Shown here one piece after another: positions 1 to 40,515 of a DNA stretch of 40,515 nt (within the stretch, counting starts at the first letter, position 1; each line of letters opens with the position of its first letter). The notes below the pieces were generated by a model. It was not told the origin of the DNA. It ran no database searches and saw nothing but the letters and a program-made list of their open reading frames with translations. Origin of the DNA: Bacteroidota bacterium (GTDB lineage: Bacteria > Bacteroidota > Bacteroidia > Chitinophagales > Chitinophagaceae). Made by a program: the position numbers and the translations under genes. The stretch spans positions 1 to 40,515 of the forward strand of contig JABDFN010000005.1 in the NCBI GenBank assembly GCA_013286485.1. Direction: 5' to 3'.

Positions 1-2
1 CG

Positions 3-341
3 GTAGCCTTGCAACTCGTCGTAGCGATTGGTTTTGTGGTGGTAATGATGCTGGTTTCTCATTTATTAGGCCCTAAAAGAAAAACTGATGATAAACTCGT
101 CAATTTCGAGAGCGGTATCCCTTCTGTAGGAAACGCCCGCCAACCGATGAGCGTAAAATATTTCCTCGTAGCTATTTTATTTGTGCTCTTTGACGTAGAA
201 GTAATTTTCTTCTATCCTTATGCAGTGAATTTTAAATACTTAGGAAAAGAAGGCTTTTATGAAGTAGTGATGTTCGTTGCTTTCTTTTTATGTGGTTTTA
301 TATATATAGTAAAGAAGGGCGCTATTGAATGGGAAGACTAG
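3..341 (+). CDS. nuoA: NADH-quinone oxidoreductase subunit A (partial at 5' end)
   Basis: Small membrane subunit of respiratory complex I, which couples NADH oxidation and quinone reduction to ion pumping across the inner membrane. Three hydrophobic segments are visible. The conserved loop with ESGIP and the acidic pair in FDVEVIFFYP identify NuoA. The reading frame is open to the left edge of the window and the first possible start is a TTG at position 9. The visible 110 residues are slightly shorter than usual (about 120-130), so the true start probably lies outside. It is the first gene of the nuo operon and lies 22 bases before nuoB. Confidence 0.93.
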   Translation, partial: VALQLVVAIGFVVVMMLVSHLLGPKRKTDDKLVNFESGIPSVGNARQPMSVKYFLVAILFVLFDVEVIFFYPYAVNFKYLGKEGFYEVVMFVAFFLCGFIYIVKKGAIEWED

Positions 342-363
342 TTTTGAATTTTAAATTTTAAAT
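342..363 (+). repeat. TTTTGAATTTT-type spacer phrase before nuoB
   Basis: The whole 22-base nuoA-nuoB gap is built from TTTTGAATTTTAAATTTTAA and ends directly at the nuoB ATG. Related phrases fill the gaps before nuoC, nuoF and nuoK. Function unknown. Confidence 0.5.
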
Positions 364-927
364 ATGCCTCGTCCGGTACAGTATAATACAAATGTAAAGA
401 TCGTGAAGATGCCAGATGGCTATTCCGGTGAGGGTTTTTTTGCTACGTCATTAGATAAAGTAGTGGGCCTTGCTCGTAAAAACTCTTTGTGGCCTTTGCC
501 ATTTGCAACCTCTTGTTGCGGCATTGAGTTTATGGCTACGATGGGTTCTCATTACGATTTGGCACGTTTTGGTTCTGAGCGCATGGGCTTTACACCCCGC
601 CAGTGCGATATGCTTTTAGTGGCAGGTACCATCGCTAAAAAAATGGGGCCCATTTTGCGCCAGGTATATTTGCAAATGGCAGAACCGCGTTGGGTAGTAG
701 CCATAGGTGCTTGTGCATCCAGCGGCGGTATATTTGATTCTTATCCTGTGCTGCAGGGTATAGACCAGGTGATACCGGTGGATGTATATGTACCCGGATG
801 CCCTCCACGTCCGGAAGGTATCATTGATGGTATCTTAAAATTGCAGGACCTCGTACAGAACGAAAGCCTGCGCAGAAGAACAGGCCCAAAGTATAAAGCA
901 CTTTTAGAAAGCTACGGAATACAATAA
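364..927 (+). CDS. nuoB: NADH-quinone oxidoreductase subunit B
   Basis: Peripheral-arm subunit of complex I that carries the terminal [4Fe-4S] cluster N2, the electron donor to quinone. The four cluster cysteines are visible: the adjacent pair C51-C52 in SCCGIEF, C117 in GACASSGG and C146 in VPGCPPRPEG. The 187-residue length is normal. The ATG at 364 follows an AT-rich spacer without a Shine-Dalgarno sequence, as is usual in Bacteroidota. It is co-directional with nuoA and nuoC. Confidence 0.97.
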   Translation: MPRPVQYNTNVKIVKMPDGYSGEGFFATSLDKVVGLARKNSLWPLPFATSCCGIEFMATMGSHYDLARFGSERMGFTPRQCDMLLVAGTIAKKMGPILRQVYLQMAEPRWVVAIGACASSGGIFDSYPVLQGIDQVIPVDVYVPGCPPRPEGIIDGILKLQDLVQNESLRRRTGPKYKALLESYGIQ

Positions 928-981
928 AAACACAAAGCCGAAAATCAAAACAACTTTTGGCTTTTTACTTTTGACTTTGAA
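928..981 (+). repeat. Hairpin plus TTTTGACTTT phrase before nuoC
   Basis: The 54-base nuoB-nuoC gap contains a small inverted repeat (CAAAA, loop CAAC, TTTTG, inside a wider AGCC/GGCT stem) followed by TTTTTACTTTTGACTTTGAA next to the nuoC start. The same arrangement, a hairpin followed by a TTTTGA phrase, occurs before nuoF. Confidence 0.5.
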
Positions 982-1485
982 ATGGCATTGACCAACGAAA
1001 TAATACAACAACGTTTAACAGAGAAATTTGGCGACCAGCTTACCGAATGGGCAATGCCTTATGGCATGCTTACATTCACAGCAGCTGCATCACTCAATTT
1101 AAAAGTGATGCAATTTTTGTTTGACGACGAGCAATTGCGTTTCCGCTTTCTTACAGATCTTACAGGCGTTCACTACCCTGACAGAAAAGGTGAAGAATTG
1201 AGTGTAGTGTATCATTTGCACAATATGCAGGACAATGTTCGCCTGCGCATGAAAATATATGTTCCGGTTGCAAAGCCCGATGTATTCACCGCTACTAAAT
1301 TATACGCTGGTGCTAATTGGATGGAACGTGAGACTTTTGATTTTTATGGCATCAACTTTGTCGGCCACCCTAATCTTATTCGCATACTGAATGTAGATGA
1401 GATGGATTATTTCCCGATGCGTAAAGAATATACGTTGGAAGATCCACAGCGCACCGACAAGGATGACGAAATGTTTGGAAGATAA
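982..1485 (+). CDS. nuoC: NADH-quinone oxidoreductase subunit C
   Basis: The 30-kDa-type peripheral subunit of complex I, which packs against NuoD and NuoB in the connecting module and binds no cofactor. The C-terminal family signature is clear: RETFDFYGINFVGHP, then RILN and PMRKEY. The 167-residue length is typical of an unfused NuoC; NuoC and NuoD are separate genes here. It ends 8 bases before nuoD. Confidence 0.96.
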   Translation: MALTNEIIQQRLTEKFGDQLTEWAMPYGMLTFTAAASLNLKVMQFLFDDEQLRFRFLTDLTGVHYPDRKGEELSVVYHLHNMQDNVRLRMKIYVPVAKPDVFTATKLYAGANWMERETFDFYGINFVGHPNLIRILNVDEMDYFPMRKEYTLEDPQRTDKDDEMFGR

Positions 1486-1493
1486 CAAAGAAT

Positions 1494-2744
1494 ATGACTG
1501 AATTACAGCAACACCAGCACCATATAAAACTTGCAGACGAATCGCTGCAAAAGCAAACCACTACGCTCAACCTGGGACCTACACACCCTGCTACTCATGG
1601 TGTCTTCCAGAATATCCTGGAGATAGATGGTGAGCGGGTGATGGAAGCCACACCAACCATAGGTTATATTCACCGCGCTTTTGAAAAAATTGCCGAACGC
1701 AGGCCTTATTACCAGGTTACACCACTTACAGACCGTTTAAATTATTGCTCGTCCCCTATCAACAATATGGGCTGGCACATGACCATAGAAAAATTACTGG
1801 GTGTAAAAACCCCTAAGCGTGTTGATTATCTCCGTGTCATCATCATGGAATTATCACGCATAGCCGACCACCTGGTTTGTAATTCTGTTATCGGCGTAGA
1901 TACAGGTGCACTTACTGTGTTTACTTATGTATTCCAGCAAAGAGAAGCTATCTACGAAATATTCGAAGAAGTATGTGGCTCACGTCTTACAACTAATATT
2001 GGTCGTGTAGGTGGTTTTGAACGTAATTTCTCAGCAGTTTCTTTTACCAAGCTGCATGCCTTTATGGAAACATTCCCCAAGGTGCTGAAAGAATTTGAGA
2101 ACCTGCTTGACCGTAACCGTATTTTCATGGATCGTTGTGTAGGGGCCGGACCCATCAGTGCTGAAAGAGCCTTAAGCTATGGCTTCACAGGCCCTAATCT
2201 TCGCGCAACAGGTGTTGATTATGATGTGCGTGTTGCACAACCTTATTGTTCTTACGAAGATTTTGATTTTAAAATACCCGTAGGTTCTGCCGGCGATGTA
2301 TATGATCGTTATTTAGTGCGCAACGGTGAAATGTGGCAGAGCTACAGCATCATAAAACAAGCAATTGAGAAGATCGAAAAAATAGAAAAAGAATTTCCAG
2401 AGCAGAAAGATGTTTTTTATGCGAAGGAGGCAGATCGTTTTCACTTACCTCCGAAAGAAGATGTGTACACCAAAATGGAAGCACTTATCTATCATTTTAA
2501 AATGGTGATGGGTGAAATAGATGCACCCGCAGGCGAAGTATATCATGCTGTAGAAGGTGGTAATGGCGAACTGGGTTTTTACCTGGTGAGTGATGGCGGG
2601 CGCACACCTTATCGTTTACATTTCCGCAGACCATGTTTTATTTATTATCAGGCTTATCCTGAAATGATCAAAGGTGGTTTGCTAAGTGATGCTATAATTG
2701 CTTTAAGTAGTTTAAATGTGATAGCGGGAGAACTGGACGCTTAA
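1494..2744 (+). CDS. nuoD: NADH-quinone oxidoreductase subunit D
   Basis: The 49-kDa-type subunit of complex I, homologous to the large subunit of [NiFe] hydrogenases, which forms the quinone pocket together with NuoB. The signature NLGPTHPATHGVF lies near residue 26. The central block SRIADHLVCNSVIGVDTGA and the C-terminal substrate loop are also present. The start at 1494 leaves a charged 25-residue N-terminal extension rich in Gln and His (LQQHQHHIK). The total of 416 residues is close to the usual size. Confidence 0.97.
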   Translation: MTELQQHQHHIKLADESLQKQTTTLNLGPTHPATHGVFQNILEIDGERVMEATPTIGYIHRAFEKIAERRPYYQVTPLTDRLNYCSSPINNMGWHMTIEKLLGVKTPKRVDYLRVIIMELSRIADHLVCNSVIGVDTGALTVFTYVFQQREAIYEIFEEVCGSRLTTNIGRVGGFERNFSAVSFTKLHAFMETFPKVLKEFENLLDRNRIFMDRCVGAGPISAERALSYGFTGPNLRATGVDYDVRVAQPYCSYEDFDFKIPVGSAGDVYDRYLVRNGEMWQSYSIIKQAIEKIEKIEKEFPEQKDVFYAKEADRFHLPPKEDVYTKMEALIYHFKMVMGEIDAPAGEVYHAVEGGNGELGFYLVSDGGRTPYRLHFRRPCFIYYQAYPEMIKGGLLSDAIIALSSLNVIAGELDA

Positions 2745-2759
2745 TAGATTATTATTGAA

Positions 2760-3263
2760 ATGACAATAAAATTTTCAGAAGAAAAACTGAACGCTGTAAA
2801 AGAACTCATCGCACGCTATCCTGAAGGAAAGCAGAAGAGTGCTTTGTTGCCCTTACTGCATATGGCGCAGGATGAATTTGGCGGCTGGCTGGACGTACCT
2901 GTAATGGACTACGTAGCAGAATTGCTAAGCATTGAGCCAATAGAAGTGTATGAGGTAGCTACTTTTTACAGCATGTTCAATATGAAACCTGTGGGGAAGT
3001 ACATGTTCGAAGTTTGTCAAACCGGCCCATGCATGGTGAATGGCAGTGATGATATTATTGATTACATCAAAAACAAATTGGGCATTACAGTGGGGCAAAC
3101 CACGCCTGACGGTATGTTCACTTTAAAAACAGTAGAGTGTCTCGGCGCTTGTGGCTATGCACCCATGATGCAATTAGGTAAAACGTACAGAGAACACTTA
3201 ACGAAAGAAAAAATAGACAGGATTATTGATGAATGCAGAAAAAACGCTTCAGTAAATAATTAA
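2760..3263 (+). CDS. nuoE: NADH-quinone oxidoreductase subunit E
   Basis: The 24-kDa-type, thioredoxin-fold subunit of the NADH-dehydrogenase module. It carries the [2Fe-2S] cluster N1a and works with NuoF. All four cluster cysteines are present: C86 and C91 in CQTGPC, C127 and C131 in CLGAC. The 167-residue length is normal. The next gene starts only 2 bases after the stop, and that gene is not nuoF. Confidence 0.96.
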   Translation: MTIKFSEEKLNAVKELIARYPEGKQKSALLPLLHMAQDEFGGWLDVPVMDYVAELLSIEPIEVYEVATFYSMFNMKPVGKYMFEVCQTGPCMVNGSDDIIDYIKNKLGITVGQTTPDGMFTLKTVECLGACGYAPMMQLGKTYREHLTKEKIDRIIDECRKNASVNN

Positions 3264-3265
3264 TT

Positions 3266-3682
3266 ATGCGCTATACCATAACTATATTTTTTCTGCTGTT
3301 TAGTTGCAACCTCATTGCACAAGATGATGCGGCTTTAAAAAAATCAATGGGCGATCTCAATGTAGCAATGCTGAAAAGAGATACAGTTGCAATAAAGAAA
3401 CTAATAGATGATAAAATAAAGTACGGTCATTCAAATGGTATGGTACAGAGCAGGCAGGAGATAATGAATGATATGTACAACGGCAAGTTGTTATACACAG
3501 ATATGAAGCAGACTGATATAGAGATGCAAAAAGAAGGAGATATAGCATTGGTACGGTCAAAAATGTTGATCGATGTGGCTATGAATAGCAAGGCAGTAGA
3601 ATTTAATTTGAGCGTATTACAGGTTTGGATGAAGAAGAAACAAGGTTGGATATTGCTAGCAAGGCAAAGCGGTAAAATGTAA
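3266..3682 (+). CDS. Secreted NTF2-like/DUF4440-type protein inside the nuo operon
   Basis: A 138-residue protein with a signal peptide (hydrophobic residues about 3-17, cleavage probably after LIA before QDD), so it should leave the cytoplasm. The mature part resembles the SnoaL/NTF2-like DUF4440 fold: an N-terminal helical segment, then GHSNG, an SRQEIM helix, and strands ending in VWMKKKQGWILLARQSGK. No catalytic motif can be named. It starts 2 bases after nuoE and is followed by a hairpin-containing spacer before nuoF, so it is probably co-transcribed with complex I. It is not a known complex I subunit. Its role is unknown; an assembly or periplasmic accessory function would be speculation. 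The family call is moderately sure. Confidence 0.75.
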   Translation: MRYTITIFFLLFSCNLIAQDDAALKKSMGDLNVAMLKRDTVAIKKLIDDKIKYGHSNGMVQSRQEIMNDMYNGKLLYTDMKQTDIEMQKEGDIALVRSKMLIDVAMNSKAVEFNLSVLQVWMKKKQGWILLARQSGKM

Positions 3683-3730
3683 TTCAAAACAAGGCTTTTG
3701 AATTTTGACTTTTGAATTTCGAATTAGGGT
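3681..3730 (+). repeat. Hairpin and TTTTGACTTTTGAATTT phrase before nuoF
   Basis: AATTCAAAA (3681-3689), loop CAAGGC, TTTTGAATT (3696-3704) form a perfect 9-bp stem, which overlaps the stop codon of the previous gene. TTGACTTTTGAATTTC follows. The stem has no trailing T-run of terminator type on the plus strand, so readthrough into nuoF is likely. Confidence 0.55.
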
Positions 3731-5089
3731 ATGGCAATAAAATTATTATTAGAGAACGCACACATAGAGGGCATTCGTAGCTACGATGTCTATCGCAAGC
3801 ATGGCGGTTACCGCTCTGTAGAGAAAGCGTTTAAAATGACGCCTGACGAAATAGTGGAAGAGGTGAAGAAGAGTGGCTTACGCGGACGTGGTGGTGCAGG
3901 TTTTCCTACCGGCTTGAAATGGAGCTTCCTGGCAAAACCTGAAGGCGTGCCTCGTCACCTGGTTTGTAATGCTGACGAATCAGAGCCCGGTACATTTAAA
4001 GACCGTTACCTGATGGAATTTCTCCCTCACTTATTGATAGAAGGTTTAATAGTGAGCAGTTTTGCGCTGAACAGTAATCATACATACATTTATATCCGTG
4101 GTGAATACGCATGGATAGTTGATATACTCGACCAGGCTATCGCTGAAGCAAAGAACAATGGCTGGCTCGGTAAAAATATTTTAGGCACGGGCTTCGATTG
4201 CGAAATTTATGTGCATCGTGGTGCAGGTGCTTATATCTGCGGCGAAGAAACAGCATTGATAGAAAGCCTGGAAGGAAAGCGCGGTAATCCGCGTATCAAA
4301 CCTCCTTTCCCTGCCGTACAAGGCGTATGGATGCGCCCTACTGTGGTAAACAATGTAGAAACATTAGCTGCTGTAGTCCCTATTATCAACAATGGTGGTG
4401 AGGCATATTCAAAAATTGGTATCGGCAAATCTACCGGCACTAAGCTATTGTCTGCTTGTGGTAATATCAACAAGCCGGGTATCTACGAAATAGATATGAC
4501 CTGCTCTGTTGAAGAATTTATTTATAGCGATGAATATTGTGGTGGTATCGCAAAAGGTAAAAAATTAAAAGCATGCATACCCGGCGGCTCTTCAGTACCT
4601 ATTCTTCCTGCTAACTTACTATTAAAGACAGCAAAAGGCGAAACACGTATCATGAGTTACGAAAGTTTAGCTGACGGCGGATTTGCTACAGGCTCAATGA
4701 TGGGCTCAGGTGGTTTTGAAGTGCTGGATGAAGATCAGTGTGTGGTGCGTCATACCATGTCACTGGCTCGTTTTTACAATCATGAAAGTTGCGGACAATG
4801 CAGCCCTTGCCGTGAAGGCACCGGCTGGATGTATAAAATACTGAAGAATTTAGAATACGGAAAAGGTAAGATGAGCGATATAGATCTGCTTTGGGATATA
4901 CAGCGCAAAATAGAAGGCAATACTATTTGTCCTCTCGGTGATGCTGCTGCATGGCCGGTTGCTGCTGCTATACGTCATTTCAGAGATGAATTTGAATGGC
5001 ATGTTTTAAATCCTGATGAATCGCAGAAAAGGAATTATGGTTTGGCACATTACGCCGATCCTATACATGTTCCGGCTGCTGTTGGGTAG
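3731..5089 (+). CDS. nuoF: NADH-quinone oxidoreductase subunit F
   Basis: The 51-kDa-type subunit that binds NADH and FMN and passes electrons to cluster N3, the entry point of complex I. The nucleotide-binding glycine-rich motif RGRGGAGFPTGLKW is at residues 51-64 and the FMN-site segment CNADESEPGTFKDR starts at 79. N3 cysteines are C354, C357 and C360 (SCGQCSPC) with C400 in CPLGDAA. The 452-residue length is normal. It is separated from nuoE by the secreted DUF4440-like gene and from nuoG by the GxxExxY cassette, both unusual insertions. Confidence 0.97.
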   Translation: MAIKLLLENAHIEGIRSYDVYRKHGGYRSVEKAFKMTPDEIVEEVKKSGLRGRGGAGFPTGLKWSFLAKPEGVPRHLVCNADESEPGTFKDRYLMEFLPHLLIEGLIVSSFALNSNHTYIYIRGEYAWIVDILDQAIAEAKNNGWLGKNILGTGFDCEIYVHRGAGAYICGEETALIESLEGKRGNPRIKPPFPAVQGVWMRPTVVNNVETLAAVVPIINNGGEAYSKIGIGKSTGTKLLSACGNINKPGIYEIDMTCSVEEFIYSDEYCGGIAKGKKLKACIPGGSSVPILPANLLLKTAKGETRIMSYESLADGGFATGSMMGSGGFEVLDEDQCVVRHTMSLARFYNHESCGQCSPCREGTGWMYKILKNLEYGKGKMSDIDLLWDIQRKIEGNTICPLGDAAAWPVAAAIRHFRDEFEWHVLNPDESQKRNYGLAHYADPIHVPAAVG

Positions 5090-5107
5090 TTGCTAATAAA
5101 GTTTGTT

Positions 5108-5138
5108 CTTTGCGATACTTAGCGTTCTTTGCGTTTAA
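5108..5138 (+). repeat. Left arm of CTTTGCG/CGCAAAG inverted repeat flanking the GxxExxY gene
   Basis: Three heptamer units lie about one helical turn apart: CTTTGCG at 5108-5114, CTTAGCG at 5118-5124 and CTTTGCG at 5127-5133, followed by TTTAA and the ATG of the GxxExxY gene. The reverse complement recurs after that gene. The left arm matches the left arm of the nuoM-nuoN element at 26 of 31 positions without gaps. Confidence 0.85.
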
Positions 5139-5144
5139 CCTTTT

Positions 5145-5522
5145 ATGACAGAAAACGAGATTTCAAATATTGTAATTGGTGAAGCAATAAATATTCACCA
5201 ACAATTAGGACCGGGATTATTAGAATCAGTATATGAAGAATGTTTAATTCACAAGCTGATAAAAAAGGAATTAGTAGTGGAAAGGCAAAAACCGATTCCA
5301 CTGATATTTGAAGAAATAAAATTGGAATGTGGATTTAGGTGTGATATTTTAATTGAGAAAAAAGTAATTATAGAAGTAAAAGCAGTAGACGCTTTAAATG
5401 ATATACACTTGGCACAAGTGCTAACCTATTTAAAGCTAACAGGAGTAAAACTAGGCTTATTGATGAATTTTAATGTCGTAAGAATGAAAGATGGAGTAAG
5501 AAGAGTAGTTAATAATTTATAA
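5145..5522 (+). CDS. GxxExxY family protein (PD-(D/E)xK nuclease-fold type)
   Basis: A 125-residue protein with the motif that names the GxxExxY family: G24-L-L-E27-S-V-Y30 within LGPGLLESVYEECL. The family belongs to the PD-(D/E)xK nuclease superfamily, and the expected acidic/lysine core is visible: D67 in FRCDIL and E77-x-K79 in IIEVKA, with Q91 in the following helix. No signal peptide or membrane segment is present. The activity of the family is not established to my knowledge. The gene sits between nuoF and nuoG, where it has no metabolic logic, and is AT-richer than its neighbours. Inverted CTTTGCG arrays bracket it, so it looks like an inserted cassette. Orientation matches the operon, so read-through into nuoG remains possible. 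Confidence 0.9.
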   Translation: MTENEISNIVIGEAINIHQQLGPGLLESVYEECLIHKLIKKELVVERQKPIPLIFEEIKLECGFRCDILIEKKVIIEVKAVDALNDIHLAQVLTYLKLTGVKLGLLMNFNVVRMKDGVRRVVNNL

Positions 5523-5524
5523 AC

Positions 5525-5563
5525 CGCAGAGGACGCAAAGTCTGACGCAAAGGAATCGCAAAG
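5525..5563 (+). repeat. Right arm of CTTTGCG/CGCAAAG inverted repeat flanking the GxxExxY gene
   Basis: Four heptamers in the inverted orientation: CGCAGAG 5525-5531, CGCAAAG 5534-5540, CGCAAAG 5546-5552 and CGCAAAG 5557-5563. The array begins two bases after the GxxExxY stop and ends three bases before the nuoG ATG, so it forms the entire leader of nuoG. Confidence 0.85.
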
Positions 5564-5566
5564 ATT

Positions 5567-6658
5567 ATGTCTGAGGTTCAAAAATTTAAGGTTACTATTG
5601 ACAATATAGCTGTCGAAGTCGCACCGGGCACAACCATCCTAAATGCAGCCCGTATGATAGGTGGCGACGTTACACCTCCTGCTATGTGCTATTATAGCAA
5701 GCTGCAGGATAGTGGTGGTAAGTGCCGCACTTGCCTGGTAGAGGTAAGCAAAGGTTCTGAAAAAGACCCACGCCCCATGCCCAAGCTGGTTGCCAGCTGC
5801 CGTACTACGGTAATGGATGGTATGGAAGTAAAAAACATTACTTCTGATAAAGTACTGGATGCAAGAAAGGGTGTAGTGGAATTTTTGTTAATGAACCATC
5901 CACTCGACTGCCCCGTTTGTGATCAGGCCGGTGAATGTGATCTACAGGATCTGAGCTACGAACACGGCACAGAAAAAACCCGCTACGAATTCGATCGCCG
6001 CACTTTTGAAAAAGAAGATATTGGCCCTTATATACAATTGCATATGACACGTTGCATACTCTGCTTCCGTTGTGTGTATACTGCTGACCAACTTACCAAT
6101 AAACGCCAGCATGGCATATTAGACCGGGGCGAGCATTCAGAAATAAGCACCTACCTCAGCAAATCTTTAGATAATGAATTTATCGGCAATGTAATTGATG
6201 TTTGTCCTGTTGGGGCATTAACTGATAAAACATTCCGTTTCAAAAATCGTGTATGGTTCACTAAAGCAGTGGATGCTCACCGCGACTGCCCTACATGCAG
6301 CGGCAAGGTTCGTTTATGGATGCGTGGTGAAGAAGTATTTAGAGTTACAGCCCGCAAAGACCAATGGGGTGAAGTGGAAGAATGGATATGTAACGATTGC
6401 CGTTTCCATAAAAAAGAAACTAAAGATTGGGTCATAGAAGGTCCAACAAAAATTCGTCGTAGCAGTGTTATGTCACAGAATCATTATATCAATGAAGTAG
6501 TGCCGCAACCCGAACTGATAAACGATGTGATCGGCAAAAACCCAAAACTATTATTTGATATACATAGCGAGAGTGATGTGAACAGGCCTGACGTAGATCT
6601 GTCAAAGATCGAGGGGCCCGCGCATTCAAATGATTTTAAAAAGAATAAACCGGAATAG
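5567..6658 (+). CDS. nuoG: NADH-quinone oxidoreductase subunit G, short form
   Basis: The 75-kDa-type iron-sulfur subunit of the complex I peripheral arm. Visible ligands, in order: [2Fe-2S] C41, C53, C56, C78; the His-ligated cluster H111, C115, C118, C124; a [4Fe-4S] set C163, C166, C169 with C213 (CPVGAL); and a further C241/C244 and C275/C278 set where other NuoG proteins carry the N7/molybdopterin-type cluster. The protein stops at 363 residues, whereas proteobacterial NuoG is about 900: the large molybdopterin-oxidoreductase-like domain is absent. Short NuoG is usual in Bacteroidota as far as I know, so this is not a local truncation. The charged tail after about residue 330 is low in recognisable structure. 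Confidence 0.95.
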   Translation: MSEVQKFKVTIDNIAVEVAPGTTILNAARMIGGDVTPPAMCYYSKLQDSGGKCRTCLVEVSKGSEKDPRPMPKLVASCRTTVMDGMEVKNITSDKVLDARKGVVEFLLMNHPLDCPVCDQAGECDLQDLSYEHGTEKTRYEFDRRTFEKEDIGPYIQLHMTRCILCFRCVYTADQLTNKRQHGILDRGEHSEISTYLSKSLDNEFIGNVIDVCPVGALTDKTFRFKNRVWFTKAVDAHRDCPTCSGKVRLWMRGEEVFRVTARKDQWGEVEEWICNDCRFHKKETKDWVIEGPTKIRRSSVMSQNHYINEVVPQPELINDVIGKNPKLLFDIHSESDVNRPDVDLSKIEGPAHSNDFKKNKPE

Positions 6659-6708
6659 CTGAGTGGAATTTATATATAAAGAAGACTGGAAAATTTTTAA
6701 CTAAAAAC

Positions 6709-6716
6709 TACTTTTG
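6709..6716 (+). promoter_or_regulatory. TAnnTTTG-type -7 box before nuoH
   Basis: TACTTTTG matches the Bacteroidota -7 consensus TAnnTTTG and ends 6 bases before the nuoH ATG at 6723. No convincing -33 TTTG element is visible at the right distance, so an internal promoter is only a possibility. Confidence 0.3.
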
Positions 6717-6722
6717 CGCCTT

Positions 6723-7793
6723 ATGCTGCTACTGCAGGTTGACATAGCGTTTATTATAGAAAAATTAATACTAATTACAGTGATCCTGTTGGGTTCATTA
6801 GGTATTGCCATGTACGCTACATGGGCAGAGCGTAAAGTGGCTGCTGTTATGCAGGACCGTCGCGGGCCTAACCGTGCTGGTCCATTTGGTATTTTACAAC
6901 CCCTTGCTGACGGTCTCAAACTCTTTATGAAAGAAGAGATCATCCCTGAACGTTCTACCCGCGTACTTTTTATATTAGGACCGTGTTTGGCTATGCTCAC
7001 TGCTTGTATGACAAGTGCAGTTGTTCCCTGGGGTCCTGATTTTACTTTATCTAACGGTCATATTGTTTCCCTGCAGGTAGCGGATATTAATATTGGCATC
7101 CTCTTCATATTTGGTGTAGTAAGTTTGGGTGTGTACGGCATTATGTTAGGTGGCTGGGCTTCTAATAACAAGTTCTCTTTATTAAGTAGTATACGTGCAG
7201 CATCTCAGGCTATTTCTTACGAACTGGCAATGGGCATCAGCCTCATCGCTTTACTCATGATGACAGGCTCTCTCAGCCTTCGCGAGATCGTTTCTCAACA
7301 GCATGGTTTTTGGGATGGGCATTGGTTCACATGGTATTTCTTTAAACAACCACTGGGCTTTTTAATATTCCTCGTTTGTGCATTCGCAGAATTGAACCGC
7401 GCACCTTTCGACCTGGCAGAAGCAGAAAGCGAATTGAACATGGGCTACCACCTGGAGTATTCTTCTATGAAACTCGGCTTCTACTTGTTTGCAGAATATG
7501 TGAACATGTTTGTAAGCTCTGCTATCATGGCTACACTCTTCTTTGGAGGGTACAATTTCCCGTTCATGGATGCAGTAGCACAGCATGTACCTGCATGGTT
7601 ATTTACCTTATTATGTGTAGGTGTTTTAATGACAAAAATTATTGGCTTTATACTCTTCTTCATGTTCGTACGCTGGACACTGCCACGTTTCCGCTACGAC
7701 CAGTTGATGCGTTTAGGCTGGAAATCATTGATACCATTGGCATTGGTGAATATGCTGATTACAGGAATTGTGATCTTGTGGGTACTTAAATAA
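6723..7793 (+). CDS. nuoH: NADH-quinone oxidoreductase subunit H
   Basis: Membrane subunit of complex I at the junction with the peripheral arm; it contributes to the quinone chamber. The signature loop AERKVAAVMQDRRGPNRAGP and the acidic loop FDLAEAESELNMGYHLEYSS are clear, and about eight hydrophobic helices are present. I prefer the ATG at 6723, which gives a 356-residue protein starting MLLLQVDIAF; a TTG nine bases upstream would add MRL. A 64-base gap separates it from nuoG. Confidence 0.96.
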   Translation: MLLLQVDIAFIIEKLILITVILLGSLGIAMYATWAERKVAAVMQDRRGPNRAGPFGILQPLADGLKLFMKEEIIPERSTRVLFILGPCLAMLTACMTSAVVPWGPDFTLSNGHIVSLQVADINIGILFIFGVVSLGVYGIMLGGWASNNKFSLLSSIRAASQAISYELAMGISLIALLMMTGSLSLREIVSQQHGFWDGHWFTWYFFKQPLGFLIFLVCAFAELNRAPFDLAEAESELNMGYHLEYSSMKLGFYLFAEYVNMFVSSAIMATLFFGGYNFPFMDAVAQHVPAWLFTLLCVGVLMTKIIGFILFFMFVRWTLPRFRYDQLMRLGWKSLIPLALVNMLITGIVILWVLK

Positions 7794-7799
7794 TAAACA

Positions 7800-8309
7800 A
7801 TGGAGCAACTAACTAACAGAGCACAAGCAGTAAACCGCAGCCCGATGACCTTCTCGGAGCGAATTTATCTGCCTGCTATCTTTAAAGGGCTTACTATTAC
7901 ACTCGGCCATATATTTAAGAAGAAGGCTACTTATAATTACCCCGAAGTAAAACGCCCCTTCAGCCCTACTTTCCGCGGACTACATGTACTCAACCGCGAT
8001 GAAGAAGGACGTGAACGTTGCACTGCTTGTGGCCTTTGCGCATTAGCATGCCCTGCGGAAGCAATTACTATGGAAGCTGCAGAACGCAAACCGGGAGAAG
8101 AAAATCTATATCGCGAAGAGAAATATGCTGCTAAATACGAGATCAATATGTTGCGCTGTATTTTCTGTGGTTTTTGTGAGGAGGCTTGTCCTAAAGATGC
8201 TATTTACATGAGTGAAACCGTGATGCCGGCTAATTATACACGCGAGAGCTTCATTTATAAAAAAGAAGACTTGCTGATACCTCACCCTAAAAAACAGGAG
8301 AACGCATAA
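7800..8309 (+). CDS. nuoI: NADH-quinone oxidoreductase subunit I
   Basis: TYKY-type ferredoxin subunit with two [4Fe-4S] clusters (N6a and N6b) that relay electrons towards N2. Both CxxCxxCxxxC motifs are intact: C74, C77, C80, C84 (CTACGLCALAC) and C120, C123, C126, C130 (CIFCGFCEEAC). The 169-residue length is normal. It starts 6 bases after nuoH and ends 7 bases before nuoJ. Confidence 0.97.
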   Translation: MEQLTNRAQAVNRSPMTFSERIYLPAIFKGLTITLGHIFKKKATYNYPEVKRPFSPTFRGLHVLNRDEEGRERCTACGLCALACPAEAITMEAAERKPGEENLYREEKYAAKYEINMLRCIFCGFCEEACPKDAIYMSETVMPANYTRESFIYKKEDLLIPHPKKQENA

Positions 8310-8316
8310 TTTATTT

Positions 8317-8811
8317 ATGGGCATTTACGAAATACTATTTTGGTTTCTTACGGTTATGGCTATAGGCTGCGCACTGGGTGTTATACTCAGCCGCAACCCG
8401 GTAAATAGTGTGCTGTTCCTTATAGCTACTTTCTTTGCTATCTCCGGTCATTATTTGTTATTGAATGCACAATTCCTCGCAATTGTAAATGTTATTGTTT
8501 ACGCAGGCGCTATTATGGTCTTGTTTCTGTTTGTTATCATGCTTATGAATTTAAATGCCGATGTAGAACCGCAGAAAAGCAGGTTGGTACAGCTGGCAGG
8601 CATGATAGCAGGAGGTGTTTTGTTTTTGGTAGTACTGGCTGCCTTGCGTACAGCTACTTTATCTTCATTAGATAAAGCATCTACAGATATTGGATTAATA
8701 AAAAACCTGGGCAGGGTATTGTTTACGCAATATGTACTGCCTTTCGAAATAAGCAGTGTTCTTTTTCTCAGTGCTATGATTGGTGCAATTGTGATAGGAA
8801 AGAAAGAATAG
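8317..8811 (+). CDS. nuoJ: NADH-quinone oxidoreductase subunit J
   Basis: Hydrophobic subunit of the complex I membrane arm with about five transmembrane helices. The conserved segment NVIVYAGAIMVLFLFVIM in helix 3, a pi-bulge helix in solved structures, is diagnostic. At 164 residues it is a compact NuoJ. It lies between nuoI and nuoK. Confidence 0.95.
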   Translation: MGIYEILFWFLTVMAIGCALGVILSRNPVNSVLFLIATFFAISGHYLLLNAQFLAIVNVIVYAGAIMVLFLFVIMLMNLNADVEPQKSRLVQLAGMIAGGVLFLVVLAALRTATLSSLDKASTDIGLIKNLGRVLFTQYVLPFEISSVLFLSAMIGAIVIGKKE

Positions 8812-8854
8812 TGCCTGTTTTAGGTTTTGACTTTTAACTTTTGAATTTGACAAA
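8812..8854 (+). repeat. TTTTGACTTTTAACTTTTGA phrase before nuoK
   Basis: The nuoJ-nuoK gap carries tandem variants of TTTTGACTTTT ending in GAATTTGACAAA next to the nuoK ATG. It is closely related to the spacer phrases before nuoC and nuoF. Confidence 0.5.
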
Positions 8855-9154
8855 ATGCCAATACACTACTATTTGTTTTTAAGCATGGCCCTGTTCAGCA
8901 TTGGCATCATGGGTACACTCATGCGCCGCAATGCCATCATCATTTTTATGTGCATTGAGCTCATGCTGAATGCAGTGAATTTATTGCTCGTAGCATTTTC
9001 TAAAATGTATGTAGATACTTCCGCACAGATATTCGTGTTCTTTATAATGGTAGTGGCAGCGGCAGAAGTAGCAGTAGGACTGGCAGTAATAGTAATGATG
9101 TATCGCAAGGTGCATTCAGTTGACATTAATATTTTGAATAGGTTAAAACATTAG
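8855..9154 (+). CDS. nuoK: NADH-quinone oxidoreductase subunit K
   Basis: Three-helix antiporter-like subunit of complex I. The two membrane glutamates needed for proton transfer in the E. coli protein have counterparts here: E35 in MCIELMLNAVN and E71 in AAAEVAVGLA. The 99-residue length is exactly typical. It starts after a repeat-containing spacer and ends 9 bases before nuoL. Confidence 0.96.
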   Translation: MPIHYYLFLSMALFSIGIMGTLMRRNAIIIFMCIELMLNAVNLLLVAFSKMYVDTSAQIFVFFIMVVAAAEVAVGLAVIVMMYRKVHSVDINILNRLKH

Positions 9155-9163
9155 ACAAGTTCT

Positions 9164-11077
9164 ATGGGTAGCTTTACTCAGTTAGTTTATTTAGTTCCTT
9201 TATTTCCACTCCTTGGTTTTCTTATCAATGGCCTTGGCTGGAAGAAAATACCTAAGTCTGCAGGCGGCATTATTGGCAGCCTCGCAGTGCTGGCATCACT
9301 TGTTATTTCAATTGGTATTTTCTTCGAAGTAAGAACTGCTGCTGCTCCCGTTACTATTACTTTATTCAACTTTATACAGTCAGGCAAGCTACAGATCCCT
9401 TTCGCTTTCCAGGTTGATGCACTGTCTTCTTTATTCTTATTAATAATAACCGGTATCGGTTTCCTCATACACGTTTACTCTACATCTTATATGCACGAAG
9501 ACAAGGGCATGACCAAGTTCTTTGCCTATCTCAACCTCTTCGTGTTCTCTATGCTATTACTGGTGCTGGGCGCTAACTATCTCATCATGTTCATTGGTTG
9601 GGAAGGTGTGGGCCTCTGCTCATATCTGCTCATTGGTTTTTGGTTCAAGAATCGTGATTATACCAACGCAGCCAAGAAAGCATTTATTATGAACCGTATT
9701 GGCGACCTGGGTTTCCTTGTGGGCATGCTCATGATTTTGTTGAATTATGGCACGCTCTCTTACCAGGAATTCTTCGGCACATTGAAGAGCGGCGCTGTTC
9801 TCGTCCCAACTACTACTTACAACTGGATAGCTATTTGCCTGTTTATAGGCGCTATGGGCAAGAGCGCGCAAATACCTTTATATACCTGGCTGCCAGATGC
9901 CATGGCGGGCCCTACTCCTGTATCTGCACTCATCCACGCTGCAACCATGGTTACAGCAGGTGTGTATATGATCGCACGTAGCAATGTCTTATACGATCTC
10001 GCACCAATGGCTCAAAACTTGGTTGCTATTATCGGTGTAGCTACAGCCTTGCTTGCTGCAACCATTGCACTGTATCAAAATGATATTAAAAAAGTGCTCG
10101 CCTATTCTACTGTCAGCCAGCTTGGTTTTATGTTCCTGGCTTTGGGTGTTGGTGCTTATACAACAGGGGTGTTCCATGTTATGACGCATGCCTTCTTCAA
10201 AGCATTATTATTCCTCGGTGCAGGTTCTGTTATTCATGCTATGGGCGGCGAACAGGATATTACCCGCATGGGCGGATTGTCTAAAAAACTACCAATTACT
10301 TTCATCACATTTTTAATTGGAGTGCTGGCCATCTCAGGCTTCCCTTTTACTTCGGGTTTTATTTCTAAAGATGAAATATTGCTCGCAGCCTATGCACATA
10401 ACCCTATTTATTTCTGGGTAGCAACATTCACTGCTGTGCTTACTGCTGTATATATGTTCCGCCTATTGTTCCTCGTATTCTTCGGCGGTTTCCGCGGCAC
10501 TGAGCACCAAGCGCATCATCTGCACGAATCTCCATGGGCTATTACTTTGCCTTTAATTATTCTCGCAGCATTATCACTCATCGGTGGTTTTGTACAAATA
10601 CCTGCATTATATGGCGGCCATGATTTCTTAAATGATTTTCTAGCAAAGGCCGGCATTCCTGCTTTCTCTAACGAGTCTGATCCTGCGCTGCACACTAAAG
10701 AATATATGATGCTCGGCGGTACTATAATAGGCTTGCTCATTATCTTCTTCGCTACGCGTAAATTATTTGCTGTAAAACAATTTGGTGGTGAATATAAAGG
10801 CTTCAGAAAAGTATTGGCTAATAAATGGTATGTAGACGAAATATACGATGCCATCATTGTTCGCCCGCTGGATATGTTCTCTGACCTGCTCGACCGCTTT
10901 GCAGAACGCATGGGTATCGATGGTGTGGTGAACGGTGTGGGTAAAACAGTTCGTTGGGGTAGCGACCGTATCAGGTTGTTGCAGAACGGGCAAGTAGGCT
11001 TTTACATTTTTGTTATGGTGCTCGGTATGGTATTGTTGTTTGCGCTGGGCTTTTTTTGGATAAAAATTACGATCTAA
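9164..11077 (+). CDS. nuoL: NADH-quinone oxidoreductase subunit L
   Basis: Largest antiporter-like pump subunit, at the far end of the complex I membrane arm. Mrp-antiporter-type motifs are clear: FIGWEGVGLCSYLLIGFW, then PTPVSALIHAATMVTAGVYM with the lysine and histidine residues of the channel, and a long C-terminal lateral helix region followed by a final hydrophobic segment (about 615-635). The 637-residue length is normal. It starts 9 bases after nuoK and ends 7 before nuoM. Confidence 0.97.
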   Translation: MGSFTQLVYLVPLFPLLGFLINGLGWKKIPKSAGGIIGSLAVLASLVISIGIFFEVRTAAAPVTITLFNFIQSGKLQIPFAFQVDALSSLFLLIITGIGFLIHVYSTSYMHEDKGMTKFFAYLNLFVFSMLLLVLGANYLIMFIGWEGVGLCSYLLIGFWFKNRDYTNAAKKAFIMNRIGDLGFLVGMLMILLNYGTLSYQEFFGTLKSGAVLVPTTTYNWIAICLFIGAMGKSAQIPLYTWLPDAMAGPTPVSALIHAATMVTAGVYMIARSNVLYDLAPMAQNLVAIIGVATALLAATIALYQNDIKKVLAYSTVSQLGFMFLALGVGAYTTGVFHVMTHAFFKALLFLGAGSVIHAMGGEQDITRMGGLSKKLPITFITFLIGVLAISGFPFTSGFISKDEILLAAYAHNPIYFWVATFTAVLTAVYMFRLLFLVFFGGFRGTEHQAHHLHESPWAITLPLIILAALSLIGGFVQIPALYGGHDFLNDFLAKAGIPAFSNESDPALHTKEYMMLGGTIIGLLIIFFATRKLFAVKQFGGEYKGFRKVLANKWYVDEIYDAIIVRPLDMFSDLLDRFAERMGIDGVVNGVGKTVRWGSDRIRLLQNGQVGFYIFVMVLGMVLLFALGFFWIKITI

Positions 11078-11084
11078 GGTAAAT

Positions 11085-12530
11085 ATGATATTAATATTAC
11101 TCATAGTAATTCCTTTCTTGTCAGGCCTTATCAGCTTTGCGCTGAAGGGCAATGGTGCAAAAACCATGGCGTTATTGGGCTCATTGGCTACGCTCGCTTT
11201 TGCGGTAGCTGTGTCCTGCCACATGTATACGGGTGACACGATATCTTTTACAAAACCATGGATACCCAATCTCGGCACGCAATTCAGTTTGTTTTCAGAC
11301 GGTATGTCTGCTATGCTTTGCCTGCTTACAGCTATTGTTACATCGGTAGTGGTTATCTCCCAGTGGAACAAACCTGTTGATCGCCCCTCAGCTTTCTGGG
11401 GTTTAATGATGCTCTCACAGGCAGGCCTTATGGGTGTATTTCTCGCGTATGATGCATTGGTATTTTATATTTTCTGGGAGCTGGCGTTGATACCTGTTTA
11501 TTTTCTCTGCTCTATCTGGGGTGGCGAACGCCGCATACCCGTTACTTTTAAATTCTTCGTCTACACTTTTGTGGGTAGCCTGCTTATGCTGGCTGCTTTA
11601 ATTTATTTATCCATACAAACTCCGGGTGTTAATAGTTTTGCCTGGGGCAATATGGTACAAGCGGGCCGTTCATTATCTCCGCTCAATGCACATTGGGTAT
11701 TTTGGCTCCTGTTCATCGCATTTGCTATTAAAATGCCGGTCTTCCCTTTCCACACATGGCAGCCCGACACTTACGAGCAATCTCCTACACCGGTTACTAT
11801 CATCCTCAGTGCACTTATGGTAAAGATGGGTATGTTCGCCGTGCTGCGCTGGTTGCTGCCTGTTGTACCCGACGGTGTTTCTTATTGGGCAAACACAGTA
11901 GTTATCATGTCTGTTACCGGTATCATTTATGCATCTTTCTTGGCCATTGTACAAACAGACCTGAAACGACTTATAGCTTATTCATCTATCGCCCACATGG
12001 GCCTGATGTGCGCTGCCGCTTTTTCTAATACGCAAGTGGGTATGCATGGCATCATGGTACAAATGTTCAACCACGGTATTAATATCACCGGCATGTGGCT
12101 CATTGCTAGCATGATAGAAGAACGCTTCGGCACCCGTGATATGAACAGGCTAGGTGGCATGGCTAGCACCACACCCAAATTAGCTATTGCTTTAGTTGTT
12201 ATAGCGCTTGCAAATATTGCATTGCCTTTAACCAATGGTTTTATCGGTGAGTTCATGCTCTTCAATGGTTTGTTCCAGAATCCGTCTAACTATCATATCA
12301 CATTTATGGTGCTCGCAGGTTTAGGTGTTATATTAGGTGCGGTGTACACACTCAATATGGTGCAACGTACTGCTTATGGCAGCGCGGGCGAGGCGGCTAT
12401 AGTAAAAGATCTTAGTATAAATGAATTTATAGCAATAACGGTTGTCATCTTATTTATAGTGGTATTGGGTATATATCCGCAACCACTCTTAGATCTGACC
12501 TCAGGCGTTGCTAATATGTTAGTAAAGTAA
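11085..12530 (+). CDS. nuoM: NADH-quinone oxidoreductase subunit M
   Basis: Second antiporter-like pump subunit of complex I. Family motifs include YIFWELALIPVYFLCSIWGGERR in an early helix, where the Glu is the channel glutamate, the pump helix region around TWQPDTYEQSPTPVTIILSALMVKMG, and AYSSIAHMG in a later helix. The 481-residue length and about 14 hydrophobic helices fit. The downstream gap to nuoN (161 bases) is the largest in the operon and holds repeats. Confidence 0.96.
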   Translation: MILILLIVIPFLSGLISFALKGNGAKTMALLGSLATLAFAVAVSCHMYTGDTISFTKPWIPNLGTQFSLFSDGMSAMLCLLTAIVTSVVVISQWNKPVDRPSAFWGLMMLSQAGLMGVFLAYDALVFYIFWELALIPVYFLCSIWGGERRIPVTFKFFVYTFVGSLLMLAALIYLSIQTPGVNSFAWGNMVQAGRSLSPLNAHWVFWLLFIAFAIKMPVFPFHTWQPDTYEQSPTPVTIILSALMVKMGMFAVLRWLLPVVPDGVSYWANTVVIMSVTGIIYASFLAIVQTDLKRLIAYSSIAHMGLMCAAAFSNTQVGMHGIMVQMFNHGINITGMWLIASMIEERFGTRDMNRLGGMASTTPKLAIALVVIALANIALPLTNGFIGEFMLFNGLFQNPSNYHITFMVLAGLGVILGAVYTLNMVQRTAYGSAGEAAIVKDLSINEFIAITVVILFIVVLGIYPQPLLDLTSGVANMLVK

Positions 12531-12535
12531 AACGG

Positions 12536-12613
12536 CTTTGCGCACCTTTGCGAATCCTTGCGCTCTTTGCGTTTAAATTATTAACCGCAGAGTACGCTAA
12601 AGAGATCGCAGAG
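12536..12613. repeat. Gene-less CTTTGCG/CGCAGAG palindrome between nuoM and nuoN
   Basis: Left arm: CTTTGCG at 12536-12542 and 12546-12552, CCTTGCG at 12556-12562, CTTTGCG at 12565-12571, then TTTAA. Right arm: AACCGCAGAG with CGCAGAG at 12586-12592, CGCTAAAG at 12595-12602 and CGCAGAG at 12607-12613. The arms are imperfect reverse complements separated by a few bases. They correspond to the two arms that bracket the GxxExxY gene at 5108-5563, so this is the same element without its gene. Confidence 0.82.
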
Positions 12614-12656
12614 TATAAACGATGACAAATGAAAACCGTTGTTTGTGACTAAACTC

Positions 12657-12691
12657 ACTTACGACTTACGACTAAATACTTACGACTAAAA
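12657..12691 (+). repeat. CTTACGAC repeats in the nuoN leader
   Basis: CTTACGAC occurs three times (12658-12665, 12665-12672 and 12679-12686), the last two followed by TAAA, directly before the nuoN ATG. Another phrase-like spacer; function unknown. Confidence 0.6.
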
Positions 12692-14071
12692 ATGAAAGCA
12701 ATCATTGCTGCTGCAATACTCGGTATCATGCTCATGTTCGCCGCCATTATGATGCGCGAAAAGAAAAGCGTTGTCACACTGGCTATTATATTATTGGCAT
12801 TGCTGCTCGGTGTCAACATATGGGACCTTACCGAAACCGCTGCTACCGCTCCGCAGGCATACTTTAATAATATGCTACGCATAGACCGCTATTCGCTTTG
12901 GTTCAATACCCTCATGACTGGCTGCACCTTTTTATACCTCTTACTCGTAGGCAAAGACATAGCTAAGGTCGGCAATCATGTGGCAGAGTATTTCGCGCTT
13001 ATCTTCTTCATCTTATGCGGCTTGTATATACTCTCCACCTATAGCAATATGCTCATGCTCTTCCTTGGCATTGAGATATTATCTATACCCCAGTACATTT
13101 TATCGGGCAGCGATAAAAAGAATCTCAAGAGCAGCGAAGCATCTTTAAAATATTTCCTCATGGGTGCCTTCTCTACAGGCATCCTGCTCATGGGCATTAC
13201 CTTATTATACGGCGCCACAGGTTCTTTCAATGTTGCCAGCTTCAGCTTTTTGCAGGCCGATACATTAAATCCGCTTGCGCTCTCGGGTATATTGTTTCTC
13301 GTTATAGCGCTGTCGTTCAAAGTATCTGCAGCACCCTTCCATATGTGGACACCTGATGTGTACGATGGTGCACCCACACCCTTCACTGCTTACATGGCTA
13401 CCATTGGTAAGGCTGCCGCCTTCCTTGCTTTCCTGCGTTTGTTCCAGGCATCATTTGGTTCGCTCGGCAGCAGGTGGATGTTCATACTCGCTATCATCAC
13501 AGCCGCCACTTTACTCGTCGGTAATCTCACAGCTGTGTTCCAGCAAAGTGTTAAGCGCATGCTCGCTTATTCTTCTATTGCGCAGGCGGGCTTTATGCTC
13601 TTTGCTGTCATCTCTATAAATGCTGCTGCCTGGCAAGGTATCATTATTTATTCGGTAGCATATAGCGTGGCAACTATTGGCATATTTGCAGTACTGCTCA
13701 AATTGAAAGATTATACTTACGACGGCTTTAACGGGTTGGCTAAAAAAGAGCCACTGCTCGCTTTTGTTACCACTATCTTCCTGATGTCGCTGGCAGGTAT
13801 ACCACTTACGGGTGGTTTTATGGCTAAGTACTATGTGCTCTATGCAGCCGTACAACAAGGACAACTCTTATGGCTCGTTATCTTCGGTTTGCTCATGGCA
13901 GCTATCGGTGTGTACTACTATTTCCGTGTTATCATAGCTATGTACTTTAAGCAAGGTAATCCCGAGCTAAACTCATCCGTTACCATTATAGATAAAGTGC
14001 TGTTGGTTATCACCTGCATTATTGTGATATTAATAGGTGTAGTCCCACAATTGTTTTTGATAAACATTTAA
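12692..14071 (+). CDS. nuoN: NADH-quinone oxidoreductase subunit N
   Basis: Third antiporter-like pump subunit and last gene of the nuo operon. Recognisable segments are LFLGIEILSIPQYILSGS followed by the KSSEASLKYFLMGAFSTG helix, FHMWTPDVYDGAPTPFTAYM, and MLAYSSIAQAGFML. The length of 459 residues is slightly short but within the family range. The ATG at 12692 follows the palindrome and CTTACGAC repeats described separately, so this gene may be partly uncoupled from nuoM in expression. Confidence 0.95.
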   Translation: MKAIIAAAILGIMLMFAAIMMREKKSVVTLAIILLALLLGVNIWDLTETAATAPQAYFNNMLRIDRYSLWFNTLMTGCTFLYLLLVGKDIAKVGNHVAEYFALIFFILCGLYILSTYSNMLMLFLGIEILSIPQYILSGSDKKNLKSSEASLKYFLMGAFSTGILLMGITLLYGATGSFNVASFSFLQADTLNPLALSGILFLVIALSFKVSAAPFHMWTPDVYDGAPTPFTAYMATIGKAAAFLAFLRLFQASFGSLGSRWMFILAIITAATLLVGNLTAVFQQSVKRMLAYSSIAQAGFMLFAVISINAAAWQGIIIYSVAYSVATIGIFAVLLKLKDYTYDGFNGLAKKEPLLAFVTTIFLMSLAGIPLTGGFMAKYYVLYAAVQQGQLLWLVIFGLLMAAIGVYYYFRVIIAMYFKQGNPELNSSVTIIDKVLLVITCIIVILIGVVPQLFLINI

Positions 14072-14254
14072 GATCCCCTTACTTTGTCATTTTGACCGCT
14101 GATAGGAATGGTATGCTTCAATGGTAATACGCAAGCTATCGCCTGTTAGAACTGCATTAATATCAGAATATCCCATTTATTTTTATGCTCTCCAGGTGCC
14201 CGTTTGTATTGTAAAATCAGCAAATAATCTTATTTTGTAGCAAAATTATATACT

Positions 14255-15484
14255 ATGAAAAAACTTTTTTTACTCGCAACATTCATCTGCATTAAGTACA
14301 TAGCTATAGCTCAAATTCCTTCAGCCGGGCTTGTAGCTTATTATCCTTTTTGTGGCAACGCAAAAGATGCATCCGGTAATGGCCGTGATCTGACCATATA
14401 CGGTGGTGCTAATTTACATACCGACAGGCATGGATTAGGAAACGCAGCCTATCAATTTAATGGAGTAGATGGTATGCTGTATCGTGACACTTTATTTCCC
14501 GGTACCGGCGATCTTACCTTTAATTTATGGATAAACGCTTATACTACACAAAACTCACTTGTTATTTACAATGGTAACAGTAATAGCAATGGCTATGGCA
14601 TGGTAATTAATGATGGATTTGGAGGGACTGGCAATGACCTTAGTATTTTATTTGGAGGTATATCCGACGTTGCAACAACCCCTATAACACTCAATCAATG
14701 GCATTTTATTACTATGAGAAAAACAGGTAGCACTTTCGACCTGTTTTTAGATACAGTTATATTTGCTTCTACTTCTTCAACAACCTTCAGTTCACCCGTT
14801 GGTAAATTCCATATGGGTTTAGACTATACAGATAGCACTAATCCCTTTAACGGTTTGATGGATGATGTGGCATTGTACAACAGGGCACTTACTAACAGGG
14901 AAATCGGACAAATATATTTAACTACTTGCCCTGCAGGTACTTTATTTACTGGCCAGCCTATTACTAAAACAGATACTGCCGGCAAAACTGTAACGTTTAC
15001 CGCGAGCACTACTACTTATGTACCTTACTATCAATGGCAGAAAAAAGTAGGTGCCGGTGCATGGACCAATCTTACCAATACATCTCCGTATAGCGGAGTG
15101 AATACAAATAACCTGGTCATATCACCTATCGCAACAGCACTCAATGGTGTAGAATACAGATGTATATTGACTAATGGAATTTGCTGTTCCGATACTTCTG
15201 ATCCTGCAACACTCAATGTAATACCTACAGGTATCAAAAATATTAGTAATAAAAGTGTAATAAGTATCTACCCTAATCCAGCTCACGATAAAATTGTAGT
15301 AGACATCAATACGAATAGCACCGGCACTTTACTGGTACTAAACAACCTGGGGCAAACCTGCAGGCAGCAACAAATTACTGGCAATATCACTACCATTGAC
15401 ATTAATAGCCTTCCTGTTGGTATGTACATTATAAAACTGCAGATCGACGGTGAGATACAGTATAGTAAAATGGTAAAACAGTGA
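14255..15484 (+). CDS. Secreted LamG-like protein with T9SS sorting domain
   Basis: A 409-residue exported protein. A signal peptide covers residues 1 to about 20 (MKKLFLLATF... ending IAQ). Residues about 27-225 form a LamG/concanavalin-like fold: VAYYPFCGNAKDASGNGRDL and DDVALYNRALTNREIGQIY are typical of this class. Residues about 230-325 look like an Ig/PKD-like module with paired cysteines. The C-terminal 75 residues (SIYPNPAHDKI ... LPVGMYIIKL ... KMVKQ) are a type A T9SS sorting domain, which sends the protein to the cell surface or medium. No catalytic site is seen, so adhesion or carbohydrate binding is a guess. It stands alone, 183 bases after nuoN. Confidence 0.88.
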   Translation: MKKLFLLATFICIKYIAIAQIPSAGLVAYYPFCGNAKDASGNGRDLTIYGGANLHTDRHGLGNAAYQFNGVDGMLYRDTLFPGTGDLTFNLWINAYTTQNSLVIYNGNSNSNGYGMVINDGFGGTGNDLSILFGGISDVATTPITLNQWHFITMRKTGSTFDLFLDTVIFASTSSTTFSSPVGKFHMGLDYTDSTNPFNGLMDDVALYNRALTNREIGQIYLTTCPAGTLFTGQPITKTDTAGKTVTFTASTTTYVPYYQWQKKVGAGAWTNLTNTSPYSGVNTNNLVISPIATALNGVEYRCILTNGICCSDTSDPATLNVIPTGIKNISNKSVISIYPNPAHDKIVVDINTNSTGTLLVLNNLGQTCRQQQITGNITTIDINSLPVGMYIIKLQIDGEIQYSKMVKQ

Positions 15485-15504
15485 TAAAATGAATCTCAAT
15501 AGTA

Positions 15505-15540
15505 AAACAGCAGGTTATCAATTAATCTGCTGTTATTTTA
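15505..15540 (+). terminator. Terminator after the LamG gene
   Basis: AAACAGCAG and CTGCTGTT form an 8-bp stem with a 13-base AT-rich loop, followed by ATTTTA. The flanks extend the symmetry (TAAAA/TTTTA), so it could also act on the opposite strand. Confidence 0.6.
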
Positions 15541-15565
15541 ACTATCATAGATTTTACTAAGTCCT

Positions 15566-15663
15566 CACTCGTCCGCATTTTCAACACAAATAAAAAGGGC
15601 AACCCCACTCGTCCTCGTTTACAACGAGGATGCATTGTACAGCGTTTTCAACGCAAATAAAAA
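15566..15663. repeat. REP-like repeat pair with hairpins
   Basis: Two units start with CACTCGTCC and end with CAAC(A/G)CAAATAAAAA: a short one at 15566-15596 and a longer one at 15606-15663. The longer one contains the perfect hairpin TCCTCGTTTACAACGAGGA (15612-15630, 8-bp stem, 3-base loop) and GCGTTTTCAACGC (15642-15654, 5-bp stem). The short unit looks like an internally deleted copy. The layout resembles REP elements; no transposase is nearby. Confidence 0.6.
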
Positions 15664-15795
15664 CTAACCTATCCACCCCTTTAAATTTTTCTATACCTCC
15701 ATTCTTTGCATCTATTTGTGGATATGTTTATTTGGAAACCGCTTGTTAATAATAGTAACTTGCTGTTACCTGTATTTTTTATAAGTATGGGTATT

Positions 15796-15828
15796 AGCTA
15801 ATCTGCAAATTTGCATATCAGCTAATCT
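15796..15828. repeat. TGCAAATTTGCA palindrome between AGCTAATCT direct repeats
   Basis: A perfect 12-base palindrome at 15804-15815 is flanked by AGCTAATCT at 15796-15804 and 15820-15828. It may be an operator or another spacer phrase; no regulator can be assigned. Confidence 0.45.
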
Positions 15829-15837
15829 ATGAAGTTC

Positions 15838-16099
15838 TTTGACATATCAAAAATTCCGGTCTTCGGAACTGCCTGCCAGCTAATGGCGATGGTAAACCCT
15901 TGCATTGCACAAAATGCAAATGGGACACCTTTGGCTACATTATAATGGATAGACTTCCTTCCGCTTTCTGTTTTTTTCTCCCAAAAGCGGAAGTGAATTC
16001 GCTGTATGCAGCGCCCATGGCTCATATTATTATTTTTACATGCGGAAGCAAAGCGGAAGTGAAGCGGACATCCCGACTATCCGAATGTTCGGATCGGGA
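15838..16099. other. Gene-free, hairpin-dense stretch
   Basis: The 649-base gap 15485-16133 has no convincing gene. Its right part is packed with stems: TTTGA/TCAAA near 15838, TTCCG/CGGAA near 15855, TTGCATT/AATGCAA at 15900-15919, CTTCCGCTTT/AAAGCGGAAG at 15958-15993, and TCCCGA...TCGGGA with an inner TCCGAA/TTCGGA at 16071-16099. The 14-mer AAAGCGGAAGTGAA occurs at 15984 and again at 16050. A 38-codon plus-strand ORF starts at 15829 but has no supporting homology I recognise. A structured RNA, a decayed gene or a repeat element are all possible. Confidence 0.4.
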
Positions 16100-16133
16100 C
16101 GGAAGTAACTCCCTAAAACGGAAATAGATATTC

Positions 16134-17822
16134 CTACTGCTTTATCAATTTTGTTTGCGACACCATGCCATTCACATCTTCAGCTTTCAGCAAATAAATT
16201 CCGTCAGCCAGCATAGATATATCTATTTGTTGTTGGGTGGCAACATGTTCTGCTGTTAGCAATAGCTTGCCTGCCATATCTGTTATCCATATTTTCTGAA
16301 TAGCAGATGTGCTATTGGATTGCACTGTAATCGTATGCGTTGAAGGATTGGGATATATAGAGATCAACTGCGGCATTAATTGCGGCACACCACTGACAAT
16401 AATAATTGTGGAGTCACAATCAATATGAATAGGATTCAGCTCTATCGGGTCACCGGGTTCTATTGCATGCGTTGTAAATGCAGGGTAGTTTGTCGGATAT
16501 ACTATAGCACGATACACAGAATTTGATGTAGGCAGTGTATATTGCTCAATAGGAACACCATTACTTACCGGGTTCACATACTGCCATACTATATTATTAC
16601 TGGAATCGATCTCAAAAAATTTACCCGCAATGGCATCATTAATAAAAATATGGCCATTAGGCAAAACCTGGGCACTGCCCATTGTTGCCGACAAAAATGA
16701 TGATGTTATCGTGGGCGGATAGGTAAATGATAGTGAAGATGGTTCGTAAATTCCTCCTGTAGGTAGAGAATAGCTACCTGATGTATCAACAGGCGGGTTG
16801 ATAATATCTATACTGCTTCCCGATCCACCTGGCCTACCCACTCCATTATTAAAAATGATTATTTGCCCTTTGTATTTACCATAGCTTATCCACTCAGGGT
16901 TGTGCGGCAGATACAATTTCTGTTCAGAAGACGTTGTATCGCGGCCGTAAACTGCAGGATTTCCCCACCTGTATAGTAAATCTCCGCCTTTTTTATACTT
17001 ACCGCCTACATGTCCGGCTGCTGTAGCAGAATCTATACTATGATCAATGATATATATTTCATTAAAATTGCGAAAACAAAGCATTACCTGGTCAAGATCA
17101 GAATTATATGCTATAGAATTAAAGTGCGTCCAATCCGTTCCATTGGGGGGTTCTGCTGCAGTGTTTATATAATTAAAGTCGACCAATTCGGGATGGTCTT
17201 TTACAACTCCATAATTCGGCAATATAGGGTCATAGTCTTGTATCATATGATCCAAAAGGCGCCATGTCCACACAATTTCTGCAGAGTCTGTTCCTAAAGG
17301 TTTTATTTCCATCACCTTAGGGACATACAATGTCTTATTTATGTATAAAGGGTTACGTCCATAATTAACTGCAGTAGGATAGTCTATACTTTCCCAAACA
17401 TCTACCAATATATTCCCGTTTGGCAAGGGGCATATATCATGGTTTTGTGATTGCAAGCTGTTAGAAATTATATAATGCCAGGCTACATTACCACTCCAGT
17501 CAATGCGCTCTATAATACCGCCAATACCGCAACCACAAGGATCGAAAGTAGGATTTGCAATATGCCCGGCCCTTAACAGGCTTCCGTCAGGTAGCAGGAA
17601 TGCATCGGCACCCGGAGTATAAGCGCTTGGCCATTTATGAACAAGCTTGCCACATCTGTTTATAAGATAAGTAGTATCGCAATTTACGTAAGGCGGAAAA
17701 AGGACATAACCACTATCATAGCTACCTGCAACATGTGTGAATAGGCCAACAGTTGGAGTTTGCGAAAAAATATGGGTAGAACAAAGTATGTATAGTGCTG
17801 CTAAAAAATACGTTTTTCTCAT
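16134..17822 (-). CDS. Arylsulfotransferase-like secreted protein with T9SS sorting domain
   Basis: A 562-residue protein starting at the ATG at 17822; a longer frame would add 17 residues before the signal peptide. Residues 1-21 are a signal peptide. The core looks like the ASST (aryl-sulfate sulfotransferase, beta-propeller) family: NHDICPLPNGNILV with H128, DWTHFNSIAYN with H233 followed by LDQVMLCFRN with R251, and LPHNPEW with H307. These resemble the histidines and arginine used by the family, but the assignment is by motif memory only. The last 75 residues (SIYPNPSTHTITV ... ADGIYLLKA ... KLIKQ) are a T9SS type A sorting tail. It is monocistronic by appearance and converges with the LamG gene. 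Confidence 0.82.
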   Translation of the reverse strand: MRKTYFLAALYILCSTHIFSQTPTVGLFTHVAGSYDSGYVLFPPYVNCDTTYLINRCGKLVHKWPSAYTPGADAFLLPDGSLLRAGHIANPTFDPCGCGIGGIIERIDWSGNVAWHYIISNSLQSQNHDICPLPNGNILVDVWESIDYPTAVNYGRNPLYINKTLYVPKVMEIKPLGTDSAEIVWTWRLLDHMIQDYDPILPNYGVVKDHPELVDFNYINTAAEPPNGTDWTHFNSIAYNSDLDQVMLCFRNFNEIYIIDHSIDSATAAGHVGGKYKKGGDLLYRWGNPAVYGRDTTSSEQKLYLPHNPEWISYGKYKGQIIIFNNGVGRPGGSGSSIDIINPPVDTSGSYSLPTGGIYEPSSLSFTYPPTITSSFLSATMGSAQVLPNGHIFINDAIAGKFFEIDSSNNIVWQYVNPVSNGVPIEQYTLPTSNSVYRAIVYPTNYPAFTTHAIEPGDPIELNPIHIDCDSTIIIVSGVPQLMPQLISIYPNPSTHTITVQSNSTSAIQKIWITDMAGKLLLTAEHVATQQQIDISMLADGIYLLKAEDVNGMVSQTKLIKQ

Positions 17823-17993
17823 ACTATTGACAGGTGAACAGGTTGAACAATAATTAATTATAATTGGCGTCAAACAATAATTAAAAATAGATAATTAATT
17901 ATTAAAGAGAACCAATCTCGGGGTGAATCGGGAAATTCAGCGCCTGACCCGGATTCTGGCAGTTTTTTGATTTAAGAAAGGGGCAATATATCA

Positions 17994-20453
17994 TTATTGG
18001 CTAGGCAGATCGTTCTGGTAATTGCTCTCTTCTTCCTTGGTCTTTTTAAATTCCAGCTTACCGAATTTATAACTGAAGCTGATACCAAAAGAGCGATAAG
18101 GCACTTGCCGCTCGCTGTTAGAATAATAACCGGGAGAAGAAATGCTGCTCACCTGCTTTACATATTCGGTAAAGGGGTTGGTAGCTGTAATACCCAGGCT
18201 GCCATTCTTGTTCCAGAATTGTTTCCTGAATGCAATATTATAGGTGAACGATTGCGGTGATCGTCCCTGGAAATTTTGCTGCGCAGAATTGTAATTCCCA
18301 AAAACTTCCCCTACAAAGTCTTTAGAGAACTCGTAGCTAAGATTCAGATTCCAGCGAAACCTGTTGCCAGAAGGATCGTAACCCGGGGTACCCGCTGCCA
18401 CACTTTCGCGGTGCATAATAAAAATATTGGTGCGCAGGTTCAGCTTGGTAGTCAGAGGAACAGAACAGTATACCGTTAATCCCGTATTGTGTTCTACACC
18501 TACATTTTGCCTGTTGGTTACCGATACATCGTTATACACAGAATCTCCTATTTTGTAGGAGGTATAGAAAGTGGTAACAGGTTTTATATCCTGGCTATTA
18601 ATGCGCTCTATCAAACCGACATATATATTACCGCCTTTGGTAAATGTTCTGTTATAACCGAGCTCAAAATTATCACCGATCTCCGGCAACAATAGAGGAT
18701 TACCTGTTGACAGATTGTAAGGGTCGCTGAGGTTCACAAAAGGATTCACATCACCATAGTCCGGCCTTTCAAGGCGGCGGCTGTAAGAAATCTTTATAGT
18801 TTGGTTCTTATCCAGCTTATGTGATAATATAATAGAGGGAACCAGGTTATCTTCTACAGGAATCGTAGTGTTGGGAAAATCTATTTTAGTATCTGCATGT
18901 TCCATTCTTACACCCAGCTTTACATCAAGAAAGTTTTGGATGACAGAAAAATTAGTGGATGCATAAGCTGCATAAATATTACGATGATACTGCAGGCTAT
19001 AAGATTGATTAGGGTCTTTTACATACTGGCTGCCGCTGTTCAACACAGAAGCATCTATAACGCTGCTGATATTCTGAAAAGAAGCTTTTACGCCCGCATC
19101 AAATGAAAAATGTTCGGTAATAGGCTGCGAGTAGTCAACAGAAAAATTGTTTTGTTCGTTGGTACCGGGATTATTACTCAGCAAACCTGTAGTGGGCATC
19201 GGCGTCGCAGACTGGTATACCTGTGTTTGTGTAAAGGTATTGTAAGGGCTACCATAGCTGGCACTGTATAATATGCTAAGCTCTTGCCCTTCTTTCTGAA
19301 ACTTCTTGTGGTAATTCAGGTTCCAGTCAAAATTATCTGAATGAGAACGGCTATCAGAATTTCGTAAAGATTGCTGAATTGCAGTAGGTGAGCCATTATC
19401 GCTATAGGTATTATTCTCCTGACCTATAGAGCTCATATTACTATTAGCATAGTGAAAATAACTAAATCCTCCTGTAAGCTCTTGCGTTTTAGTAATGTTC
19501 CAATCGAAACCCAAACCTGATTGGTAACTATTGCGCTTAAAATCGGTGTAGCCGTCTTGTGTTAGCAGGCTTGTTGTTTGTGAAACTGAATCTGTAGATG
19601 AACGGGAGAAGGTACTGGGTGTGCGTGATACTAATTGGGCATTACCGTTGAAATACGTATTGATACCAAAATTGCCGTTACGTATATTAAGATTGAAAGA
19701 TCCGTTTTCAAGCCTGGTACCCCCTGACAAATTGATATTACCATTGACACCTTGGATTTTGCTTTCTTTCAAAACAATATTGATGATACCCCCAGTACCC
19801 TGAGCATCGTATTTTGCACCGGGGCTGGTAATTACCTCTATACTTTTTATCTGGCTGGATGGAATAGAGGCTAATGCATCTGTAACACTATTGCCAAATA
19901 CACTTGACGGCTTGCCATTAATGAGGAATAAAATGTTTGAGTTACCCTGCACTTCTACGTTACCATCTACATCCACTGCCACCTGCGGCACCTTCTTCAG
20001 CATTTCTAAAGTGGTGCTGCCTTGGGAAGTAATATCGTTAGCAGCATTATAGACTATCTTATCTATCTTATTCTCTATTACAGGTGCTGACGCAGTAACT
20101 GTAACTGCTTTTAATGAACCCGAAATAGATGTGAGCAATATCGTATTAAAACTAACAGACTTTTTTGAGGATGAGAGCGTTACAGAATCCAATACCCTTT
20201 GTTTATAACCTATAAAACCTACAGTTACTTTATAGAACCCGAAAGGAATATCTTTTATCTCAAAACCACCTTTGCCATCAGAAATGGCGCCGCTTATTAC
20301 TTTACCGGAAGTTTTATCAAACAGGGTAATTGTTGCAAATTCTACAGGTTTCTTGGAACCGGCATCGAGCACAGTACCTGTTATCTTCCCCAATTGAGCT
20401 AATGACGAATAGTGAAGGAACAATAGTATAATACAAGAAACAGATAGCCTCAT
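17994..20453 (-). CDS. Outer-membrane beta-barrel receptor (TonB-dependent receptor-like)
   Basis: An 819-residue outer-membrane protein. A signal peptide occupies residues 1-20. Residues about 21-105 form a carboxypeptidase-regulatory-like Ig domain (GKITGTVLDAGSKKPVEFATI). A plug domain covers about 115-230, with the typical EVQGNSNILFLINGKPS and SIEVITSPGAKYDAQGTGGIINIV. The remainder is a beta-barrel of the OMP_b-brl_3 type, with repeated YSRRLERPDYGDVNPF and NPLLLPEIGDNFELGY segments. The last barrel strand (GISFSYKFGKL) is followed by a charged tail of about 20 residues. Such proteins usually import nutrients or peptides; the ligand cannot be read from sequence. No susD-like partner is adjacent. 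A paralogue lies at 37403-40081. Confidence 0.9.
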   Translation of the reverse strand: MRLSVSCIILLFLHYSSLAQLGKITGTVLDAGSKKPVEFATITLFDKTSGKVISGAISDGKGGFEIKDIPFGFYKVTVGFIGYKQRVLDSVTLSSSKKSVSFNTILLTSISGSLKAVTVTASAPVIENKIDKIVYNAANDITSQGSTTLEMLKKVPQVAVDVDGNVEVQGNSNILFLINGKPSSVFGNSVTDALASIPSSQIKSIEVITSPGAKYDAQGTGGIINIVLKESKIQGVNGNINLSGGTRLENGSFNLNIRNGNFGINTYFNGNAQLVSRTPSTFSRSSTDSVSQTTSLLTQDGYTDFKRNSYQSGLGFDWNITKTQELTGGFSYFHYANSNMSSIGQENNTYSDNGSPTAIQQSLRNSDSRSHSDNFDWNLNYHKKFQKEGQELSILYSASYGSPYNTFTQTQVYQSATPMPTTGLLSNNPGTNEQNNFSVDYSQPITEHFSFDAGVKASFQNISSVIDASVLNSGSQYVKDPNQSYSLQYHRNIYAAYASTNFSVIQNFLDVKLGVRMEHADTKIDFPNTTIPVEDNLVPSIILSHKLDKNQTIKISYSRRLERPDYGDVNPFVNLSDPYNLSTGNPLLLPEIGDNFELGYNRTFTKGGNIYVGLIERINSQDIKPVTTFYTSYKIGDSVYNDVSVTNRQNVGVEHNTGLTVYCSVPLTTKLNLRTNIFIMHRESVAAGTPGYDPSGNRFRWNLNLSYEFSKDFVGEVFGNYNSAQQNFQGRSPQSFTYNIAFRKQFWNKNGSLGITATNPFTEYVKQVSSISSPGYYSNSERQVPYRSFGISFSYKFGKLEFKKTKEEESNYQNDLPSQ

Positions 20454-20552
20454 TTATTGCTGATTACCCTGGTAACAAAATCGGCAATATTAAAACAATC
20501 TTTTAATAAATAAAGAACCCAATATGTCAAGTTTAACTTATTTTTTTGATAT

Positions 20553-20592
20553 GCTAAAAAAGCCATATCCCGGCAACAACCGGGACATAGCT
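20553..20592 (-). terminator. Terminator after the Omp28-like gene
   Basis: Read on the minus strand, AGCTATGTCCCGG, loop TTGTTG and CCGGGATATGGCT form a 13-bp stem with two G-U pairs, followed directly by TTTTTAGC. It begins 28 bases downstream of the stop of the gene at 20620-21690. Confidence 0.82.
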
Positions 20593-20619
20593 AACTATAT
20601 GAAACAACGAGAAGGCAGG

Positions 20620-21690
20620 TTACTGAAAGGTAAGTTTTACAGTTTGTGATCCTTTATCACTATTGATATGTAAAACATAGATACCATTAGCCAAGTTAGC
20701 AGGACGTTGAAAGCGCAGTGCCACTGTATTAGCGCCCATATTACCATTATATAATTCAGCAACTTTTTTACCTGTAATATCGTAAAGAGAAATAACACAT
20801 TGTCCTAAAGGTTTCCCCACAGTTACCATAAACACATTGGTTGCAGGGTTAGGATAAATACCGGCAATAGGTTCATTGCTTAGCTGGTGTATATCTGTAG
20901 TGCTTGCAATATCATTTACATCCTTCATCCCCCAAGTGATACGGGTGCCGGGATTCATTTTCCAAACAACGGTAAACAGTTTTATTTTGGCAGTGTTCCA
21001 ATAAGATTTAAAACTAAGGTTGAAGGTAGTATCGAAAGTGTATCCGGCTGCGAATGTAGTATCATGCAACCTTACCCCGAATGAGCTATCCTCACCATAG
21101 CTATCCCGCATTACATTATGATGGAGCGAAAAGCTATCTGTGCCTGTTCCCGGTCTGTTTTGCAAACCAATGATATCGTCTTCAAAAACGTATACGCCTA
21201 CATAATACGTACCTGAAGCATTCCGAAAGAACTTTGTTTTTACATGCACAAGTGCAGAAGCTGCGGACCATGTAACTGCAAAGCCTGCATTTACTTCAAC
21301 CGGCAATGATAGCATACTATCCGTTTTTGCTTCTAATGCCGGGGAAAAACTCATACCCATCTTTACTGTATCAACAGAAAAACTCGGTATTCCACTACCA
21401 CCTGACTTAGGTTCTGTGCATTGAAAAACGGGGGTGGCAAATGGCCCCAACCTGAGCATAGTATCAATATCAGCAAAAGAATGAATAGCCAGCGGAATGG
21501 CCAGCAATTTACCTGCACTATAATCATTGTATAATGAATCGAAAACATCCCATGCCCAGCCGCCACAGGGAGCACACCAGTCGGCTGTAAGTTTCATTAT
21601 TATCGTCTTGTGTGTAGATGGTACAATTATCTGCGAAAAGCCTATAAAAGGAAACAGAAGGTAAGATAAAAGTAGACGTATTTTTTTCAT
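20620..21690 (-). CDS. Omp28-like thioredoxin-fold secreted protein with T9SS sorting domain
   Basis: A 356-residue exported protein with a signal peptide (about 1-19, ending GFSQ). Early in the mature part lies MKLTADWCAPCGGWAWDVF, with C39 and C42 forming a CxxC motif in a thioredoxin-like context, as in the Omp28-related family. A beta-rich middle domain follows (about 120-265). Residues about 280-356 form a T9SS sorting domain (GIYPNPATNVFMV ... LANGIYVLHI ... KLTFQ). The role could be redox or purely structural; the CxxC argues for redox chemistry but this is inference. It carries its own terminator. Confidence 0.85.
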   Translation of the reverse strand: MKKIRLLLSYLLFPFIGFSQIIVPSTHKTIIMKLTADWCAPCGGWAWDVFDSLYNDYSAGKLLAIPLAIHSFADIDTMLRLGPFATPVFQCTEPKSGGSGIPSFSVDTVKMGMSFSPALEAKTDSMLSLPVEVNAGFAVTWSAASALVHVKTKFFRNASGTYYVGVYVFEDDIIGLQNRPGTGTDSFSLHHNVMRDSYGEDSSFGVRLHDTTFAAGYTFDTTFNLSFKSYWNTAKIKLFTVVWKMNPGTRITWGMKDVNDIASTTDIHQLSNEPIAGIYPNPATNVFMVTVGKPLGQCVISLYDITGKKVAELYNGNMGANTVALRFQRPANLANGIYVLHINSDKGSQTVKLTFQ

Positions 21691-21823
21691 GCGGTTTATA
21701 ATTAATTTAAGCTATAAATAACGCTGTATGTAAATAGACGAAGTGAAGCAAAAAATGGTTAAAAATATGTAATTAATAACCCATCACTGCATAAATAATT
21801 GATAATAAATATGATAGGCAAGA

Positions 21824-22322
21824 TCAGTGTTGCTGAAGACTACTATGTGTACCATGAGCAGTAAGAATTGTTTGTGCACGATCCACCTCAACCTTTGTAC
21901 CCTTTACTATGAGCAGGTATTTACCCTGATCCAGGTAGGTTTTATATGTTTCTGCCAGCTTATCTTTGGCCCCAAAGGTCTCTAATACCGATGCCAGTCC
22001 GCCACCAATAAGCCCAAAGTCGAAACCGGCTATAGCGCCTACCAAGGCACCAGCGCCATACAGGAAACCAAAGCCGGGGAATAGCGAATATACCTACTCC
22101 CGTAAGTACACCAAGGGCAACCCCCAAAGCCGTTCCGGCTTCAATACCTTCGAGTTTTACCACGTCTTTGGGTAATATATGTGCTTCATTATCAGCTACT
22201 ACTTCTGTATCTACTTTCCCCAAAATGGATAGATGCTTGACAGGGAATTTTGCTTTTTTAAGTTCTGCTACGGCATCAACAGCTTTTTGATGCGAATCGT
22301 AAACACCTACTGCGGTTTGCAT
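21824..22322 (-). pseudogene. General stress protein 17M-like gene with a one-base frameshift
   Basis: The N-terminal part from the ATG at 22322 reads MQTAVGVYDSHQKAVDAVAELKKAKFPVKHLSILG, typical of the GSP17M-like domain, and runs into a glycine-rich membrane-like segment. Near 22076-22079 the frame shifts: a run of four G (plus strand) where three would keep the frame. After removing one base the protein continues GFGFLYGAGALVGAIAGFDFGLIGGGLASVLETFG and ends in VKGTKVEVDRAQTILTAHGTHSSLQQH, giving 165 coherent residues. The break is either a recent real mutation or a homopolymer sequencing error. The role of the family is not known; it was named from Bacillus stress proteome work. Faces scpB divergently. 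Confidence 0.8.
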
Positions 22323-22572
22323 ATATCTGAATTTAAACACTGTAAAAGCATAAAAAGTGAGCCAGCAACAAATGATTAAAACAGCTTTAACTATTTATTA
22401 TTAAAGCCACTATGGTATAAAAAAGCAGTTATAATAAAAATCGTAACTTTAGTTAATATGCCTGAAAGTATTACCAGTAAGGCTTATAGAGTTATTCACA
22501 CCTGTGCATTACTTTAAAAGGTGAAATATAGTGAGTACACTACTTTCGATGTGAAACGAAAAAGCAGAACGT

Positions 22573-23220
22573 ATGGATATCGAACAACTGATGCCCCATG
22601 TAGAAGCACTGATATTTGCCAGTGAGCGCCCGATAACGCAACTGGAACTTATTGATATGCTGAGCCAGGCTATAGAAGAACCGGTGGACGGCGACCGCGT
22701 GGCAGTGTGTATAGAGGCAATTTTAGAAAAATACGAAGCTTCTTATTACCCCTTCCAGTTAAAAGAGATAGGCGGCGGTTACCAGTTCCTTACCAAGAAG
22801 GATTTTCATAATACCGTGGTGCAGTTAAATGGCGATAAGTTCATTAAAAAACTGAGCACATCTGCACTGGAAACATTGTCTATAATAGCGTATAAACAAC
22901 CTGTTACTAAATCGGAAATAGAATATATACGCGGTGTAAGTGCTGACTACAGCATTCAAAAATTACTGGATAAGGAACTGATACAAATAGCAGGACGTAA
23001 TGAAGACGCAGTAGGTAAGCCATTGATATACACCACCACCAAAAACTTCATGGATTACCTGGGCATTAATTCACCCTCCCAACTACCGCAAATAAAAGAG
23101 ATCAGTGATATAGAAGTGATCATGCCAACTGACGGTTCGGATGCTATACCTGAATCAAGAGACCTGCAACCAACACTTGTGGTAACTGAGCATGGTGATT
23201 TGCAACACAAACGCGCTTAA
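22573..23220 (+). CDS. scpB: Segregation and condensation protein B
   Basis: Kleisin-interacting winged-helix subunit of the SMC-ScpAB complex, which compacts and segregates the chromosome. The protein opens with HVEALIFASERPIT, and the second winged-helix block LSTSALETLSIIAYKQPVTKSEIEYIRGV is the strongest family signature, followed by GRNEDAVGKPLIYTTT. The tail after about residue 165 is variable. At 215 residues it has the normal size. scpA is not in the window. It stands alone with its own terminator. Confidence 0.95.
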   Translation: MDIEQLMPHVEALIFASERPITQLELIDMLSQAIEEPVDGDRVAVCIEAILEKYEASYYPFQLKEIGGGYQFLTKKDFHNTVVQLNGDKFIKKLSTSALETLSIIAYKQPVTKSEIEYIRGVSADYSIQKLLDKELIQIAGRNEDAVGKPLIYTTTKNFMDYLGINSPSQLPQIKEISDIEVIMPTDGSDAIPESRDLQPTLVVTEHGDLQHKRA

Positions 23221-23244
23221 GATTTCATACAATAGATAGATGTG

Positions 23245-23276
23245 GCGGTCCTGCGAAGCAGGGCCGCTCTTTTTTA
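23245..23276 (+). terminator. Terminator after scpB
   Basis: GCGGTCCTGC, loop GAA and GCAGGGCCGC form a 10-bp stem with one G-U pair, followed by TCTTTTTT. A textbook intrinsic terminator 24 bases after the stop. Confidence 0.9.
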
Positions 23277-23316
23277 ATGAGGTTCTTTTCATATTTTTAC
23301 GTTTCAATATTTATCT

Positions 23317-24957
23317 ATGAAGGCGGGAGCTGTATCCATTTTACTTTTACTGCCGCTATTGGTTTGTGCCCAAAGCAAGTCTGACAAAAAGCTGGTAGAA
23401 CAACTGAAAACTGATATCTACTATCTGGCATCCGATTCTCTGGAGGGTAGGCGCACCGGTTCGGATGGTGAGCGTTTGGCAGGCGATTATATCATAGCAC
23501 GATATGAAGCCCAAAATATCGCTGCCTATAAAGGCAAATACAGGTACCCTTTTAGTTTCGTCTATGGCAAAGAGATATTGGATGCTACCCAAATAAAATT
23601 GGGTAATGATTTTATGCGCATCAAAGGGCAGGCTTTCCCTATGCCATTCAGCGCGAATAAAAAGGTATATAGTGAGGTATTGCCTGATGTAAATGAAGCG
23701 GGGAATTTATGGATGATGAACCTGTATGCAAATGCAGATGAATCAAGCGACCCACATTTTGACGCTGAAAAAGTGATGTATGATAAAGCCAAAGATGCAG
23801 CTGCACATGGCGCAAAGGGTGTATTATTTTATGATGGTTTTGGAAGCAAATATCCTCCGAGTTTTGAACAGATGTCTACCTATGAGACATTAGATATTCC
23901 TGTGGCATTTCTTACATTCAATGCATATGATGATTATGTGGTTGGCAGAGATAAGAATTCGGGAGGGCTACCTGTGGATCTGGATATAACCATTAAAAAA
24001 TCTGAAAGAACAGGCACTAATATCGCAGCGTATATCGACAACAAGGCGAAATATACAATTGTGTTAGGCGCACACTATGATCATTTAGGAAGGGGCGAAG
24101 ACGGCAATAGTTTGAACCCAAAAAAAGATAATCAAATACATAACGGCGCAGACGATAACGCCAGCGGAACCGCAGCATTGATAGAAATAGCGGGCTGGGT
24201 AAAAAAACACAAATTAAAACACTATAATTATTTGTTCATCGATTTTTCGGGTGAGGAATTGGGATTGCTAGGCTCTAAGGCATTTGTGAAAGAACAAACA
24301 GGTATTGATAGCGCGCATATCGCCTGTATGATCAATATGGACATGGTAGGAAGATTAAATGACAGCACACATTCTCTTACTATTGGTGGCGTGGGCACAT
24401 CGCCAGTCTGGGGCAAATTGCTGGCGAAGCCCAATAAAAATTTCAAATTAGTTTTTGACAGTTCGGGTATTGGACCAAGCGATCATACGAGTTTTTACCT
24501 GGCAAATATTCCTGTACTCTTTTTCTTTACCGGGCAGCACAAAGATTATCACAAACCCAGCGATGACGCAGACAAAATAAATTATACTGGTGAAGTGTCT
24601 GTAATGCACTATGTATTTTATTTTGTTTCCGCACTGGATAAAATGCCAAAACCTGCTTTTATACGTACTAAACAAAGCAATACCAACCGTGTGAATTTTA
24701 AAGTAACGCTGGGCATTATGCCAGATTATTCTTACCAGGACAAAGGCGTGCGTGTAGATGGTATGACCGAGGGCAGGCCTGCGAGTAGGGCAGGCATTAA
24801 AGAAGGCGATATTATTGTACAATTGGGGCAATACAATATTGCAGGCATGCAAAGCTATATGGAAGCGCTAAGCAAATTTTCGAAAGGAGATAATACTACA
24901 GTAACTGTAATGAGAAACGGACAGAAGATAGAAATGTCTGTACAGTTTGATAAGTAA
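23317..24957 (+). CDS. M28 family metallopeptidase with C-terminal PDZ domain
   Basis: A 546-residue exported zinc peptidase. The signal peptide covers residues 1-19 (ending VCAQ). A PA-like insert lies around 130-215. The M28 catalytic domain has all expected metal ligands: H253 (GAHYDH), D279 (GADDNASG), E313/E314 (SGEELG), D342 (MDMVGR) and H412 (YHKPSDD). A PDZ domain follows at about 475-545 (DGMTEGRPASRAGIKEGDIIVQLG). Members of this family are aminopeptidases acting outside the cytoplasm; the PDZ domain may position substrates. It is transcribed alone and converges with the ABC exporter gene. Confidence 0.93.
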   Translation: MKAGAVSILLLLPLLVCAQSKSDKKLVEQLKTDIYYLASDSLEGRRTGSDGERLAGDYIIARYEAQNIAAYKGKYRYPFSFVYGKEILDATQIKLGNDFMRIKGQAFPMPFSANKKVYSEVLPDVNEAGNLWMMNLYANADESSDPHFDAEKVMYDKAKDAAAHGAKGVLFYDGFGSKYPPSFEQMSTYETLDIPVAFLTFNAYDDYVVGRDKNSGGLPVDLDITIKKSERTGTNIAAYIDNKAKYTIVLGAHYDHLGRGEDGNSLNPKKDNQIHNGADDNASGTAALIEIAGWVKKHKLKHYNYLFIDFSGEELGLLGSKAFVKEQTGIDSAHIACMINMDMVGRLNDSTHSLTIGGVGTSPVWGKLLAKPNKNFKLVFDSSGIGPSDHTSFYLANIPVLFFFTGQHKDYHKPSDDADKINYTGEVSVMHYVFYFVSALDKMPKPAFIRTKQSNTNRVNFKVTLGIMPDYSYQDKGVRVDGMTEGRPASRAGIKEGDIIVQLGQYNIAGMQSYMEALSKFSKGDNTTVTVMRNGQKIEMSVQFDK

Positions 24958-24984
24958 TATGGGGAAATACCAAATGACAAAACT

Positions 24985-26862
24985 CTAGCTGCTAACTGTA
25001 TTTTGCTCGCTATCCATTTGTGTTTGATAACGATATAATTTAGCATAGCGGCCGTTCAGTTTCATCAATTCATCGTGCGTGCCTTGTTCTATGATAGAAC
25101 CATTATCCAAAACAATTACTTGATCGAATGATAAGCTTGTGAAAATACGATGCGTAGTAATAATAGCTGTTTTGTTATGCAAATACTGTCGCAGATTAAC
25201 CAAAATAATTTTTTCCGTATGTGTGTCTACCGCAGAAAGGCAATCATCTAAAATAAGCAGCTTGCTGTTTTTCAGTAAGGCGCGTGCCAATATCATACGT
25301 TGTTTCTGACCGCCGCTCAGCATCACTCCACGCTCACCTATCATGGTTTCGTACCCTTTTTGAAGGCTGTTGATATCTTTATCCAGATCTGCAAGGCAAG
25401 CAGCTTCTTTTACTTCTTCAGCTGTCGCATCATCGCGACCAAATTTTATGTTGTTGAAAACTGTATCAGAAAAAAGAAAGGCATCCTGTGGTGCATAACC
25501 GATTTGCCTGCGCATGACCTGTAATTGCATTTCTTTTACCGATACATGATCCAGCATTACTTCGCCTTTGCCGGGGTCGTACATACGAAGTAATAAATGC
25601 GCCAATGTAGATTTACCCGAACCTGTACGGCCCAGTATGGCTACTTTCTGTCCGGGTTTTATATGCAATGACAGATCTTTTATAGCAAGAATACCTGTAT
25701 GCTGATATGTAAAACTGACATGAGCCAGATCAACCGCACCTTGTAACACAGGTGAAACGGCGCCTGGAGGTGACTGAATCTGCGGTTTTGTTTGTAAGAA
25801 TTCATCAATTCTTTTTTGCGAAGCACCTGCACGCTGAATATAAGACGCTACCATGCCCAAGCTTGATACAGAGAATGTAAGCAGGTTAATGTACATAATA
25901 AACTCGGCGATGTTCCCTGTTGTGATCTTTCCGTTGATAGCAAGGTAACCACCGATCAATATGGTACTTAATATACTGAACCCTATGAGTAGGTTTATAG
26001 CAGGAAAATATAAAGCCTCTGTAAGTGAAAGATTGATAGCGCTTGCTTTATACTCTTCCGATGTGTTATTAAAAAAGCGCAGTATGTTCTTTTCCTGTAC
26101 AAAAGACTTGATAACCCTTATACCTGAATAAGATTCCTGCGCTGTTGTAGTTAATTGAGACAGTTGCGCCTGTATCTTACCGCTTTTTCTGAATATTACT
26201 TTGTTCACGTAAAACATGGTAATTGCCAGCACAGGCAAAGGCAGTACAACAAATAAAGTAAGCAGGGGGCTTGCTTTGAGCATATACCAGATGCAAAAAA
26301 TAACCAGTGCTATAGTGCCAGTGGCATACATTATAGAAGGGCCGATGTACATGCGCACACGCGAAACATCTTCTGCAATGCGGTTCATCAGGTCGCCGGT
26401 AAAATGTGTTTTAAAAAAGCCGGCATCTAATTCCTGGTAATGTTTATATATTTCATTCTTCTGGTCATATTCTATATGCCGGCTCATAACTATCAGTGTC
26501 TGCCGCTGAAAGAACATAAAGAGCCCACGAAGCAAAGCAAGCATCAGCAGTATCATACCACTCAGAAAAACAATAGATAGAATCACATTATTTCCTGACC
26601 CTAAAATATGACTCTGCACAACAGCTACTACCAACTGTCTTGTAATGCTTTGTTCCTGTATATGATTTGAGTGCGATTGTTTTTGTGGGGCTACAATGCC
26701 GCCATGCGCCTGTACACTATCCATTACAATATCGATCGTATCGCGCATTACTACGGCAGACTGCGTGGCAAACAAGCTGGAAATAGAGACAAAGATCAAT
26801 CCCGCAAACAGGCGCCATTTATACTTGATAAAATACTTATTGACCGAGCGAAGATTTTTCAT
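24985..26862 (-). CDS. ABC exporter half-transporter (permease fused to ATPase)
   Basis: A 625-residue inner-membrane protein with six transmembrane helices in residues about 15-340 and one ATPase domain. Walker A G411-RTGSGKST, Q-loop Q459, signature LSGGQ at 515-519, Walker B LLILD539 and H-loop H571 are all visible. The residue after the Walker B aspartate is D540, not the catalytic Glu: the sequence reads LDDCLSAVD. This is typical of the degenerate half of heterodimeric exporters such as MdlA/BmrC-type proteins. The first periplasmic loop (about 45-90) is long and Gln/His-rich. No partner half-transporter is adjacent; the upstream gene is an SDR, 31 bases away on the same strand, so the two may be co-transcribed. 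Substrate unknown. Confidence 0.92.
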   Translation of the reverse strand: MKNLRSVNKYFIKYKWRLFAGLIFVSISSLFATQSAVVMRDTIDIVMDSVQAHGGIVAPQKQSHSNHIQEQSITRQLVVAVVQSHILGSGNNVILSIVFLSGMILLMLALLRGLFMFFQRQTLIVMSRHIEYDQKNEIYKHYQELDAGFFKTHFTGDLMNRIAEDVSRVRMYIGPSIMYATGTIALVIFCIWYMLKASPLLTLFVVLPLPVLAITMFYVNKVIFRKSGKIQAQLSQLTTTAQESYSGIRVIKSFVQEKNILRFFNNTSEEYKASAINLSLTEALYFPAINLLIGFSILSTILIGGYLAINGKITTGNIAEFIMYINLLTFSVSSLGMVASYIQRAGASQKRIDEFLQTKPQIQSPPGAVSPVLQGAVDLAHVSFTYQHTGILAIKDLSLHIKPGQKVAILGRTGSGKSTLAHLLLRMYDPGKGEVMLDHVSVKEMQLQVMRRQIGYAPQDAFLFSDTVFNNIKFGRDDATAEEVKEAACLADLDKDINSLQKGYETMIGERGVMLSGGQKQRMILARALLKNSKLLILDDCLSAVDTHTEKIILVNLRQYLHNKTAIITTHRIFTSLSFDQVIVLDNGSIIEQGTHDELMKLNGRYAKLYRYQTQMDSEQNTVSS

Positions 26863-26893
26863 GGACTACAAAGATACTGGTGAACGAGTTGAC

Positions 26894-27628
26894 TTAATGA
26901 TTCATAATTGGGAACATAGCTTCTCCCTTAGCACGCAAACCTTTGGCATCTGCAATAGGGGCTTCCAGCAGGTCATTTTCAATGGCCAGCATAGCTTCTA
27001 TTAGAAATTCATGTACCGGCAGCCCGCCATGAGATTGCGCATGACCCGACCATCTTTCATGTCCTAATTGTGTATCGGTAGATGGAGGAATAATTTCAAA
27101 CACTTTTACACCTACATCTTTTAGCTGGTGCCGTAACGACATGGTGAAAGAATGTATGGCAGCTTTGGTAGCACAATACACGGGCATAAAAGCAAGCGGT
27201 GCAAATGCAAGGCCTGAAGAAATATTCATAATAGCCGCATTTTGCTGGGTGGCAAGATGCTTTGTAAACAGCGAACAGAAATGCATATAGGCAGTAATAT
27301 TGGTTGCTATTTCATTTTCTACTTTTGTCATATCCACCTCATTTTTAAAATCGAAGGCGTATTGAACACCAGCATTATTCATCAATATATTAATAGCAGG
27401 ATGTTCTTTCAATATTGTGCCAGCCAAGGCTATTCTTTGTTGTGCATTTGCCACATCGCATGTATAGGTAGTAAGCCCGGGATATTGGTTTTGAATAGCT
27501 GCCAGTTTATCAGCCCGTCTGCCACAAATTATGACAGTATTACCGCGCTTGTACAACTCCTCTGCAAATGCCCAGCCTATACCGGATGAACCGCCGGTAA
27601 TCAATATCGTATTGCCTTTTGTTTGCAT
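26894..27628 (-). CDS. SDR family oxidoreductase
   Basis: Classical short-chain dehydrogenase of 244 residues. The NAD(P)-binding motif TGGSSGIG is at residues 11-18, NNAG at 84-87, the catalytic serine is in ISSG (137-139) and the YxxxK pair is Y151/K155 (YCATK). ICGRRADKL after strand 2 suggests NADP(H) preference because of the arginine pair. The tail pattern resembles the DltE-like branch of the family. Substrate cannot be predicted. It starts the two-gene minus-strand unit with the ABC exporter and is divergent from asd. Confidence 0.9.
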   Translation of the reverse strand: MQTKGNTILITGGSSGIGWAFAEELYKRGNTVIICGRRADKLAAIQNQYPGLTTYTCDVANAQQRIALAGTILKEHPAINILMNNAGVQYAFDFKNEVDMTKVENEIATNITAYMHFCSLFTKHLATQQNAAIMNISSGLAFAPLAFMPVYCATKAAIHSFTMSLRHQLKDVGVKVFEIIPPSTDTQLGHERWSGHAQSHGGLPVHEFLIEAMLAIENDLLEAPIADAKGLRAKGEAMFPIMNH

Positions 27629-27734
27629 AATAAGTGAATTAAAAAATATGAGTATCCAAAATTAGGCAATCAACTCTGTACAAACTCATAACATTTTAAA
27701 TTGCATTAACTTCGCGCAAAATTTAAATGATACA

Positions 27735-28724
27735 ATGAAAGTAGCTGTTGTGGGCGCCACAGGATTAGTGGGCAGTACTATGTTGCGTATTTTAGAAGAA
27801 AGAAATTTCCCTTTGACTGAATTGATACCTGTTGCTTCTGAAAAGAGCGTAGGCATGAAGGTGCAATATGAGGGTAAGGAATACAGTGTAGTGAACGCCG
27901 CAACCGCAATAGCTATGAAACCACAGCTGGCAATATTCTCTGCCGGCGGCAGCATATCATTAGAACTGGCGCCGCAATTTGCAGCAATAGGTTGTTACGT
28001 AGTAGATAATTCTTCTGCATGGCGTATGGACCCAACGAAGAAATTAGTAGTACCTGAGGTGAACGGTGATGTGCTTACCAAAAACGATCTTATTATCGCT
28101 AATCCTAATTGTTCTACTATACAAATGGTAATGGTATTGCAACCACTGCACAAAGCTTATGGCGTGAAGCGCGTAGTGGTAAGCACTTATCAATCAGTAA
28201 CGGGTACAGGACAAAAGGCTGTAAAAGAAATGCTGGACGAACGTGCCGGTGGTAATGGATTTGGTGTGTACCCTTATCGTATTGATATGAACGTGCTTCC
28301 GCATATTGATGTGTTCCAGGATAATGGTTATACCAAGGAAGAGATGAAGATGGTGCATGAGACCTGTAAAATAATGGGTGATGATGCGATACGAGTAACC
28401 GCCACTACTGTACGCGTACCTGTCATGGGCGCCCATAGCGAGAGTGTGAATATAGAACTCCACAAAGATTTTAAAGAGAATGATGTGCGTGAAATGCTTT
28501 CCAATTTTCCCGGTGTTGTTGTAATTGATAACCCTAAAGCAAATGCCTACCCCATGCCGATAGATGCTGAAGGAAAAGATGAAGTGTTTGTTGGTCGTAT
28601 TCGCAGGGACTATTCACAGGCTAATACACTGAACTGCTGGATAGTGAGTGATAACTTGCGCAAAGGCGCTGCCACAAACGCAGTGCAGATAGCGAAGTTG
28701 TTGCACAATAAAGGTTGGATATAA
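27735..28724 (+). CDS. asd: Aspartate-semialdehyde dehydrogenase
   Basis: Catalyses the NADPH-dependent reduction of aspartyl phosphate to aspartate semialdehyde, the branch point to lysine/diaminopimelate, threonine and methionine. The coenzyme loop GATGLVGSTML is at residues 7-17, the active-site cysteine is C126 in NPNCSTIQ, and the catalytic-site segments RVPVMGAHSESVN and RIRRD are present. At 329 residues it has the usual length. A box TAACTTCG lies about 20 bases upstream, resembling TAnnTTTG, which suggests its own promoter. It ends at a terminator. Confidence 0.96.
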   Translation: MKVAVVGATGLVGSTMLRILEERNFPLTELIPVASEKSVGMKVQYEGKEYSVVNAATAIAMKPQLAIFSAGGSISLELAPQFAAIGCYVVDNSSAWRMDPTKKLVVPEVNGDVLTKNDLIIANPNCSTIQMVMVLQPLHKAYGVKRVVVSTYQSVTGTGQKAVKEMLDERAGGNGFGVYPYRIDMNVLPHIDVFQDNGYTKEEMKMVHETCKIMGDDAIRVTATTVRVPVMGAHSESVNIELHKDFKENDVREMLSNFPGVVVIDNPKANAYPMPIDAEGKDEVFVGRIRRDYSQANTLNCWIVSDNLRKGAATNAVQIAKLLHNKGWI

Positions 28725-28730
28725 GCCTCT

Positions 28731-28762
28731 CCCCAACTCTCTCCTTCGGAGAGGGGGTTTTT
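28731..28762 (+). terminator. Terminator after asd
   Basis: CTCTCC (28739-28744), loop TTC and GGAGAG (28748-28753), with outer CCCC/GGGG able to extend pairing, followed by TTTTT. It lies in the gap between the convergent asd and rpiB genes. Confidence 0.8.
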
Positions 28763-29213
28763 AATCTATTTTTTCAACACGCCTTTCATGACGGCCACCT
28801 TCGAATGCGGTGGACAGAAATATATTCACCATTTTTTTGGCAAGGTCTATTGAAACAAACCGCGCGCCCAGACAAATAATATTAGCGTTGTTATGCTGAC
28901 GTGCCAACGTTGCTACTTCTTCATTCCAGCAAAGAGCTGCGCGAATACCCTGATGCTTATTGGCTGTCATGCAAACACCTTCTCCGCTACCGCAAACCAA
29001 TACACCTGTTGTTGCTTTACCGCTTGCCACCATTTCTGCTACAGGATGCGCGTAATCAGGATAGTCTGTACTTTCAGTACTATAGGTTCCCTTATCTTCT
29101 ACCTGCCAGCCATCTGCAATGAGCATATTCTTTACAGCCTCCTTATATTCAAAACCTGCATGGTCTGAGCCCACTGCAATAGGTAATGATTTATTAAAAA
29201 CGGTATTTGACAT
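28761..29213 (-). CDS. rpiB: Ribose-5-phosphate isomerase B
   Basis: Interconverts ribulose 5-phosphate and ribose 5-phosphate in the pentose phosphate pathway. Family landmarks are GSDHAGFEYK with D17/H18, the active-site C74 in VCGSGEGVCMTANK, and the C-terminal FEGGRHERRVEKI. The 150-residue length is standard for RpiB/LacAB-type isomerases. It lies on the minus strand, 80 bases downstream of tatC. Confidence 0.95.
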   Translation of the reverse strand: MSNTVFNKSLPIAVGSDHAGFEYKEAVKNMLIADGWQVEDKGTYSTESTDYPDYAHPVAEMVASGKATTGVLVCGSGEGVCMTANKHQGIRAALCWNEEVATLARQHNNANIICLGARFVSIDLAKKMVNIFLSTAFEGGRHERRVEKID

Positions 29214-29293
29214 AGTTGTGTTTTTCTATTGTAAAGTTATATAAACCAACAAGGTTTTTAAGGATAAATCCTGGTTAATATACACATAGCATC

Positions 29294-30154
29294 TTATAGA
29301 TCCCTATCCCGCTGAGCCTGTTTTCTTGTTCTTTCTTTTACGGCTCTAAAACTTATAAGAATAGACACTTCGTACAGCACATATATGGGTATAAATACGA
29401 GTATCCAGCTAAAAGCATCGGGCGGGGTAATCACTTCTGCCAACAATACCAATATGATAATGGCATAACGACGTTTGGATGTAAGTATTTTGGGTGTAAG
29501 TATACCTACACGCGAAAGAAAATAAATAATAATAGGGAGCTCAAAAACGATACCCATGCCAAGAATAAGGTCGCTCATGGTATCGTAGTAATTATTGATC
29601 GTAATGATATTGGCGAACTTTGGATTGAGTTGATAACTGCCGAAAAAATTAATGGTATAAGGAGCAACTATATAATATGCAAACAGAACCCCGAAGAAAA
29701 ACAATATAGAACACCAAAACACAAGTCCGCGGGCATATTTCAATTCTGTAGGTTTTAAAGCCGGACGGAGAAATTTCCAAAACTCCCATAGTATGTAGGG
29801 GAAGGCTAAGATGAAACCCAAAGCCATAGATACAGACAATGACAAAACGAATTGCCCTGCCAGCTCTGTATTTTGGAATTTTATTTTTACCGCTCCCAGG
29901 CAAAGAGAATCCATATGAAATTCTTTGCCTAACCAGCAAAACCATTTGTAAGCAACAAAATTATCATTGGCAGGACCAAGTATGATGTGATCGAATATCC
30001 ATTCTATTTGAATGAACATCACAACGGCCATGATAAGAACAGCTATTACAGACCTGATAAGATGCCAGCGTAACGCCTCTATATGGTCAACAAAAGACAT
30101 CTCCCCCCTTGGGTTGGTGCGAATGTTGCTGATGATATTTCTGATGATGCCCAA
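29294..30154 (-). CDS. tatC: Sec-independent protein translocase subunit TatC
   Basis: Core receptor subunit of the twin-arginine translocase, which exports folded proteins. The N-terminal signature EMSFVDHIEALRWHLIRS is clear and six hydrophobic helices follow, ending with ITPPDAFSWILVFIPIYVLYEVSIL. The predicted start is TTG at 30154 (286 residues). An ATG at 30100 would begin directly at MSFVDH, but GEMSF is itself conserved in relatives as I recall, so the longer form is preferred. tatA is not adjacent. Confidence 0.95.
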   Translation of the reverse strand: MGIIRNIISNIRTNPRGEMSFVDHIEALRWHLIRSVIAVLIMAVVMFIQIEWIFDHIILGPANDNFVAYKWFCWLGKEFHMDSLCLGAVKIKFQNTELAGQFVLSLSVSMALGFILAFPYILWEFWKFLRPALKPTELKYARGLVFWCSILFFFGVLFAYYIVAPYTINFFGSYQLNPKFANIITINNYYDTMSDLILGMGIVFELPIIIYFLSRVGILTPKILTSKRRYAIIILVLLAEVITPPDAFSWILVFIPIYVLYEVSILISFRAVKERTRKQAQRDRDL

Positions 30155-30241
30155 ATGAAAAATTATGCAGGGCGCAAAGGTAGGTAATTAGTCAATTTGG
30201 CAACGAGCCAATATTGAATAGTGTACAAAAACACAAACGTA

Positions 30242-31306
30242 TTATTTGTAAACCTTAACTGAGCAGGTATAATATTCCAGTTTTCCCACCTGTTCTTCTC
30301 GGTCTATATTATGCAGCTTATTAGCCTTCGGAAGGCGTATGTTTATTTCTTTGGGTAAAGAATGGATAAACTTTAAGAGTGCAATAGAACTCACTGCATA
30401 AGTATTTCCTTCGTCTTTACCGCCATGCGCTGTAACTATTGCTAATACATTGCCGCTTTCGTCTAATACAGGTGAGCCGCTTTGTCCGGGTTCTGAAGGC
30501 ACTTCTAAACGATATTGCATGGTATCAGCATTAAAACCGTTCTCACCGCTTATATACCCTTCGTTGTAAATAAGTTCATCCTGCGGAAAACCGAGTGTGA
30601 ATACACGTGCTGCAAGGCCGGATTTAGTCTGCGCAAATGTATAAGGCACATCTGCTTTAGCAAAACGGAAATATTCATCCTCCACTTTCAGAATAGCAAT
30701 GTCTGTTTGAGGTTCAAATGCTACTACAGATGCTTTAAAATAATCGCCATCGTGGTTTTGTATATAAATAGAATCCGCACCCTCTACAACATGGTAATTA
30801 GTTACCAAATAGCCATTATTGCTTAAAGCAAATCCCGTACCTGTGTACCGCACCTGTGCAGGCGGCGTGCTGTTCTTATCTTTTATATTGGCAATGAGCT
30901 GACTCTGTGAGCGCTTAATGTTTTCTATTTCGTGACGAAGGATAGTATAATCAGAAGCGTTCTTCTTATCTGTACGATTCATCCAGATAGCGCCAAAAGA
31001 TACCAATAAAGCAATAGTTGCCGCCATTGCTGCTATACGCCAATAATGCGGTTTAAAAGAAATGAATTTTATTACCGGTTTTTGTTTGGCAAACTCCTCT
31101 CCTATCTGCTTGATCGTAGAACGAAAACGTTTTTGCTCTCCGCTGCTTGTAAGTGACCGCACCAAATTCACTGCTTCGTGAAACTCTGCTGCAAAATTTG
31201 AATCTGATTGCAAACGAACCTGCAGCTCTGCGTTTTCAGTATCTGTTATATTACCCGACACATATGTTTCTGCAAGGCTCCATATATTTATATGATCTAT
31301 AGACAT
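30242..31306 (-). CDS. Anti-sigma-like membrane protein fused to a periplasmic trypsin-like protease
   Basis: A 354-residue single-pass membrane protein. Residues about 1-60 (SLAETYVSGNITDTENAELQ) resemble the cytoplasmic part of Bacteroidota anti-sigma factors. A transmembrane helix spans about 89-109. A short coiled-coil-like linker follows (about 115-142), then a trypsin/HtrA-like serine protease domain (about 150-335) with an intact triad: H172 (TNYHVV), D202 (QTDIAIL) and S276 (PGQSGSPV). No PDZ domain is present. The gene begins 9 bases after the ECF sigma gene and is surely co-transcribed. I infer a transmembrane regulator that holds the sigma factor and whose protease domain senses or cleaves something in the periplasm. 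The anti-sigma role is not proven by sequence alone. Confidence 0.85.
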   Translation of the reverse strand: MSIDHINIWSLAETYVSGNITDTENAELQVRLQSDSNFAAEFHEAVNLVRSLTSSGEQKRFRSTIKQIGEEFAKQKPVIKFISFKPHYWRIAAMAATIALLVSFGAIWMNRTDKKNASDYTILRHEIENIKRSQSQLIANIKDKNSTPPAQVRYTGTGFALSNNGYLVTNYHVVEGADSIYIQNHDGDYFKASVVAFEPQTDIAILKVEDEYFRFAKADVPYTFAQTKSGLAARVFTLGFPQDELIYNEGYISGENGFNADTMQYRLEVPSEPGQSGSPVLDESGNVLAIVTAHGGKDEGNTYAVSSIALLKFIHSLPKEINIRLPKANKLHNIDREEQVGKLEYYTCSVKVYK

Positions 31307-31315
31307 TGTTCTTTT

Positions 31316-31888
31316 TTATTTTGCTTTTTCACCATAGAATATTTTTCTAAGGCGCGAAAGGCATTTATACTTTTGTGTTTTAGCATTGTCCGGGTTTGAA
31401 TACCCAAACTCTGCTGCTATCTGCTGCATATCCTTATCATGATGATAATAAGCTTTCAGCAATGAACTGCAGGGTTCGCCTAATTGTTCGAGCGCATCCT
31501 GCAGCTGGTTATAAAAAACTTCGCGTTCGTTATGAGCGCTGATATCGTCTTCATACGCCCAATCTTCATCTATTCCTGCACCGCTTAATGAATCCGGATC
31601 TTTTTGCCGCTGCTGTATTTTTTTGTACCAAAGATGTTTGCTGATGGCAAACAAATAAGTACCAATACGACAACTCAACCTAAAGTCTTCGTTTTGAGAC
31701 TTCTCGAACAGGATCATTATAGCTTCCTGAAAAATATCTGTTGCATCTGTTGCGCTGCCACCATTTTTTATCACCCAGCGGCAAATAACATCTGCTTGCT
31801 GGTTGTAAATCTGCTCGGCGGCCTTTCGGTCGCCTGTCGCCATTTGGGCAAGTAACTGCTGCTCAGTATTTATTGGGCTGCTGTTCAA
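31316..31888 (-). CDS. ECF-type RNA polymerase sigma factor
   Basis: A sigma-70 family factor of the extracytoplasmic-function type. Region 2 is seen around DIFQEAIMILFEKS ... RIGTYLFAISKHLWYKK (about 50-95) and region 4 around SSLLKAYYHHDKDMQQIAAEFGYSNPDNAKTQKYKCLSRLRKIF (about 140-185). The start is uncertain. TTG at 31888 gives 190 residues and preserves the conserved-looking TEQQLLAQMATGD. ATG at 31843 gives 175 residues and would suit a promoter whose -10 box abuts the TTG. The gene is followed after 9 bases by the protease/anti-sigma gene and is divergent from a small lipoprotein. Autoregulation through the repeated upstream motif is inferred. Confidence 0.92.
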   Translation of the reverse strand: MNSSPINTEQQLLAQMATGDRKAAEQIYNQQADVICRWVIKNGGSATDATDIFQEAIMILFEKSQNEDFRLSCRIGTYLFAISKHLWYKKIQQRQKDPDSLSGAGIDEDWAYEDDISAHNEREVFYNQLQDALEQLGEPCSSLLKAYYHHDKDMQQIAAEFGYSNPDNAKTQKYKCLSRLRKIFYGEKAK

Positions 31889-31900
31889 TGTATTAATCCG

Positions 31901-31921
31901 TTTTTGGGTAAAAGGTAACCC
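31901..31921 (-). promoter_or_regulatory. Candidate control element upstream of the sigma gene
   Basis: On the minus strand the sequence reads TGGGTTACCTTTT, then after a 16-base gap from GGGTTACC comes ATTAATAC. The lipoprotein side has the same 13-mer with ATAAATAG at the same distance, so the pair resembles -35/-10 boxes of one ECF promoter. If so, the -10 box touches the TTG start of the sigma gene. On the plus strand TTTGGGTAAAA (31903-31913) matches TTTGGGTATAA at 32091-32101. Confidence 0.55.
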
Positions 31922-32073
31922 AATGAGTGCTGAAAATTAACAAATTTAGATGGCATTGATACGTTTGAATATATTGGTAATTACATTATTTATTATCGAA
32001 ACATTATTAATTTATTAATTATCAATAAATTACACATTATAATAATAATTTTATAAAAAAATTCATAGTTGAT

Positions 32074-32110
32074 GGGTTACCTTTTTTCAATTTGGGTATA
32101 AATAGGTAAT
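32074..32110 (+). promoter_or_regulatory. Candidate ECF promoter/operator upstream of the lipoprotein gene
   Basis: GGGTTACC at 32074-32081 lies in a 13-mer (TGGGTTACCTTTT) identical to the one before the sigma gene. ATAAATAG follows after 16 bases, leaving about 27 bases to the ATG at 32132. TTACCT and AGGTAA (32104-32109) also form an inverted pair around it. The rest of the 31922-32073 gap is very AT-rich with no gene. Confidence 0.55.
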
Positions 32111-32131
32111 TAAACATTTAAAAACTAAAGT

Positions 32132-32329
32132 ATGAAATTCGTAAAATTAAGCGTTTTAGCACTTTCTTTGGGTATGTTCATCGCATCTTGCGGTAACGGT
32201 TCTTCTGAAGCTCCTAAAACTGACACTACTGCTGCTCAGCCAGCTGCTCCAGCTCCTGCAATGGATACAACTAAAGCTGCACCAGCAATGGACACTACTA
32301 AGAAAGCTGATACTACTAAGAAAATGTAG
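32132..32329 (+). CDS. Small low-complexity lipoprotein
   Basis: A 65-residue lipoprotein precursor. A type II signal peptide ends in the lipobox FIASC with C20 as the lipid-carrying residue. The 45-residue mature part is a Pro/Ala/Lys/Thr-rich chain with repeated APAMDTTK and DTTKK units, ending KKM, and has no globular domain. It could be a spacer or tether in the periplasm or on the surface; no function is known. It is divergent from the sigma gene and shares the 13-mer control element, so it is a candidate target of that sigma factor. It ends at a strong terminator. Confidence 0.8.
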   Translation: MKFVKLSVLALSLGMFIASCGNGSSEAPKTDTTAAQPAAPAPAMDTTKAAPAMDTTKKADTTKKM

Positions 32330-32355
32330 TTTTCCTGTAGAACAATCTTAAAAAG

Positions 32356-32379
32356 ACCACCCCATAGGGTGGTTTTTTT
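32356..32379 (+). terminator. Terminator after the small lipoprotein gene
   Basis: ACCACCC (32356-32362), loop CATA and GGGTGGT (32367-32373) form a perfect 7-bp stem followed by TTTTTTA. Confidence 0.9.
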
Positions 32380-32439
32380 ATTATCATACCCGATAAAAGC
32401 AGTACCAGTTCTTTATAATTCCCTTTGGTTTTTGTCCAT

Positions 32440-32447
32440 TATATTTG
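32440..32447 (+). promoter_or_regulatory. TAnnTTTG -7 box before the BatA-like operon
   Basis: TATATTTG fits the Bacteroidota -7 consensus exactly. It ends only 4 bases before the GTG start at 32452, so a transcript from it would be nearly leaderless. A TTTG at 32424-32427 is closer than the usual -33 spacing. Confidence 0.45.
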
Positions 32448-32451
32448 TTAA

Positions 32452-34491
32452 GTGAGTTTTTTATATCCTTTATTTCTTGCAGCCGGGCTTTCGCTATCAA
32501 TACCTATCCTTATCCATTTATTCAACCTAAGGCGGTATAAGACAATTTATTTCCCAAGTACACGATTTTTAAAAAACATAGAATTAGTATCGCGCAAGCA
32601 ATCAGAGATAAAATATAAATGGCTGCTTGCATTACGATTGCTTTTCCTGGCGAGCCTTATATTGGCATTCGCACAACCCTTCTTTAATAACAAGAATAAA
32701 AAAGATTCAGGCAGCAAGCTAAAGGCCATTTACATTGATAATTCTTACAGCATGTCTGTAAAAAAAGGGCCAAGAACACTGCTGGATATAGCTAAAGATG
32801 CAGCATTACAGCAGGTGCATACATCGCCGGCAGGCAGCAAGTATTTACTACTTACTAATGATAAGCCTCTAAGCTACCAGCCATTACCTGCAGATAAAAT
32901 AATAGCCGCCATTAACAATATAGATGTATCTGCAGCAAGCAGAAATGACAAACAAACCATATCTACCGTACAAAGCCTATTGCAAACCGAGGGAAACAAC
33001 AACGCCGAATTGTATTACTATTCTGATTTTCAGAAAAGCAGTTTTGATGCAGCGCCCGATCCTTCCCTGTTGAAATATATCTATTTTAAGGGTATTCCCA
33101 TACAGGCTCCAGAAGTTCAGAATATCTATATTGACACTGCCTACCTGAATAGCCCGGTGCTTCAAACAGGGCAGAACAATCAATTGATCGTACATACAAA
33201 ATATTCCGGCAAAGCGCCCAAAGAAGCACCTGTATTGCAGCTTTCAGTAAACGGACAAGTGAAGAGTGCTGCCACATTGTCATTCTCAAATAAAAACGAA
33301 AGTACTGATACACTGAATTTCAGGGTTAATGATGCCAATTGGCAAAGAATAGTTCTCACCATAAACGACGCTTCTATTGCATTTGATGATACATTCAGAA
33401 TTACAGCACGTAGTACACCTAATTTGTCTATACTGGTTTTGAATGAAGGGCAGGCCAGCCCCTATATTCAAGCTGCATTCAAAGCATATAACGGATTTAG
33501 GCTTACCCAAACTGCTATACAAAATGCAACGAAAGATTGGAATGCCTATAATCTGATCATCATTAATGGTGTCACCCGTATGAATGCTGAATTGGGAAAA
33601 ACTATTACCGCTTCGTTGCAGAACGGTCAAAGCATTTGCATATTACCGGGCAAAACAAATAATACCTCTCAACTTAATGAGGGGTTAAGAGAAATAGAAG
33701 ATATACAAATAACCGGCCTGGATACCTCTGTACAAACTGCCAGCAACCTGCAACAAGGCAGCGATCTTGTAAAAGGTTTATTTGAAAAGATCCCTGACAA
33801 TGTGCAGTTACCAACAGCAAACTGGCACTATATGGTGCATAGCGGATTGAGCGCAAACGGGCAATCTATTATCAGTTTTAGAAACGGAGATCCCTTTATT
33901 GTAGCCTATAAACCATCGAAAGGCATATTGTATATCTGCGCTACTTCTGCCGATCTTGGAGCAGGTAACTTTCCCGGAAGCTATTTTTTTGCACCTTTTC
34001 TATACCAAATGGCCATGCAGGCGCATACCAGTGATGTGTATGCCTTGACTGCAGGTACAGGACAGGCGGCCCATGTGCCCTTAAAAAATACTGACCAAAG
34101 AGACATGATACATCTGTATAACAGCAGCATAGACATAATACCTATACAGCATGCTGAAGGCAGCGGTATTAATGTATACATTGACCAGAGTGTGCAACAG
34201 CCGGGTTTTTACTTATTAGCAGCAAAAAATGGCGATAGTACAGCTATACCACTCAATGCCAACCGCAATGAATCAGAAATGGAAATATGGAGCACAGATG
34301 CTCTTAAAGAACAATGGAAGGGAGAAAACATAAGTTGGCTGAACATAAATGATAACGGGCAATTGAGGGGAAACGATAACAACGGTTTCCCGCTTTGGAA
34401 AGTTTGTGTTATTTTAGCCCTTGTAATGCTGGCTGCAGAAACATTTTTACTCGCAGGCAGTATTCGCAAAAAAACAGTAGCTACTCAATAG
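32452..34491 (+). CDS. BatA domain-containing membrane protein with vWA-like domain
   Basis: A 679-residue membrane protein. The GTG start gives an N-terminus (FLYPLFLAAGLSLSIPILIHL) that matches the start of the BatA double-transmembrane domain, followed by LRRYKTIYFPSTRF and a second helix at about 58-76. A von Willebrand A-like region begins at residue 90 with a DxSxS metal-site motif (D96, S98, S100). The middle and C-terminal parts are beta-rich and extracytoplasmic, with a possible amidotransferase-like fold around 340-520. A last helix is at about 655-672. Relatives are associated with the Bat aerotolerance genes, but no batB/batC neighbours are seen. It heads a four-gene cluster with 6-, 2- and 3-base gaps. 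Confidence 0.85.
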   Translation: MSFLYPLFLAAGLSLSIPILIHLFNLRRYKTIYFPSTRFLKNIELVSRKQSEIKYKWLLALRLLFLASLILAFAQPFFNNKNKKDSGSKLKAIYIDNSYSMSVKKGPRTLLDIAKDAALQQVHTSPAGSKYLLLTNDKPLSYQPLPADKIIAAINNIDVSAASRNDKQTISTVQSLLQTEGNNNAELYYYSDFQKSSFDAAPDPSLLKYIYFKGIPIQAPEVQNIYIDTAYLNSPVLQTGQNNQLIVHTKYSGKAPKEAPVLQLSVNGQVKSAATLSFSNKNESTDTLNFRVNDANWQRIVLTINDASIAFDDTFRITARSTPNLSILVLNEGQASPYIQAAFKAYNGFRLTQTAIQNATKDWNAYNLIIINGVTRMNAELGKTITASLQNGQSICILPGKTNNTSQLNEGLREIEDIQITGLDTSVQTASNLQQGSDLVKGLFEKIPDNVQLPTANWHYMVHSGLSANGQSIISFRNGDPFIVAYKPSKGILYICATSADLGAGNFPGSYFFAPFLYQMAMQAHTSDVYALTAGTGQAAHVPLKNTDQRDMIHLYNSSIDIIPIQHAEGSGINVYIDQSVQQPGFYLLAAKNGDSTAIPLNANRNESEMEIWSTDALKEQWKGENISWLNINDNGQLRGNDNNGFPLWKVCVILALVMLAAETFLLAGSIRKKTVATQ

Positions 34492-34497
34492 CCATAT

Positions 34498-35787
34498 ATG
34501 CAGGTGCACATCCGCCAGGCGAGGATCATAGATACCAGATCCGACTTTCACGATACTGTTGCTGATATTATTATTGAAAATGGTAAAATAAAAAACATTA
34601 CCACCCTTAAAGGAGCAAAAGCCTCTTCAATAAGTATTGACAATAAAGAAGTGTGGACCGGCAAGGACTTATGTGTAAGCCCCGGCTGGGTAGATGTATT
34701 TGCAGATTACCGCGAACCGGGTTTTGAACAAAAAGAAACTATTCACACAGGGCTTAATGCTGCTGCAGCGGGGGGGTTTACACAAGTTTTATTATCACCC
34801 AATACAAACCCAACGATCAGCAGCAAATCGAATGTAGAATTTGTACAGCAAAAGGCAAACGGGCACATTGTGAATTTGTTACCGCTGGGCGCAGCCACAC
34901 AACATATAGAAGGTAAGGCACTGGCAGAGATGCTGGATATGCGCAGCCACAGAGCCATAGCATTTACAGATGGCTGGAAGCCCATACAAAATGCCAACTT
35001 AATGCTAAAAGCATTGGAATATGTAAATGCTTTTAAAGGAATAATTATACAAATACCGGTAGATGCCAGCCTTGCAGAGGGAGGCCTGATGCACGAAGGC
35101 AAAATGTCCACTCAATTGGGCATGGCAGGCATACCCGCTCTTGCAGAAACAGTGATCATACATCGGGATATAGAACTGTTGCGATACACAAAATCAAGAT
35201 TACATATATCGGGTGTATCAACCGCGGAAGGTGTAGACATGATACGTACAGCAAAAACAGAAGGTTTGCATATCAGCTGTTCTGTTACACCATACCATCT
35301 CGCCTTAACAGACAAATCTTTAGAAGGATATAGCAGTTTATATAAGGTATCACCACCGTTGCGCGGCGAATCTGACAGGAAAGCTTTGATAAAAGGATTA
35401 AAAGACGGAACGATAGATTGCATAGCTACACATCACCGCCCGCAGGAATGGGATGCTAAAGAAAGAGAATTTGAATATGCCGGCGACGGAATGAATATAC
35501 AGGAAATAGCATTACAGGTGGTACTGCTAGGCGTAGGTAAAGAAGTACCTATAGCTACGCTGGTAGCGACATTATCTGCCAATCAAAGAAAAATATTTGG
35601 CTTGCCAAACGCTAAGATCGCAAAAAACGGTGATGCAGAATTAACACTTTTTAATACAAACGAAAGCTTTACTTTGCAGGAACCTGCTGTAAAATCTATG
35701 AGTAGGAACAACCCTTTTATAGGCAAAAAAATGAATGGCAAAGTAACAGGCATTATTAACCATGATCATTTTCACTTAAATAAATAA
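34498..35787 (+). CDS. Dihydroorotase-like protein, probably non-catalytic
   Basis: A 429-residue protein of the amidohydrolase/dihydroorotase family with the expected fold-level landmarks: SPGWVDVFADYREPGFEQKETI, AFTDG, LHISGVST, CSVTPYHL, KVSPPLR and DCIATHHRP. The residues that bind zinc in active enzymes are replaced: the HxH of DxHxHxR is F68 and D70, the next metal histidine corresponds to I186, the HVST histidine is G239, and the aspartate of TDH is H312. R72 is kept. The protein therefore probably cannot hydrolyse dihydroorotate by the known mechanism. It may serve as a structural partner of aspartate carbamoyltransferase, like the inactive PyrC' of pseudomonads; that is inference. 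An automatic pyrC name would be misleading. Located between the BatA-like and DUF4199 genes. Confidence 0.88.
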   Translation: MQVHIRQARIIDTRSDFHDTVADIIIENGKIKNITTLKGAKASSISIDNKEVWTGKDLCVSPGWVDVFADYREPGFEQKETIHTGLNAAAAGGFTQVLLSPNTNPTISSKSNVEFVQQKANGHIVNLLPLGAATQHIEGKALAEMLDMRSHRAIAFTDGWKPIQNANLMLKALEYVNAFKGIIIQIPVDASLAEGGLMHEGKMSTQLGMAGIPALAETVIIHRDIELLRYTKSRLHISGVSTAEGVDMIRTAKTEGLHISCSVTPYHLALTDKSLEGYSSLYKVSPPLRGESDRKALIKGLKDGTIDCIATHHRPQEWDAKEREFEYAGDGMNIQEIALQVVLLGVGKEVPIATLVATLSANQRKIFGLPNAKIAKNGDAELTLFNTNESFTLQEPAVKSMSRNNPFIGKKMNGKVTGIINHDHFHLNK

Positions 35788-35789
35788 CT

Positions 35790-36344
35790 ATGAGCGACAC
35801 TACTACAGTACCAGCAAATTCTACAGCCATTCCTATCAGGTGGGGAATAATAATAGCTGCTATTAGCATTGTGCTTTTTACCGCTTGCAATATGTTTTTG
35901 CTGAACAACATTGTCGTATATTTTATTTGTGTCATTTTATGTGGTGCAGTACAAGTAATATTAATGGGTGTTGCAGGCGCACAGCAAAGAAAAGCAATTG
36001 GTGGTTTTATAAGTTTTAAAGATGCCTTCAGAGCTATCTTTATTGCCACACTTATTTTTGTTACTATTAATACCATCTATTCTTATATATATATGCGCTT
36101 TATTGATCCTGATTTTTCTGTTAGAATGAAAGATGCTACACTAAGAATGGTAGAAAAGTATGGTGCAAACCAGGAGGCTATGGATAAAGCATCTCAAAAA
36201 GCTGATGAGAATATAGAAAAAGGAAAGCATTTTGGCAGCATCGCATTATCTTATTTCTGGACCATTGTGATATACAGCATCTTTGGCTTTATATGTGCTG
36301 CTATAGTGAAAAAGAACAAACCTGAACCTCAGACAATGTTATAG
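35790..36344 (+). CDS. DUF4199-type membrane protein
   Basis: A 184-residue inner-membrane protein with four hydrophobic helices (about 17-37, 41-62, 83-105 and 150-172). The polar stretch between the third and fourth (about 106-148) is charged and helical. A KRAIGGFISFKDAFRA-like segment (RKAIGGFISFKDAFRAIF) between helices 2 and 3 fits the DUF4199 family. No function is known. It starts 2 bases after the dihydroorotase-like gene and ends 3 before the glycosyltransferase, so the three are translationally close. Confidence 0.78.
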   Translation: MSDTTTVPANSTAIPIRWGIIIAAISIVLFTACNMFLLNNIVVYFICVILCGAVQVILMGVAGAQQRKAIGGFISFKDAFRAIFIATLIFVTINTIYSYIYMRFIDPDFSVRMKDATLRMVEKYGANQEAMDKASQKADENIEKGKHFGSIALSYFWTIVIYSIFGFICAAIVKKNKPEPQTML

Positions 36345-36347
36345 TAG

Positions 36348-37295
36348 ATGCCAGATATCTCTTTAGTAATACCATTATACAATGAAGAAGAATCACTGCC
36401 CGAACTGGTAGAGTGGATAGAACGTGTATGTAATGAACATAAATATACACGCGAAATTATACTGGTAGATGATGGCAGTACTGATAATAGCTGGAAGGTA
36501 ATAGAGCAGTTGAGCGCTTCTTTCAATACAGTAAAAGGAATTCGTTTTCAAAGAAATTATGGCAAGAGTGCTGCACTCAATGAAGGCTTTAAAGCAGCAA
36601 TGGGTGATGTTATAATAACGATGGATGCTGATCTGCAGGACAGCCCTGATGAGATACCTGAACTATATCGTATGATCATTGCCGATGGTTATGATTTAGT
36701 AAGCGGATGGAAGAAAAAACGCTATGACAATGCAGTTACAAAAAACTTACCTTCAAAATTATATAATAGTGTTACCAGCAGTGTATCAGGTATAAAGTTG
36801 CACGATTTTAATTGTGGCTTGAAGTCTTATAAACGCAAGGTAGTGAAGAGCATAGAAGTGTATGGCGAAATGCATCGATATATACCTGTACTTGCAAAAT
36901 GGGCCGGCTTTAAAAAAATTGGTGAAAAAGCAGTGCAACACCAACCCAGGAAATATGGTACATCAAAATTTGGATGGGAACGTTTTATTAATGGCTTTCT
37001 CGATCTGCTGACCATACAATTTGTAAGCAAGTTTGGTAAAAAACCCATGCATTTTTTTGGCACATTGGGTTCGCTTACTTTTTTTGTTGGATTGATCATT
37101 ACCATTATTCTTGTTTTTGGCAAACTTGCAGATCCATCCAATTTTGCACTTACCAACAGGCCAGGATTTTACCTGGCACTTACGGCTATGCTTATGGGCA
37201 CGCTCTTTTTTCTTACCGGGTTTATTGCCGAGTTAGTAGTAAGAAACTCATCAGACAGGAACCATTATCTTATAGAAGAAAAAACAGGCTGGTAG
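36348..37295 (+). CDS. Family 2 glycosyltransferase, DPM1/GtrB-like
   Basis: A 315-residue membrane-bound GT-A glycosyltransferase. The N-terminus LVIPLYNEEESLPEL, the nucleotide-binding DDGSTDNS (41-48) and the metal-binding D93-A-D95 in TMDADLQDSP are typical of dolichol-phosphate-mannose synthase-like enzymes. HQPRKYGTSKFGW (about 198-210) is a conserved acceptor-site segment of this group. Two transmembrane helices follow at about 230-258 and 270-300, as in GtrB. It probably transfers a sugar from a nucleotide donor to polyprenyl phosphate. Last gene of the BatA-like cluster; no clear terminator was seen after it. Confidence 0.93.
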   Translation: MPDISLVIPLYNEEESLPELVEWIERVCNEHKYTREIILVDDGSTDNSWKVIEQLSASFNTVKGIRFQRNYGKSAALNEGFKAAMGDVIITMDADLQDSPDEIPELYRMIIADGYDLVSGWKKKRYDNAVTKNLPSKLYNSVTSSVSGIKLHDFNCGLKSYKRKVVKSIEVYGEMHRYIPVLAKWAGFKKIGEKAVQHQPRKYGTSKFGWERFINGFLDLLTIQFVSKFGKKPMHFFGTLGSLTFFVGLIITIILVFGKLADPSNFALTNRPGFYLALTAMLMGTLFFLTGFIAELVVRNSSDRNHYLIEEKTGW

Positions 37296-37402
37296 AAATA
37301 AGCTATTTATATATATCACATCCTGTTTTTAACAATATTTTCCCCGATTTTTAGCCTTTTTTGCTTTATTTCCACCAATTTTGTCTAAGTCATAAAGGAT
37401 TC

Positions 37403-40081
37403 ATGAAACGTATTGGGTATTGCTACCTTATTACTATTTTATTGTGTTATGTTTCGTTTGCCGCAATGGCGCAAGATGCGCCATCAACTACTTCTGTAAA
37501 TGACCCAAGCGGCAAAATCATAGGCCGGTTATTAGATAGCAAGAACAATCCAATATCAGATGCAGCTACTATTGTTGTTTTAAGAAATGATTCCAGTGTT
37601 GTTACCGGTGGTGTGCCCGGTGATGATGGTAGTTTTAGTATTACATCTACAGGCTTTGGCAACTTCTCACTGCGCATCAGCGGAATAGGCATAAAAACAC
37701 AGGTCATAGGCAATATTAACGTGTCTGCAAGTGCACCCGAAAAAAATGTAGGTGACATAAAACTAAGTGCAAGTGATAATACACTAAAACAAGTGGATGT
37801 AGTGGGAGAGAAACCGCTGATACAAATGAGTGTTGACAAAAAAGTATTTAATGTTGAAAAAAATATTACTACTTCGGGAGGCAGTGCTGCAGACGTGTTA
37901 CAAAATGTTCCTTCAGTTTCGGTTGATGTAGATGGGAATGTGAGCCTGCGTGGAAAAACAGATGTAACCATATTGATAGACGGCAAACCCGCAACCATGC
38001 TGGGTAGCGATGTTCAATCTGCATTGCAAAGCTTACCTGCATCAAGCATACAAGACATAGAGGTTATCACCAATCCCTCAGCTAAGTACGATGCGCAGGG
38101 GCTTACAGGTATAATAAATATTGTTACCAAAAAAGAAAATAGGCTCGGTATAAATGGGAATCTCACACTGGGAGTAGGGACAAACGATAAGTATAACGAC
38201 AACATTGGTATTAATGCACGTAAAGGAAAATGGAATGTATTTCTCAATTCGAGTTACCGCTTCAATCATAACGACAATAGTACTATAACAGACCGCTATA
38301 ATTATACTGGTGGTTCCTCTTATAATTTTGAAGGTGATCCGAGAGATTTTACAGGCAGCTTTAATACAATAGGAGCTACCTATGATTGGAACACACGCAA
38401 TTCTATCACGCTCACTCAAAATCTAAATGCTATGGATTTTGCATACAGTGATTTCTCTTATTACTATATCTATTATTCAAGCAACCTTGATGGTAATTAT
38501 AAAGAATTCACACAACGCACTTCTGCTGCAAGCGGGGGGCCAATGTCGTATTCTACTTCTATGGACTATAAACATAAATTCCATACTAAAGATGAAGAAT
38601 TAAGTGTGGATGCCACTTATAGCACATCTGACTATCAAAGACAGCAGGTATATACAACTACCATATATTCTGCAAACGGTTCAACGAGCTATGGTCCCAT
38701 AGATGAAACAGCTCCATCAACAGGCTCTAATGGCAGCTTTACAGATTGGGCAGATTATACAAAACCATTATTCACTAAAAATGGTAAGTTCGGGGCCGGA
38801 ATAAAAGATCAGTTTATCTGGTATGAAAGCAAAAACACCCCCTTAGTAGATTCTCCCGGACATCCGGCAAATGCGTTAGACCATTCCCTGCTTAATGACT
38901 ATAAGTATACTCAACAAATACATGCTGCCTATATAAACTGGAATGACCAGCCAACTGATAAATTTACTTACCAGGTTGGATTGCGTTTTGAAGATGCCAT
39001 ATACGACGCTGCCAATTATGTCTATTCAACATTGCATTACTCCAATACTTTTGTCAGTTTGTTTCCTTCAGCATTTGTTTCTTATCAGTTGCCAAAACAG
39101 CAAAGTATTTATCTGAATTATAGCAGACGCACCAACCGCCCGAATGTATGGAGTTTGATGCCATTTAAAGATGTATCAAATCCGCTTATCGTAACAGAGG
39201 GGAACCCCTCGCTAGAACCGGAGTTTATTCACAACATTGAATTTAGCTACAACAAACAAACCAAACGTGGCGATAACATCATCCTCAGTACTTATTTTCA
39301 ATATACCCAAAACCTGATTGAAAGAATTACACGCACAATCGATTCATCCTGGGCAACACCAGATCTGCTGCAATTTGCCGGCAAACAATTTACACAACCT
39401 CTTAACTTAAAATCAGGCATCACCTATGGCTTCGAGGCTACTGCACACGTAGTCATATTCCCCTTTTGGGATGCTACATTGAATGCCAATTTGTTTCAAA
39501 GCTTTTTACGTGTAGGTAATATTGATTCTGCCACAAAACTATTTGTAAGCGATAAAGATGGTTTTAGCTGGAGAGGAAAAATTAACACGAATATAAAACT
39601 ACCTTATAATTTCTCTGTTCAGATAAATGCACAATATGAATCAGAGAAAGTAATTGCCCAGGGTAAAATGCAAGCCACTAGCTGGACGGACTTGGGCATC
39701 AAAAAATCATTTAATAATAACAAGCTAAATATTGTTTTTAATTTATCGGATGTATTTAATACCCACAAATACATCAGTTTATACGACATTCCCGGCCAAT
39801 ACTACGAAAGCTATTACCGCAACAGAGAAACACAAGTAGGCAATTTCTCCCTTACATGGCGATTTGGGAAATCACCGCAGGACAAGCTTATGTCTGATAT
39901 GCAGAATAATGCCAAACGTAAAAGCAAGACTAACAATAATAACCAGCCATCTCAAAAGGAGCATGAGAACAACCTGAAAGAAAATGATGACAATAGCGAC
40001 CAGGGTGGGCAGAACAATAATAATAACAACCAGGGTGGAAATAATAAGGAAAGCACAAAAACAGGCGGCTCTCATATGTAA
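37403..40081 (+). CDS. Outer-membrane beta-barrel receptor with Asn-rich tail
   Basis: An 892-residue outer-membrane protein. The ATG at 37403 gives a proper signal peptide (residues 1 to about 24, ending AMAQ); the frame also extends 14 codons upstream without it. A carboxypeptidase-regulatory-like domain spans about 35-120 and a plug domain about 130-245 (VSLRGKTDVTILIDGKPA; DIEVITNPSAKYDAQGLTGIINIVT). An OMP_b-brl_3-type barrel runs to about 835, with YSRRTNRPNVWSLMPF and EGNPSLEPEFIHNIE, similar to the paralogue at 17994-20453. After the final strand (VGNFSLTWRFGK) comes a tail of about 55 residues rich in Asn, Gln, Lys and Gly. The ligand is unknown. Confidence 0.9.
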   Translation: MKRIGYCYLITILLCYVSFAAMAQDAPSTTSVNDPSGKIIGRLLDSKNNPISDAATIVVLRNDSSVVTGGVPGDDGSFSITSTGFGNFSLRISGIGIKTQVIGNINVSASAPEKNVGDIKLSASDNTLKQVDVVGEKPLIQMSVDKKVFNVEKNITTSGGSAADVLQNVPSVSVDVDGNVSLRGKTDVTILIDGKPATMLGSDVQSALQSLPASSIQDIEVITNPSAKYDAQGLTGIINIVTKKENRLGINGNLTLGVGTNDKYNDNIGINARKGKWNVFLNSSYRFNHNDNSTITDRYNYTGGSSYNFEGDPRDFTGSFNTIGATYDWNTRNSITLTQNLNAMDFAYSDFSYYYIYYSSNLDGNYKEFTQRTSAASGGPMSYSTSMDYKHKFHTKDEELSVDATYSTSDYQRQQVYTTTIYSANGSTSYGPIDETAPSTGSNGSFTDWADYTKPLFTKNGKFGAGIKDQFIWYESKNTPLVDSPGHPANALDHSLLNDYKYTQQIHAAYINWNDQPTDKFTYQVGLRFEDAIYDAANYVYSTLHYSNTFVSLFPSAFVSYQLPKQQSIYLNYSRRTNRPNVWSLMPFKDVSNPLIVTEGNPSLEPEFIHNIEFSYNKQTKRGDNIILSTYFQYTQNLIERITRTIDSSWATPDLLQFAGKQFTQPLNLKSGITYGFEATAHVVIFPFWDATLNANLFQSFLRVGNIDSATKLFVSDKDGFSWRGKINTNIKLPYNFSVQINAQYESEKVIAQGKMQATSWTDLGIKKSFNNNKLNIVFNLSDVFNTHKYISLYDIPGQYYESYYRNRETQVGNFSLTWRFGKSPQDKLMSDMQNNAKRKSKTNNNNQPSQKEHENNLKENDDNSDQGGQNNNNNNQGGNNKESTKTGGSHM

Positions 40082-40137
40082 GCCTACATTCACTTCTTTT
40101 TTACATTCTCTAACAACATTATAACGAGCTTTGGTCT

Positions 40138-40145
40138 TATATTTG
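40138..40145 (+). promoter_or_regulatory. TAnnTTTG -7 box before the DUF4197 gene
   Basis: TATATTTG fits the Bacteroidota -7 consensus and lies 28 bases before the ATG at 40174, a plausible leader length. No clear -33 element. Confidence 0.45.
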
Positions 40146-40173
40146 GTATATATAAAACATCAAATATTCAGCA

Positions 40174-40515
40174 ATGACGCGATTACGTAATTTTATTTTA
40201 TTAGTAGTTGTTTTAGGTATATCCTCCCGGTTAGCGCATGCTCAAAATTTTAAAGACATGCTGAACGATGCTGCTAAAAAAAAGGGCATTCATGTCCCCG
40301 GTAGTGGTAGCAACACATTAACCAATACAGATGTGGTAAATGGCCTGAAACAGGCATTACAGGTAGGCACACAAAACTCTGCAAAAAAATTATCTGCAGT
40401 GAATGGATATTTTGGCAATCAACTCATAAAAATAATGCTGCCACCGGAAGCTTCTAAAGTAGAAAAAACGCTCAGGGATATGGGTATGGGAGACAAAGTA
40501 GACCAGGCTATACTA
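40174..40515 (+). CDS. DUF4197-like exported protein (partial, cut by window end)
   Basis: The frame from the ATG at 40174 stays open to the end of the window (114 codons). A signal peptide covers about residues 1-23 (RNFILLVVVLGI ... AHAQ). The mature part, with DVVNGLKQALQVGTQNSAKKLSAVNGYF followed by KIMLPPEASKVEKTLRDMGMGDKVDQAI, matches the DUF4197 family pattern. Function unknown. Confidence 0.82.
   Translation, partial: MTRLRNFILLVVVLGISSRLAHAQNFKDMLNDAAKKKGIHVPGSGSNTLTNTDVVNGLKQALQVGTQNSAKKLSAVNGYFGNQLIKIMLPPEASKVEKTLRDMGMGDKVDQAIL

Follow-up and report, generated by a model that had tools for sequence, protein, structure and literature searches.

The intervening sequences (IVSs) of 23S rRNA that carry S23 genes consist of a small open reading frame between terminal inverted repeats, contain tandem words of about 7 bp and are tolerated in an essential transcript (PMC4990558). 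In the Coxiella IVS, a 28-bp terminal stem is accompanied by tandem GACAGAT heptamers beside the S23 open reading frame, and the element is cleaved by RNase III (PMC4990558). Other described systems that bear on such an architecture are the REP/RAYT REPtrons, in which a gene lies between inverted repeats and many gene-less palindromes are dispersed in intergenic regions, the homing endonuclease cassettes, and the classical pairs of an insertion sequence and its MITEs.

Here we analyze a 40,515-nucleotide stretch of DNA (referred to below as the window) from a member of the Bacteroidota, in which a GxxExxY nuclease-fold gene lies between inverted arrays of short words in the spacer that separates nuoF from nuoG. 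This cassette shares with the S23-bearing IVSs the small open reading frame between terminal inverted repeats, the tandem words of about 7 bp and the tolerance in an essential transcript, and in relatives the nuoF-nuoG spacer is itself a site of S23 cassettes (TIGR02436). In contrast to the IVSs, its gene matches PF13366/TIGR04256 only, an unrelated nuclease fold, it is located between two protein-coding genes rather than in rRNA, and its arms bear no sign of RNA-stem selection. A REPtron likewise combines a gene between inverted repeats with dispersed gene-less palindromes, but the cassette encodes a PD-(D/E)XK nuclease and no HUH Y1 (RAYT) transposase, each lineage has its own iterated word in the arms, and dispersal in trans is putative. 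The resemblance to homing endonuclease cassettes lies in a minimal nuclease found at the same orthologous spacer of distant hosts and in one case in which the flanking genes have diverged more than the cassette; nevertheless, the window unit has arms and lacks an intron or intein, and its family occurs at many unrelated sites. As to the pairing of an insertion sequence with MITEs, no known transposase is present in the cassette, whose sole open reading frame is the nuclease-fold gene.

A nuclease gene between word arrays in the nuo operon

The layout of the cassette is given in Table 1. The original prediction had described three CTTTGCG-type words before the gene and four inverted ones after it, and this agrees with the coordinates, five of the seven words being exact and the start-to-start spacing being 9-12 bp. 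The shuffled window has 5.37 such heptamers per 40.5 kb, which predicts about 0.06 in 466 bp, where five exact ones are observed (P about 7e-9). The proposed location inside the nuo operon was borne out by the Pfam matches of both neighbors, and the gene is indeed richer in AT, with a GC content of 29% versus 44% in nuoF and in nuoG. A DUF4440 gene between nuoE and nuoF (3266-3682) is a further passenger of the operon, with a match at that position in some relatives only.

Table 1. Coordinates of the cassette, its host genes and the gene-less array pair in the window
Feature	Position	Strand	Description
nuoF, upstream host gene	3731-5089	+	Pfam PF01512, PF10589
Left arm	5107-5139	+	CTTTGCG (5108-5114), CTTAGCG (5118-5124, one mismatch), CTTTGCG (5127-5133), spacing 10 + 9 bp; inner end GTTTAACC; pairs with right arm
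GxxExxY/PDDEXK_3 nuclease-fold gene	5145-5522	+	125 aa; same strand as nuo operon
Right arm	5520-5564	+	CGCAGAG (5525-5531, one mismatch), CGCAAAG (5534-5540), CGCAAAG (5546-5552), CGCAAAG (5557-5563); inner end TAAACC; 2 bp ahead of nuoG start codon
nuoG, downstream host gene	5567-6658	+	Pfam PF10588, PF22117
Gene-less array pair, nuoM-nuoN spacer	12536-12614	+	CTTTGCG, CTTTGCG, CCTTGCG, CTTTGCG - TTTAAATTATTAA - CGCAGAG, CGCTAAA, CGCAGAG

Profile searches matched the encoded protein to PF13366 (9e-42; 142.6 bits versus a cut-off of 22) and TIGR04256 (6e-42; 142.7 bits versus a cut-off of 35), and since both curated cut-offs are exceeded and the GxxExxY motif is present, the protein belongs to the GxxExxY/PDDEXK_3 family. 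All 74 homologues compared have residues G24, E27, Y30, D67, E77 and K79, and Q91 is nearly invariant; therefore, the active site appears to be under selection, and the D67 and E77-x-K79 core singled out previously is kept throughout. The AlphaFold model (pLDDT 94.9) places the D...ExK signature on an alpha/beta core, as in the PD-(D/E)XK superfamily. The nearest solved folds according to Foldseek were Cas4 SSO0001, LHK-Exo and lambda exonuclease, all of them weak matches (every E >0.001), and a search of the PDB by sequence profile gave no match. Sequence and model together point to a predicted minimal PD-(D/E)XK nuclease with no close solved relative. Such genes were found in 258 of the 399 sampled genomes of the window's order, and the open-access literature, where the family appears only in passing, yielded no function for them.

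The cassette had also been likened to an addiction unit, and a small nuclease gene next to operator-like iterated sites spaced by one helical turn, together with the weak resemblance to Cas4, would suit a toxin-antitoxin, addiction or defense unit whose arms serve as autoregulatory operators. However, no antitoxin partner and no second open reading frame of at least 90 aa was found between the arms, PADLOC returned only weak Cas4 matches (E 0.006), the cassette was found in none of the phage records and in 7 of 72,556 plasmid records, and gene-less inverted arrays would be left unexplained. The addiction claim therefore finds no support, and we consider any unit of this type highly improbable. 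That the cassette is missing from phage records and very rare on plasmids suggests slow spread through DNA uptake and recombination.

Matched arms follow the nuclease gene across phyla

The flanks of GxxExxY genes were scored by aligning the upstream flank to the reverse complement of the downstream flank, with a threshold of 28; the collection was scanned with a 7-row alignment because the 74-row alignment was too diverse. Matched inverted arms (score >=28) flanked the gene in 70% of 76 independent GTDB loci, which come from the Bacteroidota, Planctomycetota, Acidobacteriota, Ignavibacteriota, Fidelibacterota, Verrucomicrobiota, Balneolota and Chlorobiota, as compared with 1.3% of 155 other genes of those loci and 13% of mismatched pairs. 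For 93 genes collected at the level of the order, loci that are not phylogenetically independent, the median arm score was 31 versus 17 for mismatched flank pairs, and a score of 28 was reached in 60% versus 2.5%. The word varies from element to element but is the same on the left and on the right (CACAGAGG, CACATAGG, CACGAAGG, CGCAAAGG, CGCAGCGG and GATT types). Word spacing peaks at 9 bp (z 8.4) and rises again at 21-23 bp. Hence, most loci do have arrays on both sides of the GxxExxY gene, as had been expected, but CTTTGCG is not the general word, the word being specific to the lineage.

Arm similarity increased with protein identity (Mantel r 0.42, with none of 2000 permutations as high), and copies with dissimilar proteins within one genome had no words in common. 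Because similarity of the arms follows the protein and not the genome, arms and gene are inherited together, which supports the earlier view that they form one unit with element-specific inverted repeats. This co-inheritance could be explained by common descent alone and is no proof of binding. Near-identical copies of the cassette within a genome were not found, and there is thus no sign of recent transposition. The open-access literature contained no description of the inverted word arms or of a GxxExxY element; an earlier account may exist elsewhere. Four-helix-bundle (TIGR02436) genes, with up to 16 per genome, were also observed with matched inverted arrays of 7-8-bp words (L167-L196).

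The nuoF-nuoG spacer in relatives

Cassette-free alleles, a comparison already called for in the original prediction, turned out to be common, the spacer being near-empty in 32 of the 81 loci examined in family relatives, whereas a GxxExxY gene with arms was found in 21 of the 81. At other loci (e.g. L086, L088 and L342), the spacer has an S23/four-helix-bundle gene (TIGR02436) whose arms are built from a different word. Arms without a gene are present in L077 and relics in L082 and L094, and still other loci contain unrelated genes. All the main states were present within one genus, that of G248 (putative Lacibacter), where nuoF plus nuoG are 89% identical between the closest empty and GxxExxY-filled alleles (L339 and L340, respectively). 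Neither a target-site duplication nor a clean empty-site junction could be read, the filled and empty spacers of this pair having no common sequence.

Two further kinds of content were observed at this site. In two Lacibacter loci (L345, L347) the spacer holds an unrelated hairpin of the CCCCCAAAGGGGG type and is empty in 91%-identical relatives. Five other loci (L093, L095, L096, L097 and L099) hold unrelated genes, such as a glycosyltransferase-like gene and a gene for a conserved protein of about 280 aa; therefore, the spacer is generally tolerant of insertions.

In a tree of 168 proteins, the window copy was separate from the other family copies at nuoF-nuoG, and the site label has to change three times on the tree, well-supported branches forcing two of these changes. 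The spacer is occupied by two separate GxxExxY lineages, whose arm polarities are opposite. The lineage of the window (G180, G393 and G190, with G144 in another family) is always located at nuoF-nuoG and has the reversed polarity. The idea of a recent insertion did not survive this comparison, since four relatives, one of them from another family, have the same cassette at the same spot. The nuo cassette is old and has for the most part been passed down inside its own lineage. Within-family pairs of this lineage are 85-92% identical in nuoF and 68-82% in the cassette protein. On the other hand, the G144 cassette protein is 74-78% identical to those of three of the four family members and 69% to that of G190, with nuoF at 70-72%. 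These identities suggest a lateral transfer into the same spacer, with differences in rate as the alternative.

Because the cassette has long persisted at nuoF-nuoG in each of two lineages and its active site is conserved, the gene could also be taken for a settled nuo accessory gene, its product having a host function and its arms acting as regulatory sites or mRNA-processing hairpins. Nevertheless, the patchy distribution within genera, the near-empty state of many spacers and the occurrence of the family with its arms at many unrelated intergenic sites all argue against a settled gene, which we regard as quite unlikely.

Gene-less arrays in the window and in relatives

The array pair in the nuoM-nuoN spacer (Table 1), overlooked in the original prediction, has the words and the polarity of the nuoF-nuoG cassette and a hairpin z of -3.7. 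In the four relatives with the same cassette (L388-L391) the nuoM-nuoN spacer measures only 9-21 bp; therefore, the gene-less pair of the window is a lineage-specific gain. According to a pattern search, the window words are essentially confined to the two nuo spacers, which is weak evidence against further copies given that the assembly is 60% complete. The remainder of the nuoM-nuoN spacer (12640-12690) contains a different iterated word, TTACGACTTACGACTAAATACTTACGACTAAA, similar to S23-type arm words. The strongest palindrome of the window is an intergenic, near-perfect one of 34 nt, ATTAGCTAATCTGCAAATTTGCATATCAGCTAAT, at 15781-15840.

Gene-less arrays were also found in relatives. In 40 relatives that have a GxxExxY match, the pattern CRCARAGNNCRCARAG was counted 377 times, as compared with 19 times in 21 relatives that have none (Mann-Whitney p 4e-4), at least two copies being present in 19 of the 40 and 3 of the 21 genomes, respectively (Fisher p 0.012), and the reversed control of the pattern gave few matches. 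Gene-less arrays outnumber the GxxExxY genes in many genomes, and a GxxExxY reading frame was present at none of the 20 array sites sampled in G057 and at none of the 20 in G024. Those of G057 are mostly palindromes of about 100 bp, and its own cassette (L018) was the best match, among about 110 cassettes, for 15 of the 20, whereas in G024 the cassettes of the same genome were the best match for just 9 of 20. Certain genomes, such as G017 and G055, contain arrays while the GxxExxY gene is absent or reduced to a fragment. In relatives, the nuo spacers also frequently contain palindromes that are built from other words and lack the gene.

Some features of these elements were noted in addition. 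Four G057 arrays (L421, L424, L434 and L437) have similar outer flanks in common (TTTGCTATTGACA...), as judged by eye; some of the gene-less arrays of this genome may ride in a larger repeat, and other elements may be what spreads them. The nuo spacers of L081, L073, L077 and L098 each carry a gene-less palindrome of the word typical of the genome (e.g. AAGTCAAAATTCAAAAGT in L081). A copy-level hairpin correction of the gene-less elements was not supported, because pairing of arms within copies showed no consistent excess over pairing between copies.

Taken together, the mobility proposed for the cassette is supported on an evolutionary scale, in view of its presence and absence within a genus, the two lineages at one spacer, the gain at nuoM-nuoN and the dispersed gene-less relatives; recent transposition or target duplication was not seen.

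Orientation of the genes and mode of action of the arms

Outside nuo, 112 GxxExxY genes have two co-directional neighbors, and 100 of these genes lie on the same strand as the neighbors (p 2e-18); S23 genes are likewise co-oriented (23 of 26). The GxxExxY gene would accordingly be expressed through read-through of the upstream gene.

Strong co-orientation is also what an intervening sequence acting at the RNA level might show, the arms pairing in the nuo mRNA, RNase III cutting the stem and the cassette leaving the transcript, as in the S23-bearing IVSs of 23S rRNA. This explanation agrees with the RNase III-cut Coxiella precedent (PMC4990558), with the S23 genes found between comparable arms at the same spacer, and with the folding of the cassette RNA, which is better than that of shuffles (z -3.8). 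However, selection on an RNA stem should bias arm mismatches toward G-U, and in 111 elements 132 mismatches were of the G-U type and 121 of the A-C type (p 0.53). In addition, an Rfam search of ten loci gave nothing at the gathering threshold, the window producing a chance sub-threshold match only, and neither the dispersed gene-less copies nor the conserved nuclease active site would be explained. Removal of the cassette from the transcript is therefore unlikely in our judgment and, in the absence of a G-U bias, the arms probably function at the DNA level.

A candidate selfish nuclease cassette

The interpretation that we favor, with a confidence somewhat better than even, is that of a chromosomal selfish nuclease cassette that is promoterless, is expressed by host read-through and has non-autonomous gene-less derivatives. 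The unit would comprise a promoterless minimal PD-(D/E)XK nuclease gene of about 375 bp and two inverted arms, each with three to four copies of a lineage-specific 7-bp word spaced by one helical turn, and the cassettes sit in intergenic spacers, mostly on the same strand as the upstream gene. The nuclease may bind the word arrays in DNA and cut or nick there, or at a cruciform that the arms could form, and repair of the break would place a copy of the cassette, or in trans one of an arm pair without the gene, in another spacer. Expression would be borrowed from read-through of the host operon, which would explain both the co-orientation of the genes and the tolerance of the cassette by an essential operon.

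A broader and more tentative proposal, which we find plausible but would not call probable, is that a PD-(D/E)XK nuclease of 125 aa, and not a transposase, recognizes lineage-specific word arrays and spreads its own cassette together with gene-less arm pairs among intergenic spacers, forming an undescribed class of bacterial mobile DNA. The S23/four-helix-bundle cassettes would then have arrived at the same architecture in parallel and without being related, and the rRNA intervening sequences would be a special case of a general form.

The comparison with several hundred genomes suggests that the window cassette represents a widespread and apparently undescribed type of selfish element that also has copies without the gene. 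Linking the GxxExxY genes, which are common in the Bacteroidota and present in several other phyla, to word arrays and gene-less palindromes gives these genes a testable function, and this link may account for many intergenic repeats, as a large class, that have so far lacked an explanation. The site and the architecture held in common with S23 genes offer a new route into the decades-old question of the nature and spread of the rRNA intervening sequences.
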